From: Nautilus pompilius
Lineage: Eukaryota; Mollusca; Cephalopoda; Nautilida; Nautilidae
Length of the DNA: 64,000 bases
Direction: 5' to 3'
Assembly (NCBI GenBank): GCA_018389105.1
Contig: JACATO010001066.1
Location: 1-64,000, forward strand
Both the position numbers and the translations under genes were made by a program. This document shows positions 1 to 64,000 of the stretch, one piece after another. Under the pieces are notes generated by a model. It ran no database searches, was not told where the DNA came from, and saw nothing but the letters and a program-made list of their open reading frames with translations. Position 1 is the first letter of the stretch; each line of letters starts with the position of its first letter.

Positions 1-1330
1 TCAAAGCAAAACTTATGGTTGCATCGCTACTTCGCCTCGTGGTGCGTAACGATTTTGGTTGGTTACAAATGCATCGAAAATCCGGCAACGAACAGTGGCG
101 CCAGACCGGCTAATGCATGCATGAGACCTCAGAATTAAACCGTGATGATGGCGACAGAGACAAGTCCTCCAAACGTATGCTCTTGGCTGGTGCTTTAGCT
201 AATACTAAAACGAGCGTGGAAATTGTCCAAAACAATCTTCTACTTTCTAGAATGAAACTACCACTGTCACCTGCGCGTTTATTATGGATTTGAAAACGGT
301 TTAATGTAAAAACAAAACAGGCGAACGGAGCGGCCTCTATCGGGATTTGTTTCCATTTGTATGATCTTACAAAAGTTTAAAAAGAAATTTTGTTTTACAA
401 GTTCATAAAAATACAAAACGAGAATTTAATATTTTTGGTTTTGTATTTAATTTTAATTCTTTACACTAAATATTATTTTAAAATATAATTGAGCTTATAA
501 ACTGATTTATATATCTTCCATCAGAAAATTGAAATAATGAATTATTTATTTATTCTTTAGAAAATTAACTTTATTAAAAAGTGCTTTTCTTGTTTTACAG
601 ATTAAGTCGATCAGATAGAAATAACAAATAACTATTACCTATTTTAAAATAATTTCTAAATCTATTATTTATATACTTTTTTGCAGTAAGAATAAAGTTT
701 TAAGTTAAGTAAATTTTCATAATAAAATGTAATTAAATGAAAAATTAGCTACAATTCAGAAGTAGCTGTACTGGATACATCGTTGGAGACAATTTTCCGT
801 CGTACATTCAGCAGTCGGGGTAACTAACCTAAAGGACATTTGTTAAGATAAAGCGAATCGAATTATAACTTGTGGAGGCTTATAGATCATTAACCCTGTC
901 GTTTACCAAAGACAGTTTACCAGCTACGCACTGTTATAAAATGACAGATCAACGATTAATAATCGAAAAACAAACACGAAGTATAGTGTTTAATTTGAAG
1001 CGAAAACGTTTACCTAGTTTTCAGATATGCAAAATGTCTATTTTTATGCGCCAAGTTAAAATGCAAAAAATCACACTACATCATCATTTTTATGAAATTA
1101 ATGCGTTATTCATTGCTTAGTCGTCGGATACCGGCATTTATCTAATTTGCAAATAAATCAGATTTAGCTACAGATCCACGTAAATGCAGACGTGGTCTGT
1201 TTCTGGAGAAGTGTACACGAATTGTAAATCGACAAAACTTAGAAAATAATGACATAATTGAAGCTATTGAATAAAACTTAATCCATCGATTGTCAATAGC
1301 TGAGAAAACAAAGTGGAAAATTTTTTCCGC
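1..1330. other. No recognised gene
   Basis: Mixed sequence with a CpG-containing first 350 bp and AT-rich DNA after. The 82-codon frame at 872-1120 resembles nothing I know and has no context. I see nothing to annotate. Confidence 0.5.
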
Positions 1331-1582
1331 TTTGTGTGTGTGTGTGTGTGTGTGGTGTGTGTGTATGTGTGTGTGTGTGTATGTGTGTGTATGTGTGTAT
1401 GTATGTGTGTGCATGTGTGTGTATGTGTGTTGTGTGTATATGTGTATGTATGTATGTGTGTATGTGTGCATGTGTGTATGTATGTATGTGTGTGTATGTG
1501 TGTGTATGTGTGTGTGTATGTGTGTGTATGTGTGTTGTGTGTGTGTGTGTGTGTATGTGTGTATGTGTATGTGTGTGTATGT

Positions 1583-1625
<43 letters not shown>

Positions 1626-1717
1626 TATGTGTATGTGTATGTATGTATGTGTATGTGTATGTGTGTGTATGTGTGTATGTGTGTGTGTGTGTATGTGTGT
1701 ATGTGTATGTGTATGTT
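1331..1717. repeat. (TG)n/(TGTA)n microsatellite
   Basis: Nearly 390 bp of TG dinucleotides interrupted by TATG units. It makes long open frames on both strands (Cys/Val/Tyr repeats in one direction, His/Thr in the other) that have no coding meaning. Confidence 0.95.
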
Positions 1718-2409
1718 TACTAGTTTTCGAATGTTTTTCCCTTTGTTTTCATGTCTCCAATAACATAATAAAGTGTCGATATGAGTCGATTTCCATATGG
1801 TGAGCTACAGTTCATTGGTCGGTCCTTGCCTTCAGCGATGGCCGTCGTAATACTTCTGCCGGATCAGTAAGTGAAGGAAAATGGCCGAGGAAAAGTTCTC
1901 TTTTGTTGTCTTTCTTTTACGTCGTGGGAGGGAGGTTGGTAATGCCAGGCTGGCGCCACACTTCCGATCTTCCGGTTTCCCGTCACGAAATAATCCTCGG
2001 TTAGGGTTTCCGTGAGTGTACGGTGTTCGCGCTATTAAGAACCACTAGAGGAAGTCGCGTTGGTTTGACCACGTGGTGTCACCAGATCGCGAGTCGTCCA
2101 TTCTGGAGGCCCCGCTGGCACGAACCAAAACCTGGAACGTTTTCATTACCCCTTGCGTCTGAGCATAAGGAAAGAGATCGGACTTTCAGGTGATGCGAAG
2201 CTATCAACCATTAAACTTCATATGAGTTTCTTTGCCCCCATCCACGACCCGCCCCAACATTTACTCCAAGCCCATGTAGAAGGAACCGATCTAGCGCCCC
2301 TCCCAACCCTTTTCTAGGCTAGCAAACTCTCCTTTTTTTAAAAAAAAATGGTTAACTTAAAAATTACTGTCAGTTATACCCCAAAGTACTGTAATCTTTT
2401 GCGACGTTA
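1718..2409. other. CpG-rich stretch, possible promoter region
   Basis: Rich in CpG compared with most of the window and leading into the TCTCGCGAGA palindrome and the motif array. No start site or coding exon was identified on either strand. Confidence 0.35.
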
Positions 2410-2419
2410 TCTCGCGAGA
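2410..2419. promoter_or_regulatory. TCTCGCGAGA palindrome (CGCG promoter element)
   Basis: A perfect 10-bp palindrome known from CpG-rich promoters in other animals. It lies 8 bp before the 59/60-bp array. No adjacent gene start was recognised, so its activity here is unproven. Confidence 0.4.
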
Positions 2420-2427
2420 TACCGCGA

Positions 2428-3022
2428 GCGTTTACGTGATGTCATCAGAATCAAAGATAGCGGAGCGGCGGGGTTAGGGAGGAGCCGGCGTTTACGTGAT
2501 GTCATCAGAATCAAAGATGGCGGAGCGGCGGGGTTAGGGTGAGCCAGCGTTTACGTGATGTCATCAGAATCAAAGATAGCGGAGCGGCGGGGTTAGGGAG
2601 GAGCCGGCGTTTACGTGATGTCATCAGAATCAAAGATGGCGGAGCGGCGGGGTTAGGGTGAGCCAGCGTTTACGTGATGTCATCAGAATCAAAGATGGCG
2701 GAGCGGCGGGGTTAGGGTGAGCCAGCGTTTACGTGATGTCATCAGAATCAAAGATGGCGGAGCGGCGGGGTTAGGGGGAGCCAGCGCTTACGTGATGACA
2801 TCAGAATCAAAGATGGCGGAGCGGCGGGGTTAGGGGGAGCCAGCGTTTACGTGATGTCATCAGAATCAAAGATGGCGGAGCGGCGGGGTTAGGGGGAGCC
2901 AGCGTTTACGTGATGTCATCAGAATCAAAGATGGCGGAGCGGCGGGGTTAGGGGGAGCCAGCGCTTACGTGATGACATCAGAATCAAAGATGGCGGAGCG
3001 GCGGGGTTAGAGGGGGGAGCCA
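2428..3022. repeat. Ten-unit 59/60-bp tandem array of promoter-like motifs
   Basis: Units start at 2428, 2488, 2547, 2607, 2666, 2725, 2784, 2843, 2902 and 2961. Each holds TTACGTGATGTCATCAG (a CRE/ATF-like site inside the palindrome TGATG-T-CATCA), then ATCAAAGATGGCGGAG (YY1-like AAGATGGCGG), then GGCGGGGTTAGGG. Units 1-2 and 3-4 form a repeated dimer (60+59). Units 7 and 10 carry the variant CTTACGTGATGACATCAG, which only flips the centre of the palindrome. Each unit contains ATG GCG GAG CGG CGG GGT TAG, a possible six-codon frame. The array is CpG-rich and follows a TCTCGCGAGA element. A promoter role is inference. Confidence 0.95.
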
Positions 3023-4088
3023 TCGAAATAATTTCCGTGTCAAAATTGGCGTGTGTGTCTGTCTGGGAGTCTGTTTTACGTGGTCCGGGGGGAGCGCTGA
3101 TGACAGAGACCGCCGCAACGCTGGGTAGGACTGCAGGTACAGTAAAAGCAGGGAAGTAGCGTGAACGACTGCATAATTTCAAGATTTTTATAAGAAAAGT
3201 TTTTTTTTAATGTTATTTTAAAAGCCTCTCTGGAAGGAGACAACCCTCCAAGAGTTCTTCCTTCAAGTGCCAGAAGCCCGATCCTTTTGCTCCGACACAA
3301 GGAGAGCACCAGACAGCTGTCCCCCGGCCGGCAGGAGCAGCACTGGCGAGAAACTATTAGTGAAAGCGGAATACCGCGTGAGAGGTTTCCCTCTCCATCC
3401 CGAGAACCTAAAGATGCTAAACGAAAGAGTGGAAGTCGGAGAAGGTGCTGCCAGGCGCAATGGCTTCGGGGATTAGAGATTCGGTATTATTCGAAGGGAA
3501 AGGATTGTTTGTACGGCCTCCCGTGTGTACTGTTTCCGACAACAGAATCAGTTCATAAAACGGCCTGAAGACACACGGCAGCCTGCAATGTTATTGCCCG
3601 TCTCGGGCCAAAACTAAAACATAATTCCTTCATGCACGCAATGGAGAAGAAACAATAAAATCTGTAAGTATTCCGAGTCAGAGGCTTTATTAAATAGGAG
3701 CACCTGTATTTGCTTCAATTATTATATGGCGTTAAATATTTTGTGGCCTTTGGGATATTCTACCTGTAATCGTCGTGACGATGATTTGTGTGATTCAGCT
3801 AATAATGGTAACGTCAACGGTTTAACTGAACTACGTGTAGATGAACGGAATTCAAAATACCCCAGAACGAGCCGTTGAGTGGCTTAAAGGAACACACACA
3901 CGAGCAAGAAGTGGCGGATGAAGTTACTGATACCAGAAAACTTTAGCAGTTAACTCTTGTGTTGTGATATGTACAGAACAACATACCTGTTGGAAAGCGT
4001 ATGGGGTTTGTGGCATGTGGGAGTATTAGCAGTGAAACATTGTGTCTTTGAATAATGTCGTAACTTTGGACTGGACCCCAGTTTGTGC
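3023..4088. other. No recognised gene
   Basis: CpG-containing sequence after the array. Short overlapping frames at 3267-3568 on both strands have no recognisable product. Confidence 0.5.
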
Positions 4089-4300
4089 AGGGGACAGATC
4101 TACAATGAAGCTGAGAATATAAGTGGAATACAAGCAGGATATGAAACAAGATTTCTCGAGCAGAACCCTCGTGCGGTACGTCTTATCAGCTAAATCTTGC
4201 CATCTCGAAAACCAGGTAACTAACAGAGGTCATTGCAAGCTTGATACCATCCAGACGGTTGGCATTTTCTTCAAGTTTAGCCCCAGAAGGTAGAAGCGGA
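4089..4300 (+). pseudogene. Possible decayed hAT-type transposase fragment
   Basis: The frame starting at 4089 reads RGQIYNEAENISGIQAG, then ETRFLEQNPRAV, before a stop at 4191. This resembles the GQ.YDNAANMSG...G.Q.R..E.NP.AV block before the C-x2-H motif of another hAT lineage (the DUF4371 type). About 90 bp further, TVGIFFKFSPRR fits the FFG.I...FS.SP.RW stretch. Nothing else around it is recognisable, so it is a small relic at best. Confidence 0.35.
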
Positions 4301-7300
4301 GGGAGGAAACTATACTGGGTAATGACAAAAAGACACCAAGGAAATATACTTCTCTAAAAAAAAAATGAAAAAGTGGGAATGCGATGTGAAACAAGACAAA
4401 AATACATCACACTAGACTTGGAGATTTCTATTAAATCCTGCAACTTTGAAATATCTTAGTGATATTCCTTTCAACAAAGAATGAAGGTGGGATACAAAAA
4501 GTATAACATAAGCAAATATAATGGCGAGATCATTGGCAATTGCTTATTTCATAGCTTTTTCACCAACCTGTATTTCTTTCGTGGCTAAACTGTGGGACTA
4601 ATCAAGTTGTTATAAGATTCTGTCCATGATACCGCTGATGGCTATGAAGAAATATCTTCTTTTAATCCAAAGATTCAAAAGACATCCGCAAAACAGTGGG
4701 ATTTTCAAAACTGTCTTTGATGATATCCTGAAGTTGGCTGATAAACGGAAACTCAAAGGGGAAATTTACCATCATCTAGCCCCATGGAAGTCTGGGGAAG
4801 ATGTATTTGTGATTTGTTTTAGAACGCGTAATAGAAAAACTATATCAAGATACACAGGAGTAACACAATAGCTGCTAGAGCTCCTCATCTGCTGCCTTAA
4901 GATTCTGCAAGTCTGTTTTCCATCAGTCATCCAGGAGATCAAAGACTTTTATGGCGCAGATCTGTCAGCGCCACTGTCATACTGTCAATACGCGTGGCGG
5001 TGTAAGAGGGAGAAAGTTGCTGATGCATCTACGCCGCTGTGCGAGAGACGACTGCACAAATCAATATGCCCACGTCTCCCAACATCTACATGGTCCTGCA
5101 TCTACTGATAATTATCTCTGGGTGTCGAAAAGGCAAAAATTCTATATTGAACTACGTGAAGAATTATCGCAGAAGCGGTGTGAGCCAAGGAGAGTTTAAC
5201 GCTCCACCTCTATTATACATACGAAGGACACCAAAATTGACATTAACCGAATCATTGGTAGACAGGTTCGCAGAAACCACAGAAGAATGCTTCCCATTAA
5301 GCCTCTGTCAAAACGATTGAACTAATTAAGATGCCGAAGTAGCAACTGTTTGTAATTTGTTTTCGTTGGTCGCATTTTCCGTTAAGGTCTTTAGACTGTT
5401 TGACATACAGATCTACAAATTCTCTACAAAATATTTACCATTACGGGATTTTTTTAATTTGGGAATAGAATTTTTTTTTTTAAAACTCCGCGAACTCCAG
5501 GAGGCTTTTCGTCTGGGTTGACCCCACGGGAGCGTTTTTCTGGACCCAATCGAGGGCCCAACACGGCCTCCAACCTCCCACTCCTTATAAAATACTGGAT
5601 TTTCCCCTCCCCACCCGACCTCAAATATTTTTTTGTTTTATAATTAGATTAGTGGTTGTTGCGCATCCCTGATTCTGTTCTTTCTCGCACCTATGAGACC
5701 GACGAGAATCCAGACAGTCTATCTCTAGTCATCTGGTGACAGTCATTACGCGAAAGAAGACACCTCTCCACCTATAAAATGCACAGGCCAAACATTCCCT
5801 CTTTCTGCCCGCCTCTGTCACTTACTCATTCACGTTGGCCAGATTCTTGTCCTCTAAACCTTTGGTCAGCCAACTATTCTTGTCTCCTGTCGCTGCCCGG
5901 TATTTTCGCGATCTATGCTTCGATTCTCAATCACCGAGGGTAATCTGTAAAAACTGAAAATGTTTTTCTCCGGCCTTTCTATTTGAACAACTAAAAATAG
6001 CGCAGTCGATAACCATTATGTTCCAAATTAAGTCTAAGCGAAGAACATTCTTCTAAATCTCCAACAAAAGCGAATGCCTAAAAAATGGCCGACTTGCTGC
6101 GTTTCCAAGGAAACGATGCCGTAGTTGACACTTCTCTATTGGAGTTGTGTTGAAATAGTATTCTGGCTGCCACCTTTTAATTGAACGAAATATGGACGGA
6201 GATGGCGCAGGAAAGTAACGTACTGGAGTTGTACTTCGATGTCCTAATTTCCTGGCAGTCTGTTGTTTGGAACGGCAGTGTCAGATCACCGCCAACCATT
6301 TAGAGTCAAAATAGCGGTGAAGAGGTCAAGACCTTTCATTACTTTACAGGGTCTTCGCGTAAATCTCGGCCTCCGCAAGTTCCTCTCTCAGCCGAGACGG
6401 AATATTCTTTCGGAAGAAGCTCTGCCGGATACACGAGACACGCCCCACTGACTCGAGCAGATTTGGGCTATGAGCGTTTTCAGACAATTCCACCCTGAAG
6501 ACAAGCACGTGTGAGGTGGGGAGAGGGTGATAATTACTGTTTACATCTGTCATGTGTTGCCGTTTACCAGTTAAAATTTGTAGCTGTCAACTACTTACGT
6601 AAGCAAAGACGCCAAATCTGCCAATTTACACCATAAGATCGGCTTTCTTACTCCTTTTGACTTACAGGGAAAGAAAGGAAGGTTTTACCTGTTGGTAGAT
6701 AATGGACAAAATAGCGTGGATATTATAAAGGCCGGTTTGCAATATGTTATCTGTACTAATTATGTGTGAATAGCAGCGATCTGAGGCTTTGTTCTGGTCG
6801 CGTTGTTTATATGAAGCCACCTCGGAAAGTCAGGCTCAGCAGCAATTTTGAAGAACTAGTGAACTCTGTAAACAGGACGCATTCGTCCCTTGCACCTGGG
6901 AGACGTCAGAAGCTTTTTACGCCCAGGTCTCCACCAGGTGGCGCACGCAGTTATCGCTTCTTCGGGTTTTACAATAAGTACCCCCTCTCCTCCTCCTCCC
7001 ACGTTTTTTGTCTCCTCCCATCTTCGGATCTTCCGAAAAGAGACGGCGGCTGGTGCGAGATTCAGACGGAAGGTGATGTCGGAGCATCTATGGATGAACT
7101 TCTCTCTTTCCGGAAATAACACGTCTGGCTATAAAACATGCTGAGCGGGGCTCTCCGACATACTCTGGGCACAGTTTCGTATCCGATGTCTGAATAAAAA
7201 CAGGTTTATAATTTTACGCGAAATCTTTTTTGTGCAATTTTCATTTCTGATGTTGCAAAGATATTTGTGCTCTTCGCATTCCGACCAGGTAATACAAGAT

Positions 7301-10169
7301 AAAAACATATTTATGTGTTGATTAATTTGTAGAGCTGCTTCTAGTAACATATAATCCGCGTCCGCCATTACAACAACTCGGCTGTCTAATTATTGCGCCG
7401 ATACTCAAAACCATATTACACCCTAACCTGCCTCTCGGCTGTGCATCAGTGCTCATTTTCAAAAAAATATTAAAACAAAACTTAAATTTCTGATTTTATG
7501 GATTAAACTGGAGGAATTTAATTAAGGGGTTCTCGGATGTCAGATAAAATTTCCCAGAGAACTGTTAATGTGGTTACCAATCCGCTCCTTTCTGGAAACT
7601 ACGAGCTAAATGAAAATAATTTAAAATATTTAAAAATACATTGATTTCCCCGTCTTGATTTGAGAAACCGGGCCTATTCGAAATTCCCAGGGGTCAGCTA
7701 CCGATGGTAATTTACGGGGCCAAGAGACAGATGCTTTTGAGCAGAATTGAAATCTTTGGACAAAAAAAAAGAAAAAAGAGAGAAGAAATTAGATCAATTG
7801 TATCATTGCACGAGACAAACTTTCTCTTGGAGATTTAAATATTGATAATTTACGTGTTAATTAAAATCGTTAGTATGGTGCAGTTAATGTGACTCCTCCC
7901 ATCTCCGTTTTCCAGAAGAGTAAGGGGGCAGGAGGTTCTCTGTTTTCTCGTGGTTGACGAAGATCTAAAACCTCTACGGCCTCTCATCTCCTTTTGTCTC
8001 CGAAGCTGATACGGAGATGGAAGAAGGCGATCTGTGTTTGTCAGCAGTTCTGGAACTCAGACGTCAGGCTAGCAGTCCACGGCTTCTCTCCACACCTGTT
8101 TAGATTTCTGAATCTCACACACACATCTCTTTGGTAGGATTAGTTATCACCACCCAGCTTCTCCGTGATAAAATTTCAATTCAATAAAGAATCGAACGAA
8201 TAGCACAAGGAACACACGTCTCATGTTAATGGCGACTGTATTCAAAGATACCCGTGAAGATAGATGTAATTCAATGCGTAGGGCATATTATCGTAACTAT
8301 ACGTAAAATATTTAGATAATTAGCTTTATGACTAAAGGGAGGCTACTGCCATTGCCTTACTGGCCCGCAATTAATAATTATCATACACAGTTCATGATTT
8401 AGAACAGCATTTTTGTTGCATGAAGACAAGAATTCATCACGGTCCCAGGGTTAAGAAAATATTTCGCGGTGGTTTTAAACTGTTTCCACTGCGGCTGAAT
8501 ATGCATTTACTCCATGTATAAACCTGTCACTAGTTAATTTATAATAACGACCTTTATTATTCTTAATAGCCTACATTCAAAACCCTTAACAGAGTTTTAA
8601 AAAGAAAGAAAAAAAATACGTTGCCTCCTGCCAACTTTACGAGCTGAATAACACGGATCTGATGGCACTAATCGTTGAATATTCAATGCTTAATCCAGAA
8701 ATTTTAATATCTGTCGTCCAGCATGTTATTAAGGCAATTAAGAATCTAACTTCGACGGTCCCGCCGAGAAAAGCCATTCATAAATCTGTGGTGTTGTCAT
8801 TAAAAAAAGCTGAATAACTGCTCTTGCTGGCAACTTATTTCACTCATTAACATTTCTATTACTCAAGAATTATATTCCGATTTCTAACCGTTCGATTATG
8901 ACTGTGGATAGTCGAAAAAGCAGTACAATTTATTTCGAAGCGAGTAAAGTCAATTTCCAATGCTAGAGAACATTATCCGGACCCTGCTGGGTCTTTAAAT
9001 GGAATATTTAGATAACTAACTTAAGGCTACAGAGAAGCACCTGATTGGTGTTCTTCCTAAAAAGCGCAGCTTTAATGGCTGAAGCTGCGAATGGTTTTGA
9101 CTTCTTGGAAAACGGGAAGCTACAGCTGTCGACTTCGTTGCTAATGCGAGTTAATAGCAAGCGAACTGTTGAGCGAAAGAAAAAAAAATACATGACGAAT
9201 TAATTTTGAAATAAGTACCGGGAGGAGGTCAAAGATACTAGTGTCAAGAACCGGGCGTGGAGGAGAGGTGGAGGTACGACGGGATATCGGCTGAAGAGAT
9301 GCTCCGCTGCCAAAATTCTGGTCAGGACCGGGGTCTGGTTTCGGCAAACACAAAGAACCCCACAAAAAGGATCTAACTTTGGTGAGAACCACCTGGCCGA
9401 GAAATATTCGTGTGTCTTTAATACAAAAACAGAAAGGGCGAGGTTCCCGGCAGATCTCTGACCCTGAGTAAATCTGGGAGACGTATTGCAAGTTGGAACA
9501 GAGATGGGACGAGCTACCACCCCCCCCTTCCCGGCTCGGAAAGGAGGAGGGGTGCTTTTCTGTTTGATCTTTAAATTAGTGTTACCTATACCAACTAACC
9601 TCTTCCTCCATCACTCTGTTTTGCTTAGCCGTTATTACGCGTTCATTTTATGCATAAATCGTTTACCATCCGCATCAAAAAATCCATTTTCAATGCTGGT
9701 TACATTCCGGGATCGAAACTCGGACTTACGCGAGCCCGACTTAATTTAGTTGTTGCGAAGACGCGCCGCGGCTTATACAGTAATCAGTCTACACGAATGC
9801 CTCCAACAAATGCCACCGACAATTCATTTCCATTTACAGTTTCACTGCTTATTTGTTTTTGTTTCTAGCTTATCTAACCTCGCCATGGTACTCCGGCGAG
9901 CCTGTAGCCAGTCAGAACGGCTAACCTGCAGGCCCATAATCGACTGTGATGATCGAAGTTATATAATAATGAGAAAGTAGGCGAGTGTTTGACGTCAGAC
10001 TGATATCCCTCTACCACCAACCGCTACCAGCTTTTATCTTCCACAAACAGTACTTCATTTACGCACCAACGAATATCGAGTTTATTTCGCCCAGCAAGGA
10101 ATAGATTTTAGATGAAAATTATAAGTTTGTTTCGTAAAAATTATCTGATCTTTTTTTTCTTTTTCTTTT
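4301..10169. other. Intergenic, no recognised gene
   Basis: Nearly 6 kb with moderate CpG, frames of up to 117 codons (for example 6766-7119 plus and 9141-9491 minus) and no recognisable domains. Fragments at 4626-5320 may be further decayed transposon sequence linked to the 4.1-kb hAT relic, but I cannot place them. Confidence 0.5.
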
Positions 10170-11169
10170 GCCAACAATTTTAAGTTGACAGAATATTTCC
10201 TTATTTTTGTAGGGAAGTGTATTATTGGTCTTGCAAGTTTGTGCTTAACGTCGTTAGATACCGAAACGGGCCAACAATTTTAAGTTGACAGAATATTTCC
10301 TTATTTTTGTAGGGAAGTGTATTATTGGTCTTGCAAGTTTATGCTTAACGTCGTTAGATACCGAAACGGGCCAACAATTTTAAGTTGACAGAATATTTCC
10401 TTATTTTTGTAGGGAAGTGTATTATTGGTCTTGCAAGTTTATGCTTAACGTCGTTAGATACCGAAACGGGCCAACAATTTTAAGTTGACAGAATATTTCC
10501 TTATTTTTGTAGGGAAGTGTATTATTGGTCTTGCAAGTTTATGCTTAACGTCGTTAGATACCCAAACGGGCCAACAATTTTAAGTTGACAGAATATTTCC
10601 TTATTTTTGTAGGGAAGTGTATTATTGGTCTTGCAAGTTTGTGCTTAACGTCGTTAGATACCGAAACGGGCCAACAATTTTAAGTTGACAGAATATTTCC
10701 TTATTTTTGTAGGGAAGTGTATTATTGGTCTTGCAAGTTTATGCTTAACGTCGTTAGATACCGAAACGGGCCAACAATTTTAAGTTGACAGAATATTTCC
10801 TTATTTTTGTAGGGAAGTGTATTATTGGTCTTGCAAGTTTATGCTTAACGTCGTTAGATACCGAAACGGGCCAACAATTTTAAGTTGACAGAATATTTCC
10901 TTATTTTTGTAGGGAAGTGTATTATTGGTCTTGCAAGTTTATGCTTAACGTCGTTAGATACCGAAACGGGCCAACAATTTTAAGTTGACAGAATATTTCC
11001 TTATTTTTGTAGGGAAGTGTATTATTGGTCTTGCAAGTTTGTGCTTAACGTCGTTAGATACCGAAACGGGCCAACAATTTTAAGTTGACAGAATATTTCC
11101 TTATTTTTGTAGGGAAGTGTATTATTGGTCTTGCAAGTTTATGCTTAACGTCGTTAGATACCGAAACGG
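10170..11169. repeat. Satellite: ten units of exactly 100 bp
   Basis: Units start every 100 bp from 10170 to 11070 with GCCAACAATTTTAAGTTGAC and end ATACCGAAACGG. They are almost identical. One diagnostic site (AAGTTT[G/A]TGCTTAACG) reads G,A,A,A,G,A,A,A,G,A across the ten units, a four-unit (400-bp) higher-order period. Unit 4 also has a private C (ATACCCAAACGG). There are no spacers and no open frame. Such exact spacing points to very recent unequal exchange or rolling-circle-type amplification. Confidence 0.97.
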
Positions 11170-12031
11170 GATTTTTAACGTCCTTGTTTAATTCCGAATT
11201 TATTAAAGAAGATTAATTAATTTATTATACTTTTACTGCGCAGTAATACGTTGTTTGGTGTCGGTGAACTTCGAGTAAATTCCACTTCATCTATGAATGG
11301 CAGTAAAGGTCGTATAAAGATAAACTTTACTCGGGGAAAGCGAGAATCTGTCTGCGTGCATTCAATTCTGTTTTTACGCCTTTCCTTTTTATATACCCCC
11401 CCCTAGGCTGAAAGACAAATAATCAGCCATAACTTCTCTTACTTTTCTGTCTATTCTGTAGCCAAAAAATGCGCTCGTTGAAAGCGCAGATGGATGCAAT
11501 TGCTAATTAGAAAAGATGGCTTCTCCCCTCCCCTGAGGTACGGGTCTCCTGGCCAAACCATCCAGGTTTCAAGAGAGGCAGACGATCTGTAGGAAATGGT
11601 GGGGCTAGAACACTGCGCTGGCTCGTAAATACTACCCGCGTATTGTACACGAGTAAGAACGTCTAGCAGTAAAATCACTTCGCGAACATCCGTCGGGGGC
11701 GCTGTCTGCCAACCCCCCCTCCTCTCCGAGTCAGGGAATATTAGAATTATCTTTGCACAGCGCCCTGTCCAAAAAAAGGGAGACCTCGTAAAAGTCAAGA
11801 TGCTGTCGACAACTGCCACAAACCGGCGTAGTTATGGAAGCGGGTGGCCTCGGTTCTAATGCGACTGTAGAAAAAAATATCTGCTTCCTACCTGCCCACC
11901 TCTTCCGTGTTGCTATTCTCAACTTTCGAAAGGCCACCACACCGTTCTCGCAAACTATTCAGGACTTTCACGTGAGTCTACCCCACTTTCCTCCCACTTC
12001 TAGAGCAAGACAGCAAAGTAAACAGACTTAA
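11170..12031. other. No recognised gene
   Basis: Unique-looking sequence between the 100-bp satellite and the hAT element, with moderate CpG. The 122-codon minus frame at 11451-11819 is not recognisable. Confidence 0.5.
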
Positions 12032-12039
12032 GTTTAAAT
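12032..12039. repeat. Left target-site duplication of the hAT element
   Basis: GTTTAAAT, 7 of 8 identical to the right flank CTTTAAAT at 15097-15104. Confidence 0.8.
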
Positions 12040-12054
12040 CAGTGGTTCTCAACG
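12040..12054 (+). repeat. Left terminal inverted repeat of the hAT element
   Basis: CAGTGGTTCTCAACG. It matches the complement of the right end for 14 bases. Confidence 0.85.
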
Positions 12055-12781
12055 TGGGCAATTCGATTTTTAAGGGGGGCAATTGAGTACGAATGAAGAG
12101 GTTTGGGTCCAAATTTTCCATTTTTATTTCTTGGATTTTCCATCAGGTAAAGTTTATGTTTCAGATGCTATTTTGATTTTTTTTTAGTGAGAAAGGTCTT
12201 TATTGTATAGTTATTACATAATCACTGTGCCATCGCTCTTCATGCACGTCACACAGAGTGCACGGGGTCATGGAAGAACCTTATTTATTGAATTTGATTT
12301 AGAAATGCGATTCAAAGGGCTTTTGCTAAGTTACCATTATAATAACTGTTTCCTCCGTTTTCTCTCAAAGGAGAGCATTTCCATTTTCTGAAAATTCAGA
12401 GCTCGTAAACAAAGAAGTTGTTTTGGTGTTTTCACGCAAGGTAATTGATACATATTTCTTTGGTTGCTCGTGAATATATTTGATTGTTTAGTATTATGAT
12501 GATGCGAGAAGATACATAAAGTGTCAGAGATGAAAACTTAATAGTCCAAATGCTAATATAATACAACAGTCTTGCCAAATTCATTGTGTATGTGTGTGTG
12601 TGCATATTTTTGTGAGACGATTATCGTCAATACATTCGTGATACAAATTTCTCACACATTCGTAAAAATCTGTTGTACCGCACTCTGTCCTTATATGCTG
12701 TATAAAACGAATCGGCATTGTTTTATTAATTGTTAACTTCATTTCATTTGTGTTTTTACTTGAACGTCTTAAATTCTGAAA

Positions 12782-14560
12782 GTGCATTTCACTTCTAAAG
12801 ATTACTCGTTTATTTCAGTCACAGCCCCTATGCATAAAATGAGTAGTGCAAGCAAAAAGAAAGTTTGTCAGTATTCAGAGGAATTTCCCGCTGCTCAGGA
12901 TGAAAGGTCGGTCACCTTTCTGTCTCTTATGCCAACAATGCTTGACAACGAATCAATGAAACGAGGTCGTCTTGAGGCGCATTTGAAGGCGAAACATAGT
13001 GCGTATGTAAATTCAGATTTGAATTACTTCAAATCTTTAAAGAATAAGTTTGAAAAAAGATCAACAATAAAGTCTCTGTTCACTGCACAAACTGTTACTA
13101 TCAGTCGTACTCTTGAGGCAAGTTATGAAATTTCTTTACTCATTGCTAAATCTGGAAAAAATCATACTATAGGGGAGAATTTAATTAAACCATCAATATC
13201 TGCATTTCTTAAAACAGTTCTGGGAAAAGATGACAAAGATGTTAAAGCCATGCCACTCAGTAACGACACTGTTAGGAGAAGAATAGATGAAATGAGTGAA
13301 GATATTGAAACACAACTTGTTGAAAAGCTGAAATCAAGAAAATTCTCAGTACAAATGGATGAATCAACTGTGAGAGGCAGTGAGGCCTTATTGCTAACTT
13401 ATGTAAGATATATTGATAAAGGTGAATTTGTTGAAGAAATGTTATTCTGCAAATCTTTAGATACCACTGCTGATATATATAATAAACTAAAATACTACTT
13501 AGATATCAATAATATACCAAAAAACCATAACATCTTGTGCAGCTGATGGTTCTCCTGTTATGATGGGCAAGAAAAATGGCTGCTTAAAATTGATGAAAGA
13601 TGAGAATCCGGAGATGCTTCTTGTGCACAGTGTTATTCATAGAGAGAACTTAGTGTCGAAAAATATTTCTCCTGTACTTAATGAGGTACTGAAATCAGTT
13701 ATAAAATCTATCAATGCTATCAAAACTAATGCCAAATGTGAGCGTCTTTTCGAGAAATTTTGTGAAGATAACAATTCAGACTATGTGAGACTTTTACTTC
13801 ACACTGAGGTACGGTGGCTTTCGAAAGGGAATTGTTTGAAAAGATTCATGGAACTGTTTGATGAACTTAGTGGCTTTCTAAGTGACAAGCCTGAAATGAA
13901 GCACCTGCTAACCGTTGATGGAAAAGCGTTTTTGAGTTATTTAGCAGATATTTTCGAAAAACTGAATGTGTTGAATAAACAACTTCAAGGAACAAATAAA
14001 ACGCTTGTTGATGCAAAGGCGAAGATATTTGGCTTTATTTCATTTATAGAGTTATGCCAAAAAAATATTTCTGACAAAAATTTTGACCATTTTCATTGGC
14101 TAAAAAATGTGAGCCGACTGAGGCTGCAGTGCTTGTCATTGTGGATCATCTGAAAATATTGGCCTCTGATTTTAAAGAAAGATTTTCTGATTTAAAACAG
14201 ATTAATTTTCCATCGTGGGTGATGCAGCCAGTGCTTGTGGATTTATCTGATGTTTCAGTGCAGTACCAAGAACTCCTCTCGGAAATAAAAAATGATGAGT
14301 CAGTTAAAACTTTATTCAACATAAAAGGAGCGATGGCATGGCTTTGTGATGAGACAGAAACTAAATACCCAAATTCAACTAGCTTTGCAAGGAAACTGTT
14401 GTTACCGTTTCCATCTTCATATTTAGCTGAATGTGGCTTTAGCGTTGTAAATGATTTGCTACTGAAGAAAAGAAATTCACTGGATATCAGTAAACGAGGA
14501 GATTTGAGACTAAAGCTGACTAAATTAGTGCCTAATATAAAATCTCTGCAGCAGGCATGA
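12782..14560 (+). pseudogene. hAT transposase with BED-type N-terminus, frameshifted
   Basis: This encoded the transposase that cuts and re-inserts the element. Three open pieces remain: 12782-13546, about 13530-14153, and 14096-14560. The breaks lie near 13530 and in the A-run at about 14101-14106. A further shift near 12945 puts the BED-finger cysteines (FCLLCQQC, 12918-12941) in a different frame from the following NESMKRGRLEAHLKAKH. Visible hAT landmarks are VQMDEST (first catalytic Asp), CAADGSPVMMG (second Asp), LLVHSVIHRENL (the usual Cys of the C-x2-H motif is Ser here), EVRWLSKGNCLKRF, and the C-terminal dimerisation block SSYLAECGFSVVNDLL. It resembles the transposases from which ZBED5/FAM200-type genes derive. 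It is inactive as it stands. Confidence 0.9.
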
Positions 14561-15081
14561 AGCACAAGGGTCTCACTAACTTTATTCCGCTTTTCTTGAG
14601 GTGTGCTCAATTGGCATTTTGTATTTGATAGGAATCTATACTTTATTGTACAGTAATTAAAATGATCAAATAAGATTCCATTCAAATTAGTTTGTGTTCA
14701 TAGTACATTTCAGTTTTCTATTACATGTTTTGAATTTTTATTTGCTGTTTTTGTATGAGACAATCCACAAATATTTTCATAAATATAGAAATTTTCTCTC
14801 TCTTTATTACCTGTGAATTCTCTCTTATTATCGTATGTATCATTATTAAAATATAATACCACTTAATATTTTTTCTTACAATTTTTTTCAGTAATTTCTT
14901 GCTCAAAACTTTAACTGTCTTTTGTTTATTTCATTTTTCATGGATGCCACGAACCAAGGTATTGGCGTTTTAAGCTTCTTCAGCTGAAACGGAGTTAACT
15001 TTTTAAATGATAAGAATTATATATCACCACATGGGGGCATCAGGATTTTAGAGGTGATTAGGTGGGGCATGGCCCAAAAAA

Positions 15082-15096
15082 GGTTGAGAACCACTG
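15082..15096 (-). repeat. Right terminal inverted repeat of the hAT element
   Basis: GGTTGAGAACCACTG on the plus strand; its complement is CAGTGGTTCTCAACC. Confidence 0.85.
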
Positions 15097-15104
15097 CTTT
15101 AAAT
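15097..15104. repeat. Right target-site duplication of the hAT element
   Basis: CTTTAAAT, 7 of 8 identical to the left flank at 12032-12039. Confidence 0.8.
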
Positions 15105-16120
15105 GAAATGCCACATCGCCGACAAACAGAGTTATTTGCACCGTCCACTGCCGATGCTGCGAGAAACCTAGTTTACCTACCTGATCCTTGTTCCTAAGCT
15201 GGATTCTCCAGTCTCGTTTAAAATGACTTTTAAAAACCTAACGCCGATTTGCGACCTACCTAATAAGAAAAGAAAAATGTAGAGATTACATCATAGGGTG
15301 TGACCATTTTACACGCACGCAGGCCAACATGGACACTTTGGTTTGTGATATTTCATCCTGTCATCGTACGCTAGCCAATCTGTTTGGCATCTATCATTAT
15401 CATTAATATGGATTGAAAGGAAAGAACGACCAAAATAAAGCTCCGTGCAACACCATTCTGGAGTTGTTGACCTGCTCATTACTTAATGACAGTTTTTATT
15501 TTTTAGAAAAAGTTTACCATAAACGCCCATTTCTTTAAGTTTTGTATTAATCTCCTAAGTGGAATTTCGTCAAAAGTTTTGCTAAATTTTAAGTAAGGTA
15601 CATGCTGATTTTGGAAAGAAAAAAAAGTTTCCGCGCTGTTTTATTTAAAATCACATTTCATTTGAGCTTAAATGTCTTATATTCACATTCAGAGTCATGT
15701 GACATAATTAATATATTCTGTCACGTGTTTTCATCACTTATGGTGACTGCACAGAGTAATCCATCATTGATGACACGAAGAATCCAATGTGAGACTTGTT
15801 TCATTTATATATGATACATGCTGGAAATAATCATGGAAACAATCAGAAGATATTCAGGTAATTGCAACTGAAAAAAATATATAATACACACATTATTACA
15901 GAAAATATACAAAAACAAAACGGATACATTGTACAATGAACAAGTGTTTATTATGTGGGTGTATTGCTTTATATAGATCATGACATCTTGTTTTCTTGCC
16001 CCTCATACAGGTTGAATGTTTTGAATATTCTTTAGGATTTCTACGATCTATCCGAGATGTCCAGTTGCCGTTTGACTTTCCCAGCAGCCATATAACCTCT
16101 CACAGCTTCGATGATGTTTA
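15105..16120. other. No recognised gene
   Basis: AT-rich sequence between the hAT element and the dispersed repeat. I see no domain or repeat in it. Confidence 0.5.
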
Positions 16121-16250
16121 TATCAGAGATGATCATTACGAAAAATCGTCATAATTCCTAAATATTTTAGGTATTTGTACATAATTACCCATTTTGGCGT
16201 CATTTACCAACAGTTAGATCTGATCATTATATGTCATTTATTAATTAGCT
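16121..16250 (+). repeat. Dispersed repeat, copy 1
   Basis: About 130 bp starting TATCAGAGATGATCAT and including TAAATATTTTAGG and TACCCATTTTGGCGTCATTT. It is nearly identical to 21944-22085 apart from small indels. It directly adjoins the C-terminal end of the Tc1 relic. Confidence 0.85.
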
Positions 16251-16254
16251 GCCT

Positions 16255-16700
16255 TACAGACAGTATTTTTTTAATACATCGACTCTATGCTCGCAGTCAT
16301 TGTCATGTTGAAAAATGAAGCATCGCGCAATGACGTCTTGATGGCCTGATGGATGAGAACCTAACTGCCTGTACCTGTCGGCAGTCAGTACACCTTTGAT
16401 CTCACGCACCCCCCCCGACGCTCTTGGCTGGTATGCAGCCCCTCACCTGTATTGAGCTACTCCTATGCTTTACTGTAGCTATTTCTCACTGAGTCTTTCA
16501 ACGATCTGTCGTTGATCGTCGCCAAACAGTTCAAACTTGGGCTCCTCTAAAGAGCGCTCTCTACCGGCTACAGCAACGGTTTTAAGCATCCTCCTCAGAG
16601 TCCTACACGCAGATCCTTCTGAACCACGAAGTCTGTGGCTGCAATCCGCCGCATGGACCGGCCCTCACCAGCTAAGACCTTGATTTCTGTACACCTGCCG
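16255..16700 (-). pseudogene. Tc1/mariner transposase relic
   Basis: Minus-strand fragments occur in Tc1 order. EEPKFELFGDDQRQ (about 16545-16505) corresponds to SDESKF.LFGSDG. GVLTADRYRQ (16398-16364) corresponds to G.LTA..Y...L. CFIFQHDND followed by HRVDVLKKY (about 16321-16265) corresponds to the FQ.DNDPKHTA...K.Y block, whose Asp is the second catalytic residue. Frames change and stops intervene. The NPIENLW end is not recognised. A dispersed repeat copy (16121-16250) abuts its C-terminal side. The relic lies in a CpG-rich stretch outside the muscleblind gene. Confidence 0.6.
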
Positions 16701-17794
16701 TGTGATACTCATCACACATCGCTCAGCTGTTCCATCCCATTTTCACGCATATATACATATAACTTCCTCGCTAGTAATTGCTACAGTATTATACAAAGCC
16801 AAGATTATCACTAGTCTGCAGCCCTTGGTCCAGAAAAGTACAGTCATCTTCTGGACAGAGTAAAACGCCATCAAAGTACCGGAGAGAGAGAGAGAGAGAG
16901 TCGAGGGGGACATCAAATGGCGGTGGTGGCCTAGAAGACCGAGCTAATCTGGACGGACGGTGAGGGAGGGAACCAATCCCCGGAGTCCCGTGAATAATAG
17001 GCCGAAGTTCCCCGAAGGATGGCGCGCAGCTGAAGAAGCACTTTGAAAGTCAATAAATAAGTTTCGTAATTAGACTCGAACAATCACTGACGAAGGCCGG
17101 CATGAGTTATTATTAATGTGGGGACGGCGGCAGCAGATCTCCGTAACCGGTGAGGGCGGGAGACCATATCTGAGCTCTGCGTTCTCATATAACTTACGAT
17201 GAAATAATCTTATTCTGCTTGAGGGCATCTATTATTGTTATTATTATTATTTCTTTTGGTAAACATTTGTTCACAGGATCGTGTTTATTTTCTGTGTCGC
17301 AGACTATTTCGATTTTAATCCGATTTTAACTAAAGTTCCCCTCCCCCCCCTCCCCGGATATACGATGTCAGGGATACTGGTGGCCGCCCGCACCGCATTG
17401 GTTAGCAACCGGTCAAATCTCCATTATCGGATTTAGTTAAAGTGGAAAGTGGATTTCCCGGAAGACGGGATAATAGTCTTCTGGCGGGGAGAACTTGATA
17501 AATTATCAATTTATACAAGGAAAAAAGAAGAAGAGGAGAAAGAAGGAGGTCTAAAAACTTAATGGGTGCATGAAGTCGGTTACTCTACGGCCCCTGGCTT
17601 ACATCAACAAGTGAATGTATTTAGGCTTCGTCTTATTCTGCCTAAGGAAAACACACACGAATTATGAATCCCGGAATAAAGACAATAAAAACATTTGTCT
17701 TATCCAATGTACTCAGTCTGTATTTGCATCTTTCTTTCCCTTCCACTCTTTACTGCTTGTATGTGTGTACGAAATCTAGTCTTCTCTAGCTCAG
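16701..17794. other. No recognised gene
   Basis: CpG-containing sequence with a short GA run at 16884-16900, C-rich runs near 17345 and no recognisable coding region. Confidence 0.5.
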
Positions 17795-18690
17795 TTTTCC
17801 CATCTTTCTGTTTGTATATGTACAATCTTCTCCCCCTCTGTTTTGTATATATGTACAATCTTCTCTCTTTGTGGTGTGTATATATATATATGTGTACAAT
17901 CTTCTCTCTGTTTGTATATATGTATATATATCTCTATCTGTTTAATGTATATATATATGTGTGTGTATATCTCCTCTCTGTTTGTATATATATATATATA
18001 CTCCCTCTCTGTTTGTTGTGGTGTATATATATGTGTGTGTATAATCCTCTCTGTTTGTATATATATATACAATCTTCTCCTCTCTGTTTGTGTGTGTATA
18101 TATATGTGTATAATCTTCTCTCTGTTTGTGTATATGTACAATCTTCTCTCTGTTTGTGTGTGTATAATCCTTTCTCTGTTTGTATATATATATATATGTA
18201 CAATCTTCTCTCTGTTTGTTGTGTGTATATATATGTGTGTATAATCCTCTATATATAGTACAATTTTCTCTCTGTTTGTGTGTGTATATATATATTCTCT
18301 CATGTTTTGTATATATATAATATGTACTCTTCTCTCTGTTGTGTGTGTATATATATATATATCATATATCTTCTCTCTGTTTGTATATATATATATACAA
18401 TCTTCTCTCTGTGTGGTGTATATATATATATATATATGTGTATACAATCTCTCTGTTGTGTGTATATATATGTCTAATCTCTCTCTCTGTTTGTATATAT
18501 ATATCATCTCTCTGTGTGTGTGTATCCTAGTGTGTGTGTGTGTATCTATGTTATTATGTGTCTAATCTTGCTTAGGTACCTTTCTCCCTCTCTGTTCTTC
18601 TTTTCTGTGTGTATATATATATAATATGTGTATATACGTAACCCAGTCCTCTCCTTTTCACCTGTTTGTATGTGTGTACAGCAGTGGCCA
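17795..18690. repeat. Hypervariable minisatellite of TCTCTCTGTTTGT and (TA)n/(TG)n blocks
   Basis: About twenty copies of a core like ACAATCTTCTCTCTGTTTGT are separated by (TA)n, (TG)n or mixed runs of varying length, giving a unit of roughly 30-50 bp. Long open frames on both strands (Tyr/Ile/Cys-rich and Lys/Gln/Arg/Glu-rich) are by-products. It sits where CpG content drops towards the muscleblind side. Confidence 0.9.
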
Positions 18691-21600
18691 AACGTTATAC
18701 ACAGACCACAGCTCAACACTGTACCCCCCCCTGACCATTTCTAAATGCCTGCTTTCAAACATATACCTCCAACTGAGTTGTCCTTAGGGAATCACGTGAT
18801 TTGCATGTTAGGTTTAAAACCGTCTTGTTTCACAATTCCGGTAATCTCCAACCATCAAGTGGGTGGAAAGCGGAACTGCACTCCAGTACTTCGGGAAAAA
18901 GGAAAACTCGGTCGGTTTCGACTTTGTCAGGCAAAATTAGAAAAGTCTAGGGTAACAAAAAACTTTGTGCTATGACTGTGTATGCAACCCTCCATTTATA
19001 ATTTCACCCCTTCTTATGTTAACAAAGATAGATTTTGAAGATTTTAAGTTTACAATAACTAAAGGAAACAACCACAATATTCCATCATCGAACATTCACC
19101 TGACTAACCATTTGAAGCACAGATAACTGATCGCCAGTTTAACCCACCATTCCCAATCTTTATTCATCTATCGTTAGAGCAACAAAAAGGAGAAAAACCT
19201 TAGAATTATGCAGCTCTAGTTTTTTCTCAACCCAATAAAAAATTGTAAAGTTTACTTTGTGTGCACATACAGATCTTATAAGTGTTCTCAACTTTTACTT
19301 TTTTATATTTATGTATTTGATCTCCAAGTTCTGATCCTTTTTTAAAACATTTCTTTTTTTCTTAATGCTGAGAAATATTGTCATGTAAATTTAATAACAG
19401 GTAGACACACCTTTGTTTAAAAAAATCTGCTATATTTGTGAATGTCATTTGGTTATGAGGCAGGATGCCATCATGGCATTTATCCGAAGAAAAAAGAAGT
19501 GCCTGTTAGCTGGGTTTTCAAAATGGTTTTCTCTGTCAATATTCTATTTTCAGTTTTGTTGCTACCCTCACCTCCACATATATGGTGGGCTTGCTGCACT
19601 TGTTTTCCAAACTCTTAGTTATCTGAAAGTCTTCATCACATGTTCTCAAACACTAATCCTGAAATTAATATTTCACATTTTCCCCTCTATGTTCTGAACA
19701 TATTTAGTTTGAAGCGTTGGTAGTTTAAATTTGACTAATTTATTTTGTGTGGCAAACAGTGGCAAATAAATCTTTTACATTGATCAACTGTAAGCCATGT
19801 TGTGCAGATGAAAATAATGACTATTTAGTCTTTTAGCATTTAAAACCTAATGAGAGTGACTCGGTCATTGTTATCTAAAAGCAAAAGGCTGTTATTCAGT
19901 AATTTTGTTTAAATCAGTATCTACAAGGAGACAAGCAGAAAGCATTTATAACTAAACAAGGCTCCAGAGGTTAAAGAATGCTCACTATTTTGATTTTCAA
20001 ACTGAATTTACACTGTCACTATCAGCACATAATTAGGTTTATCTTTGGGGTATGTTTCAGCAAATTCTGATCCTGTGACTAGCATTTAAAAAAAATGAAT
20101 TAACAACATTATGATTTTCAGATTAACAATGGTATACTAAATATGGAGCAAATAGCAATCTCTCTCTGTGTGAAATTTTTAAAAATTATCTTTTTAGTAT
20201 TAAAACAAGGGGTGTATGACTCTGTTGTTTCAGCTTCTATACCCTAGACGATGTTGCCTTTGTTTAACCTTAGACTTGCACACAAAAACTAATCAGTTTT
20301 CAAAACAAATGTTTTTTCACCTGACTAAGGAAATGATTTTGCTTCCTGAACATGAAATGTTGTCATAATTTAATTATACAGTATGTGGCTCTTAAGTTTG
20401 ATAATAATTGACCAAATTTTGCTCTTTCAATAGCAACTCAACTAAAATAAGTTTGGGATTTTGGAGAAAACTTCAAACATGCACACGTTTTCTTGTGCCA
20501 TTCTTTGTCCAAAATGTAGTGATAATTTGATTTTTGTAACTGGTTACAATATTTTCCAGAAATATGGAAACATCCATGTTATATTTAGTATATTTCATTT
20601 TGAAATAAAACCTCTTATTATTTCACAAGTATCAAAATATTGTTAACAGATTTTGTAGACTATTTTCTTTTTTCTACAGGTAATATGCTGCTGCACGGTG
20701 ACCAACTGTAGCATTTAGCTCATGACAATATACAGAATATGAGCAACTTGTCATCCAACATGTGATTGGCTCACCCAAAGTCCAATCAAATACTGCCACA
20801 CCTCACCATTCCACCCAATCAGTTGGCTAAATTTAAAACAAAGCATTTTTCTCACTACTTTGAGAAAGAAGATGGTATTAAGTACAAACCCAAATATTCT
20901 CAACCATACAAATAAGTTTTAAGTTTTAAATATGTTTAATTTTCATAATAATGTCATTCATGTAAAATACAATCACCAGATGTAAATTTGACAAATCACA
21001 ATTGGGGAATAACAGTACCTTCTAAATCTAATCATCGAGTACCTTTTCTTCCTTATCTATTTCAGATCATTGATCCAGGACTACTGATAGAATGCTGATC
21101 TCCTAAAGATGCAGGTTGAAGGCATTGCTTTTATAATTTTGGACAGGGCTATATATCTTACACTGCTGGTATTACCACTGAACAAAACTGATAAACTGAA
21201 TCTTCATGTTGTAGGGATATGAATGATATCGTATATTTTAGATTTATTCAAAAAGATATCTAACTGCATTTATTTATCTGCTGAAAAGCTCTCTCATTCA
21301 AGGAAAGTGGCTAAATGAATGAAATAAAAATATATTTTTGTTTCGGCAAATTCCAACTTTGATAATAATTGAAATAGTAATTGTAAATCAATCACAGGTT
21401 TCCAGATCATTAATTTGGTGAGACTTTTCTGTTAGCAGGGATTAAAAGGCCATGGAGAGGAATCAGCAGATGACCGTGCGACTAGTGATGATTAAGTTCA
21501 TCAAACTGAATGTTTATCTCTGTTGCAAGCAAACATCAATAGTTTTTTTTTTTTAAAAAATACTATCAATAAACAAACAGAATTATCATCGTTATTAGGT

Positions 21601-21943
21601 TTAAAAAGAATAAAAAAAATAAATTAGTAAATTAGTTTAAACACTAAATATTTCCATTAAGCAAAAGCATGAAATAGAATAACATTTAAGAAATACAAAC
21701 ATTTCTGATAAATTATAATAATTACTAAGGACAAATATAATTTAAAAATACTACAAACGGTTAAATGTAAAAAAATGGAAACAAAAGTAAATCATGATGG
21801 TCCTTAATATAAGAAAACACTGATCAGAGATTTATCATTAGACCTGTTTTATGCAATACTTTCCTTATTGCTTTGATGTTATCAAACATGATGTCAGTTA
21901 TCAACTGTAAGTGTAGATGATTAGCTGTTTTACCCATATATGA
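18691..21943. other. AT-rich, CpG-poor DNA, no recognised gene
   Basis: CpG is scarce here compared with the region before about 18.7 kb. Frames are short and unrecognised. It could be 3' flank or distal transcribed sequence of the muscleblind unit. Confidence 0.45.
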
Positions 21944-22200
21944 TATCAGAGATGATCATCACGAAAATCGTCATAATTCCTAAATATTTTAGGTATTTGT
22001 ACATAATTACCCATTTTGGCGTCATTTACCAATTGTTAGATCTGATCATTATATTTTGTGTCATTTATTCATCATGTAATTAGCTATTTTTAGTAATTTA
22101 CCCATATATGATGTCAGGTCTGCCCATGTTATTTGTAAATATTATATGTAATATTTTATTTACATGTTATTAGCTACTTTTATGCCATTTATCCATATAA
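21944..22200 (+). repeat. Dispersed repeat, copy 2, with internal subrepeats
   Basis: The first 140 bp match copy 1 at 16121-16250. The sequence then continues with related shorter units: TTAGCT...TTTACCCATATATGAT recurs at about 21921, 22080 and 22171 in diverged form. No coding sequence is associated, which suggests a small non-autonomous element or terminal region of one. Confidence 0.7.
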
Positions 22201-24200
22201 CAGTGGGTTTTCAGTTCACCCTCTAAGTTTTATTTGGCTACCTTGATGGTTGGAGGTCAGTAATTATGCGAGTAAAATCAAAACAAAGCTGCTCGAATTT
22301 CCTAAGGTGTTGTTCTGAACAAACACCAGAGCTCCTTTGAAGAGATTTTTGGCAATTTGTGCTGTAATTCTTCAGCTCCAAAATGCCCACTAAAGTAAAC
22401 TTCCTCAATTTTTTTTTGGTCTACTTTCAAGGCAACCCATGTGACATTAACCTTTATCTATCCAGAAAGACCCTTTTTTCCCCCTTTCCTTTTCAAATCT
22501 TAAGCATACAAGCTGTTTGCAGAAGCCCATCTGATTAATGTCAAAATCAGCATTTATCAGCAAGTGCATTATTGTTCTTTTAATGATTCCAGCCATTATT
22601 GGGCTATAGATACAGGCTGTTCAGTATCACCTCAGAAAGATTCCATCTGATGATTGCACCCAGTGGGCTAAAAACAAAATAATAAACTGAAAAAATTCTA
22701 ACTTTGATATATATTGCTAACAGGGAAAGTGCAAAACTTAGAGAGAGATCTATCCTGGAGACTTTGCCAAACTGTTACCTTATTCGCAGGTTATGTTCTA
22801 ACAAAATCAGTAATTTCAATAAGGACATAAAAAATCCAGAGATTCATTGTACTAATGTCAGCAATTTAACTTACATCCTGATTCCTAAAGCACCCAAGTC
22901 CGAACAGCAATCAATCATTTCCATTAGAATTACAAAAAGTATTCCCTTTAAATCACATTTTTTAAAAAAAAATTAGCACTATGTCGGGCAAACATGAGAT
23001 TAAAATGGATCCCAAGTGTAAAAATATTGCTCTTGTAGTGAACATGTACTGTTACATTCTGTTTAAAGGGTCAAAGATGTGGTGAGTGTTCCTCCAAAAC
23101 AGAGGCTTGCACAGAAAGGAGGGCAACAAGATGATATTTTCCAGAGTAGATAGATAACCAGTATCGAACTAGATGCTCGTCTTTGGTTATGAACTGTGTT
23201 AGATTTTGATGAAGAATTTTTCAGCAATGATGTTAAGTATTTTTGCGTAAAACAATTTACTGATAGAGGGTAGGTTGGCTAACTCAGCCTGTATTTAAAA
23301 TAACTGAAATTGTAATTCCTTGTCCAGGATCTCTTCAATATTTTATTGGCTTAATACTTCCATCACTATTTCTTGTACCATTCAATGGACTTCTCTACTG
23401 TATCACACACAGCTATGACTGGGTAACTAAGGAAGATAAAAGGCAGTTGGCATATTACATCCTCAGGTTAGTGTTCTCTCCCAACACTGGCCCTATGCAC
23501 CACCTAAAACACGGTAAATTTAATTTAAAGATATAATATTTAATAAATATTTGAAGGAGCTAATCATAAAGTTGGAGCATTAAAAATATTTTTCATTTGA
23601 GTTTAATACAAGTTTGCTTATATTACTTGGGACTTAAGTAAACATGACAATGAACAGAAATTCCTGAGTAAACTAAAATCATAAAATGCTTTTAATAAGA
23701 GGAATAAAAAATTACATTTATTGGTGTTGTTGGTACGTGGCACAAAATTCCATCTTGAAAATGTTGATAAACTTTGTGTATAGTCCATGTTTATCAGTAA
23801 ATGCATTTTAAAGATGGATTTTAATGGCGCTCACTGAGTATCCAAGACACTCTTTTTGTCCGATGACTTTCTTTGCCAAAAAGAAGAGAAGGGTAATGAA
23901 AAGTTACCAAAGCGCTGATCTCACTTCAGATGCAAAAGTTAGGAATCATAAATTCTGATCACTTGTGGTAAATAAAAGAGGGTTTAGTCATCGTCTCCTT
24001 GTTCCAACCAATGTCTACACAGTGAGCGCCAAGAATTCAAGTTTGTACACACAATTGTGTACTGTGTTTTTCTCAGCAGCTGATGATTTTGTTAAAGGAA
24101 AATGAATCCACTACTTTTAACAGTTCTCTGCATTTTTTGATTCAGTACTAAAACCATTACATATTATCAAATGAATGTACAATATGGCAACTACTGTGTT
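22201..24200. other. AT-rich DNA, no recognised gene
   Basis: The longest frame (22704-22976) has no recognisable features. No repeat beyond simple A/T runs was noticed. Confidence 0.45.
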
Positions 24201-24373
24201 GTATTTGAAGCTCTTTTGAAGAGAGAGAGAAGTGATGGTGCAATTGTCTTATGCAGTATTTGAAGCTCTTTTGAAGAGAGAGAGAAGTGATGGTGCAATT
24301 GTCTTATGCAGTATTTGAAGCTCTTTTGAAGAGAGAGAGAAGTGATGGTGCAATTGTCTTATGCAGTATTTGA
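24201..24373. repeat. 55-bp tandem repeat, three copies plus a partial
   Basis: Units start at 24201, 24256 and 24311, with an 8-bp start of a fourth at 24366. They are essentially identical, each containing CTCTTTTGAAGAG (a small inverted repeat) and a GA run. A recent expansion. Confidence 0.9.
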
Positions 24374-25504
24374 TTCTCACTGAGAAAACTAGCATCTGTC
24401 TGTACAATTTTTAAAAGTTGAAACTGCCTTTAAAATCAATGATAAATGCAAGACATTAGAAAAATGAATAGTAGTTGTTATGGAGTTCTCTGTTTAATAA
24501 CAGAATAGGTCAATGTTCCTTTAAAATTTAAAGCATGTTCTCCAAGTTTCTTTTGAAAATATATTAAAAAAAAAAAATTTGCCTAAATTACAAATTTTTT
24601 TTTTTAAATAAAATCTACAATCATTGATTCTTGAAGGATCAAACCAAAACTACTTGAAGCAAAATCATATATTCACACCAAACATTGCTTAGAAATTAGA
24701 GATTAATTTAGTAAGTTATATGTAGGCTTTAAATACTGCAGTACAAATAGTTTAATATTATTTGGAAGCAAAATAGATATTATTCCAGTAATGCTATTTA
24801 ACTTAGTTACTTAATGAAAGCCTAATAATCGTTTATAGCTTTTTTTTCTTTCATTAGGTTTGAAAAGCAAACGAAAACAAGCAATACTTATTTCAGAAAT
24901 GTTTTAATCTTCAGGAATTCAACCCAAGTAGCATTGGAAATTGTGCACTTCCTAGATATAATTTTTAATGGGGCCAGCTAAGTTGGTGTGTGTGTGTGGA
25001 GACCTGTCAACATCGCTACAAACTGTACAGACCCAATACAATGGCAACACATTTGTTAAAAGAAGAAAAGCTGTTAAAGAGGACTGTCAGCTGATAACGA
25101 TATTGTTGTCACGGTGTTCCTTTTTTTTTAAAAAAAAAACTGCTTTGGTTTTAAAATCATTGAATAAAAAAGGGAAGAATAAATTTTGTTTGTTTATAAA
25201 TTCTTGGAGAATCGATTCAGAAAGGTAATGTCAAGGAAGTACGACGAGAGAGAGAGAGAGCAACAAAGAGAAATCTATAAACACATTATATATATAATAA
25301 TCTTTTTCCCCCCCTTTTCTTCCAAAAATTACCAGAGATCAGACGAGTTTCAGATGAATTTTTATTCAGTAAACGTGAGAAGGGTCCAGGACTGAAGATG
25401 TTGGCAGGGTGAAGATTGAAATGTTGCTTTCCCAAGAATAAATGGGGAGACGGAAGGGGGAGGGAGAGGGTCTCCTGAAGGTTGGTGGCATTTTGATGGC
25501 AAAC
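24374..25504. other. AT-rich DNA, no recognised gene
   Basis: A/T homopolymers and a short GA run near 25245. This probably lies just past the 3' end of the muscleblind transcript. Confidence 0.4.
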
Positions 25505-25531
25505 CCAGTGGCTATTTTTTAAAAAAACTTT

Positions 25532-25541
25532 TTTATTTATT
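25532..25541 (-). terminator. mbl: Candidate poly(A) signal AATAAATAAA
   Basis: On the minus strand this reads AATAAATAAA, two overlapping canonical AAUAAA hexamers, followed within 20 nt by T-rich sequence (sense). It lies about 6 kb after the stop codon. Other AATAAA copies occur throughout this AT-rich stretch, so the choice is weak. Confidence 0.2.
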
Positions 25542-25729
25542 CATTTTTTTTTTTAAAAATTCAGTTCTAAAAAAAAAGAGAGACAGACAGACAAGAAAAA
25601 AAAAACAAAAAAAAAAAAAACAACAAAAAACAACCAGAGCTGAAATTCCAGTCACCAGAACAGCGTTGCTGGCCAATTGATGTTTGGTTGAACTAAGACT
25701 ATATAATAGTTTAATAAATGTCCAATAAT

Positions 25730-25730
<1 letters not shown>

Positions 25731-25773
<43 letters not shown>
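25731..25773. repeat. (TAA)n microsatellite
   Basis: About fourteen ATA/TAA triplets near the proposed end of the 3'UTR. Confidence 0.9.
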
Positions 25774-25775
<2 letters not shown>

Positions 25776-28277
25776 AATATACCCCCCATGAGTACAAGGC
25801 CAGGGGTAGATTTTTGTCTTTCTAATTTCCATCTGGCTTCTTCACGTGAAACCACTAATTCATAGACTTCCGAAAAAATATTTTATTTATCTTCACTATT
25901 GACTGTGACTTAAAAAGAAAAGAATTTTTTTAAAAAAAGAATATTTTTCATAAACCAAAATAACTATTTACAAATATTAACAAAATACGAAACAACTGTT
26001 TCCAAAAAATGCTCACAAAAACACAATCCATAATTTGTATTATAATTTTTTTTTTGTTGTTTTTGTTCTTGGTTTTTTTTTTTTTTTTTCTTTAAAATAA
26101 AAACATGAAGAAAACCATTGTTTGTCATATTGAATCTGCTGTTAATGTTTTCTTTGTTCTTCCATTAGTGCGACAGAACCGGAAGACCACGCGGGGCTTT
26201 GGCGTAGTCATGTGAACACACAGACGGACGTTGTACTCGAGTATCAGTGTGATCGTGCACAGCCTGGCAGGTGGAGACAACCCCATTCACAAACGAAAAG
26301 GGTTAAAAAGAAAAAAGAAAAAAGAAAAAGCAATTCGCAAGCGTCCAGTGTATAAAATGGCTGACTGGCTAGCTAGCTAGCAGCGTTATTTGTAGCTGAT
26401 CTGACCAATGGTCAGTGCTGGCTAGAAAACTGCTAGACTGGTTCCCTGCTTCCAGATCAGTCTCCAAGTCACCTGACATCTACAAATCACGGGGCAAAAT
26501 AAATAGTTGAACAGTTAAAGCCTGAGAAGTCCATGCTCCAAAGTTCTCCCCCCCACCAATGAGCCATCTCAGTTTTTTTTTGTTTTGAAAAATACAAAAG
26601 TACCATTTTTTCAAAAAAAAAAAAACAACAAAAAATGTCTAAAAATAATCTTTCAGTAAATGTTTAATTAATCAATAGTTAAAGTTGGAAGCTTAAGGAA
26701 AAATAAGTCGAAAAGCAACAACAACAAAGAAGTCACTTTGAAAAGTTGAACTTAAATAAAATCTTCTGACAGATAATTCCCTGGAAAACTGTAATAGTAA
26801 TGGTAAAATTGGAGTATTTAAACACGAAAAAACAGGGGTGCAAAAGCAAACTATTTGTTACTATGAGGAAATAGTGCTTTAATTCTTTATTTCTGTTCTA
26901 TACCTAACAGAAGTGTGTGGGTAGGGAGGGGTTAACGATGACAAAACAGAAAGATGAAAAACATTTTTTTGGCAGATCTCATCAGCCAGTAAAACAAAGA
27001 AATATCCAACACAATGTTTAAAATAAAATGCCACGAGGAAGACGTGTGTAACAAATATGTTGAACAATCCACTGTTTCACTGGATGATGTCACTGAACAG
27101 CAGTTAATGCATTTTGTCTAAAATTTCCAATGTGCAAACCTATCCTCCCACAAAGCTGCTGCAAAGATATTGGCAGTTTCTACATTAATGCATAGAAACA
27201 ATTGGCAATGCTATTTGACACACCCATTGGTCACCCAGACTTCAAACCCTCTACAATTGCTTAAGACTCCAATAAATATGATCCTTTTGCTGCAACTTCA
27301 TTAATTTTCTCTCTTTCTGATAATAAAAGAAAAACTGAAAACAAGCACCTTACACAAGGGCCACCCATCCTCCATATTTTCAAATAGTCCTTTGTAACTA
27401 GTAAGACTGATTATGTAGCAATCAATACTGTCAGACACATTATGCTAATGCAGTTTATCATCATTTCCAGGATTGTTTACAACTACACAACTTCAGTGGG
27501 ATTTGTGGAGTAATAAACTAAACTAAAATTAAAAAAAAAAAAAAAATTCTTTATATTTAACCTTGTTGTTTTAGCTATACTAATTTTGTATCCCCCTAAT
27601 TCTGCATTTCAAACAAACAAAATTTTAATAGTGAGCAAATTGTAGTACATCTGAGAGATAGTTAAGCACCATTACCCACCAACAGTGGACAGACCAAGTG
27701 GGGAAAAAACTAATCTAAAGCAGAGAACCAGTCTAGAAAACAAACTGCTGAGAGTGGTTTTGTGATCGCGGTTCTGCATGCAGATGGAAAAAAGCACAAC
27801 ACAAAGATACAGAATGCAATCGAGAGAAATCTCTTTCAGTTGGTAGCGTTTATTTCAGCCTCGTTATAGTCACAGGACAGACAGACAGACAGACATAAGC
27901 GTAGGAGTAATGTTGTAATACAGTAGCAAAAGCGAAAAGCACTATGCTGTTACTGGGAAAAAAAAAAAAAAATTGTGACCTTGACCTCATCAACCTTCGA
28001 CCAACACTAGCCCTCATTTTTTTTTTCTTTTCTACTTTCTAATTCTGCATGCAAGTACAAGCAATGGAAGTGTATATAAATGGTGGTGGTTGTTGTTTGT
28101 CTTCCCTGTATCCAGCTTTCTTTCCAACACACTGTCACACAGCAGTAGGCATAGCTATTATATTATGCAAGACTGTCCACATACAGTTTGCAAATGGAGC
28201 TCACAAAAGCTAAAGCAAAGGTCAGACAGTACACACACACGCACGCACACAGACTTGCTATCAAGAGACATGGATAT

Positions 28278-28326
28278 ATATACACACACACACACATACA
28301 CACACACATATATACATATATATATA
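28278..28326. repeat. (CA)n/(TA)n microsatellite in the putative 3'UTR
   Basis: Alternating CA and TA runs, followed by an A-rich stretch to about 28375. No coding meaning. Confidence 0.85.
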
Positions 28327-30569
28327 AAAAAAAAACCAAAAAACAAAAAAAAAAAGAAAAGAAAACAAACAAACACCTTGAAAATTTGGAACAGTAGACC
28401 TTCGATGACTGGCTTTCAAAAAATAAACAAATTTCTCCCATAACAATATACAACAAAGAACCAACCATGTATTGTCATCAGATTTGTGTTTTTCCTTCTC
28501 TGTCTCTCATCTTTCCTTTTTTTTTTCTTCCTTCCCCCTAATGAATACATGGCATTCTAATCAATAGGAATTTGAAATAACAAAGCACATAACAGAAAAT
28601 TAAAAAAAAAAAAAAAGAAAAACAAATCTACACAGGTTCAATGTTACCTCTGCCGGCCGGCCGGGCGGCGTGCGATTTGACTGTTGCCATAGTAACTACA
28701 AAAGCAAACAACGGGCAGACTGGAGAACACAAGTGCTTTAGACACAGCCCAAATAGTTTCCATACACACCATTCATGCATACATACACACAGGTAGTAAG
28801 GTATGTACGTACACATGTGTATGTGCATGCGTGTGTGTGCATATACATACACACACACACATACGTACACACACACCTCATATATGAGTCGTCAGCATAA
28901 AGAATTATCGCGAATTAAAATGGTCTCCTTCACCTTCAGTTTTCTCTTCTCGCACAGAAGTCAAAGCACATGCATCAAGCTGGGGTGCTGCTGTACTCGC
29001 CTCATTTTCTTTTGTCTCTGTTACAAATGTGTAGACAGGTGAAGAAGCATTAAGGGGAGAGGGGCCCTTATCTTTCTTATTTGGATTGGTGATGGGCGGA
29101 GGCAGAGATAACGATTGGCCACAACAAACCTAGATCTACATGGACTACATTATAGTTTGGATCTCATTAAAATATCACAAATGCTATAAAATGGTGACTT
29201 TACCTAGTAAATGATAAACAGGCGACACCATTAACAATGGGTTTTTTTTGTTATTTTTTTTTCAATTTTCAAAAAATTTTATTTCATTTTCTTAAATTTT
29301 ATTTAAATTCAAAAATATTAAATATCATATTGTATGAAAATTCCAGTACAATCCAACCAACCACATTACAGACCCAATAACATCTAAAAAATTGTCTCCC
29401 TTGATTCATTAAAAAATTTTTAAAAATTTTTTACATTAAAAAAAAAAAAAAAAACCAAAAAAAAAAAAAATAAAAAAAAAACTAAAATATTCCATGAACC
29501 GGTGACCTACGACAGTGTTCAGGTCAGGAACCCTGTCCGGCGGCCCGCTGCTGTTGGAGAGAACATCAGCGCCATTCAGTGACAGCCCACTTGACTATTG
29601 TTTTTTTTCCTTCTTTCTTTGCCTTGTACTTGAGTACCAACCGCACACGATGTGTTTTTAAAAGTCCGTCCGTATCTTTCGCTCCTCCTTTCTTCCTTCC
29701 TTCCTCACTCGCTCGCTTTCTCCAACCCTGGCAGCTCTGATATGGTATGTGCGGTTGTATAAAAACTTCCGTCTACAGTTTTGTTGCTGTTGTTTTACAT
29801 TATTAAAGTATATTTACACAAATTGAAATTCACATCGTGTACATTTCTCTTCCTCCTCCACGCAAAAACAGCACGGATTATAGGTAATAATCAATATATT
29901 TTTTTTTTTTACGGAAAAAAAAAAAAACTGTCTCATTTTTCTTCTTTTTTTATCGTTAGGAAATAAAACAAACGATCGAACGAGAAATAAATGACAAGAT
30001 TGAAGAACGAGAGCTACGCTACACTTTGAACACCTGTATCAGAAAAATAATTGGTAAAAAAAGGGAAAAAGAAAATCGTGCACATCAATTTTTGTTCTTT
30101 TTACAATTTTTTTTCTTCTTCTTTTAAAACCCCAACTAAAAAATAGTCTCCCAAAAAAACAAAATATACAAAACAAAACTGTCTATTGGTTGGAAAGAGA
30201 TTAGAAACCTATCACGTGACTACACCAACTTGGTTGTAGATACTAAAAAAACGAACAAACCAGGAGGGCAGTATATAAGTATAATTTACACAAAAACTAT
30301 ATATAGATATATATCTATCTATATATATATATATATATATATATACGAATAATGAATAAACAAAATTAGGAAGTTAACATGAAGAACGCTTCTTCGTAAC
30401 TGTTGATTCCAGCATTATGGAAGTCTGTCCACTATGTATGCGCACACAGTGAACGTCTGAAATAAACCATAATGTTTCCTTTTTTAAAAAATAATAAAAA
30501 TTTCAATTACACAGAGAAATATGGCACTGTTCCAAGAAACAAACATCCACCCCGCAAACTGTGCGCGCC

Positions 30570-30657
30570 GACACTAAGTTCATAGAAAATGCATGAGAGT
30601 TCACAATAAGTTCGGCACTAGGTTCATAGAAAATGCATGAAAGTTCACAATAAGTTC
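30570..30657. repeat. Tandem duplication, 44 bp x 2, in the putative 3'UTR
   Basis: Two adjacent 44-bp units begin at 30570 and 30614, each containing TTCATAGAAAATGCATGA followed by GTTCACAATAAGTTC. They differ at only a few positions, so the duplication is fairly recent. No function is evident. Confidence 0.8.
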
Positions 30658-30777
30658 TTCATCTCTCCCAAACGAACAAACAAAAAATTCTTTCAGTTTC
30701 TTTGCACCAGATATTGAGGCTATCACTTGTTTTTTTTTTCCTCATGAAGCAGTAATATTGAAGCAAGGGGGTTTGTT

Positions 30778-30799
30778 GCTGCTGCTGCTGCTGCTGCTG
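30778..30799 (-). repeat. (CAG)7 run in the putative 3'UTR
   Basis: The plus strand reads (GCT)7G; the gene sense is (CAG)7C flanked by CAA triplets. It lies about 780 nt after the stop codon. CAG hairpins can also be bound by muscleblind proteins, so this is a second triplet tract in the same transcript. It may simply be a microsatellite. Confidence 0.6.
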
Positions 30800-30960
30800 T
30801 TGTTTAAGGGGGGGGGTGATGGGAGAGGGTTTGCTCTCTCTTTCTTTTTTGATTTCGTGTCAAACATGGGTAGCTTTAATTCGTTTGTGTTGACCCCACA
30901 AACGACCAGGAAAAGCAAAGTGGCAGACGACGAAACGACAGAAAGCAGTGGTCGTTTGCT

Positions 30961-30963
<3 letters not shown>

Positions 30964-30999
<36 letters not shown>
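30964..30999. repeat. (GA)n microsatellite in the putative 3'UTR
   Basis: About 18 GA dinucleotides, (TC)n in the gene sense. The open frames across it are artefacts. Confidence 0.9.
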
Positions 31000-31002
<3 letters not shown>

Positions 31003-31579
31003 GAGGGGAAAAAAAAAACACAAATATATTTTTTTTTTAATTTAAAAAATAATACACATAAAAATAAAGATCTGTCTGCCACTTTATCACAGCCAAAAGT
31101 TTGTGAGATCAAGACAAAACAGAGAATTATATATATTTATATATATAAAACAAGCAGTCTATTAAAAAATGATCATTTTTTACAGTCAAAGGTAGAAGAT
31201 ACTTTGCCATAGCAACACGCTGAATTTAAAAAAAAAAAGCCAAGTGTTTCTAAAATCTTTAAAAATGTTTCTAAATCCCTTAGATGGATGCAATCCGAAG
31301 AGTAATAGTGACTGTGGATTAAAAAAAAAAAAAAACAACAAAAATAAAAATTAAGGGAACCGCAGGAAAGTGTAAAAAAAAAAAAAAAAGGTGGGGGGGG
31401 AACCAAAAAAACAAAAAACAAAACCAACAAGGAAACAAACAGAACAGAGTAAAAATAAATAGTAGAGAAAGACTTCTCCATCATACAAAATGTGTCAAGT
31501 TAAAAACGAACGAAGAGAGCTATGGATTCTTTTGGTTGTTTGTCCATTTTCATGTTACTGTTCTTTCAGAGTTTCACAA

Positions 31580-31692
31580 TTAGTTCCCCAAGGTGGTGGG
31601 GATATGATAATACTTGCACATTTGGCGCCTGCACTTTCCTTTGACTGCGTCACGACACACTGTCACCTTGCCGTCCGTCACTTCAACATACT
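31580..31692 (-). CDS. mbl: Muscleblind terminal coding exon E: fourth CCCH finger and stop
   Basis: The last coding exon begins after the acceptor ccacatctgtctccag and completes the split codon (G|AG). It reads EYVEVTDGKVTVCRDAVKGK, then CRRQMCKYYHIP, then TTLGN and TAA at 31582-31580. The finger is CX7CX4CX3H (C204, C212, C217, H221). The inter-finger stretch EYVEVTDGKVT has the same layout as the V.VD...VTV bridge between fingers 1 and 2 of exon A, so exons D and E together form a proper tandem CCCH module. Only seven residues follow the last zinc ligand. The acceptor, phase and stop agree with exon D. Without transcripts I cannot exclude an alternative donor that extends the protein. Confidence 0.85.
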
Positions 31693-34600
31693 CTGGAGAC
31701 AGATGTGGAGGAAGAAGAAAAAAGAAGACAATACACAATTAGCTTCTGTATTTCAAGAATCCAAAATTTATCAACAGATACATGATATTCCTTCATTATT
31801 TAAAATCTTTTAAAAATGTATTTAAATAATGATGATACGTTATCGATATCACTGAATGAACACTTGCTATCTTAAAAACAAAGCTACTTAACTAAGCCGA
31901 GTGTATATTTTTATCATGTGTGTTCTACACAGACTCCAGCTATTTTCAATAATAAAAAAAAAAAAAAACAATTTCTCAGTTGCACACTTCTATAAATATA
32001 CACATTGGCAATTTTTCAAGCAAGGACTATTTTCTCTCTCTATATCTGGCAATTAAGTTTTTTTATATTTAAGCCAGACACAAGTATAATATGACTCTCA
32101 GTCACAAGTGGTCAAATTCTACGATAACATTTTACGTAAAATTAATTTGGAAAGTAAAATATTAGCAAGTATCAATATTAATATTTTGATAACTGCACTT
32201 TCACTAGTTTCTGTTGTAGATCAGATTAACCATACATAGACCAGCTCTCTGATCAGGCAATAAAGTATATTTTTTTTCTGGTGTGAATCCCCATTAATAC
32301 TATGAAATATGGTTGAAAACATTACTCATGTTTTCTTGTAAATCTGATGTTGCAGAGAATGTAATGAAAATAATCACTAACATTGTGTAGCAGTTATCAT
32401 TCTCCATCTTAGTGAATGGTGCACAGTCACTAATAACATATAATCATCTAATCAGACATAGACTTCTATTCAATAAACATCTGATATGTTCTGTTGCGCA
32501 TGATTTATTTTATCTTGTGTGCATGAACCCAATAATATTGTCAGAGGTAAACTATTAATTGATAGACATCAGATATTTGTTGGGTATGAACACCAAAAAA
32601 ATTAATGTCCATTCTTATTTTTGGATTTCTATTGAAAATGGTTGTATGCTATCTTCAAGAAACAGTTAATTTATAAGATAATTCCACTGCAGCGAACATG
32701 ACTGGTAAAACTTGTGAAACAGATAAAAATCATTCCACATTTTAAAGGATGTGTGGCAGAGGGAAGGAAAATAGAAAAAACTGAGCTACAGAATTGTCTG
32801 TCTGTCCTTGTGGTGTACCCTGGTTGCGAAGGAAGGGCATAGTGTAGCAGCTATCTGCTAGAAAGTATCACCTGTTTTATGCCATGAAGGGCCTGGCAAT
32901 CCATACTAAAGGTCTTTAATTCTAGATGTGGGAGGAAACCCACAGGACTGGCTGGCAATGGGAAGCTAGAGCAAACCCATGCCTGGGAAGTGTGCCAAAA
33001 TGAGCTGACTGCAAATAGATTCATTCTGTTAATGGTAAGACAGATGGTTGGTTCATTTGCTTCCTTGTTATGTAGCAGCTGATTTGTCTGGGATTTAAAA
33101 AAAAAAACAACAAAGGCTAATTTCTGTTTCCAGCCCTACCAAAATAAAGAGAGGGGAGAACCAGGTTGAGGATTTTATTATGTCAGCTGTTTTGTAACAA
33201 TACTCCCCAGCCAGGTCCCAGTCACACATGGCTGGTTAGAACTTGCTAAGCAAGCCCTAGAACAGAGAATATCCTCTGAAAGAGCCTATTAGTTTACATA
33301 ATAGAGCTGTGCCATTGTAGGGGTAAGACAAAGAACGGTGGCTGCCTGATCTGCATTTGACAAGAAAAGTGAAGCCAATTCTTACTGAGCCACTCTGAAT
33401 ATTAGTGGCATCACTCAAAAACTGAGCTGTTTTGTTAGCTGGCTTTCAGACCAAGTGAAGCATGAATACCCACCCACCCCCTCGCTGCACAATCTGGTAA
33501 TTTGCTTACATTATTTAGAAGTTGTAATGCAAAATTAGAAAAAAATACAATTTGGGAGAGTTAATTCAACTCTAATAATAATTAAAAAAAAAAACTGTTA
33601 ATGACAATTCTCCTCCAAATAAATTAAAAAAATAAAAAAATACTGAACAAACAAACAAACACAAAATCTGCCATACTGATTTTCAGATGTTTATTAACTG
33701 AAAGCAAAAGTTGTCTAAGAATTCCAGTTATATGTACCTACTTCCCCTCGTAAGAATGTTCACATTATAACAGAAGGAAAAACAAATACTGAATTTTGAA
33801 CTTGAGAGATTCAAAATTCAGAACAAAAGCAAAAAAATAAAAATAAAAATTAATGATGCCATAATAAAAATTAAGATGGAAAGTTTCATTGATCAATGTT
33901 TGATTGTTGGAAAGCTTTTAATTATATTCCAAAAATACTGTCAACGCCTTTATTAGTTCCAGTGACTGTCAATAGTGTTTTCATTTTGTTTTCCTTTCTA
34001 TTAACCCCTAAAACCACATTCCTTAGCCTTTTTTTTTTGTTTAGCTTGATCATTCTAGATGGTGTTGGGTGTATTGTCATGTTACAAAGCTGACTGGCAT
34101 CCCGCTGATGGTATACTGGTGCTTGGAAATATTGACAGGCTGCTACTGGGGCTTTCGTTTATGCAAGTTAAATGGTATACACCACTCTTAGCATCCTACT
34201 TACCACCTGACCAGTAACATAGGCCAGGTGAGGCAGAGAGTGTGTGAGACACCAGAGACTAAGACCAACATCTAAAGTGCCCAGTAAGCTATATTTTGGC
34301 AAACCTACCAAACCTAGTTAAAGTGTCTACTAGAACCCTTCATTTTCAGATATAGAACAAAACTCCACCTGGCTGGCTGCAGAAGTTCAAGAAGAAATTG
34401 CTCTGCCAGGAATGTATGTCAAAGCAGAGTTCTCCACAGGAACAGAATCCAGGCCGATCAATTATAGCAGGCTAATCATTAGACTACACATCCTGATACT
34501 ACTGAGCAATAAAAACAGCAATGCATATCATTCATTCCCAGGTCATGTTTTAGCGAAAAAAATACATTTTGAAAATTTAAAAATAAATAAAACTGAAACA

Positions 34601-35250
34601 TTACATGCTAACTTATAGCCATCAGACTTGTAGAGCACAAGACATTTTCTGTTGCCAGTTTAATTAGCATCTGCAGAAATCTTAAAGCATCTTTAATCCT
34701 AAAATGCTTCAACTGTGAAAATTAGCTGTGTAGGTTCCCAATGCCAGTGAGTTCATTTTCACTGTCACAACTTCCATTTGTGCTTAGTTTTGCTATTCTT
34801 AGCTGTACCAGTAATATGCATCTCTACCCCAGAATTTTAACAAAACAGAACTGACATTCAAACATCTGCTTGTACAATTATCATTATCGAACCCCCTTTT
34901 TTGCTGATTTATCTACCTTCTTTTTATCTGTTTCTTATTGTTTATCAGACATGGCTGAGTTTGCAACTGCGTCTTTATTTTGTAATTTTCTTCCCCAATA
35001 AATAAAAATGACAGTGGATCTGAAAAAGGCTGTGTGTGTCTTTTTCTGTTCTTAAAATGGTACATTCAGTTTTAACAAAACAAAGTCATGTCCCAGGCTG
35101 TAAAATCATAGGCTGCTACAGTTAATGCCCTTAGGTGGTGTGTTTTTAACAAGCAACTTTTATGAACCAACACACCTGTTTGTTTGTCGTTTTAAACACT
35201 GAATTCTAGATGCATCACTGATACAATAGTGGAAGGATGGACTGACTTAC
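31693..35250 (-). other. mbl: 3.6-kb intron between exons D and E
   Basis: AT-rich intron joining the two halves of the C-terminal zinc-finger module. A segment at about 32926-33000 resembles a widespread diverged repeat (see findings). A/T runs occur near 33.6 and 33.84 kb. No further exon was recognised. Confidence 0.55.
32926..33000 (+). repeat. Possible copy of a widespread dispersed repeat
   Basis: The stretch with ATGTGGGAGGAAACCCACAG and then GAGCAAACCCATGCCTGGGA resembles, with gaps, the GTGGGAGGAAACC ... GAAAACCCACGC repeat core common in many animal genomes. The match is by eye and imperfect. Confidence 0.25.
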
Positions 35251-35335
35251 CCTCCAATAGATGCACGAACTTGCATTGTGGCCTGTTACATTGGCCTGAT
35301 TTAAAATCGCGGCATACTGGGATGGTGTCCAGCAA
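35251..35335 (-). CDS. mbl: Muscleblind exon D: third CCCH zinc finger
   Basis: This 85-nt exon encodes 28 residues plus one base. It starts after ctcccttacag and ends at a consensus GAGG|gtaagt donor. The product is LLDTIP, then VCRDFKSGQCNRPQCKFVH, then LLE. The zinc finger is CX7CX4CX3H (C171, C179, C184, H188 of the joined protein), the same spacing as finger 2 of exon A, with the muscleblind-like VCRDF start. In phase 0 it follows exon C. In the frame created when exon C is skipped, it meets TAA at 35303-35301, 50 nt before its end. Vertebrate MBNL proteins have no finger at this C-terminal place, so this is the start of an extra finger pair or of the pair known from long isoforms in some invertebrates. 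Confidence 0.85.
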
Positions 35336-38191
35336 CTGTAAGGGAGAATAAAATTAGGTAAGTAATGTGAGTTTCAAGAAGAAAAAAGGCTAATAATACC
35401 TATTTAAAAATTATGATATTACCAGAAAAAAAGAAGAGGGAGCAATGAAATTTTGTGGTAATTCTAAGTCAGTTCAGGTAAGATTTTAATAACTGAAACT
35501 ATATAATACCAAATACAATTATTTCTACATTGGGTTAATTAACATTTCTAGCTTTAACCCTTTTAATGAGTGAAGTGTTCAATGGAAAATAACAAAGATA
35601 ACTTTTGAATAATGCTAACTGCTTCTGTCTCTCTCTCTCTCTCTCTTAGAAGATTAAGACTAAGCTAAAAAACTTTTTTTAAAATTACCAGAAATTGTAT
35701 TTCTGTGGATTAAAAATTTGAAATGAAAAGAGCTAAGAAGTTTCTTAAAGGGGGAAATCTGAGAAATATAAACGTTCTGAGGACTAAATTAGTAGGTTAT
35801 ATCTCAATTTAGTCTTAGAAGTGCAGGACTGATGACAGTGCACATCATCAACATTTAAAACAAAATTATTCAAGGAAACCATTTAAAAATACAAAAATTA
35901 AAGGTTTCTTCACGTCCATCATTTATTGCGTTTGCTTCCAAAAAAATAATGCAGTGTTGTTAAAAAATACTGTTAAAAATATTGATCTTTGTCAGGTTTT
36001 TGCCATTTTTAGTTCTCTCTCATGCTAAGTGCAATGATGCTAGCACTAAATTCTTCACAGTCCTGTGGCTTGTTTATCAGCCATTTCCATATTACTAACC
36101 TGAACAAAAAATTCAAAGCTATTTAGATTTTCTTTCATAATTATATCATCAGCAGAGCACTATCTACTCACATACTTGTCCTGGCTAAACTAGGTTAGAA
36201 TTCTCATCAATAACACTATTATTCAGATAATGATCAATTGCAGATGCCCCCAACTTTTCTTTCCCTTACATTCAGTCTATTACATAAACTGTTGTGTGTC
36301 TGCACTAAATAGAAGTTAGAAAACAAACAAAAGCTTTAAGATATATACTTAATACAGAGTCTGGGCTAAGAATTAATGTTAAATCAAAAATCTGCAATAG
36401 CATAATATGCATGCATGTGTGAAGAAAATTACATCAGGAAAGATTAGATTACCTATATTAAACAGAAAAAGCCATTAATTTCTTATCCTAACTGCCAACG
36501 AAAGACAAGTTAAGGAAAGCAACCATGAATGAATGTGTGATTTTTCTACACCGTCTTGTTACAAATTTTAAAATAATTTAAAAAATAATCAAAACTGAAG
36601 GTTTATGTAACACTTCAAATAAAATCAGGAAAACCTTTTAAAAAAATGAATGTTCTAACAGTCAAATCAAAACATTAATGATTCAAAAAAAAACAAAAAA
36701 AAACAAAACAACCCATAACCAGCAAATATAGGCAACCTAAGTTTGACTGGTAAATTCCCTTTTTTGCTCCTGCTAACAATTTTAATTTTATTTGATGTTA
36801 AACTTTGCTGCAATTATTTCAAAGTTTACATTAGAGACGACGATGACAAAGGACCTTTTCTTCTGACAATATGAAAGACATCTTTCTGATAACATAGGAT
36901 TGTTATTATTATGCATGTTTCCACATACAATTTAAATTAATAGTGTACCTAAGCGAGACAAAGATGCCAACAATCTAGAGTATAGCAGATGACACACAAC
37001 TGGCAGCCACCAGAAGCCATCACTCATGATTTACACAAGGTCCCCAGGTTTTGGGAAGTTGCATCACCCATTAAATTCTTGATCTGATCAAAAACAAACT
37101 GTACCATGTGCCAGCAATGCTAAAAGAATGCTTCCCAATAAATAGTACTGCTCAGGCTTAATTGTTTTCATTCTAAAAGTGTTAAAATTAACAATTAAAC
37201 AGCAAAGTCAAATCTGTTTCAACGCACCACCTCTGAATGCCAAGAGAAGAGAACTTCAGAACCAGTGCACAATGGATTCTGAAATACGGATGTTCGTAGC
37301 AGACCACTTATTTCTGGTGGAGTCCACCTGTAGCCAATTCTCACAAGTAAATTGAAAAAAAGCCCATTCCCATCCTAAATACTATATTAACGATACAAGA
37401 TGGCAGGAGAAAACTTGTTTTTTCTACAACTAAAAAGAAAGATATACTGGTTACATGTTTATTTATTTGAAATATTTTACAGAAAAGCAAACACAATAAA
37501 CAGTTAAAAATGCTGGCACCAATTAAAGGATATTTATCTGCATTATAATACACGACTAAAAGCTGTTAGTTTAGTTATGAATACCTTTAAAATAGATTTG
37601 AGCATAAAAAAATTAATCCCTGCCACCATCCAAAACCATAGTTACTTCATTAGTTTTCAAAAAGCAGGTGGGGTAAACCTTTATTTACAAACTTTTAAAG
37701 TCTTCAAGGGCAAATGAGTCCCCTAATACATTCAAATTAAATCTGCTGCTTGCTTTTAATGGAGGGGGTCATCTGGTAAAAAGGTTGAATATTTGAATGT
37801 GTCATGCTGAGTTTCTTTCATTGAGGCCTTAAATGTAAAAAACAAATGAAAACCAAGGGTAATCAAGAGCAGGCTATGTGGGAGGGAGGGAAAGAAAAGA
37901 GAATAGATGGCACTGAAGATCCTCCTGCTACTAGGTCTGTCTGTCTGTCTTAGTAGACATTAAGCATGCAGAAAGTTAAATGAAGTCTCTCTCTGCACAG
38001 CCAAGGGTATAACAGCTGTTGCTTTAGGAATTTAGCAAATACAGAAAATTAATGTGAATATGTTAAACAAGGTGCATACTTGAGATTTGCTACATCTTCT
38101 AATGCCTACCAGTGTTTTGAGAGAGAAAGAGATGAGGGGGTAGGGAAACAGAGATGAGATGAGAGATATGACAAGGGAGGGGGAGAGAGAT

Positions 38192-38223
<32 letters not shown>

Positions 38224-39481
38224 ATGAAAATTCTATAATTTTTCTTTTCTTTTGGAGGGTAAAGGTAAATAAGCAGCTGGCATTTTGGGAATTTTTACAT
38301 CCCTTTCACTGATGCACAGGTCAATATAACCCACTTAAATACTGCTTTTGTCTTACAAGTCTGGTTTGCCCTGCCTCAGGTTACCAGTGAGAGGGACAGA
38401 GACAACAGACAGGCCCATGCCCTTGATATATCACAGATTAACTTCCTGATCGGGATTATGACTAAAGGCAATTGCTAAATCTCAATTTCAGAACCAGCGT
38501 ATACAAATATTCATCTGAATCCATTTTGTTAAAAACATATATTGGCTTCTGACTATCAGCTGACTAGTTAGAATTATCATTCAGCAGCCATCAGAAACAC
38601 CTGCTACAATACTAAAGTTAAATGACGCAATTTTCCACCCCCCCCTTTAAATAAGCTCCTTATATTCTGACATGCCAAGTTCCCTTAAAGACAAAAAAAC
38701 CCCACACCCCAACCAACAGAAAAATTAAAAAAAAAAATCTCTCCCATTTTATCGGTATTAGAAACTGCACACAATTCTCTACCCCCTGACCCTACTCTGT
38801 TAGCGCTAGTGGTGATGGCCGGATACAATTACAGCGATTATATTTTCAACGGGGCTTCATTTAAATGACCCTAGTCCATTTACATGATGAACCCCACCAT
38901 TGCAATTATTCTTTTACAGGTGCCACTATTATCTAATTATCTTTTTTTATATACTTTAACATCTTTGCACAGAGACCATTTGGCCAATTTTAATTTGTTT
39001 CTGTATGATTTTCCCCCCACCATTAGAGTTCCACCACTGGCAATGCTGTTTACGCTCTTTGTACAATATGTCTCATGCTCCAGATATAGGATCATCATCA
39101 TCAAAGTTTACAATATTTAATTTAGAACACAGTCCTTGACACAGTTTACTTCTCCCAAATAATTAGAATTTTTAAAGCTCTAAAATACTAAATCATTTCC
39201 AAATTTAACTAAGAACATGTTACCACAAGTCCGTTTGCATCATAAACAATGACCAAAATCTGATTTCAAGTCTGTATTGTTAAATGCTAAAACCATTCCT
39301 AAGCTTCAGTTTTAGATAAGGCCAAGCTTACTTCAAAACAAGTGTGCAATGCAGCTGCTGAAAATTAACACCGGCTAATGTTCTTAAATCTGGGTTCCAT
39401 ATTAACTACAATAAGTACAGAAAAGAAAATATAGTTTGCACAAAGAGACAAGAAGCAGTTGTAAAAGCAGTATAGCACTAC
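35336..39481 (-). other. mbl: 4.1-kb intron between exons C and D
   Basis: AT-rich intron. The only marked feature is a purine-rich tract at 38118-38224 (plus strand), ending in about 32 nt of uninterrupted purines, mostly GA. A short (TC)n run lies at 35629-35647. No further exon was recognised. Confidence 0.6.
38118..38224. repeat. Purine-rich GA tract in an intron
   Basis: About 107 nt on the plus strand is nearly all purine, with a pure stretch of about 32 nt (mostly GA) at its right end. Such tracts can form triplex DNA. In the gene sense it is a pyrimidine tract, but it is more than 1.2 kb from the nearest annotated splice site. Confidence 0.7.
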
Positions 39482-39579
39482 CTGGTTGTTCTCATCAAAG
39501 TAATTAACACTAGCTGTATTAGTAGGGACTGAGGTTGAGGCTGGCATCGGTGGAACTGCAGTGTTCAGAACCGTCGGTA
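39482..39579 (-). CDS. mbl: Muscleblind exon C: 98-nt frame-controlling linker exon
   Basis: This is a 98-nt exon. With the split codon it encodes L, then PTVLNTAVPPMPASTSVPTN and ending NYFDENNQ, a P/S/T-rich linker. The acceptor is gatgtgcag, preceded by a pyrimidine tract (ccctccttccttc), and the donor is CAG|gtagtg. It begins in phase 1 and ends in phase 0, fitting exon B before it and exon D after it. Its length is not a multiple of three, so skipping it shifts the frame and stops translation in exon D. Skipping exons B and C together (246 nt) keeps the frame. A (CUG)6 run lies 42 nt upstream of its start in the sense strand. The exon is inferred from splice sites and phase, without a strong homology match in this short segment. 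Confidence 0.75.
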
Positions 39580-42500
39580 CTGCACATCAGTGGTTGGCAT
39601 GGTAGCAGAAGGAAGGAGGGCCAGCAGCAGCAGCAGCAGCGATGTGCGGATGAAGCACAGGTAGACATGCAGAGTTGTACAAGTGCGCAGGAGAGGAGTA
39701 TGAAAGAGATGAACAGCAAATCTGTTGTTGGTTGTTAAATAACAGTAAAATTTAAAAAAAAAAAAAATTAAACAAGCATGATCAGTTGCTGGGTGATAGG
39801 TAGTCCACCATGTAAGTAACACCACTGCAAAGCATCAGACACAAGCAACATTCATACAAATCCATATCCTGGACATTTTCGGTTTTAGCCAGCAAATATT
39901 TAGTTCACTATAATGTACTCTTATACACGTCATGTAAAACAACAACAAAAAAACCTACCACCATCAGACGGGCAGTCATGCAGCTAAATAGAACAAAGCT
40001 TAGTTACGATGAAGCAAAGATCACTTCATCACCCTTCTTCTTCCACTCTTACTGCCAAAATATTTTTTGAAAAAGCTCAGCAGGTCAATGAAGCCAATGT
40101 TACTTGTTTAATAAAGCACATTCATTAATTACAAAGCAGATACAAACGTGGTTATGGTAATTTTTCTATTAAGTTAAAAGCTGAGATGCTAATGAATCAA
40201 GTGCAGGAAAAGTTACAATACAGCAAAGTGAGAGTTTCCTATCCTTTAAAGTTAGCACTGTTTGAGTGACTTTATTCCACTAATGTACTTTATTACAGAT
40301 ATTTTTTTTAGAAAGTAGTTCAGGTTGTTTGCCTGTTATTTTTTGTAGAGTTAACAAGGATGTAAGTAGCCGGTTGGGGAAAAGAAAGGTACATATCATC
40401 TAGAATGATTGGTATGCTATGAATTAAAAATTTCCAAGTGCTGTTTAACTTTCTCCAGCAGGTGGAACAAAGTCTAGCTATGAAGTTTGGTGTTTTCTCT
40501 CCTGTACGAACAACTGGTGGGGCCAGCTCTCATTTATCACCACCATAATATACCAACTGGCAGTAGTCATTCATTTGTTATGCTGAAGCGATAACAGACG
40601 GCAAGGTTGAATCCAAATGGCAGAAAAGTGCTGTTGTTGCTGTTTCTTTAGTTCAGATGCTGAATAAGATCTTTCTTTTCACTGCTTGAATATCAAATTT
40701 TGTCATCACAGTAGGTGCAAAAAACACACACCAGGCAAGTCTATGCTTGCTGTTATGGAAGGAAGAAGGGGGTGGGGGATAAGTCCCCACCTTCAGATTA
40801 TACATGCTTTGTAAACATGGGTTTTTAATAAAAGATGGAATGAAAACTGATGCATACAAATACAAAATTAGTCCAAGGAACAAATAAAAAAGAAATAAAG
40901 AGAAAGCAACAAATGTAGCTAAGACTTACACCTTTGTTAACCCATGTATGAACACTAAACAGTGGTCTACCCTTATAAAGACTTTATTTCCCCCTACTGC
41001 ATTACTAGACCTGTGAAGTCGTGTGCCAAAAGTGTAACTTATACTAACTATTGCCTAAAAGAAAATAAATAATCTGCGAAGGTTATGGAAAAAAGAAACA
41101 CACCCCCCCCGACACACAGATTTGAAGTGTATCCTTTAAGTAATATTACAGAATGCTTATTATTTTTTCTTGCTGAGTTGTATGTGTGTGTATAAAATCC
41201 AGATTCTCAAAAAATTTCTTGCAACTGCTGACATGAGAAAGTTGGTGGGTGGGAGAGAGAGGCAGCACGACTGTCTACACAGAGAAGAAAAAAAAAAAAG
41301 CACGGGAATTAGCACACATCCCTGTCCCACACTTGCTTTGTTATTACACAAGACAATGTATATATTTTTAAAAGTTGCTAATTAAAAGATGAGTATGAGT
41401 GAATATCCACTAAAGTCTACGCAGGTGAGCATCTCTGGGTAGCTTCAGTGTTTATACACCGCATCTACTTTCACCGAAAAATGCTTCTAAAATCTGTTAC
41501 TCTACAGGTCAACAACACAAATTTAAATGTTTATATATTTGTCGTAGCAAATAATTTTTTTTATTTTTGCGCTGATATGCTTGCCCAAGATGGAAATTAA
41601 TTCAATTTTAACCTTTAGAGGGCTGATTCCCACACACACACACAAATATTATTAAAACAAGCACAGAAAGATCAGACACATTGTTGAATTTTTAAATAAA
41701 ATCTATCTTTATAGAAAACACAAAAATAGCACCAGCATAGTCACATTTTAACATACAGAATATTTATCAGAAAGAGTTAAATTGTGCTATACTTCTCACA
41801 GAACCTAGCCCCTCTCCAAGACTTTACTGAACTTAGAATCTTCTAATGCAAGCAACTGAAATCCTGTGTGTGAAAAGACGAGAATCTTTTCGGTTTACAT
41901 GCTCAGTTTTGTAATCAACTCAGTTCCCTCTCCTTTGAAAAGTAAAAAAAAAAAAAAAGAACTTCTAAAAATGTATTATTTTTTTAAAACTCTGGATTAG
42001 TGATGACCTACAGTGGTTATTCTCAAACATGTTTAATTATTGCCCTCCGCTTTCATTAAAACAATAACTATTTAAAGATTCAACTCAATATTGCTTCTAA
42101 GCTTAATATTTTCTACAATTTAAATTCCAAGCAGTACTGTAAACCATGATGCTGCAAACAAAAACAACATAATTCCATCAAATCGTTCGTTGTGTTGCTA
42201 GTTTGAACTTCATTAATTTTTTCTTTCCACTGGAAGCTTTTTGTCAGGGACCCAGGAAAAGTGTCAGATGGGAAGTTGTTTTTTGTAGAGGAATTTAAAG
42301 AATCTAATATTTGCTGTTTAATTATAATGGCCTGCTCATGTGCACATGCCGACTGCAGCTATTTACCATGTGTTTGTTGCAGACTTAAAATTCCCAGAAT
42401 TATATTATTTCCCCATCTTTCTCTCCAACCCTTTTCTTTTGCATTATTCCATTTCAATGCTTTATTACAGTTTCTTTGTTTTGTGGTGTAAATTTTGATC

Positions 42501-45440
42501 AAGTTGACACCACTTATACCTAATATAAAGACAACAACAAACAGATAAGACAAGCAAACTGATTCCCTCATAACTCTGCCTGGCTTCTTTACAAAGTCTG
42601 AGTTAATAAATTAGCAAAGATTAAAATCCGTACCTTCTGTAAACTAACTTAACTGCAAAGGAACAACTGGGGAAGACAGATACTAAGCCTAATCTGAAAT
42701 GTTTATTTATTTATTCAGGCCACAGATAAAACAACAACAATACCCCTATCAAAAAGCAACAAAGCAGGAAGCCTAATTATTGTGATACATGTAGACGAAT
42801 TTAGTTATCTGCCAGAACAATGTGCTTATGTAAACTACTTGAGGTTTTCTGTACTATTTTCCATCTCATTTCCTAAAACATACTGCATTCATCCTTAGAT
42901 ACTTTAAAGAGAAATAACCTGCACATGCTTTCTGAGACACTATTTTATCGCTGCCTTAGTGTGTTTGGCATTAAACTGTTGTAATTCATACAGTAGTCCA
43001 CAAATTCTTTCTTGCCTCGTACTGTTGTATCCAACCAGAAATAGCCGTGTGTCTAAATTACCCTTACCTACCCAATCACACCTCCTTTAAACTCATTCAA
43101 GAAACTAAACCCTCTCCCTACTTTTTTTTTTTCGTTGACTTTCTATACCATTAAATGTTTCATGCATTTCAAGTTTCTGTTTCTTAAAAAAATTACAGTT
43201 GCATATTTTTACAGTGATGCATCCAGAAGAAAGGGGCATTTGTAAAAACCTTATGCCATGTATTTCCTATGTAGGGGCTGTTGGAAAAAAAAAAACAAAC
43301 AAAAAAACAACAAACAAAACAAACAAAAAACAAACACACAAACAAACAAATGAAAAAAAAAAACAACAAAAAATAAAAAAAAAATTATCCCTTTATAGTT
43401 TCATTTTTTGGCTCCTTTCTAGTTAACTAAATTTTCCCCCTAGTTTTGCAAATCCCAATAATTTCCACCTGGCTAAGGGTTCTCAAAAGAAAGCTTATTT
43501 GTGAAATCGTTCTGGAGTACCAATAACCCCATTTTTTCTGCTTTTTTTTAAACGACAAACCTTTAAGGGACACAAACAATGAAAGATTCCAAGAGGTGGT
43601 ACATAATTTTTAAGGGCATGGTAGTTATGGTCCCTTTCTATAAGGGCCAATATGGTAAAGCTTAGCAGCATTTTTTAAAAAAGAAAAAAAAAATGTATTG
43701 TTATTTCTTTAAAGCGGTCAGTCACATAAAAGACTGGTTGGAGGGCGAAGAGTTGATTTTTAAAAATGAGATGGATTCTGGAGCATCAAAATACATACAT
43801 GTATAAGTCAGAGTGGGCCTGGAAACCCCCCACGAGTCTGATCCTGGATGCATCACTGGGTAAGAAGACACTGAAAATGAGAAGGGGTCACTGACTGTAA
43901 ACACAAAAACTCTTTAGTAAATACAGTAGACGAGAGACCCCTATTACATTGGGGGTTTTTCTTTTCTTTTCTTTCTGTTCCTTGTAGAAGTCAGAAAATG
44001 CTGACAGACAAAAGAAATTCTGGCCAGCTGATTTCCATCCCACCCCAAGACAAAAAAAAAAAAAAAAAAAAAAAAAAAACGGGACCCTATTTTCAAAATT
44101 TTGACATCTTCAGCCCTTGGTGGGTTCCATCAATACCCTTTTTGGTTAGATTGAAATGAGGAATGTCAACAAGCAGATATGGATGGGTGGCTTTAATTTT
44201 GAGCACACACTATATATATTAGAGAGAGAGAATTCACGATGTTTTATGCTCATCCTGTTTAAAAATTGTTTTAAAAGTTCACTCGGGAACAGGGAGGTTT
44301 CCTCATTGTTTTTAAAACAAAAATAAAAATCTAATTATTTATTATGTTTGTAAAAGAATCTACTTTAGCTGGAATTTGGTAGGGTTCCAAGGCTAATAAA
44401 GGTAGGGTGACAGAATGGAAAGAGAAAAATCCTGCAATCCACGAGGGAGATGCTAAATCCTGGATTTTATGGAAAACTGAGAATAACGGGTTAAAAAAGA
44501 GGGATTTGTGGTGGAATGTAACCATGCGCATTAAGCAAGCATCATCACATCATGTTAAAATGTTTGGAGGAAGTCGCAAGGCCAAAATCTTAGTTATTTC
44601 AGTCCACATGACACACAATGCAGAGACAAAGGAATAAGCCTGGTGTAGACTTTATCATAGCTGCTGTGCTGGATTCAGTTTTTCTTGATCCATGGAAAAA
44701 GCTATCACTGATATTGCGGAAGAGTAATGCAGGAAAAAATTTATGGAGTCACGGCTTCAGAATTAACGGCTAATTATACATGGGAGCTTTCAAAAAAATA
44801 GATGTCTTCCAAAATCTTGGAGAAGCTGTGAATGTAAGAATAAATGATAGAAAGCAAGGGAAGACAGGCAGATAAAACACAAAGAGAACTGGAAGAGAGG
44901 GGGGGGATGTCAGTGTGGTTGAAAAACAGAAGATAAAGATGCAAATACAATCTAGCTGTAATTATGTGACGTGTATCCTTTAATTCTATTCTATATTCAT
45001 TCTATGGCAGAAAACAAAATATGATCTTCCTATGTTGATGCAGTCTGGGCTTTCCTCTTTGCTTTATTGGTAGAAAATGGAAAGACTTTGCTGAATGTAG
45101 GGTTATTAATTTGTTGTGTCACTACTAATAAGGGGACAGGAAAAGCCTCAACAAACCTTCTAGCTTCAGTCAGTAATTCTGATTTTCAATGGTACAACAT
45201 TTAAGCTGCATGTGCCCCCGCCAGCTTATGGTTTAGACATTTAAAATGGGTCTTGAAATGTGTGATACATGTGTTTAATTGAACCAACCAAATGGGTAAG
45301 AGACAGGCAAAAATATATGACAACAACAATGACAAAAAGAAATCAGATGCACCAGTTATCTATTTTTCTGTTTCACATGACTGATTTCTACAAGGAACAC
45401 AAAAGCCCACATTCACGGAACCTGAAGAAATTCCAACTAC

Positions 45441-45474
<34 letters not shown>

Positions 45475-48400
45475 AACCGTGAACATTTAAGATACCAGCT
45501 ACAGGATTTAAAAATCCATTAGCAAATTCTTCTGGAAAGGAGAGGAAGGAACAACAAACAAATGTCATGTTTTATAAACATGAATATTGGTCATTTTAGT
45601 AGCTTAATAAATTTAAAAAAAGGGAGCAGCAGCAATGAGAAAAACTAAATCTGATGTGACCTAAGATAGAAGAGGAGGTCAAACAAAGTTCATCCACGTG
45701 GAACATCTTCGATAGTCTTTGAATTTAATAAAGTTCCTCAGAAAATCTTTTGCCAGGAAAAAAAAATCATTTATTATATCTAATAGTGCACAAAAATCAA
45801 GAAGTTAAATGCCAGAGTTTCATTTCTGCTCCTAAGGGAGGCGATCATCCTAAGAGCAGGTGTCTGTCTGTCTGTCTGTCCTGGTAACATTAAGCCCGAA
45901 AGTTGAATGCAGCTTAGATGTTATGCTAAGGGAGAAATAATTATTAAATCTTTTAATGCGTTAAAATTTTAATCTTTTAAAAAAAAATTTTTTTTATTGG
46001 ATGTAGCCCTTAGGGAGAGTAACTCTTAAAATGCAAAGTGCTTTTATCAATTCTACTAGCAGCGCCATGAGAAATATGTACCGATTAATACAAGTGACCT
46101 TTAACTGTCATAAACATAAATAATACCTATTACCAACAATCAAAGGTAATCAGTGAGATACAATTAAGTGAAACTATTTTCTCAAATCTCTACCTTTTAC
46201 ATCTTGGTTTTTAGCAAATATTTTTCTTTCCTTTCGGTTTAAATTTCTAACATTTTGGATCTAAAAAAATTCTCCAACCCAACAAAACTCAGTAACCAAT
46301 TATAGATACATTTACTCTTCCCCGCATCCTGCTATCAGAATTTGTACGAGCAACAAGTGAACAAATTTCAGTAAAATTTCTCACTATAGCTGGTATCTTG
46401 CAATTAAAATGTTCAGCTAAAATCTGTATGATTAATACCAACACAAAATAGCCATTATTTAATAGAACACATGCAATCAACAACCAATAATAATTCAGAG
46501 AAACCTTATGATCTTGGTATAACAGCCAATCAAGCAAATCAGATCTTACTCAATGCATCTGAGAATTATCAATGCAATGGATCTGTACAGTTCAAAGTTT
46601 CTTTTAAAGTACTAACTAATGTTCCTTGGATGATTACTGTTTTGTCTCCAAATATTAAAGTAGAGCAAGATCTATTTGTTTTTTTTTCTCCTTTTGTACA
46701 AATAATAATGAAAAAAAGTCAATATTTACACTTTTGTGGAAATTTAAAAAAAAATTTTTTTATATTTCAAGCATTGCAAATACCGCAAAGTTAGGTTACT
46801 ACTAGGATAAGGAAACGTAAGTAATTAAAAAACTTGTACACATGAAAATCTGACCATTTAGATCACAAACATAATTCTGTTGTGTGTGTGTGTCACACAT
46901 CCAATTTATGTTAAATAAAGAAATAGATGTCAGTCTCAGTTTATGAAAAGAGAAAATTTGCCTATGTAATTTAAGAAATGTAAACATTGTTCTCCATATT
47001 TATAAATATGGGGATCTGATTTCCTGTTCCTGATGCAACATTTCCACATAAGGTGTGAGTACAAAGAGTCTACAGTTAAACAATCAAGGTACAGATGAGT
47101 AGTTCAAAATTCAATTATCATTACAAAAGAAATCAGTTTGCACATTAGCTATCAAGTTCCGTGGAAGCTTTTCCTTTTACTTTTGTTTCTTCAATCTCAT
47201 TTGTCTGCTTATTTATTTATTATTTTGTTTGAGATGTTTCATCTTTAAATGAAAAAGAAAAGATTTTTCAAGTGCGCACACTGCTTAGAACACTTCTTCA
47301 AGAATGATAACACATGTATGAAATGCTGGGCACCACATGACAGTATTAATAGCCATTTGTTCAATATATAGTTGTAGAAGAATTTCTCAGATTCATACTT
47401 AAAAAAAAAAAATACTGATTCTGAATGGGGGTTGGGGGGTTAATTTTCAAAGTAAGTGGGTGGTGAAAACTGAATATTCTTAAAGAGGCACACACAGGTC
47501 GTGTCATTTTAATAAGATATAAAACAATATCCAACCAGTTGTACTACATAATAAATCCAAGCCATACAGGATCTGTACAATCAACTCCGCAGTCCATTTA
47601 AGGACAGTGAGATGTGGGCACCTGCAGAACTGCTTTTCTCAATTACTGGTAGGCAGGAACATTTAGTTTTAATGAGTCTCCCTAACCCCTGGTTTTAATT
47701 AATTAAAAGCAAAATCCACAGATAACCAGTCTATGGACCCAAATAGATGGATTTTAAAAAGAATTAGTCACAAGACCCCACCACTTCCTTCTTTTTAGTT
47801 ATTTTACTTTTTTTTAAATTTCCACGGGGTGATATTCAGAGACATTACAGTAAGAACAACTTAAATCTGGCTAACAACAACAAAACAAAACAAAAAACAA
47901 CAACAAGCAAACAAAAATAAATAGGCAAACACGCGTGTCAGGTTCCACACCTCCTGCCAAGTGTAGGGGTCTCTCATTCTAAATACTAAAAACACATGCA
48001 GACAATTCGTGCAATGTCATTAAAAAAAAAAAACAATCAGGGAAATAGGTAAGGTGGAGGGAAGAGGAAAAAAATCATACAGGTAACAAGTTAGCTTTTT
48101 TTCACCTGATGCTTCTTATGCATAACAACAACAACAACAACAACAATGGAAACTGAAAATCAATTTGGACTTTTAGAACAAAAACATTTTTCTTCTTCTT
48201 TCAACAAGGTGGAGGAAAAAACATCCTGCTATTTAAAAGAAAAATGATATCTAAAAATTTAGTATTATTATTTTTAACACATGCAAAGATTATGTTGAAA
48301 TCCCTAAAGTTGAATACTTTTAAATGTGAAAAGTCTAATTATTAACGATGGTGATTGGGATTCTTGATATCCAATGTAATAGTGAATGTGGTCAGGCGGT

Positions 48401-49416
48401 AAGGTGGAACAAACAAAAGGTGCAAGATCTATCAAGCAGGACGATTAAAATCAAAATACTGGCCATGTTGGTTCTTTAGACCAAAGGCTTTAATTAACTA
48501 AAGCATGCAGGTGTCCTCATGTTGTTGGCCATGTTTTAGGGTTAAAAAGAGTTTTACCAGAACAATTTGGGGGGAATGAAAAACCAAAGTTATTCCATGT
48601 GATTATCAAAATTAAAATCCCAGACTATCTAATTGAAGTATTTGATGAAACACCAGTAAATGATAAGAACCACATAAAATGTACTTTCTGCATAACTAGT
48701 TTGAATACTGTTTTGCCATTATTAAGAGGTGTCTAAAAAAACAAATAATAAAAGGCATAAATTTGAGCCACAAATTTCAAGAAATTTACAAATAGTAAAA
48801 AATGTTATTCATTTCCTTCCAAAGCATGGATAATTATAATAATAACATAATAAACTTTTCCCCACCTTGCTGAAAATCTCAGGCTGCAGTAAAGCATATA
48901 GGATAATACAAGGAAATATGCTAATACCACATTCATTTGAGTGTTTTTATCAATGAATTTCAAACAATCAATCAAACAAAATGCTGAAAGAAAGAAAGAG
49001 ATACACTTCAAGCCAGAATAGCTTCTTGTGCAATTTCAATCTGTAACTGAAGATTAATAAAAGGCTGCAACAATAATAAAAAAGCCATGTACATTTTATA
49101 AATTACCGATGACAATTCACCTGAAAAATTGCAAAGCCATCACATAATGACAAAATGCATCTTAATTATTTGGTTTACTCTAATTCTAATAGTTCTGAAT
49201 GGATTCTGGAAAGATGAAAGAAAAATAAGAGTTTATAAATTTGGCTTGTAGTGTATCTGAAGAGTTTCAATTATAGCACCACCCAAAGCTGAATGGTGTC
49301 AATCAATGAGCTGTATTACAATGAGTGCTTTAAGCAAACAAAATCCTACAAGAGGAGAAGCGGCAATACAGCTTTCTCAACCCAATTGAGAAGTTGAATC
49401 TAAGTGACAAACTTAC
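39580..49416 (-). other. mbl: 9.8-kb intron between exons B and C
   Basis: An AT-rich intron with oligo-A runs of 28 nt (44052-44079) and 29 nt (45444-45472) on the plus strand, an A/C-rich low-complexity stretch at 43269-43385, and an (AAC)n run at 48124-48147. Its 3' end carries the (CUG)6 tract and the pyrimidine tract of exon C. I see no other gene in it. Confidence 0.6.
39622..39640 (-). promoter_or_regulatory. (CUG)6 run upstream of exon C: candidate MBNL binding site
   Basis: In the sense of the muscleblind gene this 19-nt tract reads G(CTG)6, followed by the pyrimidine tract and then, after 42 nt, the start of exon C at 39579. CUG repeats are the best known high-affinity muscleblind ligand (YGCY motifs), and MBNL bound upstream of an exon usually promotes skipping. 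A further TGCT lies inside the pyrimidine tract. The sequence and position are seen directly. The autoregulatory role is inferred. Confidence 0.5.
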
Positions 49417-49564
49417 ATGTGACTGGGATGTAGGGCTGCTGCTGCAGTTGCATAGCCAAAGCTTGCTGATAGGCCGCTACGTTACCAGGCTGATACACGG
49501 GTACCCCACTTTTGCTGTCAGCCACGGCCACTCGTTTGGGGTAGGGTGCACCTGTTATACCACT
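49417..49564 (-). CDS. mbl: Muscleblind exon B: linker with YQQALAMQLQQQ
   Basis: This 148-nt exon encodes 49 residues plus one base. The acceptor is cccacttgcag and the donor is a strong gtaagt after CCAGTCACAT. The product starts SGITGAPYPKRVAVADSKSG and continues with VYQPG, AYQQALAMQLQQQ and PYIPVT. The order PKR, then A(V/L)..., then YQQALA.MQLQQ follows the linker of vertebrate MBNL1-3 after the second finger pair, where a PKR-type segment contributes to nuclear import. The exon leaves a single T that combines with TA from the next exon. If intron 3' to it were retained, the frame would close after five more codons. It contains no zinc finger. Confidence 0.9.
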
Positions 49565-50114
49565 CTGCAAGTGGGGGAAGAAGGTAAAAAGAAAAAAGAA
49601 AAGGGTAAACACGACCAACTGTTTTCATCACCTCAGGTGTGCAAGATAGATAAAACAATAATAAGAATAAAAATAGAAATAAAAATTGCACTTTAGTCAG
49701 ATTTAAGAAAACAATAGAATTACAGAAATATTTAAATAAATTAGCATAAATTGAATTAAAAGAAGGCAGAAAGCAAAAAAGTTAACACAAGAAATTTAGT
49801 TTTACGGTGCAGCTTATTTTCTTCTCTTTAGGCATTAAAAATTATTTACTGAATTGAAAAAAAAAGAAAAAAGAAAGAAAAGCAACAAAGAAAAACAAGG
49901 AAAATTACAATTACTGCTTTACAGAGTTATTACTGCCTTCTAGACAAACATTTGCATAATCACATGACAAAGAGTGGTTATAATATCGATCGACAAGAGG
50001 AGCGTGTTCGACCAGATTAGACATTCAAGAAAGCTGTCATGCAAGGCGTGACCAAAAAAGAGGCCGTGTGGAAATTATGGAAAATTAATTGCTGTTTGTG
50101 TATCAAAAAGTACA

Positions 50115-50121
50115 TTATATA

Positions 50122-50197
<76 letters not shown>
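50115..50197. repeat. Compound microsatellite (TG)n(TA)n(CA)n(TA)n forming an inverted repeat
   Basis: A TG run, a long TA run, a CA run and a second TA run follow one another. The TG and CA arms are complementary around the TA core, so the tract can fold into a long hairpin in DNA or in the intron RNA. Confidence 0.85.
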
Positions 50198-53100
50198 AAA
50201 AAAATCCTAAAAAGCAGAAGATCAAGAGCCATTTTGTCATGTGACTGTGCAAATAATTCTTCTTTAAGCAGACTACAGCTACATGCAAAGCATGATGGGA
50301 TATAGTACCAGAACGAGATCGTCTGCAGGGTCACGAGGTCGCTTCTTGCCCGTCAAGACCTCAACCACTTGCGGCTAATTAGTATGCAGAGCACATGATG
50401 GCGATTTGGCCAATGAAATGGCAGCATGGCAGGGATGGCGGCACATGACAACAGCAAGCAGCAAGGCATGATGGGTAATGAAAATAAAAGAAAGGCACCA
50501 TTTTGGTAAAAAACTTCAAACCAACATGCATTATCAACCATTAATTATATACCAAGAAGCTAGACATCATGCCTTGTAACAAAGAAACTATAGGAGTTTT
50601 GGTTTTTTGTAGTTTTCTTTTTTAATGAAAAAAAAAAGAATAATATACAGAAAAAAAAAATACTGCACTTATGCTGCAAAGGTGACTAATTAGTAAAAAG
50701 GTGCTGAGAGTAAGCTCAAATTTTCTGATAACGGTGAGATCTGAAATAAGTGCTTTGATTTTGCACTGGAGGCTAACATCAAAATACACACACACACATA
50801 CACACACAAAGGTCATTAAAAGTCAAAGGTCATATTCAGGGTAGTATATTAAAAAATCAAGAGAGATTGTTCAAGGCATCTAAGCTCTATGATCCACCAA
50901 CTCTTTACATTATCAGTGCATACGCAAAAAGTACTAGGAAGTTCAAACAAAACCTGGCTTCATTTAAACTGTCCCTAATACATGAAGTAATTGGACAACT
51001 GGAAACCAGGCAGACATTGACCCTAAATGGGCCTATATACCTGTTGCCATCAATCAGGTTGTAGTGTACAAGCAATGTGCATTATGGCTGCCAATGTAGG
51101 GTCCCTTATCTCTTTGGATTTATTGGCAGATGACATCAAGTTACTGATACATTCAAATACTGTTTTCTAATAATAGTGCTTTTTCCCCCTTCAAATACGA
51201 GAATAAATGATCATGCTTTCTGAGATGTAAACTAATCATTATATGTCCCTTACCCACATGCTTTACTACTACCTTGACAAAAATTTACAGTAATATATAA
51301 AGGAATAACAAGAATATAGTTCTATGCAACTTGGATATTTACTTATATTTTTAAAATGTTTCCTTACTGATATTTCAATGACTAGTTAGTTTAAATTTCA
51401 AGCTTTGCTCAAAGCAGGTAAGGTTGATGAACAGTTGCCAATTTAGCCCACCTGTTGACATGTCAGTCAAGGATCATTGTACTACTGTACAGACATTTTG
51501 CATTTTCACAGAAATTGCACACTCGATGTGGACTATTCCATAAATTGTCATCATGAATCCACTTTATCATAAACGCTATCCAGCATCCACTTCAATGATT
51601 AGAGATGCTGAATTGCTTACTTTTTGGCAAACCCTGTGTAAAGATATTTCTTAGCAGTGACCTAGGAAATAAGCAAATTAACTAGGCATAGTTGTGGTGC
51701 TCATGGTGCAAGCCACTCAGGAGTTGTGTGTGCTTGTTACTCAAGATCACAATCACATGCACATGACCATGTTATAACCGGCAAGTCAGTCAAACCAAAT
51801 CTGAACTGAACCAGAGTTAGAAAAAAAAAAAAGAATGAATGAATTCAACAAAGCCAAAATAATCAGCAGCATAACTGGTTCATGATTTGGCTGTTAACCC
51901 CTCTCTGATCTTAAGTTTGTACTATCACTACTAACATGACAAAAAAGATCCTGGAAAATGTTATAGTGATCCAATGCAATAATATTCACAGAAGGATGAG
52001 TGTGGGTTTGTTTCCTTAGTTGGTTATGTTTACTGTTTTGTAAAAAGTTTGTGATTCACTGACGGCTAAAAATATGCATTGTTTGGCACACTGCTTAACA
52101 ATAGTAAAACAGACCAGATTGCGTATCTGAACCAGAGGGGACAATCTCATGTGGTTTGACTTCCTGTTTATGCCACTTCTCAAACAGTGTGCATTTCAAT
52201 TTTACTTCAGGTTCAGAAATACTTACATCACACAATATAAACTTAACAAGGCCCCAGATAGTATTTCCTATTTATCAGGATGTTCCTAAGTTACTGACTG
52301 AACTTGCACTTTACTTTTGATTTAAAAAAAAAATAAAAGAGAAAATCCAAGGAGCTCATAACGACAGAGTAAAATGTTCTCAATAAGTTCTTCAATCTGA
52401 CCGATGGACTCTCACCCATTTGAGTGTCAACATTTCTCAAAATTCTTTTAAAAGCTAAGTGCGATAAGACACCAATGACATCATAACCAAAAATTACTTT
52501 TACTGAATCAATGAAAAAAAAAAAAAAAAAACAAAGGGGGGGGGGGAAGGAGAAATTACTAACAACACTGATAAAGTTTGGCTAGCTTGTTGTCATAAAC
52601 ATTCCAGAATTAAACAAGCACAACCCACCCTTTTCCATCACTAATAAAATTCATGAAGCAGTTACCGACCTGTAATAAGATGGTTCCATGAGAGAGAGAG
52701 AGAGACAAAGTTTTCAATAATACTTGTGGGTATCTCACTTTCTTTGGTGTTGTTCAGGGTGAGGGTTCCAAAATGTTATTTTTGAAGGTCTAGAGTCTGT
52801 TTTAAAAAAACACCATGGCCTAACTAATGTAACAGCAGCAAAGTTTAAACATCAAAGGGTTAAAATTGTTTTTAACTTCTCCCCCAAAAATAATGGCACT
52901 AAGAAAATAGGTGGGATTGGAAGATGACTAGAGTTTATACACCACCTTTTCTTCTGCATTAGATACAGAAGCAGTGAGTGTGCTGGGATTCTTGAGAGGA
53001 AGAGATTAAAAATTTTAAGGCGCATATATATATTTTGATGTTTTGATTTCTAATCCCAAAGATTCACCCACAAAAGTATTTAACACTAATCATGTAATCA

Positions 53101-55112
53101 TTTAATGTCAAATGTAAGCCTATTTATCAGTGTTCCTTAACTGACTATATAATTTAAAACATTTCACAATAACTTTCCTACATCACTAATCTAAAGGGAA
53201 GTCAACGTGTTAAACATTCAATATTTTTAAAATGTGAAAGACAGATGCTATAGCTGCTCTCCTGTCAAGAAGACCATAAAATATTACATCATAGTTGTGC
53301 AAAGAGCTGTATGGTTTTACCATGGCTTTTTGATAGCAATGTCTGTTGAAATAATCACATCAGGCTGATTGATGCAAAACAGTATCAGCTAAGCACAAAC
53401 GCCAATATTTCTATAACACTGCACTAGAATTAAAAAAATGTTATCTTGTCATGACAATATTTACAAGCTGTTTACTCCAAACCCAATGAATCTATTTTTT
53501 TTTTAACAAGTTGCTTTCCTCCTCAGCAACTGTACATCATTTTTCTTTAATCTAATTATGAAAGGAATAAAAGCAGAGTCCACTTATGCTAGGGAACTTT
53601 GGCTGCTGTTCACGGAGATGAAGCTGCCATATATAAAAGTGTGACAAAATGTTAATGTTGGCAGAACTGCAGCAGTATGAGGAAGAGCCAAGAATTCAGT
53701 TTTATTTTACAGAATGTCAAATGTTTGAACAGCTTTAAAAGTCTAATGGAGGAGTCATATGATGCTTACTTGTGATCAGTATACAAATTTCACACAGTTT
53801 CAAACATGATAGAAGTTTCCTTTAGTTTGAAATATTCTTTTTAGAATAATAAATTCTTACCCTATATATATATATATACACACACTAGTAAGGTCTCCAA
53901 TGAAAAAACACCAATATCAGTGAATTTTTGACTTGGTAACTGCCAGGCAACTAAACATTTCAAGCAGGAAAGAGTTAAATTTTGTCTTTATTGTACAAAC
54001 CATGCAGTCATTTTACTTTTTAAAAAAAAAATAACAATTACAAATGACTTTCAGCCTTTATTATTTAAAAGGATATTAACTACAGTATCTAAAATCTTAT
54101 TTTATTTACAAAAAAAAGAAAAAGTGTTTTACCTCAGTGAGTGCTTTTCTGAAAGTTATGAGCTATAAGTAAAGAATTAAGGAAGATTTCTCTTGGATTT
54201 ATTGACAGATGCTCACTCTGTAGCCTTAAAAGTCCTATCTAACTTGCGATAACTTCTTGCACGAACTAGGGAATTTATTCAACAAAAGCAAATAGATAGA
54301 AATACAAAGCTTGTACAGTCACAGATCATCTGATATGAATGCATGCCAGCTAAACGTGCCACCAAGTCAGTGATGGAGTGAAGAGAAGCGTCTCTCAGCC
54401 AAGTACTACTCCAATTTGAACATGCCAAGAAGCAAATAACTCTGGTGATGTGTAAGCGATGACTCTAGCTGCATCAGTGAAGTGAAGCATTTTAGGCCTG
54501 GTGCAAGGATTGTCTGTGGAGTTAGGGTTATTTCTTTGGCAGTTGTTGATAAAAAGGCAGGTGGCATAGCAGTGAGTTTGAACCACAAACTCTGCATGAC
54601 TACAGTCTCAATGAAAACAAAATTATGCCTAAATTGATTAAATAATTCACTAGTTTCATCCAAAATCTTAGCAAAATTTAATGGCTAATTGAATGTACCT
54701 GCATTATACAGGTGGTAGTAGCCCCTGGCCCTTCACCCATACCTAATGTGTGCTTAATGGATCTGGGTGGGTACCATCACTGTGTGGTGCCAGGTCCTGT
54801 CAGACACCTTTTTAATCCAAGCAGGGTTAATATTTGCAAATGCAAGATGTGACATTTTAAAATAAGTCTTATTGTTGTCACCATGATCTCCTTTATGAAG
54901 CCCCCCCCCTGGAATGCATGAAAGTCATTTTTGTAGTGATGTTGATGTGTCAATCTCAATCTACATCCATCCATCTGCTTGGAAAAGCATCATTTGAGAA
55001 TTCAGAGGCTGCTAATCTACAATGTGCTAGTGTCCCCCATCTTGTTGTGACCACCCTACTGAACTAACTCAGTTCTTTAACATATACAGATACTTTCTGA
55101 TTGACAAGACCA

Positions 55113-55147
<35 letters not shown>

Positions 55148-56756
55148 CACACACACACACATGGCCAAATGTTTGATCTACTTACTGTACTAACATCATA
55201 ACATGGATTGAATGGGATCTTGTGGAATACCCTGCACATGGCCAGTTCACAAATCTTAAAAACCTTAGTCATGTGAAGTAAGGAATTTGTGCAGAAAGAG
55301 GCCAATAGGAGAGACCACAAGCCATCAGTTCCTTTATCAACATGTCAATGTCAATAAAGCTGTGTGATCCCCCCCCTCTCTGTTATCAGAATCAGAAAAC
55401 AGAAGCTATCTCTGGGGGGGGGGGACTACATTTGTGCTGTTATCTCTAAAATTAGAAGAAGGAAAAAGAAGAGGGGGGTGGGAAGCACCAGTAGTGTCCC
55501 CTAGTTTGTCTCATACCAGATTATCAAAAGCAGCAGCAATTATCATGGGTAAAGAGCCCATAAAATTCCCCTCTCTTTGAGTTGAATTATAAAGCAATGC
55601 ATATCATTTTTCTCCTTTGAATTATCATCAGGGCATGAGCAGACAGAATACAAAATTAATTCAACAGAACTATTCCTTGCCTGGAGTGCTGGCTCGTTAT
55701 GCAATGGATTAATTAAAAGAAATAACCACAGAATACTGTCATGGCACAGATGGTAGTTTTTAAAGAATGGGGACAGAACGAACAAATAAGTACAAAGCAG
55801 ATTTAGTAAATTTGTTTGGGCAGGAGGGAGAATGCTTAGCAAATTGTTTTTGTTTGCCTCTATTTTGATTTACTGAAGATATCAAGCATTTAAAGAATAT
55901 TACATTAATGCAAATACGTGATCCCCAATGACGGGTAAAATACTTAGTTTAAAAGCAAACCTACCCTTTAGGGGAGGTGGAAGATGCGGTGTGCAGCCGT
56001 CTGCTTTATAAAAGCAAGGCCATTTATTTGCACTTTGTATACATCAAAAAAACGTAACAAATAGTTTTCTAAGGTATACTGTCCTTGACATGGCCTTTGA
56101 CATTAAAATGACCTGGCATATATGCAATTGAAAACAAATCCCAATAGTCTAGATTTTAACAGCTTCCTAAAATTGTGTAACAAAAAAATTAATTAAAAAA
56201 TAAAATCTTTAGCACCTATCTTACTACAAAGATAGCGTGGTAACCACAGTCTCCAGTTTTTTGACAAAATTACTGCTTTGAAAAGAACTGAAATAAACAA
56301 ACAAAAAAAAAAAAATCAAAAGAACACGTTAGATACAACAAGAGATGATGATGATGATGATGAAGAATCATTGTCTATTTAGTCTCTCTTTCTCTGTCAT
56401 CAAGTAGATGCATCCTAACCTATTCCTTGTAACTGTTTATAGTGTGATGTGATTAGAAAGCATTCCATCTCCCTTCAGTGAGTCAGGTGGTGTTGAAACA
56501 AAATTAAAGCACGCTCACACACACACACACAGTATAAATTACACGAATTACACTGCTTATTTTCACTAAAAATGCACATGAAACAAATGTTAGTTGATCA
56601 AGCTATTCTTCCACAGGATTTGTTTTTAAACAATGCATTGGTTTTTCTTTTTTTATTTTGTTGCTATTAATAATACCTACAAGACTAAGTCACATGAAAA
56701 ATAGAACCAGCTCGTCAGACGTGGAACTTTTCATGCACTTTGTACTGTGTATGTAA

Positions 56757-56758
56757 TA

Positions 56759-56805
<47 letters not shown>
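56757..56805. repeat. (TC)n(AC)n microsatellite
   Basis: Uninterrupted TC dinucleotides pass directly into AC dinucleotides. This lies in the intron between exons A and B. No function is seen. Confidence 0.85.
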
Positions 56806-56806
<1 letters not shown>

Positions 56807-58837
56807 AAAAAAGGGCAGAGCTTTAATTAAAGTCTGACAAAGAAAACCGAGAGAGAGAGATGGAGAGAGAGAACGTCAGTACAGAGAAAGAGAGTGAGTG
56901 AGCGAGCGTGTGTGTGTGTCTGCGTGCGCGCACATGCATGAAAGAAAAGAAAATTGTTGTTAAAAACATTAAACATTTTGCACTGAACTGTGCACAAAAA
57001 AAGAACTATACAGAATACACAAATATATATATATATATATGTATATATGCTTTATATACATGTAAAATTAAAATAATCATTATCAACAGTTACCCACTAT
57101 CATGTGTACATACGCGCACACACACAAACTAGTACATACATCAAGCATGCATGTATTAAGTGTGAACAGAAACATGTACATGCTTTGTGTTTTCATGTAC
57201 TGTGTGTAACCAAATGCTTAGATGTGTGTGTTGTGTATGCGACCACGTGTGCGTGCGTGCGTGTGTGTGTGTGTGATGGACTTATATAGTAAAAATTGAA
57301 ACAAAAAAGTTATAAAGACAAGCACAACTTCAATGAACAAGATGGGTGCCCCTTCATCAGAGTGCACCAGAATCAATTTGCCATGTAAAAGCGATACCAC
57401 CATCACACAATAGTACTATGCTAGTGGGTCACTGTGACCTGGCCTGGAAATGTAACAGCACCCCCTGGTGAAAACCAGTTGAAAGTTCATCTTTACTTGA
57501 CGAACAACACACGTGCATATATATACATGCGTATGTATATATGCATGGTGTGTATTATTGTTGGGCTGAATTGTACACGTGCTTCGTGTGAGAGTGGGTT
57601 GGAAGATCAAGGGATGAAGGAGCGGGGAGAACGAGGAGGTGCACAGACGCAGATTGTCGTTATGGTATTCAGGCAGGATGTCTGTAGTAAATGCTAGCAA
57701 GAGGCGAGAAGAAACACATACACACATTGAATAGCCAGCCATCTTGTTTCTGAATTATTTTTTTCTGTTTTCAGAGCGTTTACGTCGTTGTTAAATGATG
57801 GAAAGGGATAAAAAAAAGAAGAAAAACCCAGCAGATCTGTAGAAGACAAGGCAGCCAAAGCAAAAAAAAAACAAAAACAAAACAACAACAGAAGAAAATG
57901 AATTATTTGAGGCTGAGTTATTATCAGTACACTACTGGCATTGCAGGTGTAAGCAGTGCTAGAAGACATTTAATTTAAAAATAAGGAAAAAAAAAAAAAA
58001 TCTTTTGAAGGATTTGTAACCACGTCCACCAATTAACTTTCCCATCCAATGCAGGAACTTACTGAATGTTGGATTAAGTTACCGTAATTTCGTCCACATA
58101 AAAAACAAACAAAATATATATATATATTTTTTTAAAGTTCAGCATGTGCACATTGGGTATGACTTGCAACCTTGCGTTTGCCAAATAACAAATGCTGCAC
58201 AGAGCTGAGAACTGCCACATGCACGCAATGCATGTAAGGTAGGTAACAGGCTCCTGGCTGTGATGTTTATAGCAGAAACTTAAGGCAGATGCGACCCAAT
58301 GCATCTAGATACAGTGCATAACTGTTTGTGAGAGATAACTGCCTGTAAAACATGATTGGGGGCCCATCTTTTTCACAAAAATCTCCTTGCAGTTCCTTCT
58401 ATAACAACAAATTGCTATCAAGCTGCACTTTCTCTGGCACTGACAGAGCATGTGTAAGAAGAGTTTGGGTGCTGAGTTTGTCATCAAGACAAACAGTGGG
58501 CCTAAATTATTCAAGTTACTACCAATAATGTGCTGTTTTAAGCATTGTTTACATGCCATGGACAATTTTTCATTTGAACATCTCTATTAATTCAAATTGA
58601 TTATTCAAATTTTACACAATTCAACAATTGATAGTAGTGTTTTAAATTGGTTCAGCATGTAATGTATATAGTGTCAGGCAGATCTATTATATAGAGATGT
58701 ACTGCCAAATGCTGTGTAGTTAGAAGGTATATACTGCTAGGTAAATTGATCAAGATGCTTTAGAAATGTACATATGTTGTCAAGTAAATGGATATTACAG
58801 AATGTATTTTGAAAGAGTGGAATTTCTTGTTGGTACT

Positions 58838-59545
58838 TAATCAAACCACCTTTTGCAGCACAAACAGACTCTATTCTGCTTGGCACAGAATCAATGAGAT
58901 TTTGAGTCAGGCTGGCCTGGATTTTTCTCTCTCTCTCTGTGTGTGTGTGTCTGTGTGAGAGAGAGAGAGATAGAGATAAAGATATGTATAGGTGGAGATA
59001 TTCCTTTAAGTCCATCATGTTGGTAGGATATGGATCAATCCTCAGTATGCCTTTTTTTATCTGTCAGAATTGGGACATCCTTTAACAAAAACTAATTCTG
59101 TCTTTCCAATGTACCAGGTAGCAGCCTATACCATAACACTCCAGCCTCCATACTCGAGATGAAGATGCTAGGTTAAAATCTTTATTAGGTGTTTTCCAAA
59201 TCCAGCGTGACCGCTAAACTCATCTATAAGTGTGTGTTGCCAATTCTTGAATGGATTGGCAGACAACCACTGATCAGACCTTTCAAAGCGTTTTATTGGA
59301 CAAAAAGGGTTTCTTCTTAGTTGCTATATTTTTTCTGCAGCCAAGTTGGAAATAATGTCACCTGGACCATTCTTGGGCTCATTTCTGTTGCATGGTAATG
59401 CCTACAGGAGAATTATGATTAGACATAATGAGTAATGGCATTGTCAGGATTAACAGCAGTGACTCTCACCTTGATGAACTTACAATACTGGACACAGATT
59501 GATGACAATGTCAAGATCTTTGGCAATCTACCATCAACTCTGGTT
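58838..59545 (-). pseudogene. Tc1/mariner transposase relic in an intron
   Basis: Read on the minus strand, fragments in three frames follow the order of a Tc1-type transposase. An N-terminal piece with GRLPKILTLSS lies at about 59.5 kb, KKKPFLSNKT at about 59.3 kb, and YGGWSVMV followed by TELVFVKG, matching the GGGSVMVWG region, at 59153-59095. The C-terminal LIDSVPSRIES followed by CAAKGGLIKY (58902-58838) matches the usual (S)MP.R...V..AKGG.TKY end. The catalytic half is interrupted by stops and replaced by a TC/TG/GA microsatellite at about 58925-58975. I could not define terminal inverted repeats. It sits in the muscleblind intron in the gene's own orientation and is clearly dead. Confidence 0.7.
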
Positions 59546-60812
59546 ACATTCTAAATGGACTAGGTTAAAGAGAGATATTGTGATATTTGCTTGTTTGCAG
59601 TATGATGGTGGTGCAACATTGGTTATCTGCTACCTAAATATCTGATGCATATACATAATCATGCCTGAAATACATAAATTTCAGTCAGACGTATTCATCT
59701 ATAAGGGTGGCTCATTTAATATGGCAGAACGCTGATATTAATTCACAAATTTCTGTTTGAAGAACATTACAGGAACAAAATTCATTCAGTGAAAGGTGAC
59801 ATGGAAAGGTGGCAGCCAAGTAATCTGTCAGAAGTGATTTGTTCAGATGTATGACAACATGTCACTTGTAGTTTCAATGCTGTAAGGCTCTAGTAGCCTA
59901 CAACGAATAGATCTGGTACAAAAAACATTTTATAACTCTCCAACATCATCATATGTAAGCAGAATTGAGAAAAACCATGATCATTACATGATGAGAAACA
60001 TGTTATAAGCAAATAAATAGTATATGAAACTCAAAACATTAAAAAAAAAACAAACAAAAAACAATTTATTCTAATCAAGAAAAGAATGATGATAAAAATA
60101 TTTGGATGGAATTACCTTTAGACTTGCAAGCAGAACTTTCCCTTAAGATTTTTATGGATTCTTATTTTCGAAGTTTTATAGTCATTAAAATTGACAAATG
60201 TCTGGATAGGACTATGAAGAAGATAGCCAAGGGGAAATTTCTATGAAACATCAATGGACTATCAACTTCAGGTGATGACTTACACCTGAAAAACTCAGTA
60301 TATAAAATTACTTAGTGTAATGTTTCTGTTGAAGTGCGCATAAAGATAGCATTGTGAGTGAGCATTTATTTTTGGAATGTTGAGATATTTCCTTTTTAGG
60401 AAAAAAAAATCTTTAGGCAAATACTCTAAACAATCAATCAAACACAAGATCAATCAGTCAAATCAATAAATCAGTTTGCTTTGTCTGTGCTGAATGGTAG
60501 TATTGATAATGTATAGGTCAGTTAAGGTGGACGAAATTTCCTCAGCTTAGTCCATTTTTTTTTAAAAAAAAAAAAGAAGAAATGTATAGGCAGAGCAGTT
60601 TTCAGCAAGGGGTCTGGCAAGATCAGGTCATGTTAGTGACCCCCTCCAAATTACAGACCAAATTAAAAAAAAAAAAAAAAAACAAAAAAAAAAAAACACA
60701 TACACAAAGGAAGACAGAACAGGCAAACAGAAGACAGGACAGGAAAAAAAAAAGAAAAAAAGAAAGAAAGAAAAAGCAAGTCAGTAGTAGACAAGGCAAG
60801 TGTCGAGCCTAC

Positions 60813-61055
60813 CAGAGCTTGAGTCTGCGCGGTGATTGCGTTAGCTCGTTGCTGAGCAGCTTTAATCTGCGCCTGCAGGTGCGGTAGAGGGTGAAAGTAT
60901 CTACACGAATCCCGTGTACATGTCCCCTTTATGTAATCCATACACACCGTTACGCAGTTGTCGGCTATGTCGACTGTTACACTTTCAGGTGGGTGAGCGT
61001 AGCGACATTCATTAGGCTGCCGCGTGCAAGTACCTCTCTGAAACTCACGACATAC
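60813..61055 (-). CDS. mbl: Muscleblind exon A: tandem CCCH zinc-finger pair
   Basis: This 243-nt, phase-0 exon encodes 81 residues. It starts after a pyrimidine-rich acceptor ending cccttttcag and ends at a gtaggc donor. Finger 1 is [10 protein letters not shown] followed by C17 and H21 (CX7CX6CX3H). Finger 2 is [10 protein letters not shown] followed by C51 and H55 (CX7CX4CX3H). This is the muscleblind spacing signature, and the fingers bind single-stranded GC steps in pre-mRNA. The stretch TVCMDYIKG and the tail [11 protein letters not shown] match the second (ZnF3/4) pair of vertebrate MBNL better than the first pair, so a ZnF1/2 exon may exist further upstream, outside the window. All eight zinc ligands are present. 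The family call is very secure. Which vertebrate pair it equals is inference. Confidence 0.95.
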
Positions 61056-64000
61056 CTGAAAAGGGAGAGAAATAGCAAAAAAAAAAAAAAATAGTATGTA
61101 TATATATGTGTGCAATTATATATATATATATACAATTTAAAAATAGGTAAGCAATGGTTAGTAAGAAGCAAGGCCCTCTGGTGGTGAGCTGACAATTATC
61201 AAGCAATAGGTAGTGGTGGACAGAAAGAGAGCGACATAAAAAAAAAATTTCTTGGAAATGACTTTAATTCATAGAAAAGAAATGTAAGGAGGTAGGTAGT
61301 ATACAGGCTTTGCATGAAAAACGTGCATTTTAAAATATTTAATAATAATAATAATAAGCTAAGCTTGCAAATGAAAAAAAATGAAGCAAACTGTTTAAGC
61401 AATTTCTTAAAAACAAAAAAATTCCTGTAATTTAAAAGAGCTGTTTTTTAAAGTTCATTTCCAATGCTAATTTCTGTCAAAGAAACTCTGGTGGAAATGA
61501 CTTATGCACACCCACTGTTTTTCTGCTCCAGGTACGTCTACAAAATCATTAACATTTCATAGGACAGTAGGTCATTTGTGACTATATTAGGGCTAAATAT
61601 GAAACAAATAATCTAGTTAGTAGTTTCTTTTAAAAAGGCTATCTCTGAAGACATGGTCTGTATAAATTCCCCCCCGCCAATCCACAAATAGGTATCTGGG
61701 TATGTAAAATCTTTGTAGGCAAATATTCTAAGATAGCACCTAACATTGGTCATGCAATGACCCTAAACATACTGAAAACATTAAGGCACAGTTCCATATG
61801 GAACTTCTTCACTGAATGAGAACCACACAAACTCTTGCCCGAGGTTCCGGCAGCTAATGGATTCTTCACCTCCCAGATAAAAGCCCATTTTAGAAATAAC
61901 CAATTTTAACGAACACTTTTCAGATACTCAAGAAATTAAGCAAATCTATGGTTCCAGAAACAAATGAACATTGTAGCGCTAGTCAGTTGCAGGACCGAGG
62001 AAAAATGCATAAAAACTGTTTGACTCCTTTCTTAATCAGACCCATTTTAAAAAAATGGCTAAACAGATTATGTATCTAAACAAAAAAAAGAAAATGAGAG
62101 AGCCACATTTTCAAATTTCCAAAATAGTGGTCTACATTGCCTGAACAAGCTAGCATCAAATACCGATAAGAACTAATTTAAACAAAGAACTTTGGAGTCA
62201 CTTTTAAAACAACAAAAGGCATTTTTAAAGAGAAATAAATTGCCAAGTGAACTTACAATAAATGGACCCTTATTATTTTTTGACTCTCCCCTCGTCATCC
62301 AAAATATGCTCCTAAAGTGCATTTAGGTGTTTCAGCTTATAAGATATATGTATATATTAATCCAGCTGAAGAATTATCAACTTGTCTGACCTGCTAAAAT
62401 TAAGTATTTTTCTGCAGACAGACATATCAGTAAAAAAATAAAAGCATGGGAGATCAGATAAACAATTAGATTGCGCATCCACTTTTGTATTTGACCAAAT
62501 CAGAAAAATTCCAGTATAGACTCACAAACCCATTCTTTTTTTCTTCTTCAGAGGTCTAAGAGAGCTTAATCATACCCAAGTAATACGTAAAAACTGTCTT
62601 TCTTGAAAGAAAGCAAGACCCCTATAAACGACAAAAGAAACAATTTAGTTTCATTTTACAGAATTATGTACAATCCTCAAATGCAGGATATGAATGAATA
62701 CAAAACTATGAGCTGTAAGTGTAAAGTTGACTGAAGACAAACTGAAAAAAACTTGAATTAACAGATGGGAAAGTTCTTAAAGAAAGTTCATCTTCCACCC
62801 ATCATGTCTCATGTAAGTAAATCCAAGTTTGAAAGAAGAACTGTTCATTTTAGAGCTACAGATACAACACTGACAAAGTGATTGGGATTAAACTTTGGAA
62901 AACGTTTATTCTAAAAACACTACTAATACGCAGCAAAATTAAAATTCTTACTTAATGTTAAAAGGGGGAGAGAAAAAAACTCTAGTTTTCCGTATTTGCC
63001 CCACAGTTAATTCCAAGTCTTACTTAAAAAATATATTTAAAAAATCAATATACCTTAAGATACTGGAAACTTCAATAAAAGGTAAAATAATTCTAATCTT
63101 AAGCTTAAACTATGCAAGCTTGGTTGGTTGGCCGATTTTTTTTCTCTCCTCTTAATTGGTCTCTCATGCCAGCCCCAGGATAGACACCCTGACATTCACC
63201 AATACCACGAACAGCTCTAATATTGATTAAGGACATAATCCCCTCCCCCAAGAGTTGCTGTTGGGGGTAATATTGGGTACTACAGAAAAATTTTCCCTTG
63301 CATTTCAATACAAATATTAATAATAATTCTAAAAAAGTCTCTGTTTTCATTCAATAATTTCTTTTGAGCCTTTACCTTGGTCAATAGCAAGCATTCTTCC
63401 TCCAAATTCACAAAACGGAACAGGCAAAAGTCTTAACCCCTTTATGAGATATTGCTACTTGAGAGAAAAACCAAATCAAACTTGCCTCTTTACCTTTACT
63501 AGCAGCATTCACTACAAGATTAATTTCCCCGTTTTCCGACCAAAAACAACCTGAAAACATCCCCCATGATTGCTGAGATGAATTATTTTTGTTCAGAACA
63601 GATCTGCTTAATTCTCTAGCTATCTCATTCAAAATCTCTTAGAATAAACTGCACAATAAATGATTTTTGCCGGGGTTTAAAATATCTTAGTCTGAGAAAC
63701 AGTTATAATTCATGGAGATAGGATAAATGTATTAATAGTTCTCTGCCTGGCATGGTGAGTTCAGAGTCAAAGATTCATGGACTTAAGAAAAAACGACAAA
63801 GAAAGAAATGCCTGCAAGGGTCAAATGGAATTCTCTTCAAATCAAATTTGCTTTTCTTAATGATGATATTCAATGCAGTTCTGGGATTATTTACAAAAAG
63901 AAAACAAAAGATAAAAAGAGAAAAATAATAATAATAATAAAAAAAATCAACAGTAAAGAGAAAGACTGATAAATGAAAAACAACAACAAACTTTTAGGCA
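61056..64000 (-). other. mbl: Intron upstream of exon A (partial)
   Basis: This is the 3' end of the intron that precedes exon A, AT-rich and CpG-poor. It begins (in sense) outside the window. It holds a (TA)n tract at about 61115-61132, an (AAT)n tract at about 61340-61356 and short A-runs near 63.9 kb. I found no further exon with both a matching phase and muscleblind-like residues. Confidence 0.6.

What the first reader, a model, noticed from the sequence alone, without database searches (positions are those of the whole stretch)
35251..39640. Possible muscleblind self-regulated switch: (CUG)6 beside a frame-controlling exon that decides whether the C-terminal zinc fingers are made
Seen: in gene sense, G(CTG)6 ends 42 nt before the 98-nt exon C. 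Skipping exon C joins exon B (one base left over) to exon D in another frame, and TAA follows at 35303-35301, after 11 altered codons. This removes the whole second CCCH pair. The stop is 50 nt before the D/E junction, at the edge of the usual NMD distance. Skipping B and C together (246 nt) restores the frame. Known: MBNL binds CUG/YGCY, binding upstream of an exon usually causes skipping, and vertebrate MBNL genes control their own splicing. Inference: high protein levels would shift output to a two-finger or unstable form.
Basis: partly seen in the sequence, partly recalled or inferred. Interest (0 to 1): 0.85.

Follow-up and report, generated by a model that had tools for sequence, protein, structure and literature searches.

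The report
Muscleblind frame-switch exon, third zinc-finger pair
In what looks like a cephalopod muscleblind gene, including or skipping one 98-base exon changes the reading frame of the next exon, which then encodes either part of an extra pair of RNA-binding zinc fingers or a short protein tail conserved in several invertebrate phyla; the DNA in front of that exon looks suited to control by the protein itself, which remains to be tested.

Summary
The sequence observation holds: G(CTG)6, 42 nt, a 98-nt exon C, a frameshift into exon D when C is skipped, TAA at 35303-35301, 50 nt before the D/E junction. The interpretation needs three corrections. (1) Exon A is muscleblind's second CCCH pair (TZF2); D+E are a third pair (TZF3), found in molluscs, arthropods, hemichordates, amphioxus and lamprey, in no jawed-vertebrate row retrieved. 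(2) Skipping C need not give junk: the shifted reading of D, FAGHHPSMPRF*, is a conserved C-terminus in molluscs, a brachiopod, a nemertean and chelicerates (43 of 150 retrieved proteins; mean pairwise identity 7.6/10 against 3.6-3.9 expected from the zinc-finger frame alone). D looks dual-coding. Self-regulation of C is plausible, not shown. Only A2 and C combine weak acceptors, 137/140-nt AG-free zones, 12/10 upstream YGCY and nearby TGCATG. Against it, C's YGCY count equals local dinucleotide shuffles (p 0.51), and conservation of the CUG tract could not be tested. New variant of a known kind.

The parts
60813..61055 (-). Exon A (243 nt, phase 0-0): CCCH pair [10 protein letters not shown]...CRYFH, counterpart of TZF2. 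Absent from some relatives' isoforms.
   Evidence: 82% identical to the second pair of Haliotis P0025 against 49% to its first; top PDB matches 2e5s (deposited as OTTHUMP00000018578), then 5u6l and 3d2q, MBNL1 (that these are ZF3/4 constructs is recalled); PF22628 1e-27
50375..50524 (-). 150 nt upstream of A2: 137-nt AG-free zone, 12 YGCY, weak polypyrimidine tract (0.56 pyrimidine); a TGCATG lies just outside at -156
   Evidence: local shuffle fraction 0.0005 of 2000
50309..50374 (-).
   Evidence: present in Haliotis isoform P0025, absent from P0018; KR exon described in PMC10773944
49417..49564 (-). Exon B (148 nt, ends phase 1): second KR motif PKRVAVADSKSG...QQQPYIPVT
   Evidence: 48 of 48 aligned residues identical to P0124
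39622..39639 (-). (CTG)6 tract, 42 nt before exon C
39580..39729 (-). 150 nt upstream of C: 140-nt AG-free zone, 10 YGCY (6 from the CTG tract), weak polypyrimidine tract (0.56 pyrimidine), TGCATG at -92
   Evidence: local shuffle fraction 0.51
39482..39579 (-). Exon C (98 nt, phase 1 to 0), frame-controlling cassette: LPTVLNTAVPPMPASTSVPTNTASVNYFDENNQ; its ending is recognisable in most relatives aligned
35251..35335 (-). Exon D (85 nt), read in two frames: frame 1 LLDTIPVCRDFKSGQCNRPQCKFVHLLE (first finger of TZF3), frame 2 (C skipped) FAGHHPSMPRF*
35301..35303 (-). TAA stop used when C is skipped, 50 nt before the D/E junction
31580..31692 (-). Exon E (to stop): EYVEVTDGKVTVCRDAVKGKCRRQMCKYYHIPTTLGN*, second finger of TZF3
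   Evidence: PF22628 2.3e-18 for D+E

Best explanation
This is the 3' half of a muscleblind (MBNL) gene of a mollusc, probably a cephalopod. The 98-nt cassette exon C acts as a two-way frame switch. With C included, exons D and E are read as a third CCCH tandem zinc finger (TZF3). With C skipped, the same bases of exon D are read one frame over as a short conserved C-terminal tail (FAGHHPSMPRF*). Exon D is therefore dual-coding, and both products are made for use. Steps supported here: exon structure, both reading frames and their conservation at the protein level, and both isoform classes in annotated relatives. Step inferred: the muscleblind protein, perhaps with Rbfox, binds the CUG/YGCY-rich stretch between a distant branch point and the weak 3' splice site of C, as described for human MBNL1 exon 5. 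High protein would thus cause skipping and shift output from the TZF3 form to the short-tail form with up to four fingers, in parallel with the KR exon A2 that controls localisation.
For: Exon map and frames. TZF3 homology to MBNL fingers; TZF3 in molluscs, arthropods, hemichordates, amphioxus and lamprey. In a predicted model of an Ixodes relative the TZF3 segment has the same strand-helix pattern as TZF2, at block pLDDT 75-88 (best of five models, mean pLDDT 70, pTM 0.43). Tail conserved: 17 distinct tails in 43 of 150 proteins. Mean pairwise identity 7.56 of 10 over 17 lineages against null means 3.6-3.9 (largest simulated 4.83), fixing the zinc-finger frame and randomising synonymous codons; six tails, one per major group, give 8.07. 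One DNA string can encode both products in 4 of 5 protostome cases tried (window; Patella, two species; Littorina, if the upstream base is G; spiders, two genera) and in vertebrate MBNL3 of Thamnophis; the fifth, a tick TZF3 with a Limulus tail, did not fit. Regulatory layout: of 30 AG-free runs of 110 nt or more on both strands, the two with the most YGCY (12 and 10) end exactly at the acceptors of A2 and C. B, D and E have pyrimidine-rich acceptors, 48-52-nt AG-free zones and 0-1 YGCY; A has 118 nt and 4. TGCATG lies near A2 (-156, +22, +266) and C (-92) and within 300 nt of no other exon. Literature: YGCY clusters and a distant branch site precede the autoregulated MBNL1 exon 5 (PMC5082313, section 8 and passages); MBNL binding upstream of an exon promotes its exclusion (PMC4176163, passages); MBL-1 and FOX-1 both inhibit the C. 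elegans KR exon (PMC10773944, passages and section 6).
Against: No RNA data for this species. Upstream of C the YGCY count equals local dinucleotide shuffles (p 0.51), and predicted RNA structure is no better than shuffled (z 0.21). Conservation of the CUG tract was untestable: no relatives' genomic DNA was in reach. No cephalopod protein with TZF3 was seen; full-length forms would exceed the 399-residue limit, but forms without TZF2 would have fitted and were not among the 120 of 2050 hits listed. Cephalopod relatives carry an extra stretch between B and the tail (P0124, P0048) that was not found in the window. The tail test infers DNA from protein and treats lineages as independent. Published comparisons seen name only TZF1 and TZF2 (PMC10773944, section 6) or one and two finger pairs in planarians (PMC4978528, passages). 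The counterpart of exon C is not among the autoregulated exons in the passages read.
Confidence: 0.6

Rival explanations
1. The frame switch and dual coding are real, but exon C is controlled by other factors (CELF, Rbfox, tissue programmes); the CUG tract is a microsatellite with no special role.
For: C's YGCY density equals local shuffles. The window is rich in simple repeats and holds another CTG/CAG-type run at 30777-30797. Six of the ten YGCY are the tract itself. TGCATG at -92 could suffice.
Against: The AG-free zone, weak acceptor and YGCY load of C resemble those of A2, whose counterparts in human and nematode are autoregulated (PMC5082313, PMC10773944). By rough arithmetic, one such tract falls within 150 nt upstream of one of six exons by chance about 1.4% of the time.
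Confidence: 0.3
2. One reading: skipping C lowers output by frameshift and NMD, giving an unstable or two-finger protein (unproductive autoregulation).
For: TAA lies upstream of an exon junction, and unproductive splicing is common among RNA-binding proteins (recalled).
Against: The shifted peptide and its stop are conserved over four phyla. The stop is 50 nt from the junction, not clearly beyond the usual 50-55 nt (recalled rule). Annotated proteins use it, and unnamed records of 1.2-3 kb contig length encode it across several exons, which I take to be transcripts. TZF2 (exon A) lies upstream and is unaffected. NMD itself was not tested.
Confidence: 0.06
3. The tail's conservation is a by-product of zinc-finger coding; only TZF3 is functional and C-skipping is splicing noise.
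For: The second and third bases of each tail codon are fixed by the TZF3 frame.
Against: Conservation far exceeds the synonymous null. TZF3 of Patella caerulea reads LR where others read LL, while the tail of P. vulgata still reads AG; TZF3 of Mytilus galloprovincialis has T-to-S and V-to-A, while M. coruscus keeps the tail's length and stop (Mytilus worked by hand, and each pair is two species).
Confidence: 0.04

Closest known systems
Human MBNL1/MBNL2 exon 5 and C. elegans mbl-1 exon 7 (KR/NLS exon autoregulation)
   Same: Cassette exon in the muscleblind gene; in human MBNL1 preceded by YGCY clusters and a distant branch site; more protein gives more skipping. The window's A2 is the direct counterpart by its KR motif, and exon C shows a similar upstream layout (PMC5082313, PMC10773944).
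   Different: That exon changes localisation, and its window counterpart is in frame. Exon C is 98 nt, changes frame, and decides between TZF3 and a conserved tail.
Alternative C-terminal exons of vertebrate MBNL genes (exon encoding VPMMHGATP...ANQ)
   Same: Same position and a similar ending as exon C; the two MBNL3 ends of Thamnophis can be encoded by one DNA string in two frames, so its use appears to change the next frame too (inferred from proteins).
   Different: In the jawed-vertebrate rows retrieved the downstream exon does not encode TZF3. Lamprey P0033 still has it.
[quoted passage not shown]
   Same: Splicing decides how many finger pairs are made. MblF's second pair, 32% identical to human TZF2, may be the TZF3 counterpart (inference, sequence not examined).
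   Different: The passages read describe no dual-coding exon or frame switch, and treat TZF2 as the optional pair.

Membership tests
Muscleblind/MBNL | Tandem CCCH fingers of the MBNL type | tested here: met
   PF22628 1e-27 for exon A and 2.3e-18 for D+E; muscleblind chains lead the PDB matches of both
Muscleblind/MBNL | Two KR motifs on adjacent exons, the first on a cassette exon | tested here: met
   A2 GKKRPRDP and B PKRVAV on adjacent exons; A2 present or absent in Haliotis isoforms
Muscleblind/MBNL | N-terminal TZF1 | not testable with these tools
   Not found in the window; relatives such as P0018 and P0025 carry it
Autoregulated MBNL exon (MBNL1 exon 5 type), for exon A2 | YGCY cluster just upstream of the exon | tested here: met
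   12 in 150 nt against 1.5 on average; local shuffle fraction 0.0005
Autoregulated MBNL exon (MBNL1 exon 5 type), for exon C | YGCY cluster just upstream of the exon | tested here: inconclusive
   10 in 150 nt against 1.5 on average, but not above its local shuffle, fraction 0.51
Autoregulated MBNL exon (MBNL1 exon 5 type), for exon C | Distant branch point | tested here: inconclusive
   140-nt AG-free zone fits it; branch point not mapped
Autoregulated MBNL exon (MBNL1 exon 5 type), for exon C | Skipping rises with the gene's own protein | not testable with these tools
   Needs RNA or minigene data
Dual-coding exon | Both frames open, used and conserved beyond what one frame forces on the other | tested here: met
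   inferred at protein level and in relatives, no relatives' DNA and no RNA of this species
NMD-linked poison event | Stop clearly more than 50-55 nt before the last junction (recalled rule) and a non-conserved product | tested here: inconclusive
   Stop is 50 nt before the junction, at the border, and the product is conserved; decay itself not tested

The most novel reading that the evidence does not exclude
The ancestral bilaterian muscleblind gene carried a third finger pair whose making was set by a frame-switch exon under feedback from the protein itself, over a dual-coding exon. Protostomes keep both outputs, while jawed vertebrates lost the third pair but kept the frame switch. High muscleblind would then change the protein's own RNA-binding valency from six fingers to four.
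Probability: 0.35. Interest if true: 0.75.

Novelty: new variant of a known kind. Interest (0 to 1): 0.6.

Why it matters
Muscleblind is the protein titrated away in myotonic dystrophy, and its known feedback exon controls localisation. Here a second exon with a similar upstream design may control how many RNA-binding finger pairs are made, through an exon read in two frames. A third finger pair seen from molluscs to lamprey changes the picture of muscleblind as a two- or four-finger family. The loop can be tested in a minigene or in squid, snail or spider RNA.

Tried and rejected
Rejected: exon A as the first CCCH pair; C-skipping as mere NMD junk (decay not tested); a special RNA structure at the CUG tract (z 0.21); the cephalopod YSSTKLNE stretch hidden in the B-D interval (no convincing match); Rfam families at gathering score and tRNAs (none); Pfam hits in the 12.8-14.6 kb ORFs (none at E 0.01).

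Not possible: conservation of the CUG tract in relatives (no eukaryotic genomic collection in reach); more protein searches (3 of 3 used). Literature searches for a third finger pair, dual coding, or molluscan, squid or amphioxus muscleblind listed no paper whose title or abstract start describes them; one listed paper (PMC4978528) was opened for passages. One search was badly framed: none of the 20 papers listed held the word muscleblind.
Full report
What is there. The window is animal DNA (36% GC) with the 3' part of a muscleblind gene on the minus strand. Six coding exons were placed by homology and splice signals: A 61055-60813, A2 50374-50309, B 49564-49417, C 39579-39482, D 35335-35251, E 31692-31580. 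TZF1 was not found in the window. The host is probably a cephalopod: exon B is identical over 48 residues to P0124, an unnamed record that shares a near-duplicated YSSTKLNE stretch with named Octopus bimaculoides P0048. That stretch was not found in the window.

Check of the finding. The stated distances and frames are right. The lost fingers are not the second pair: exon A matches the second pair of Haliotis P0025 at 82% and its first at 49%, and D+E are a further pair. Exon A2, carrying the first KR motif, was missed.

The third finger pair. Of 150 proteins retrieved, 34 carry TZF3 by my patterns: molluscs, chelicerates, crustaceans, an insect, hemichordates, amphioxus and lamprey; no jawed-vertebrate row matched. 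Only 120 of 2050 hits were listed. One search aligns the window with 12 TZF3 proteins and 2 jawed-vertebrate ones. The end of exon C (SVxYFDENxQ in molluscs, SVPFAATATANQ in Thamnophis) is recognisable in 11 of the 12 (not in Littorina, a record marked low quality; weakest in lamprey) and in both jawed vertebrates, so exon C probably has a vertebrate counterpart.

The second frame of exon D. Skipping C reads D as FAGHHPSMPRF*. Of the 150 proteins, 43 end in this motif, with 17 distinct versions. Named sources are bivalves, gastropods, Octopus, Lingula, the nemertean Lineus and chelicerates. By my pattern the tail follows exon B directly in 20 of 43; in 23 another short stretch intervenes or the pattern failed. 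The 120 rows listed, whose query held the TZF3 form and not the tail, contain 24 tail and 23 TZF3 proteins. Of the other 73, one spider row (P0038) appears to run on past exon C and the rest look vertebrate by name or tail, so I saw no protostome skip form ending otherwise. With the TZF3 frame fixed and synonymous codons random, the chance of an open frame to the same stop is 0.26-0.29, and the expected mean pairwise identity of 17 tails is 3.6-3.9 of 10 (largest simulated 4.83). Observed is 7.56, or 8.07 for six tails, one per major group. The test treats lineages as independent and works from protein, not DNA. One DNA string can encode both products in 4 of 5 protostome cases: the window, Patella (two species), spiders (two genera), and Littorina if the upstream base is G. 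A tick TZF3 paired with a Limulus tail did not fit; Limulus' own TZF3 was not seen. In vertebrate MBNL3 the two ends of Thamnophis (P0052, P0044) fit, as did a mixed-species pair.

How it may be regulated. A2 and C stand apart from the other exons: pyrimidine content 0.56 at their acceptors against 0.81-0.94; AG-free zones of 137 and 140 nt against 48, 52, 52 and 118; YGCY counts of 12 and 10 against 0, 0, 1 and 4. Among 30 AG-free runs of at least 110 nt on both strands, the two with most YGCY end at these two acceptors; the next two (9 each) end in or beside the 2.4-3.0 kb tandem repeat. The thresholds were chosen after seeing the data. TGCATG, the recalled Rbfox site, lies at -156, +22 and +266 of A2 and -92 of C, and within 300 nt of no other exon; the gene strand holds 27. 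In human, YGCY clusters and a distant branch site precede the autoregulated exon 5 (PMC5082313). In C. elegans, MBL-1 and FOX-1 both inhibit inclusion of the KR exon (PMC10773944). The same layout at C makes feedback likely in my judgement, but local dinucleotide shuffles give C's YGCY count half of the time and RNA folding is ordinary.

Verdict. The frame switch and dual coding rest on several comparisons at protein level. The self-regulation step is an inference by analogy. TZF3 may be partly known as Drosophila MblF (PMC3315501; sequence not compared). My ten literature searches listed no paper that I could see describing the third pair beyond that, or the dual-coding exon; most listed papers were seen only as titles and abstract starts.

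Noticed in passing
50309-50524 (minus): One of the densest YGCY stretches of the gene strand, and the only one with 12 outside the 59-bp tandem repeat, lies upstream of the KR exon A2, with a TGCATG 22 nt downstream of A2: the layout expected of the known muscleblind feedback exon.
   Followed up: yes
P0047, P0150 (ticks); P0124, P0012: Relatives' records also lack TZF2 (exon A) or appear to join A straight to D, so finger number looks modular: TZF1 alone, 1+2, 1+3 or 1+2+3.
   Followed up: partly
P0044/P0052 (Thamnophis MBNL3): The last exon of this vertebrate MBNL3 appears to be read in two frames (ISQLSVDELN... and DLPVIGR*), encodable by one DNA string.
   Followed up: partly
P0124, P0048: Cephalopod relatives carry a repeated stretch between exon B and the tail (YSSTKLNEIQPYFT twice in P0124; second copy shorter in Octopus), perhaps a duplicated 42-nt exon; not found in the window.
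   Followed up: partly
10170-11170: Ten copies of a 100-bp tandem repeat at 99% match.
   Followed up: no
2427-3015: About ten copies of a 59-bp GC-rich tandem repeat that produces other YGCY-dense windows.
   Followed up: no
12773-14557 (plus): Broken long ORFs that look like a hAT-type transposase or its domesticated kin (recalled likeness); no Pfam hit at E 0.01.
   Followed up: partly
30777-30797: A (TGC)7 run on the plus strand (GCA in gene sense) downstream of exon E, the only other CTG/CAG-type run of 4 or more units.
   Followed up: no
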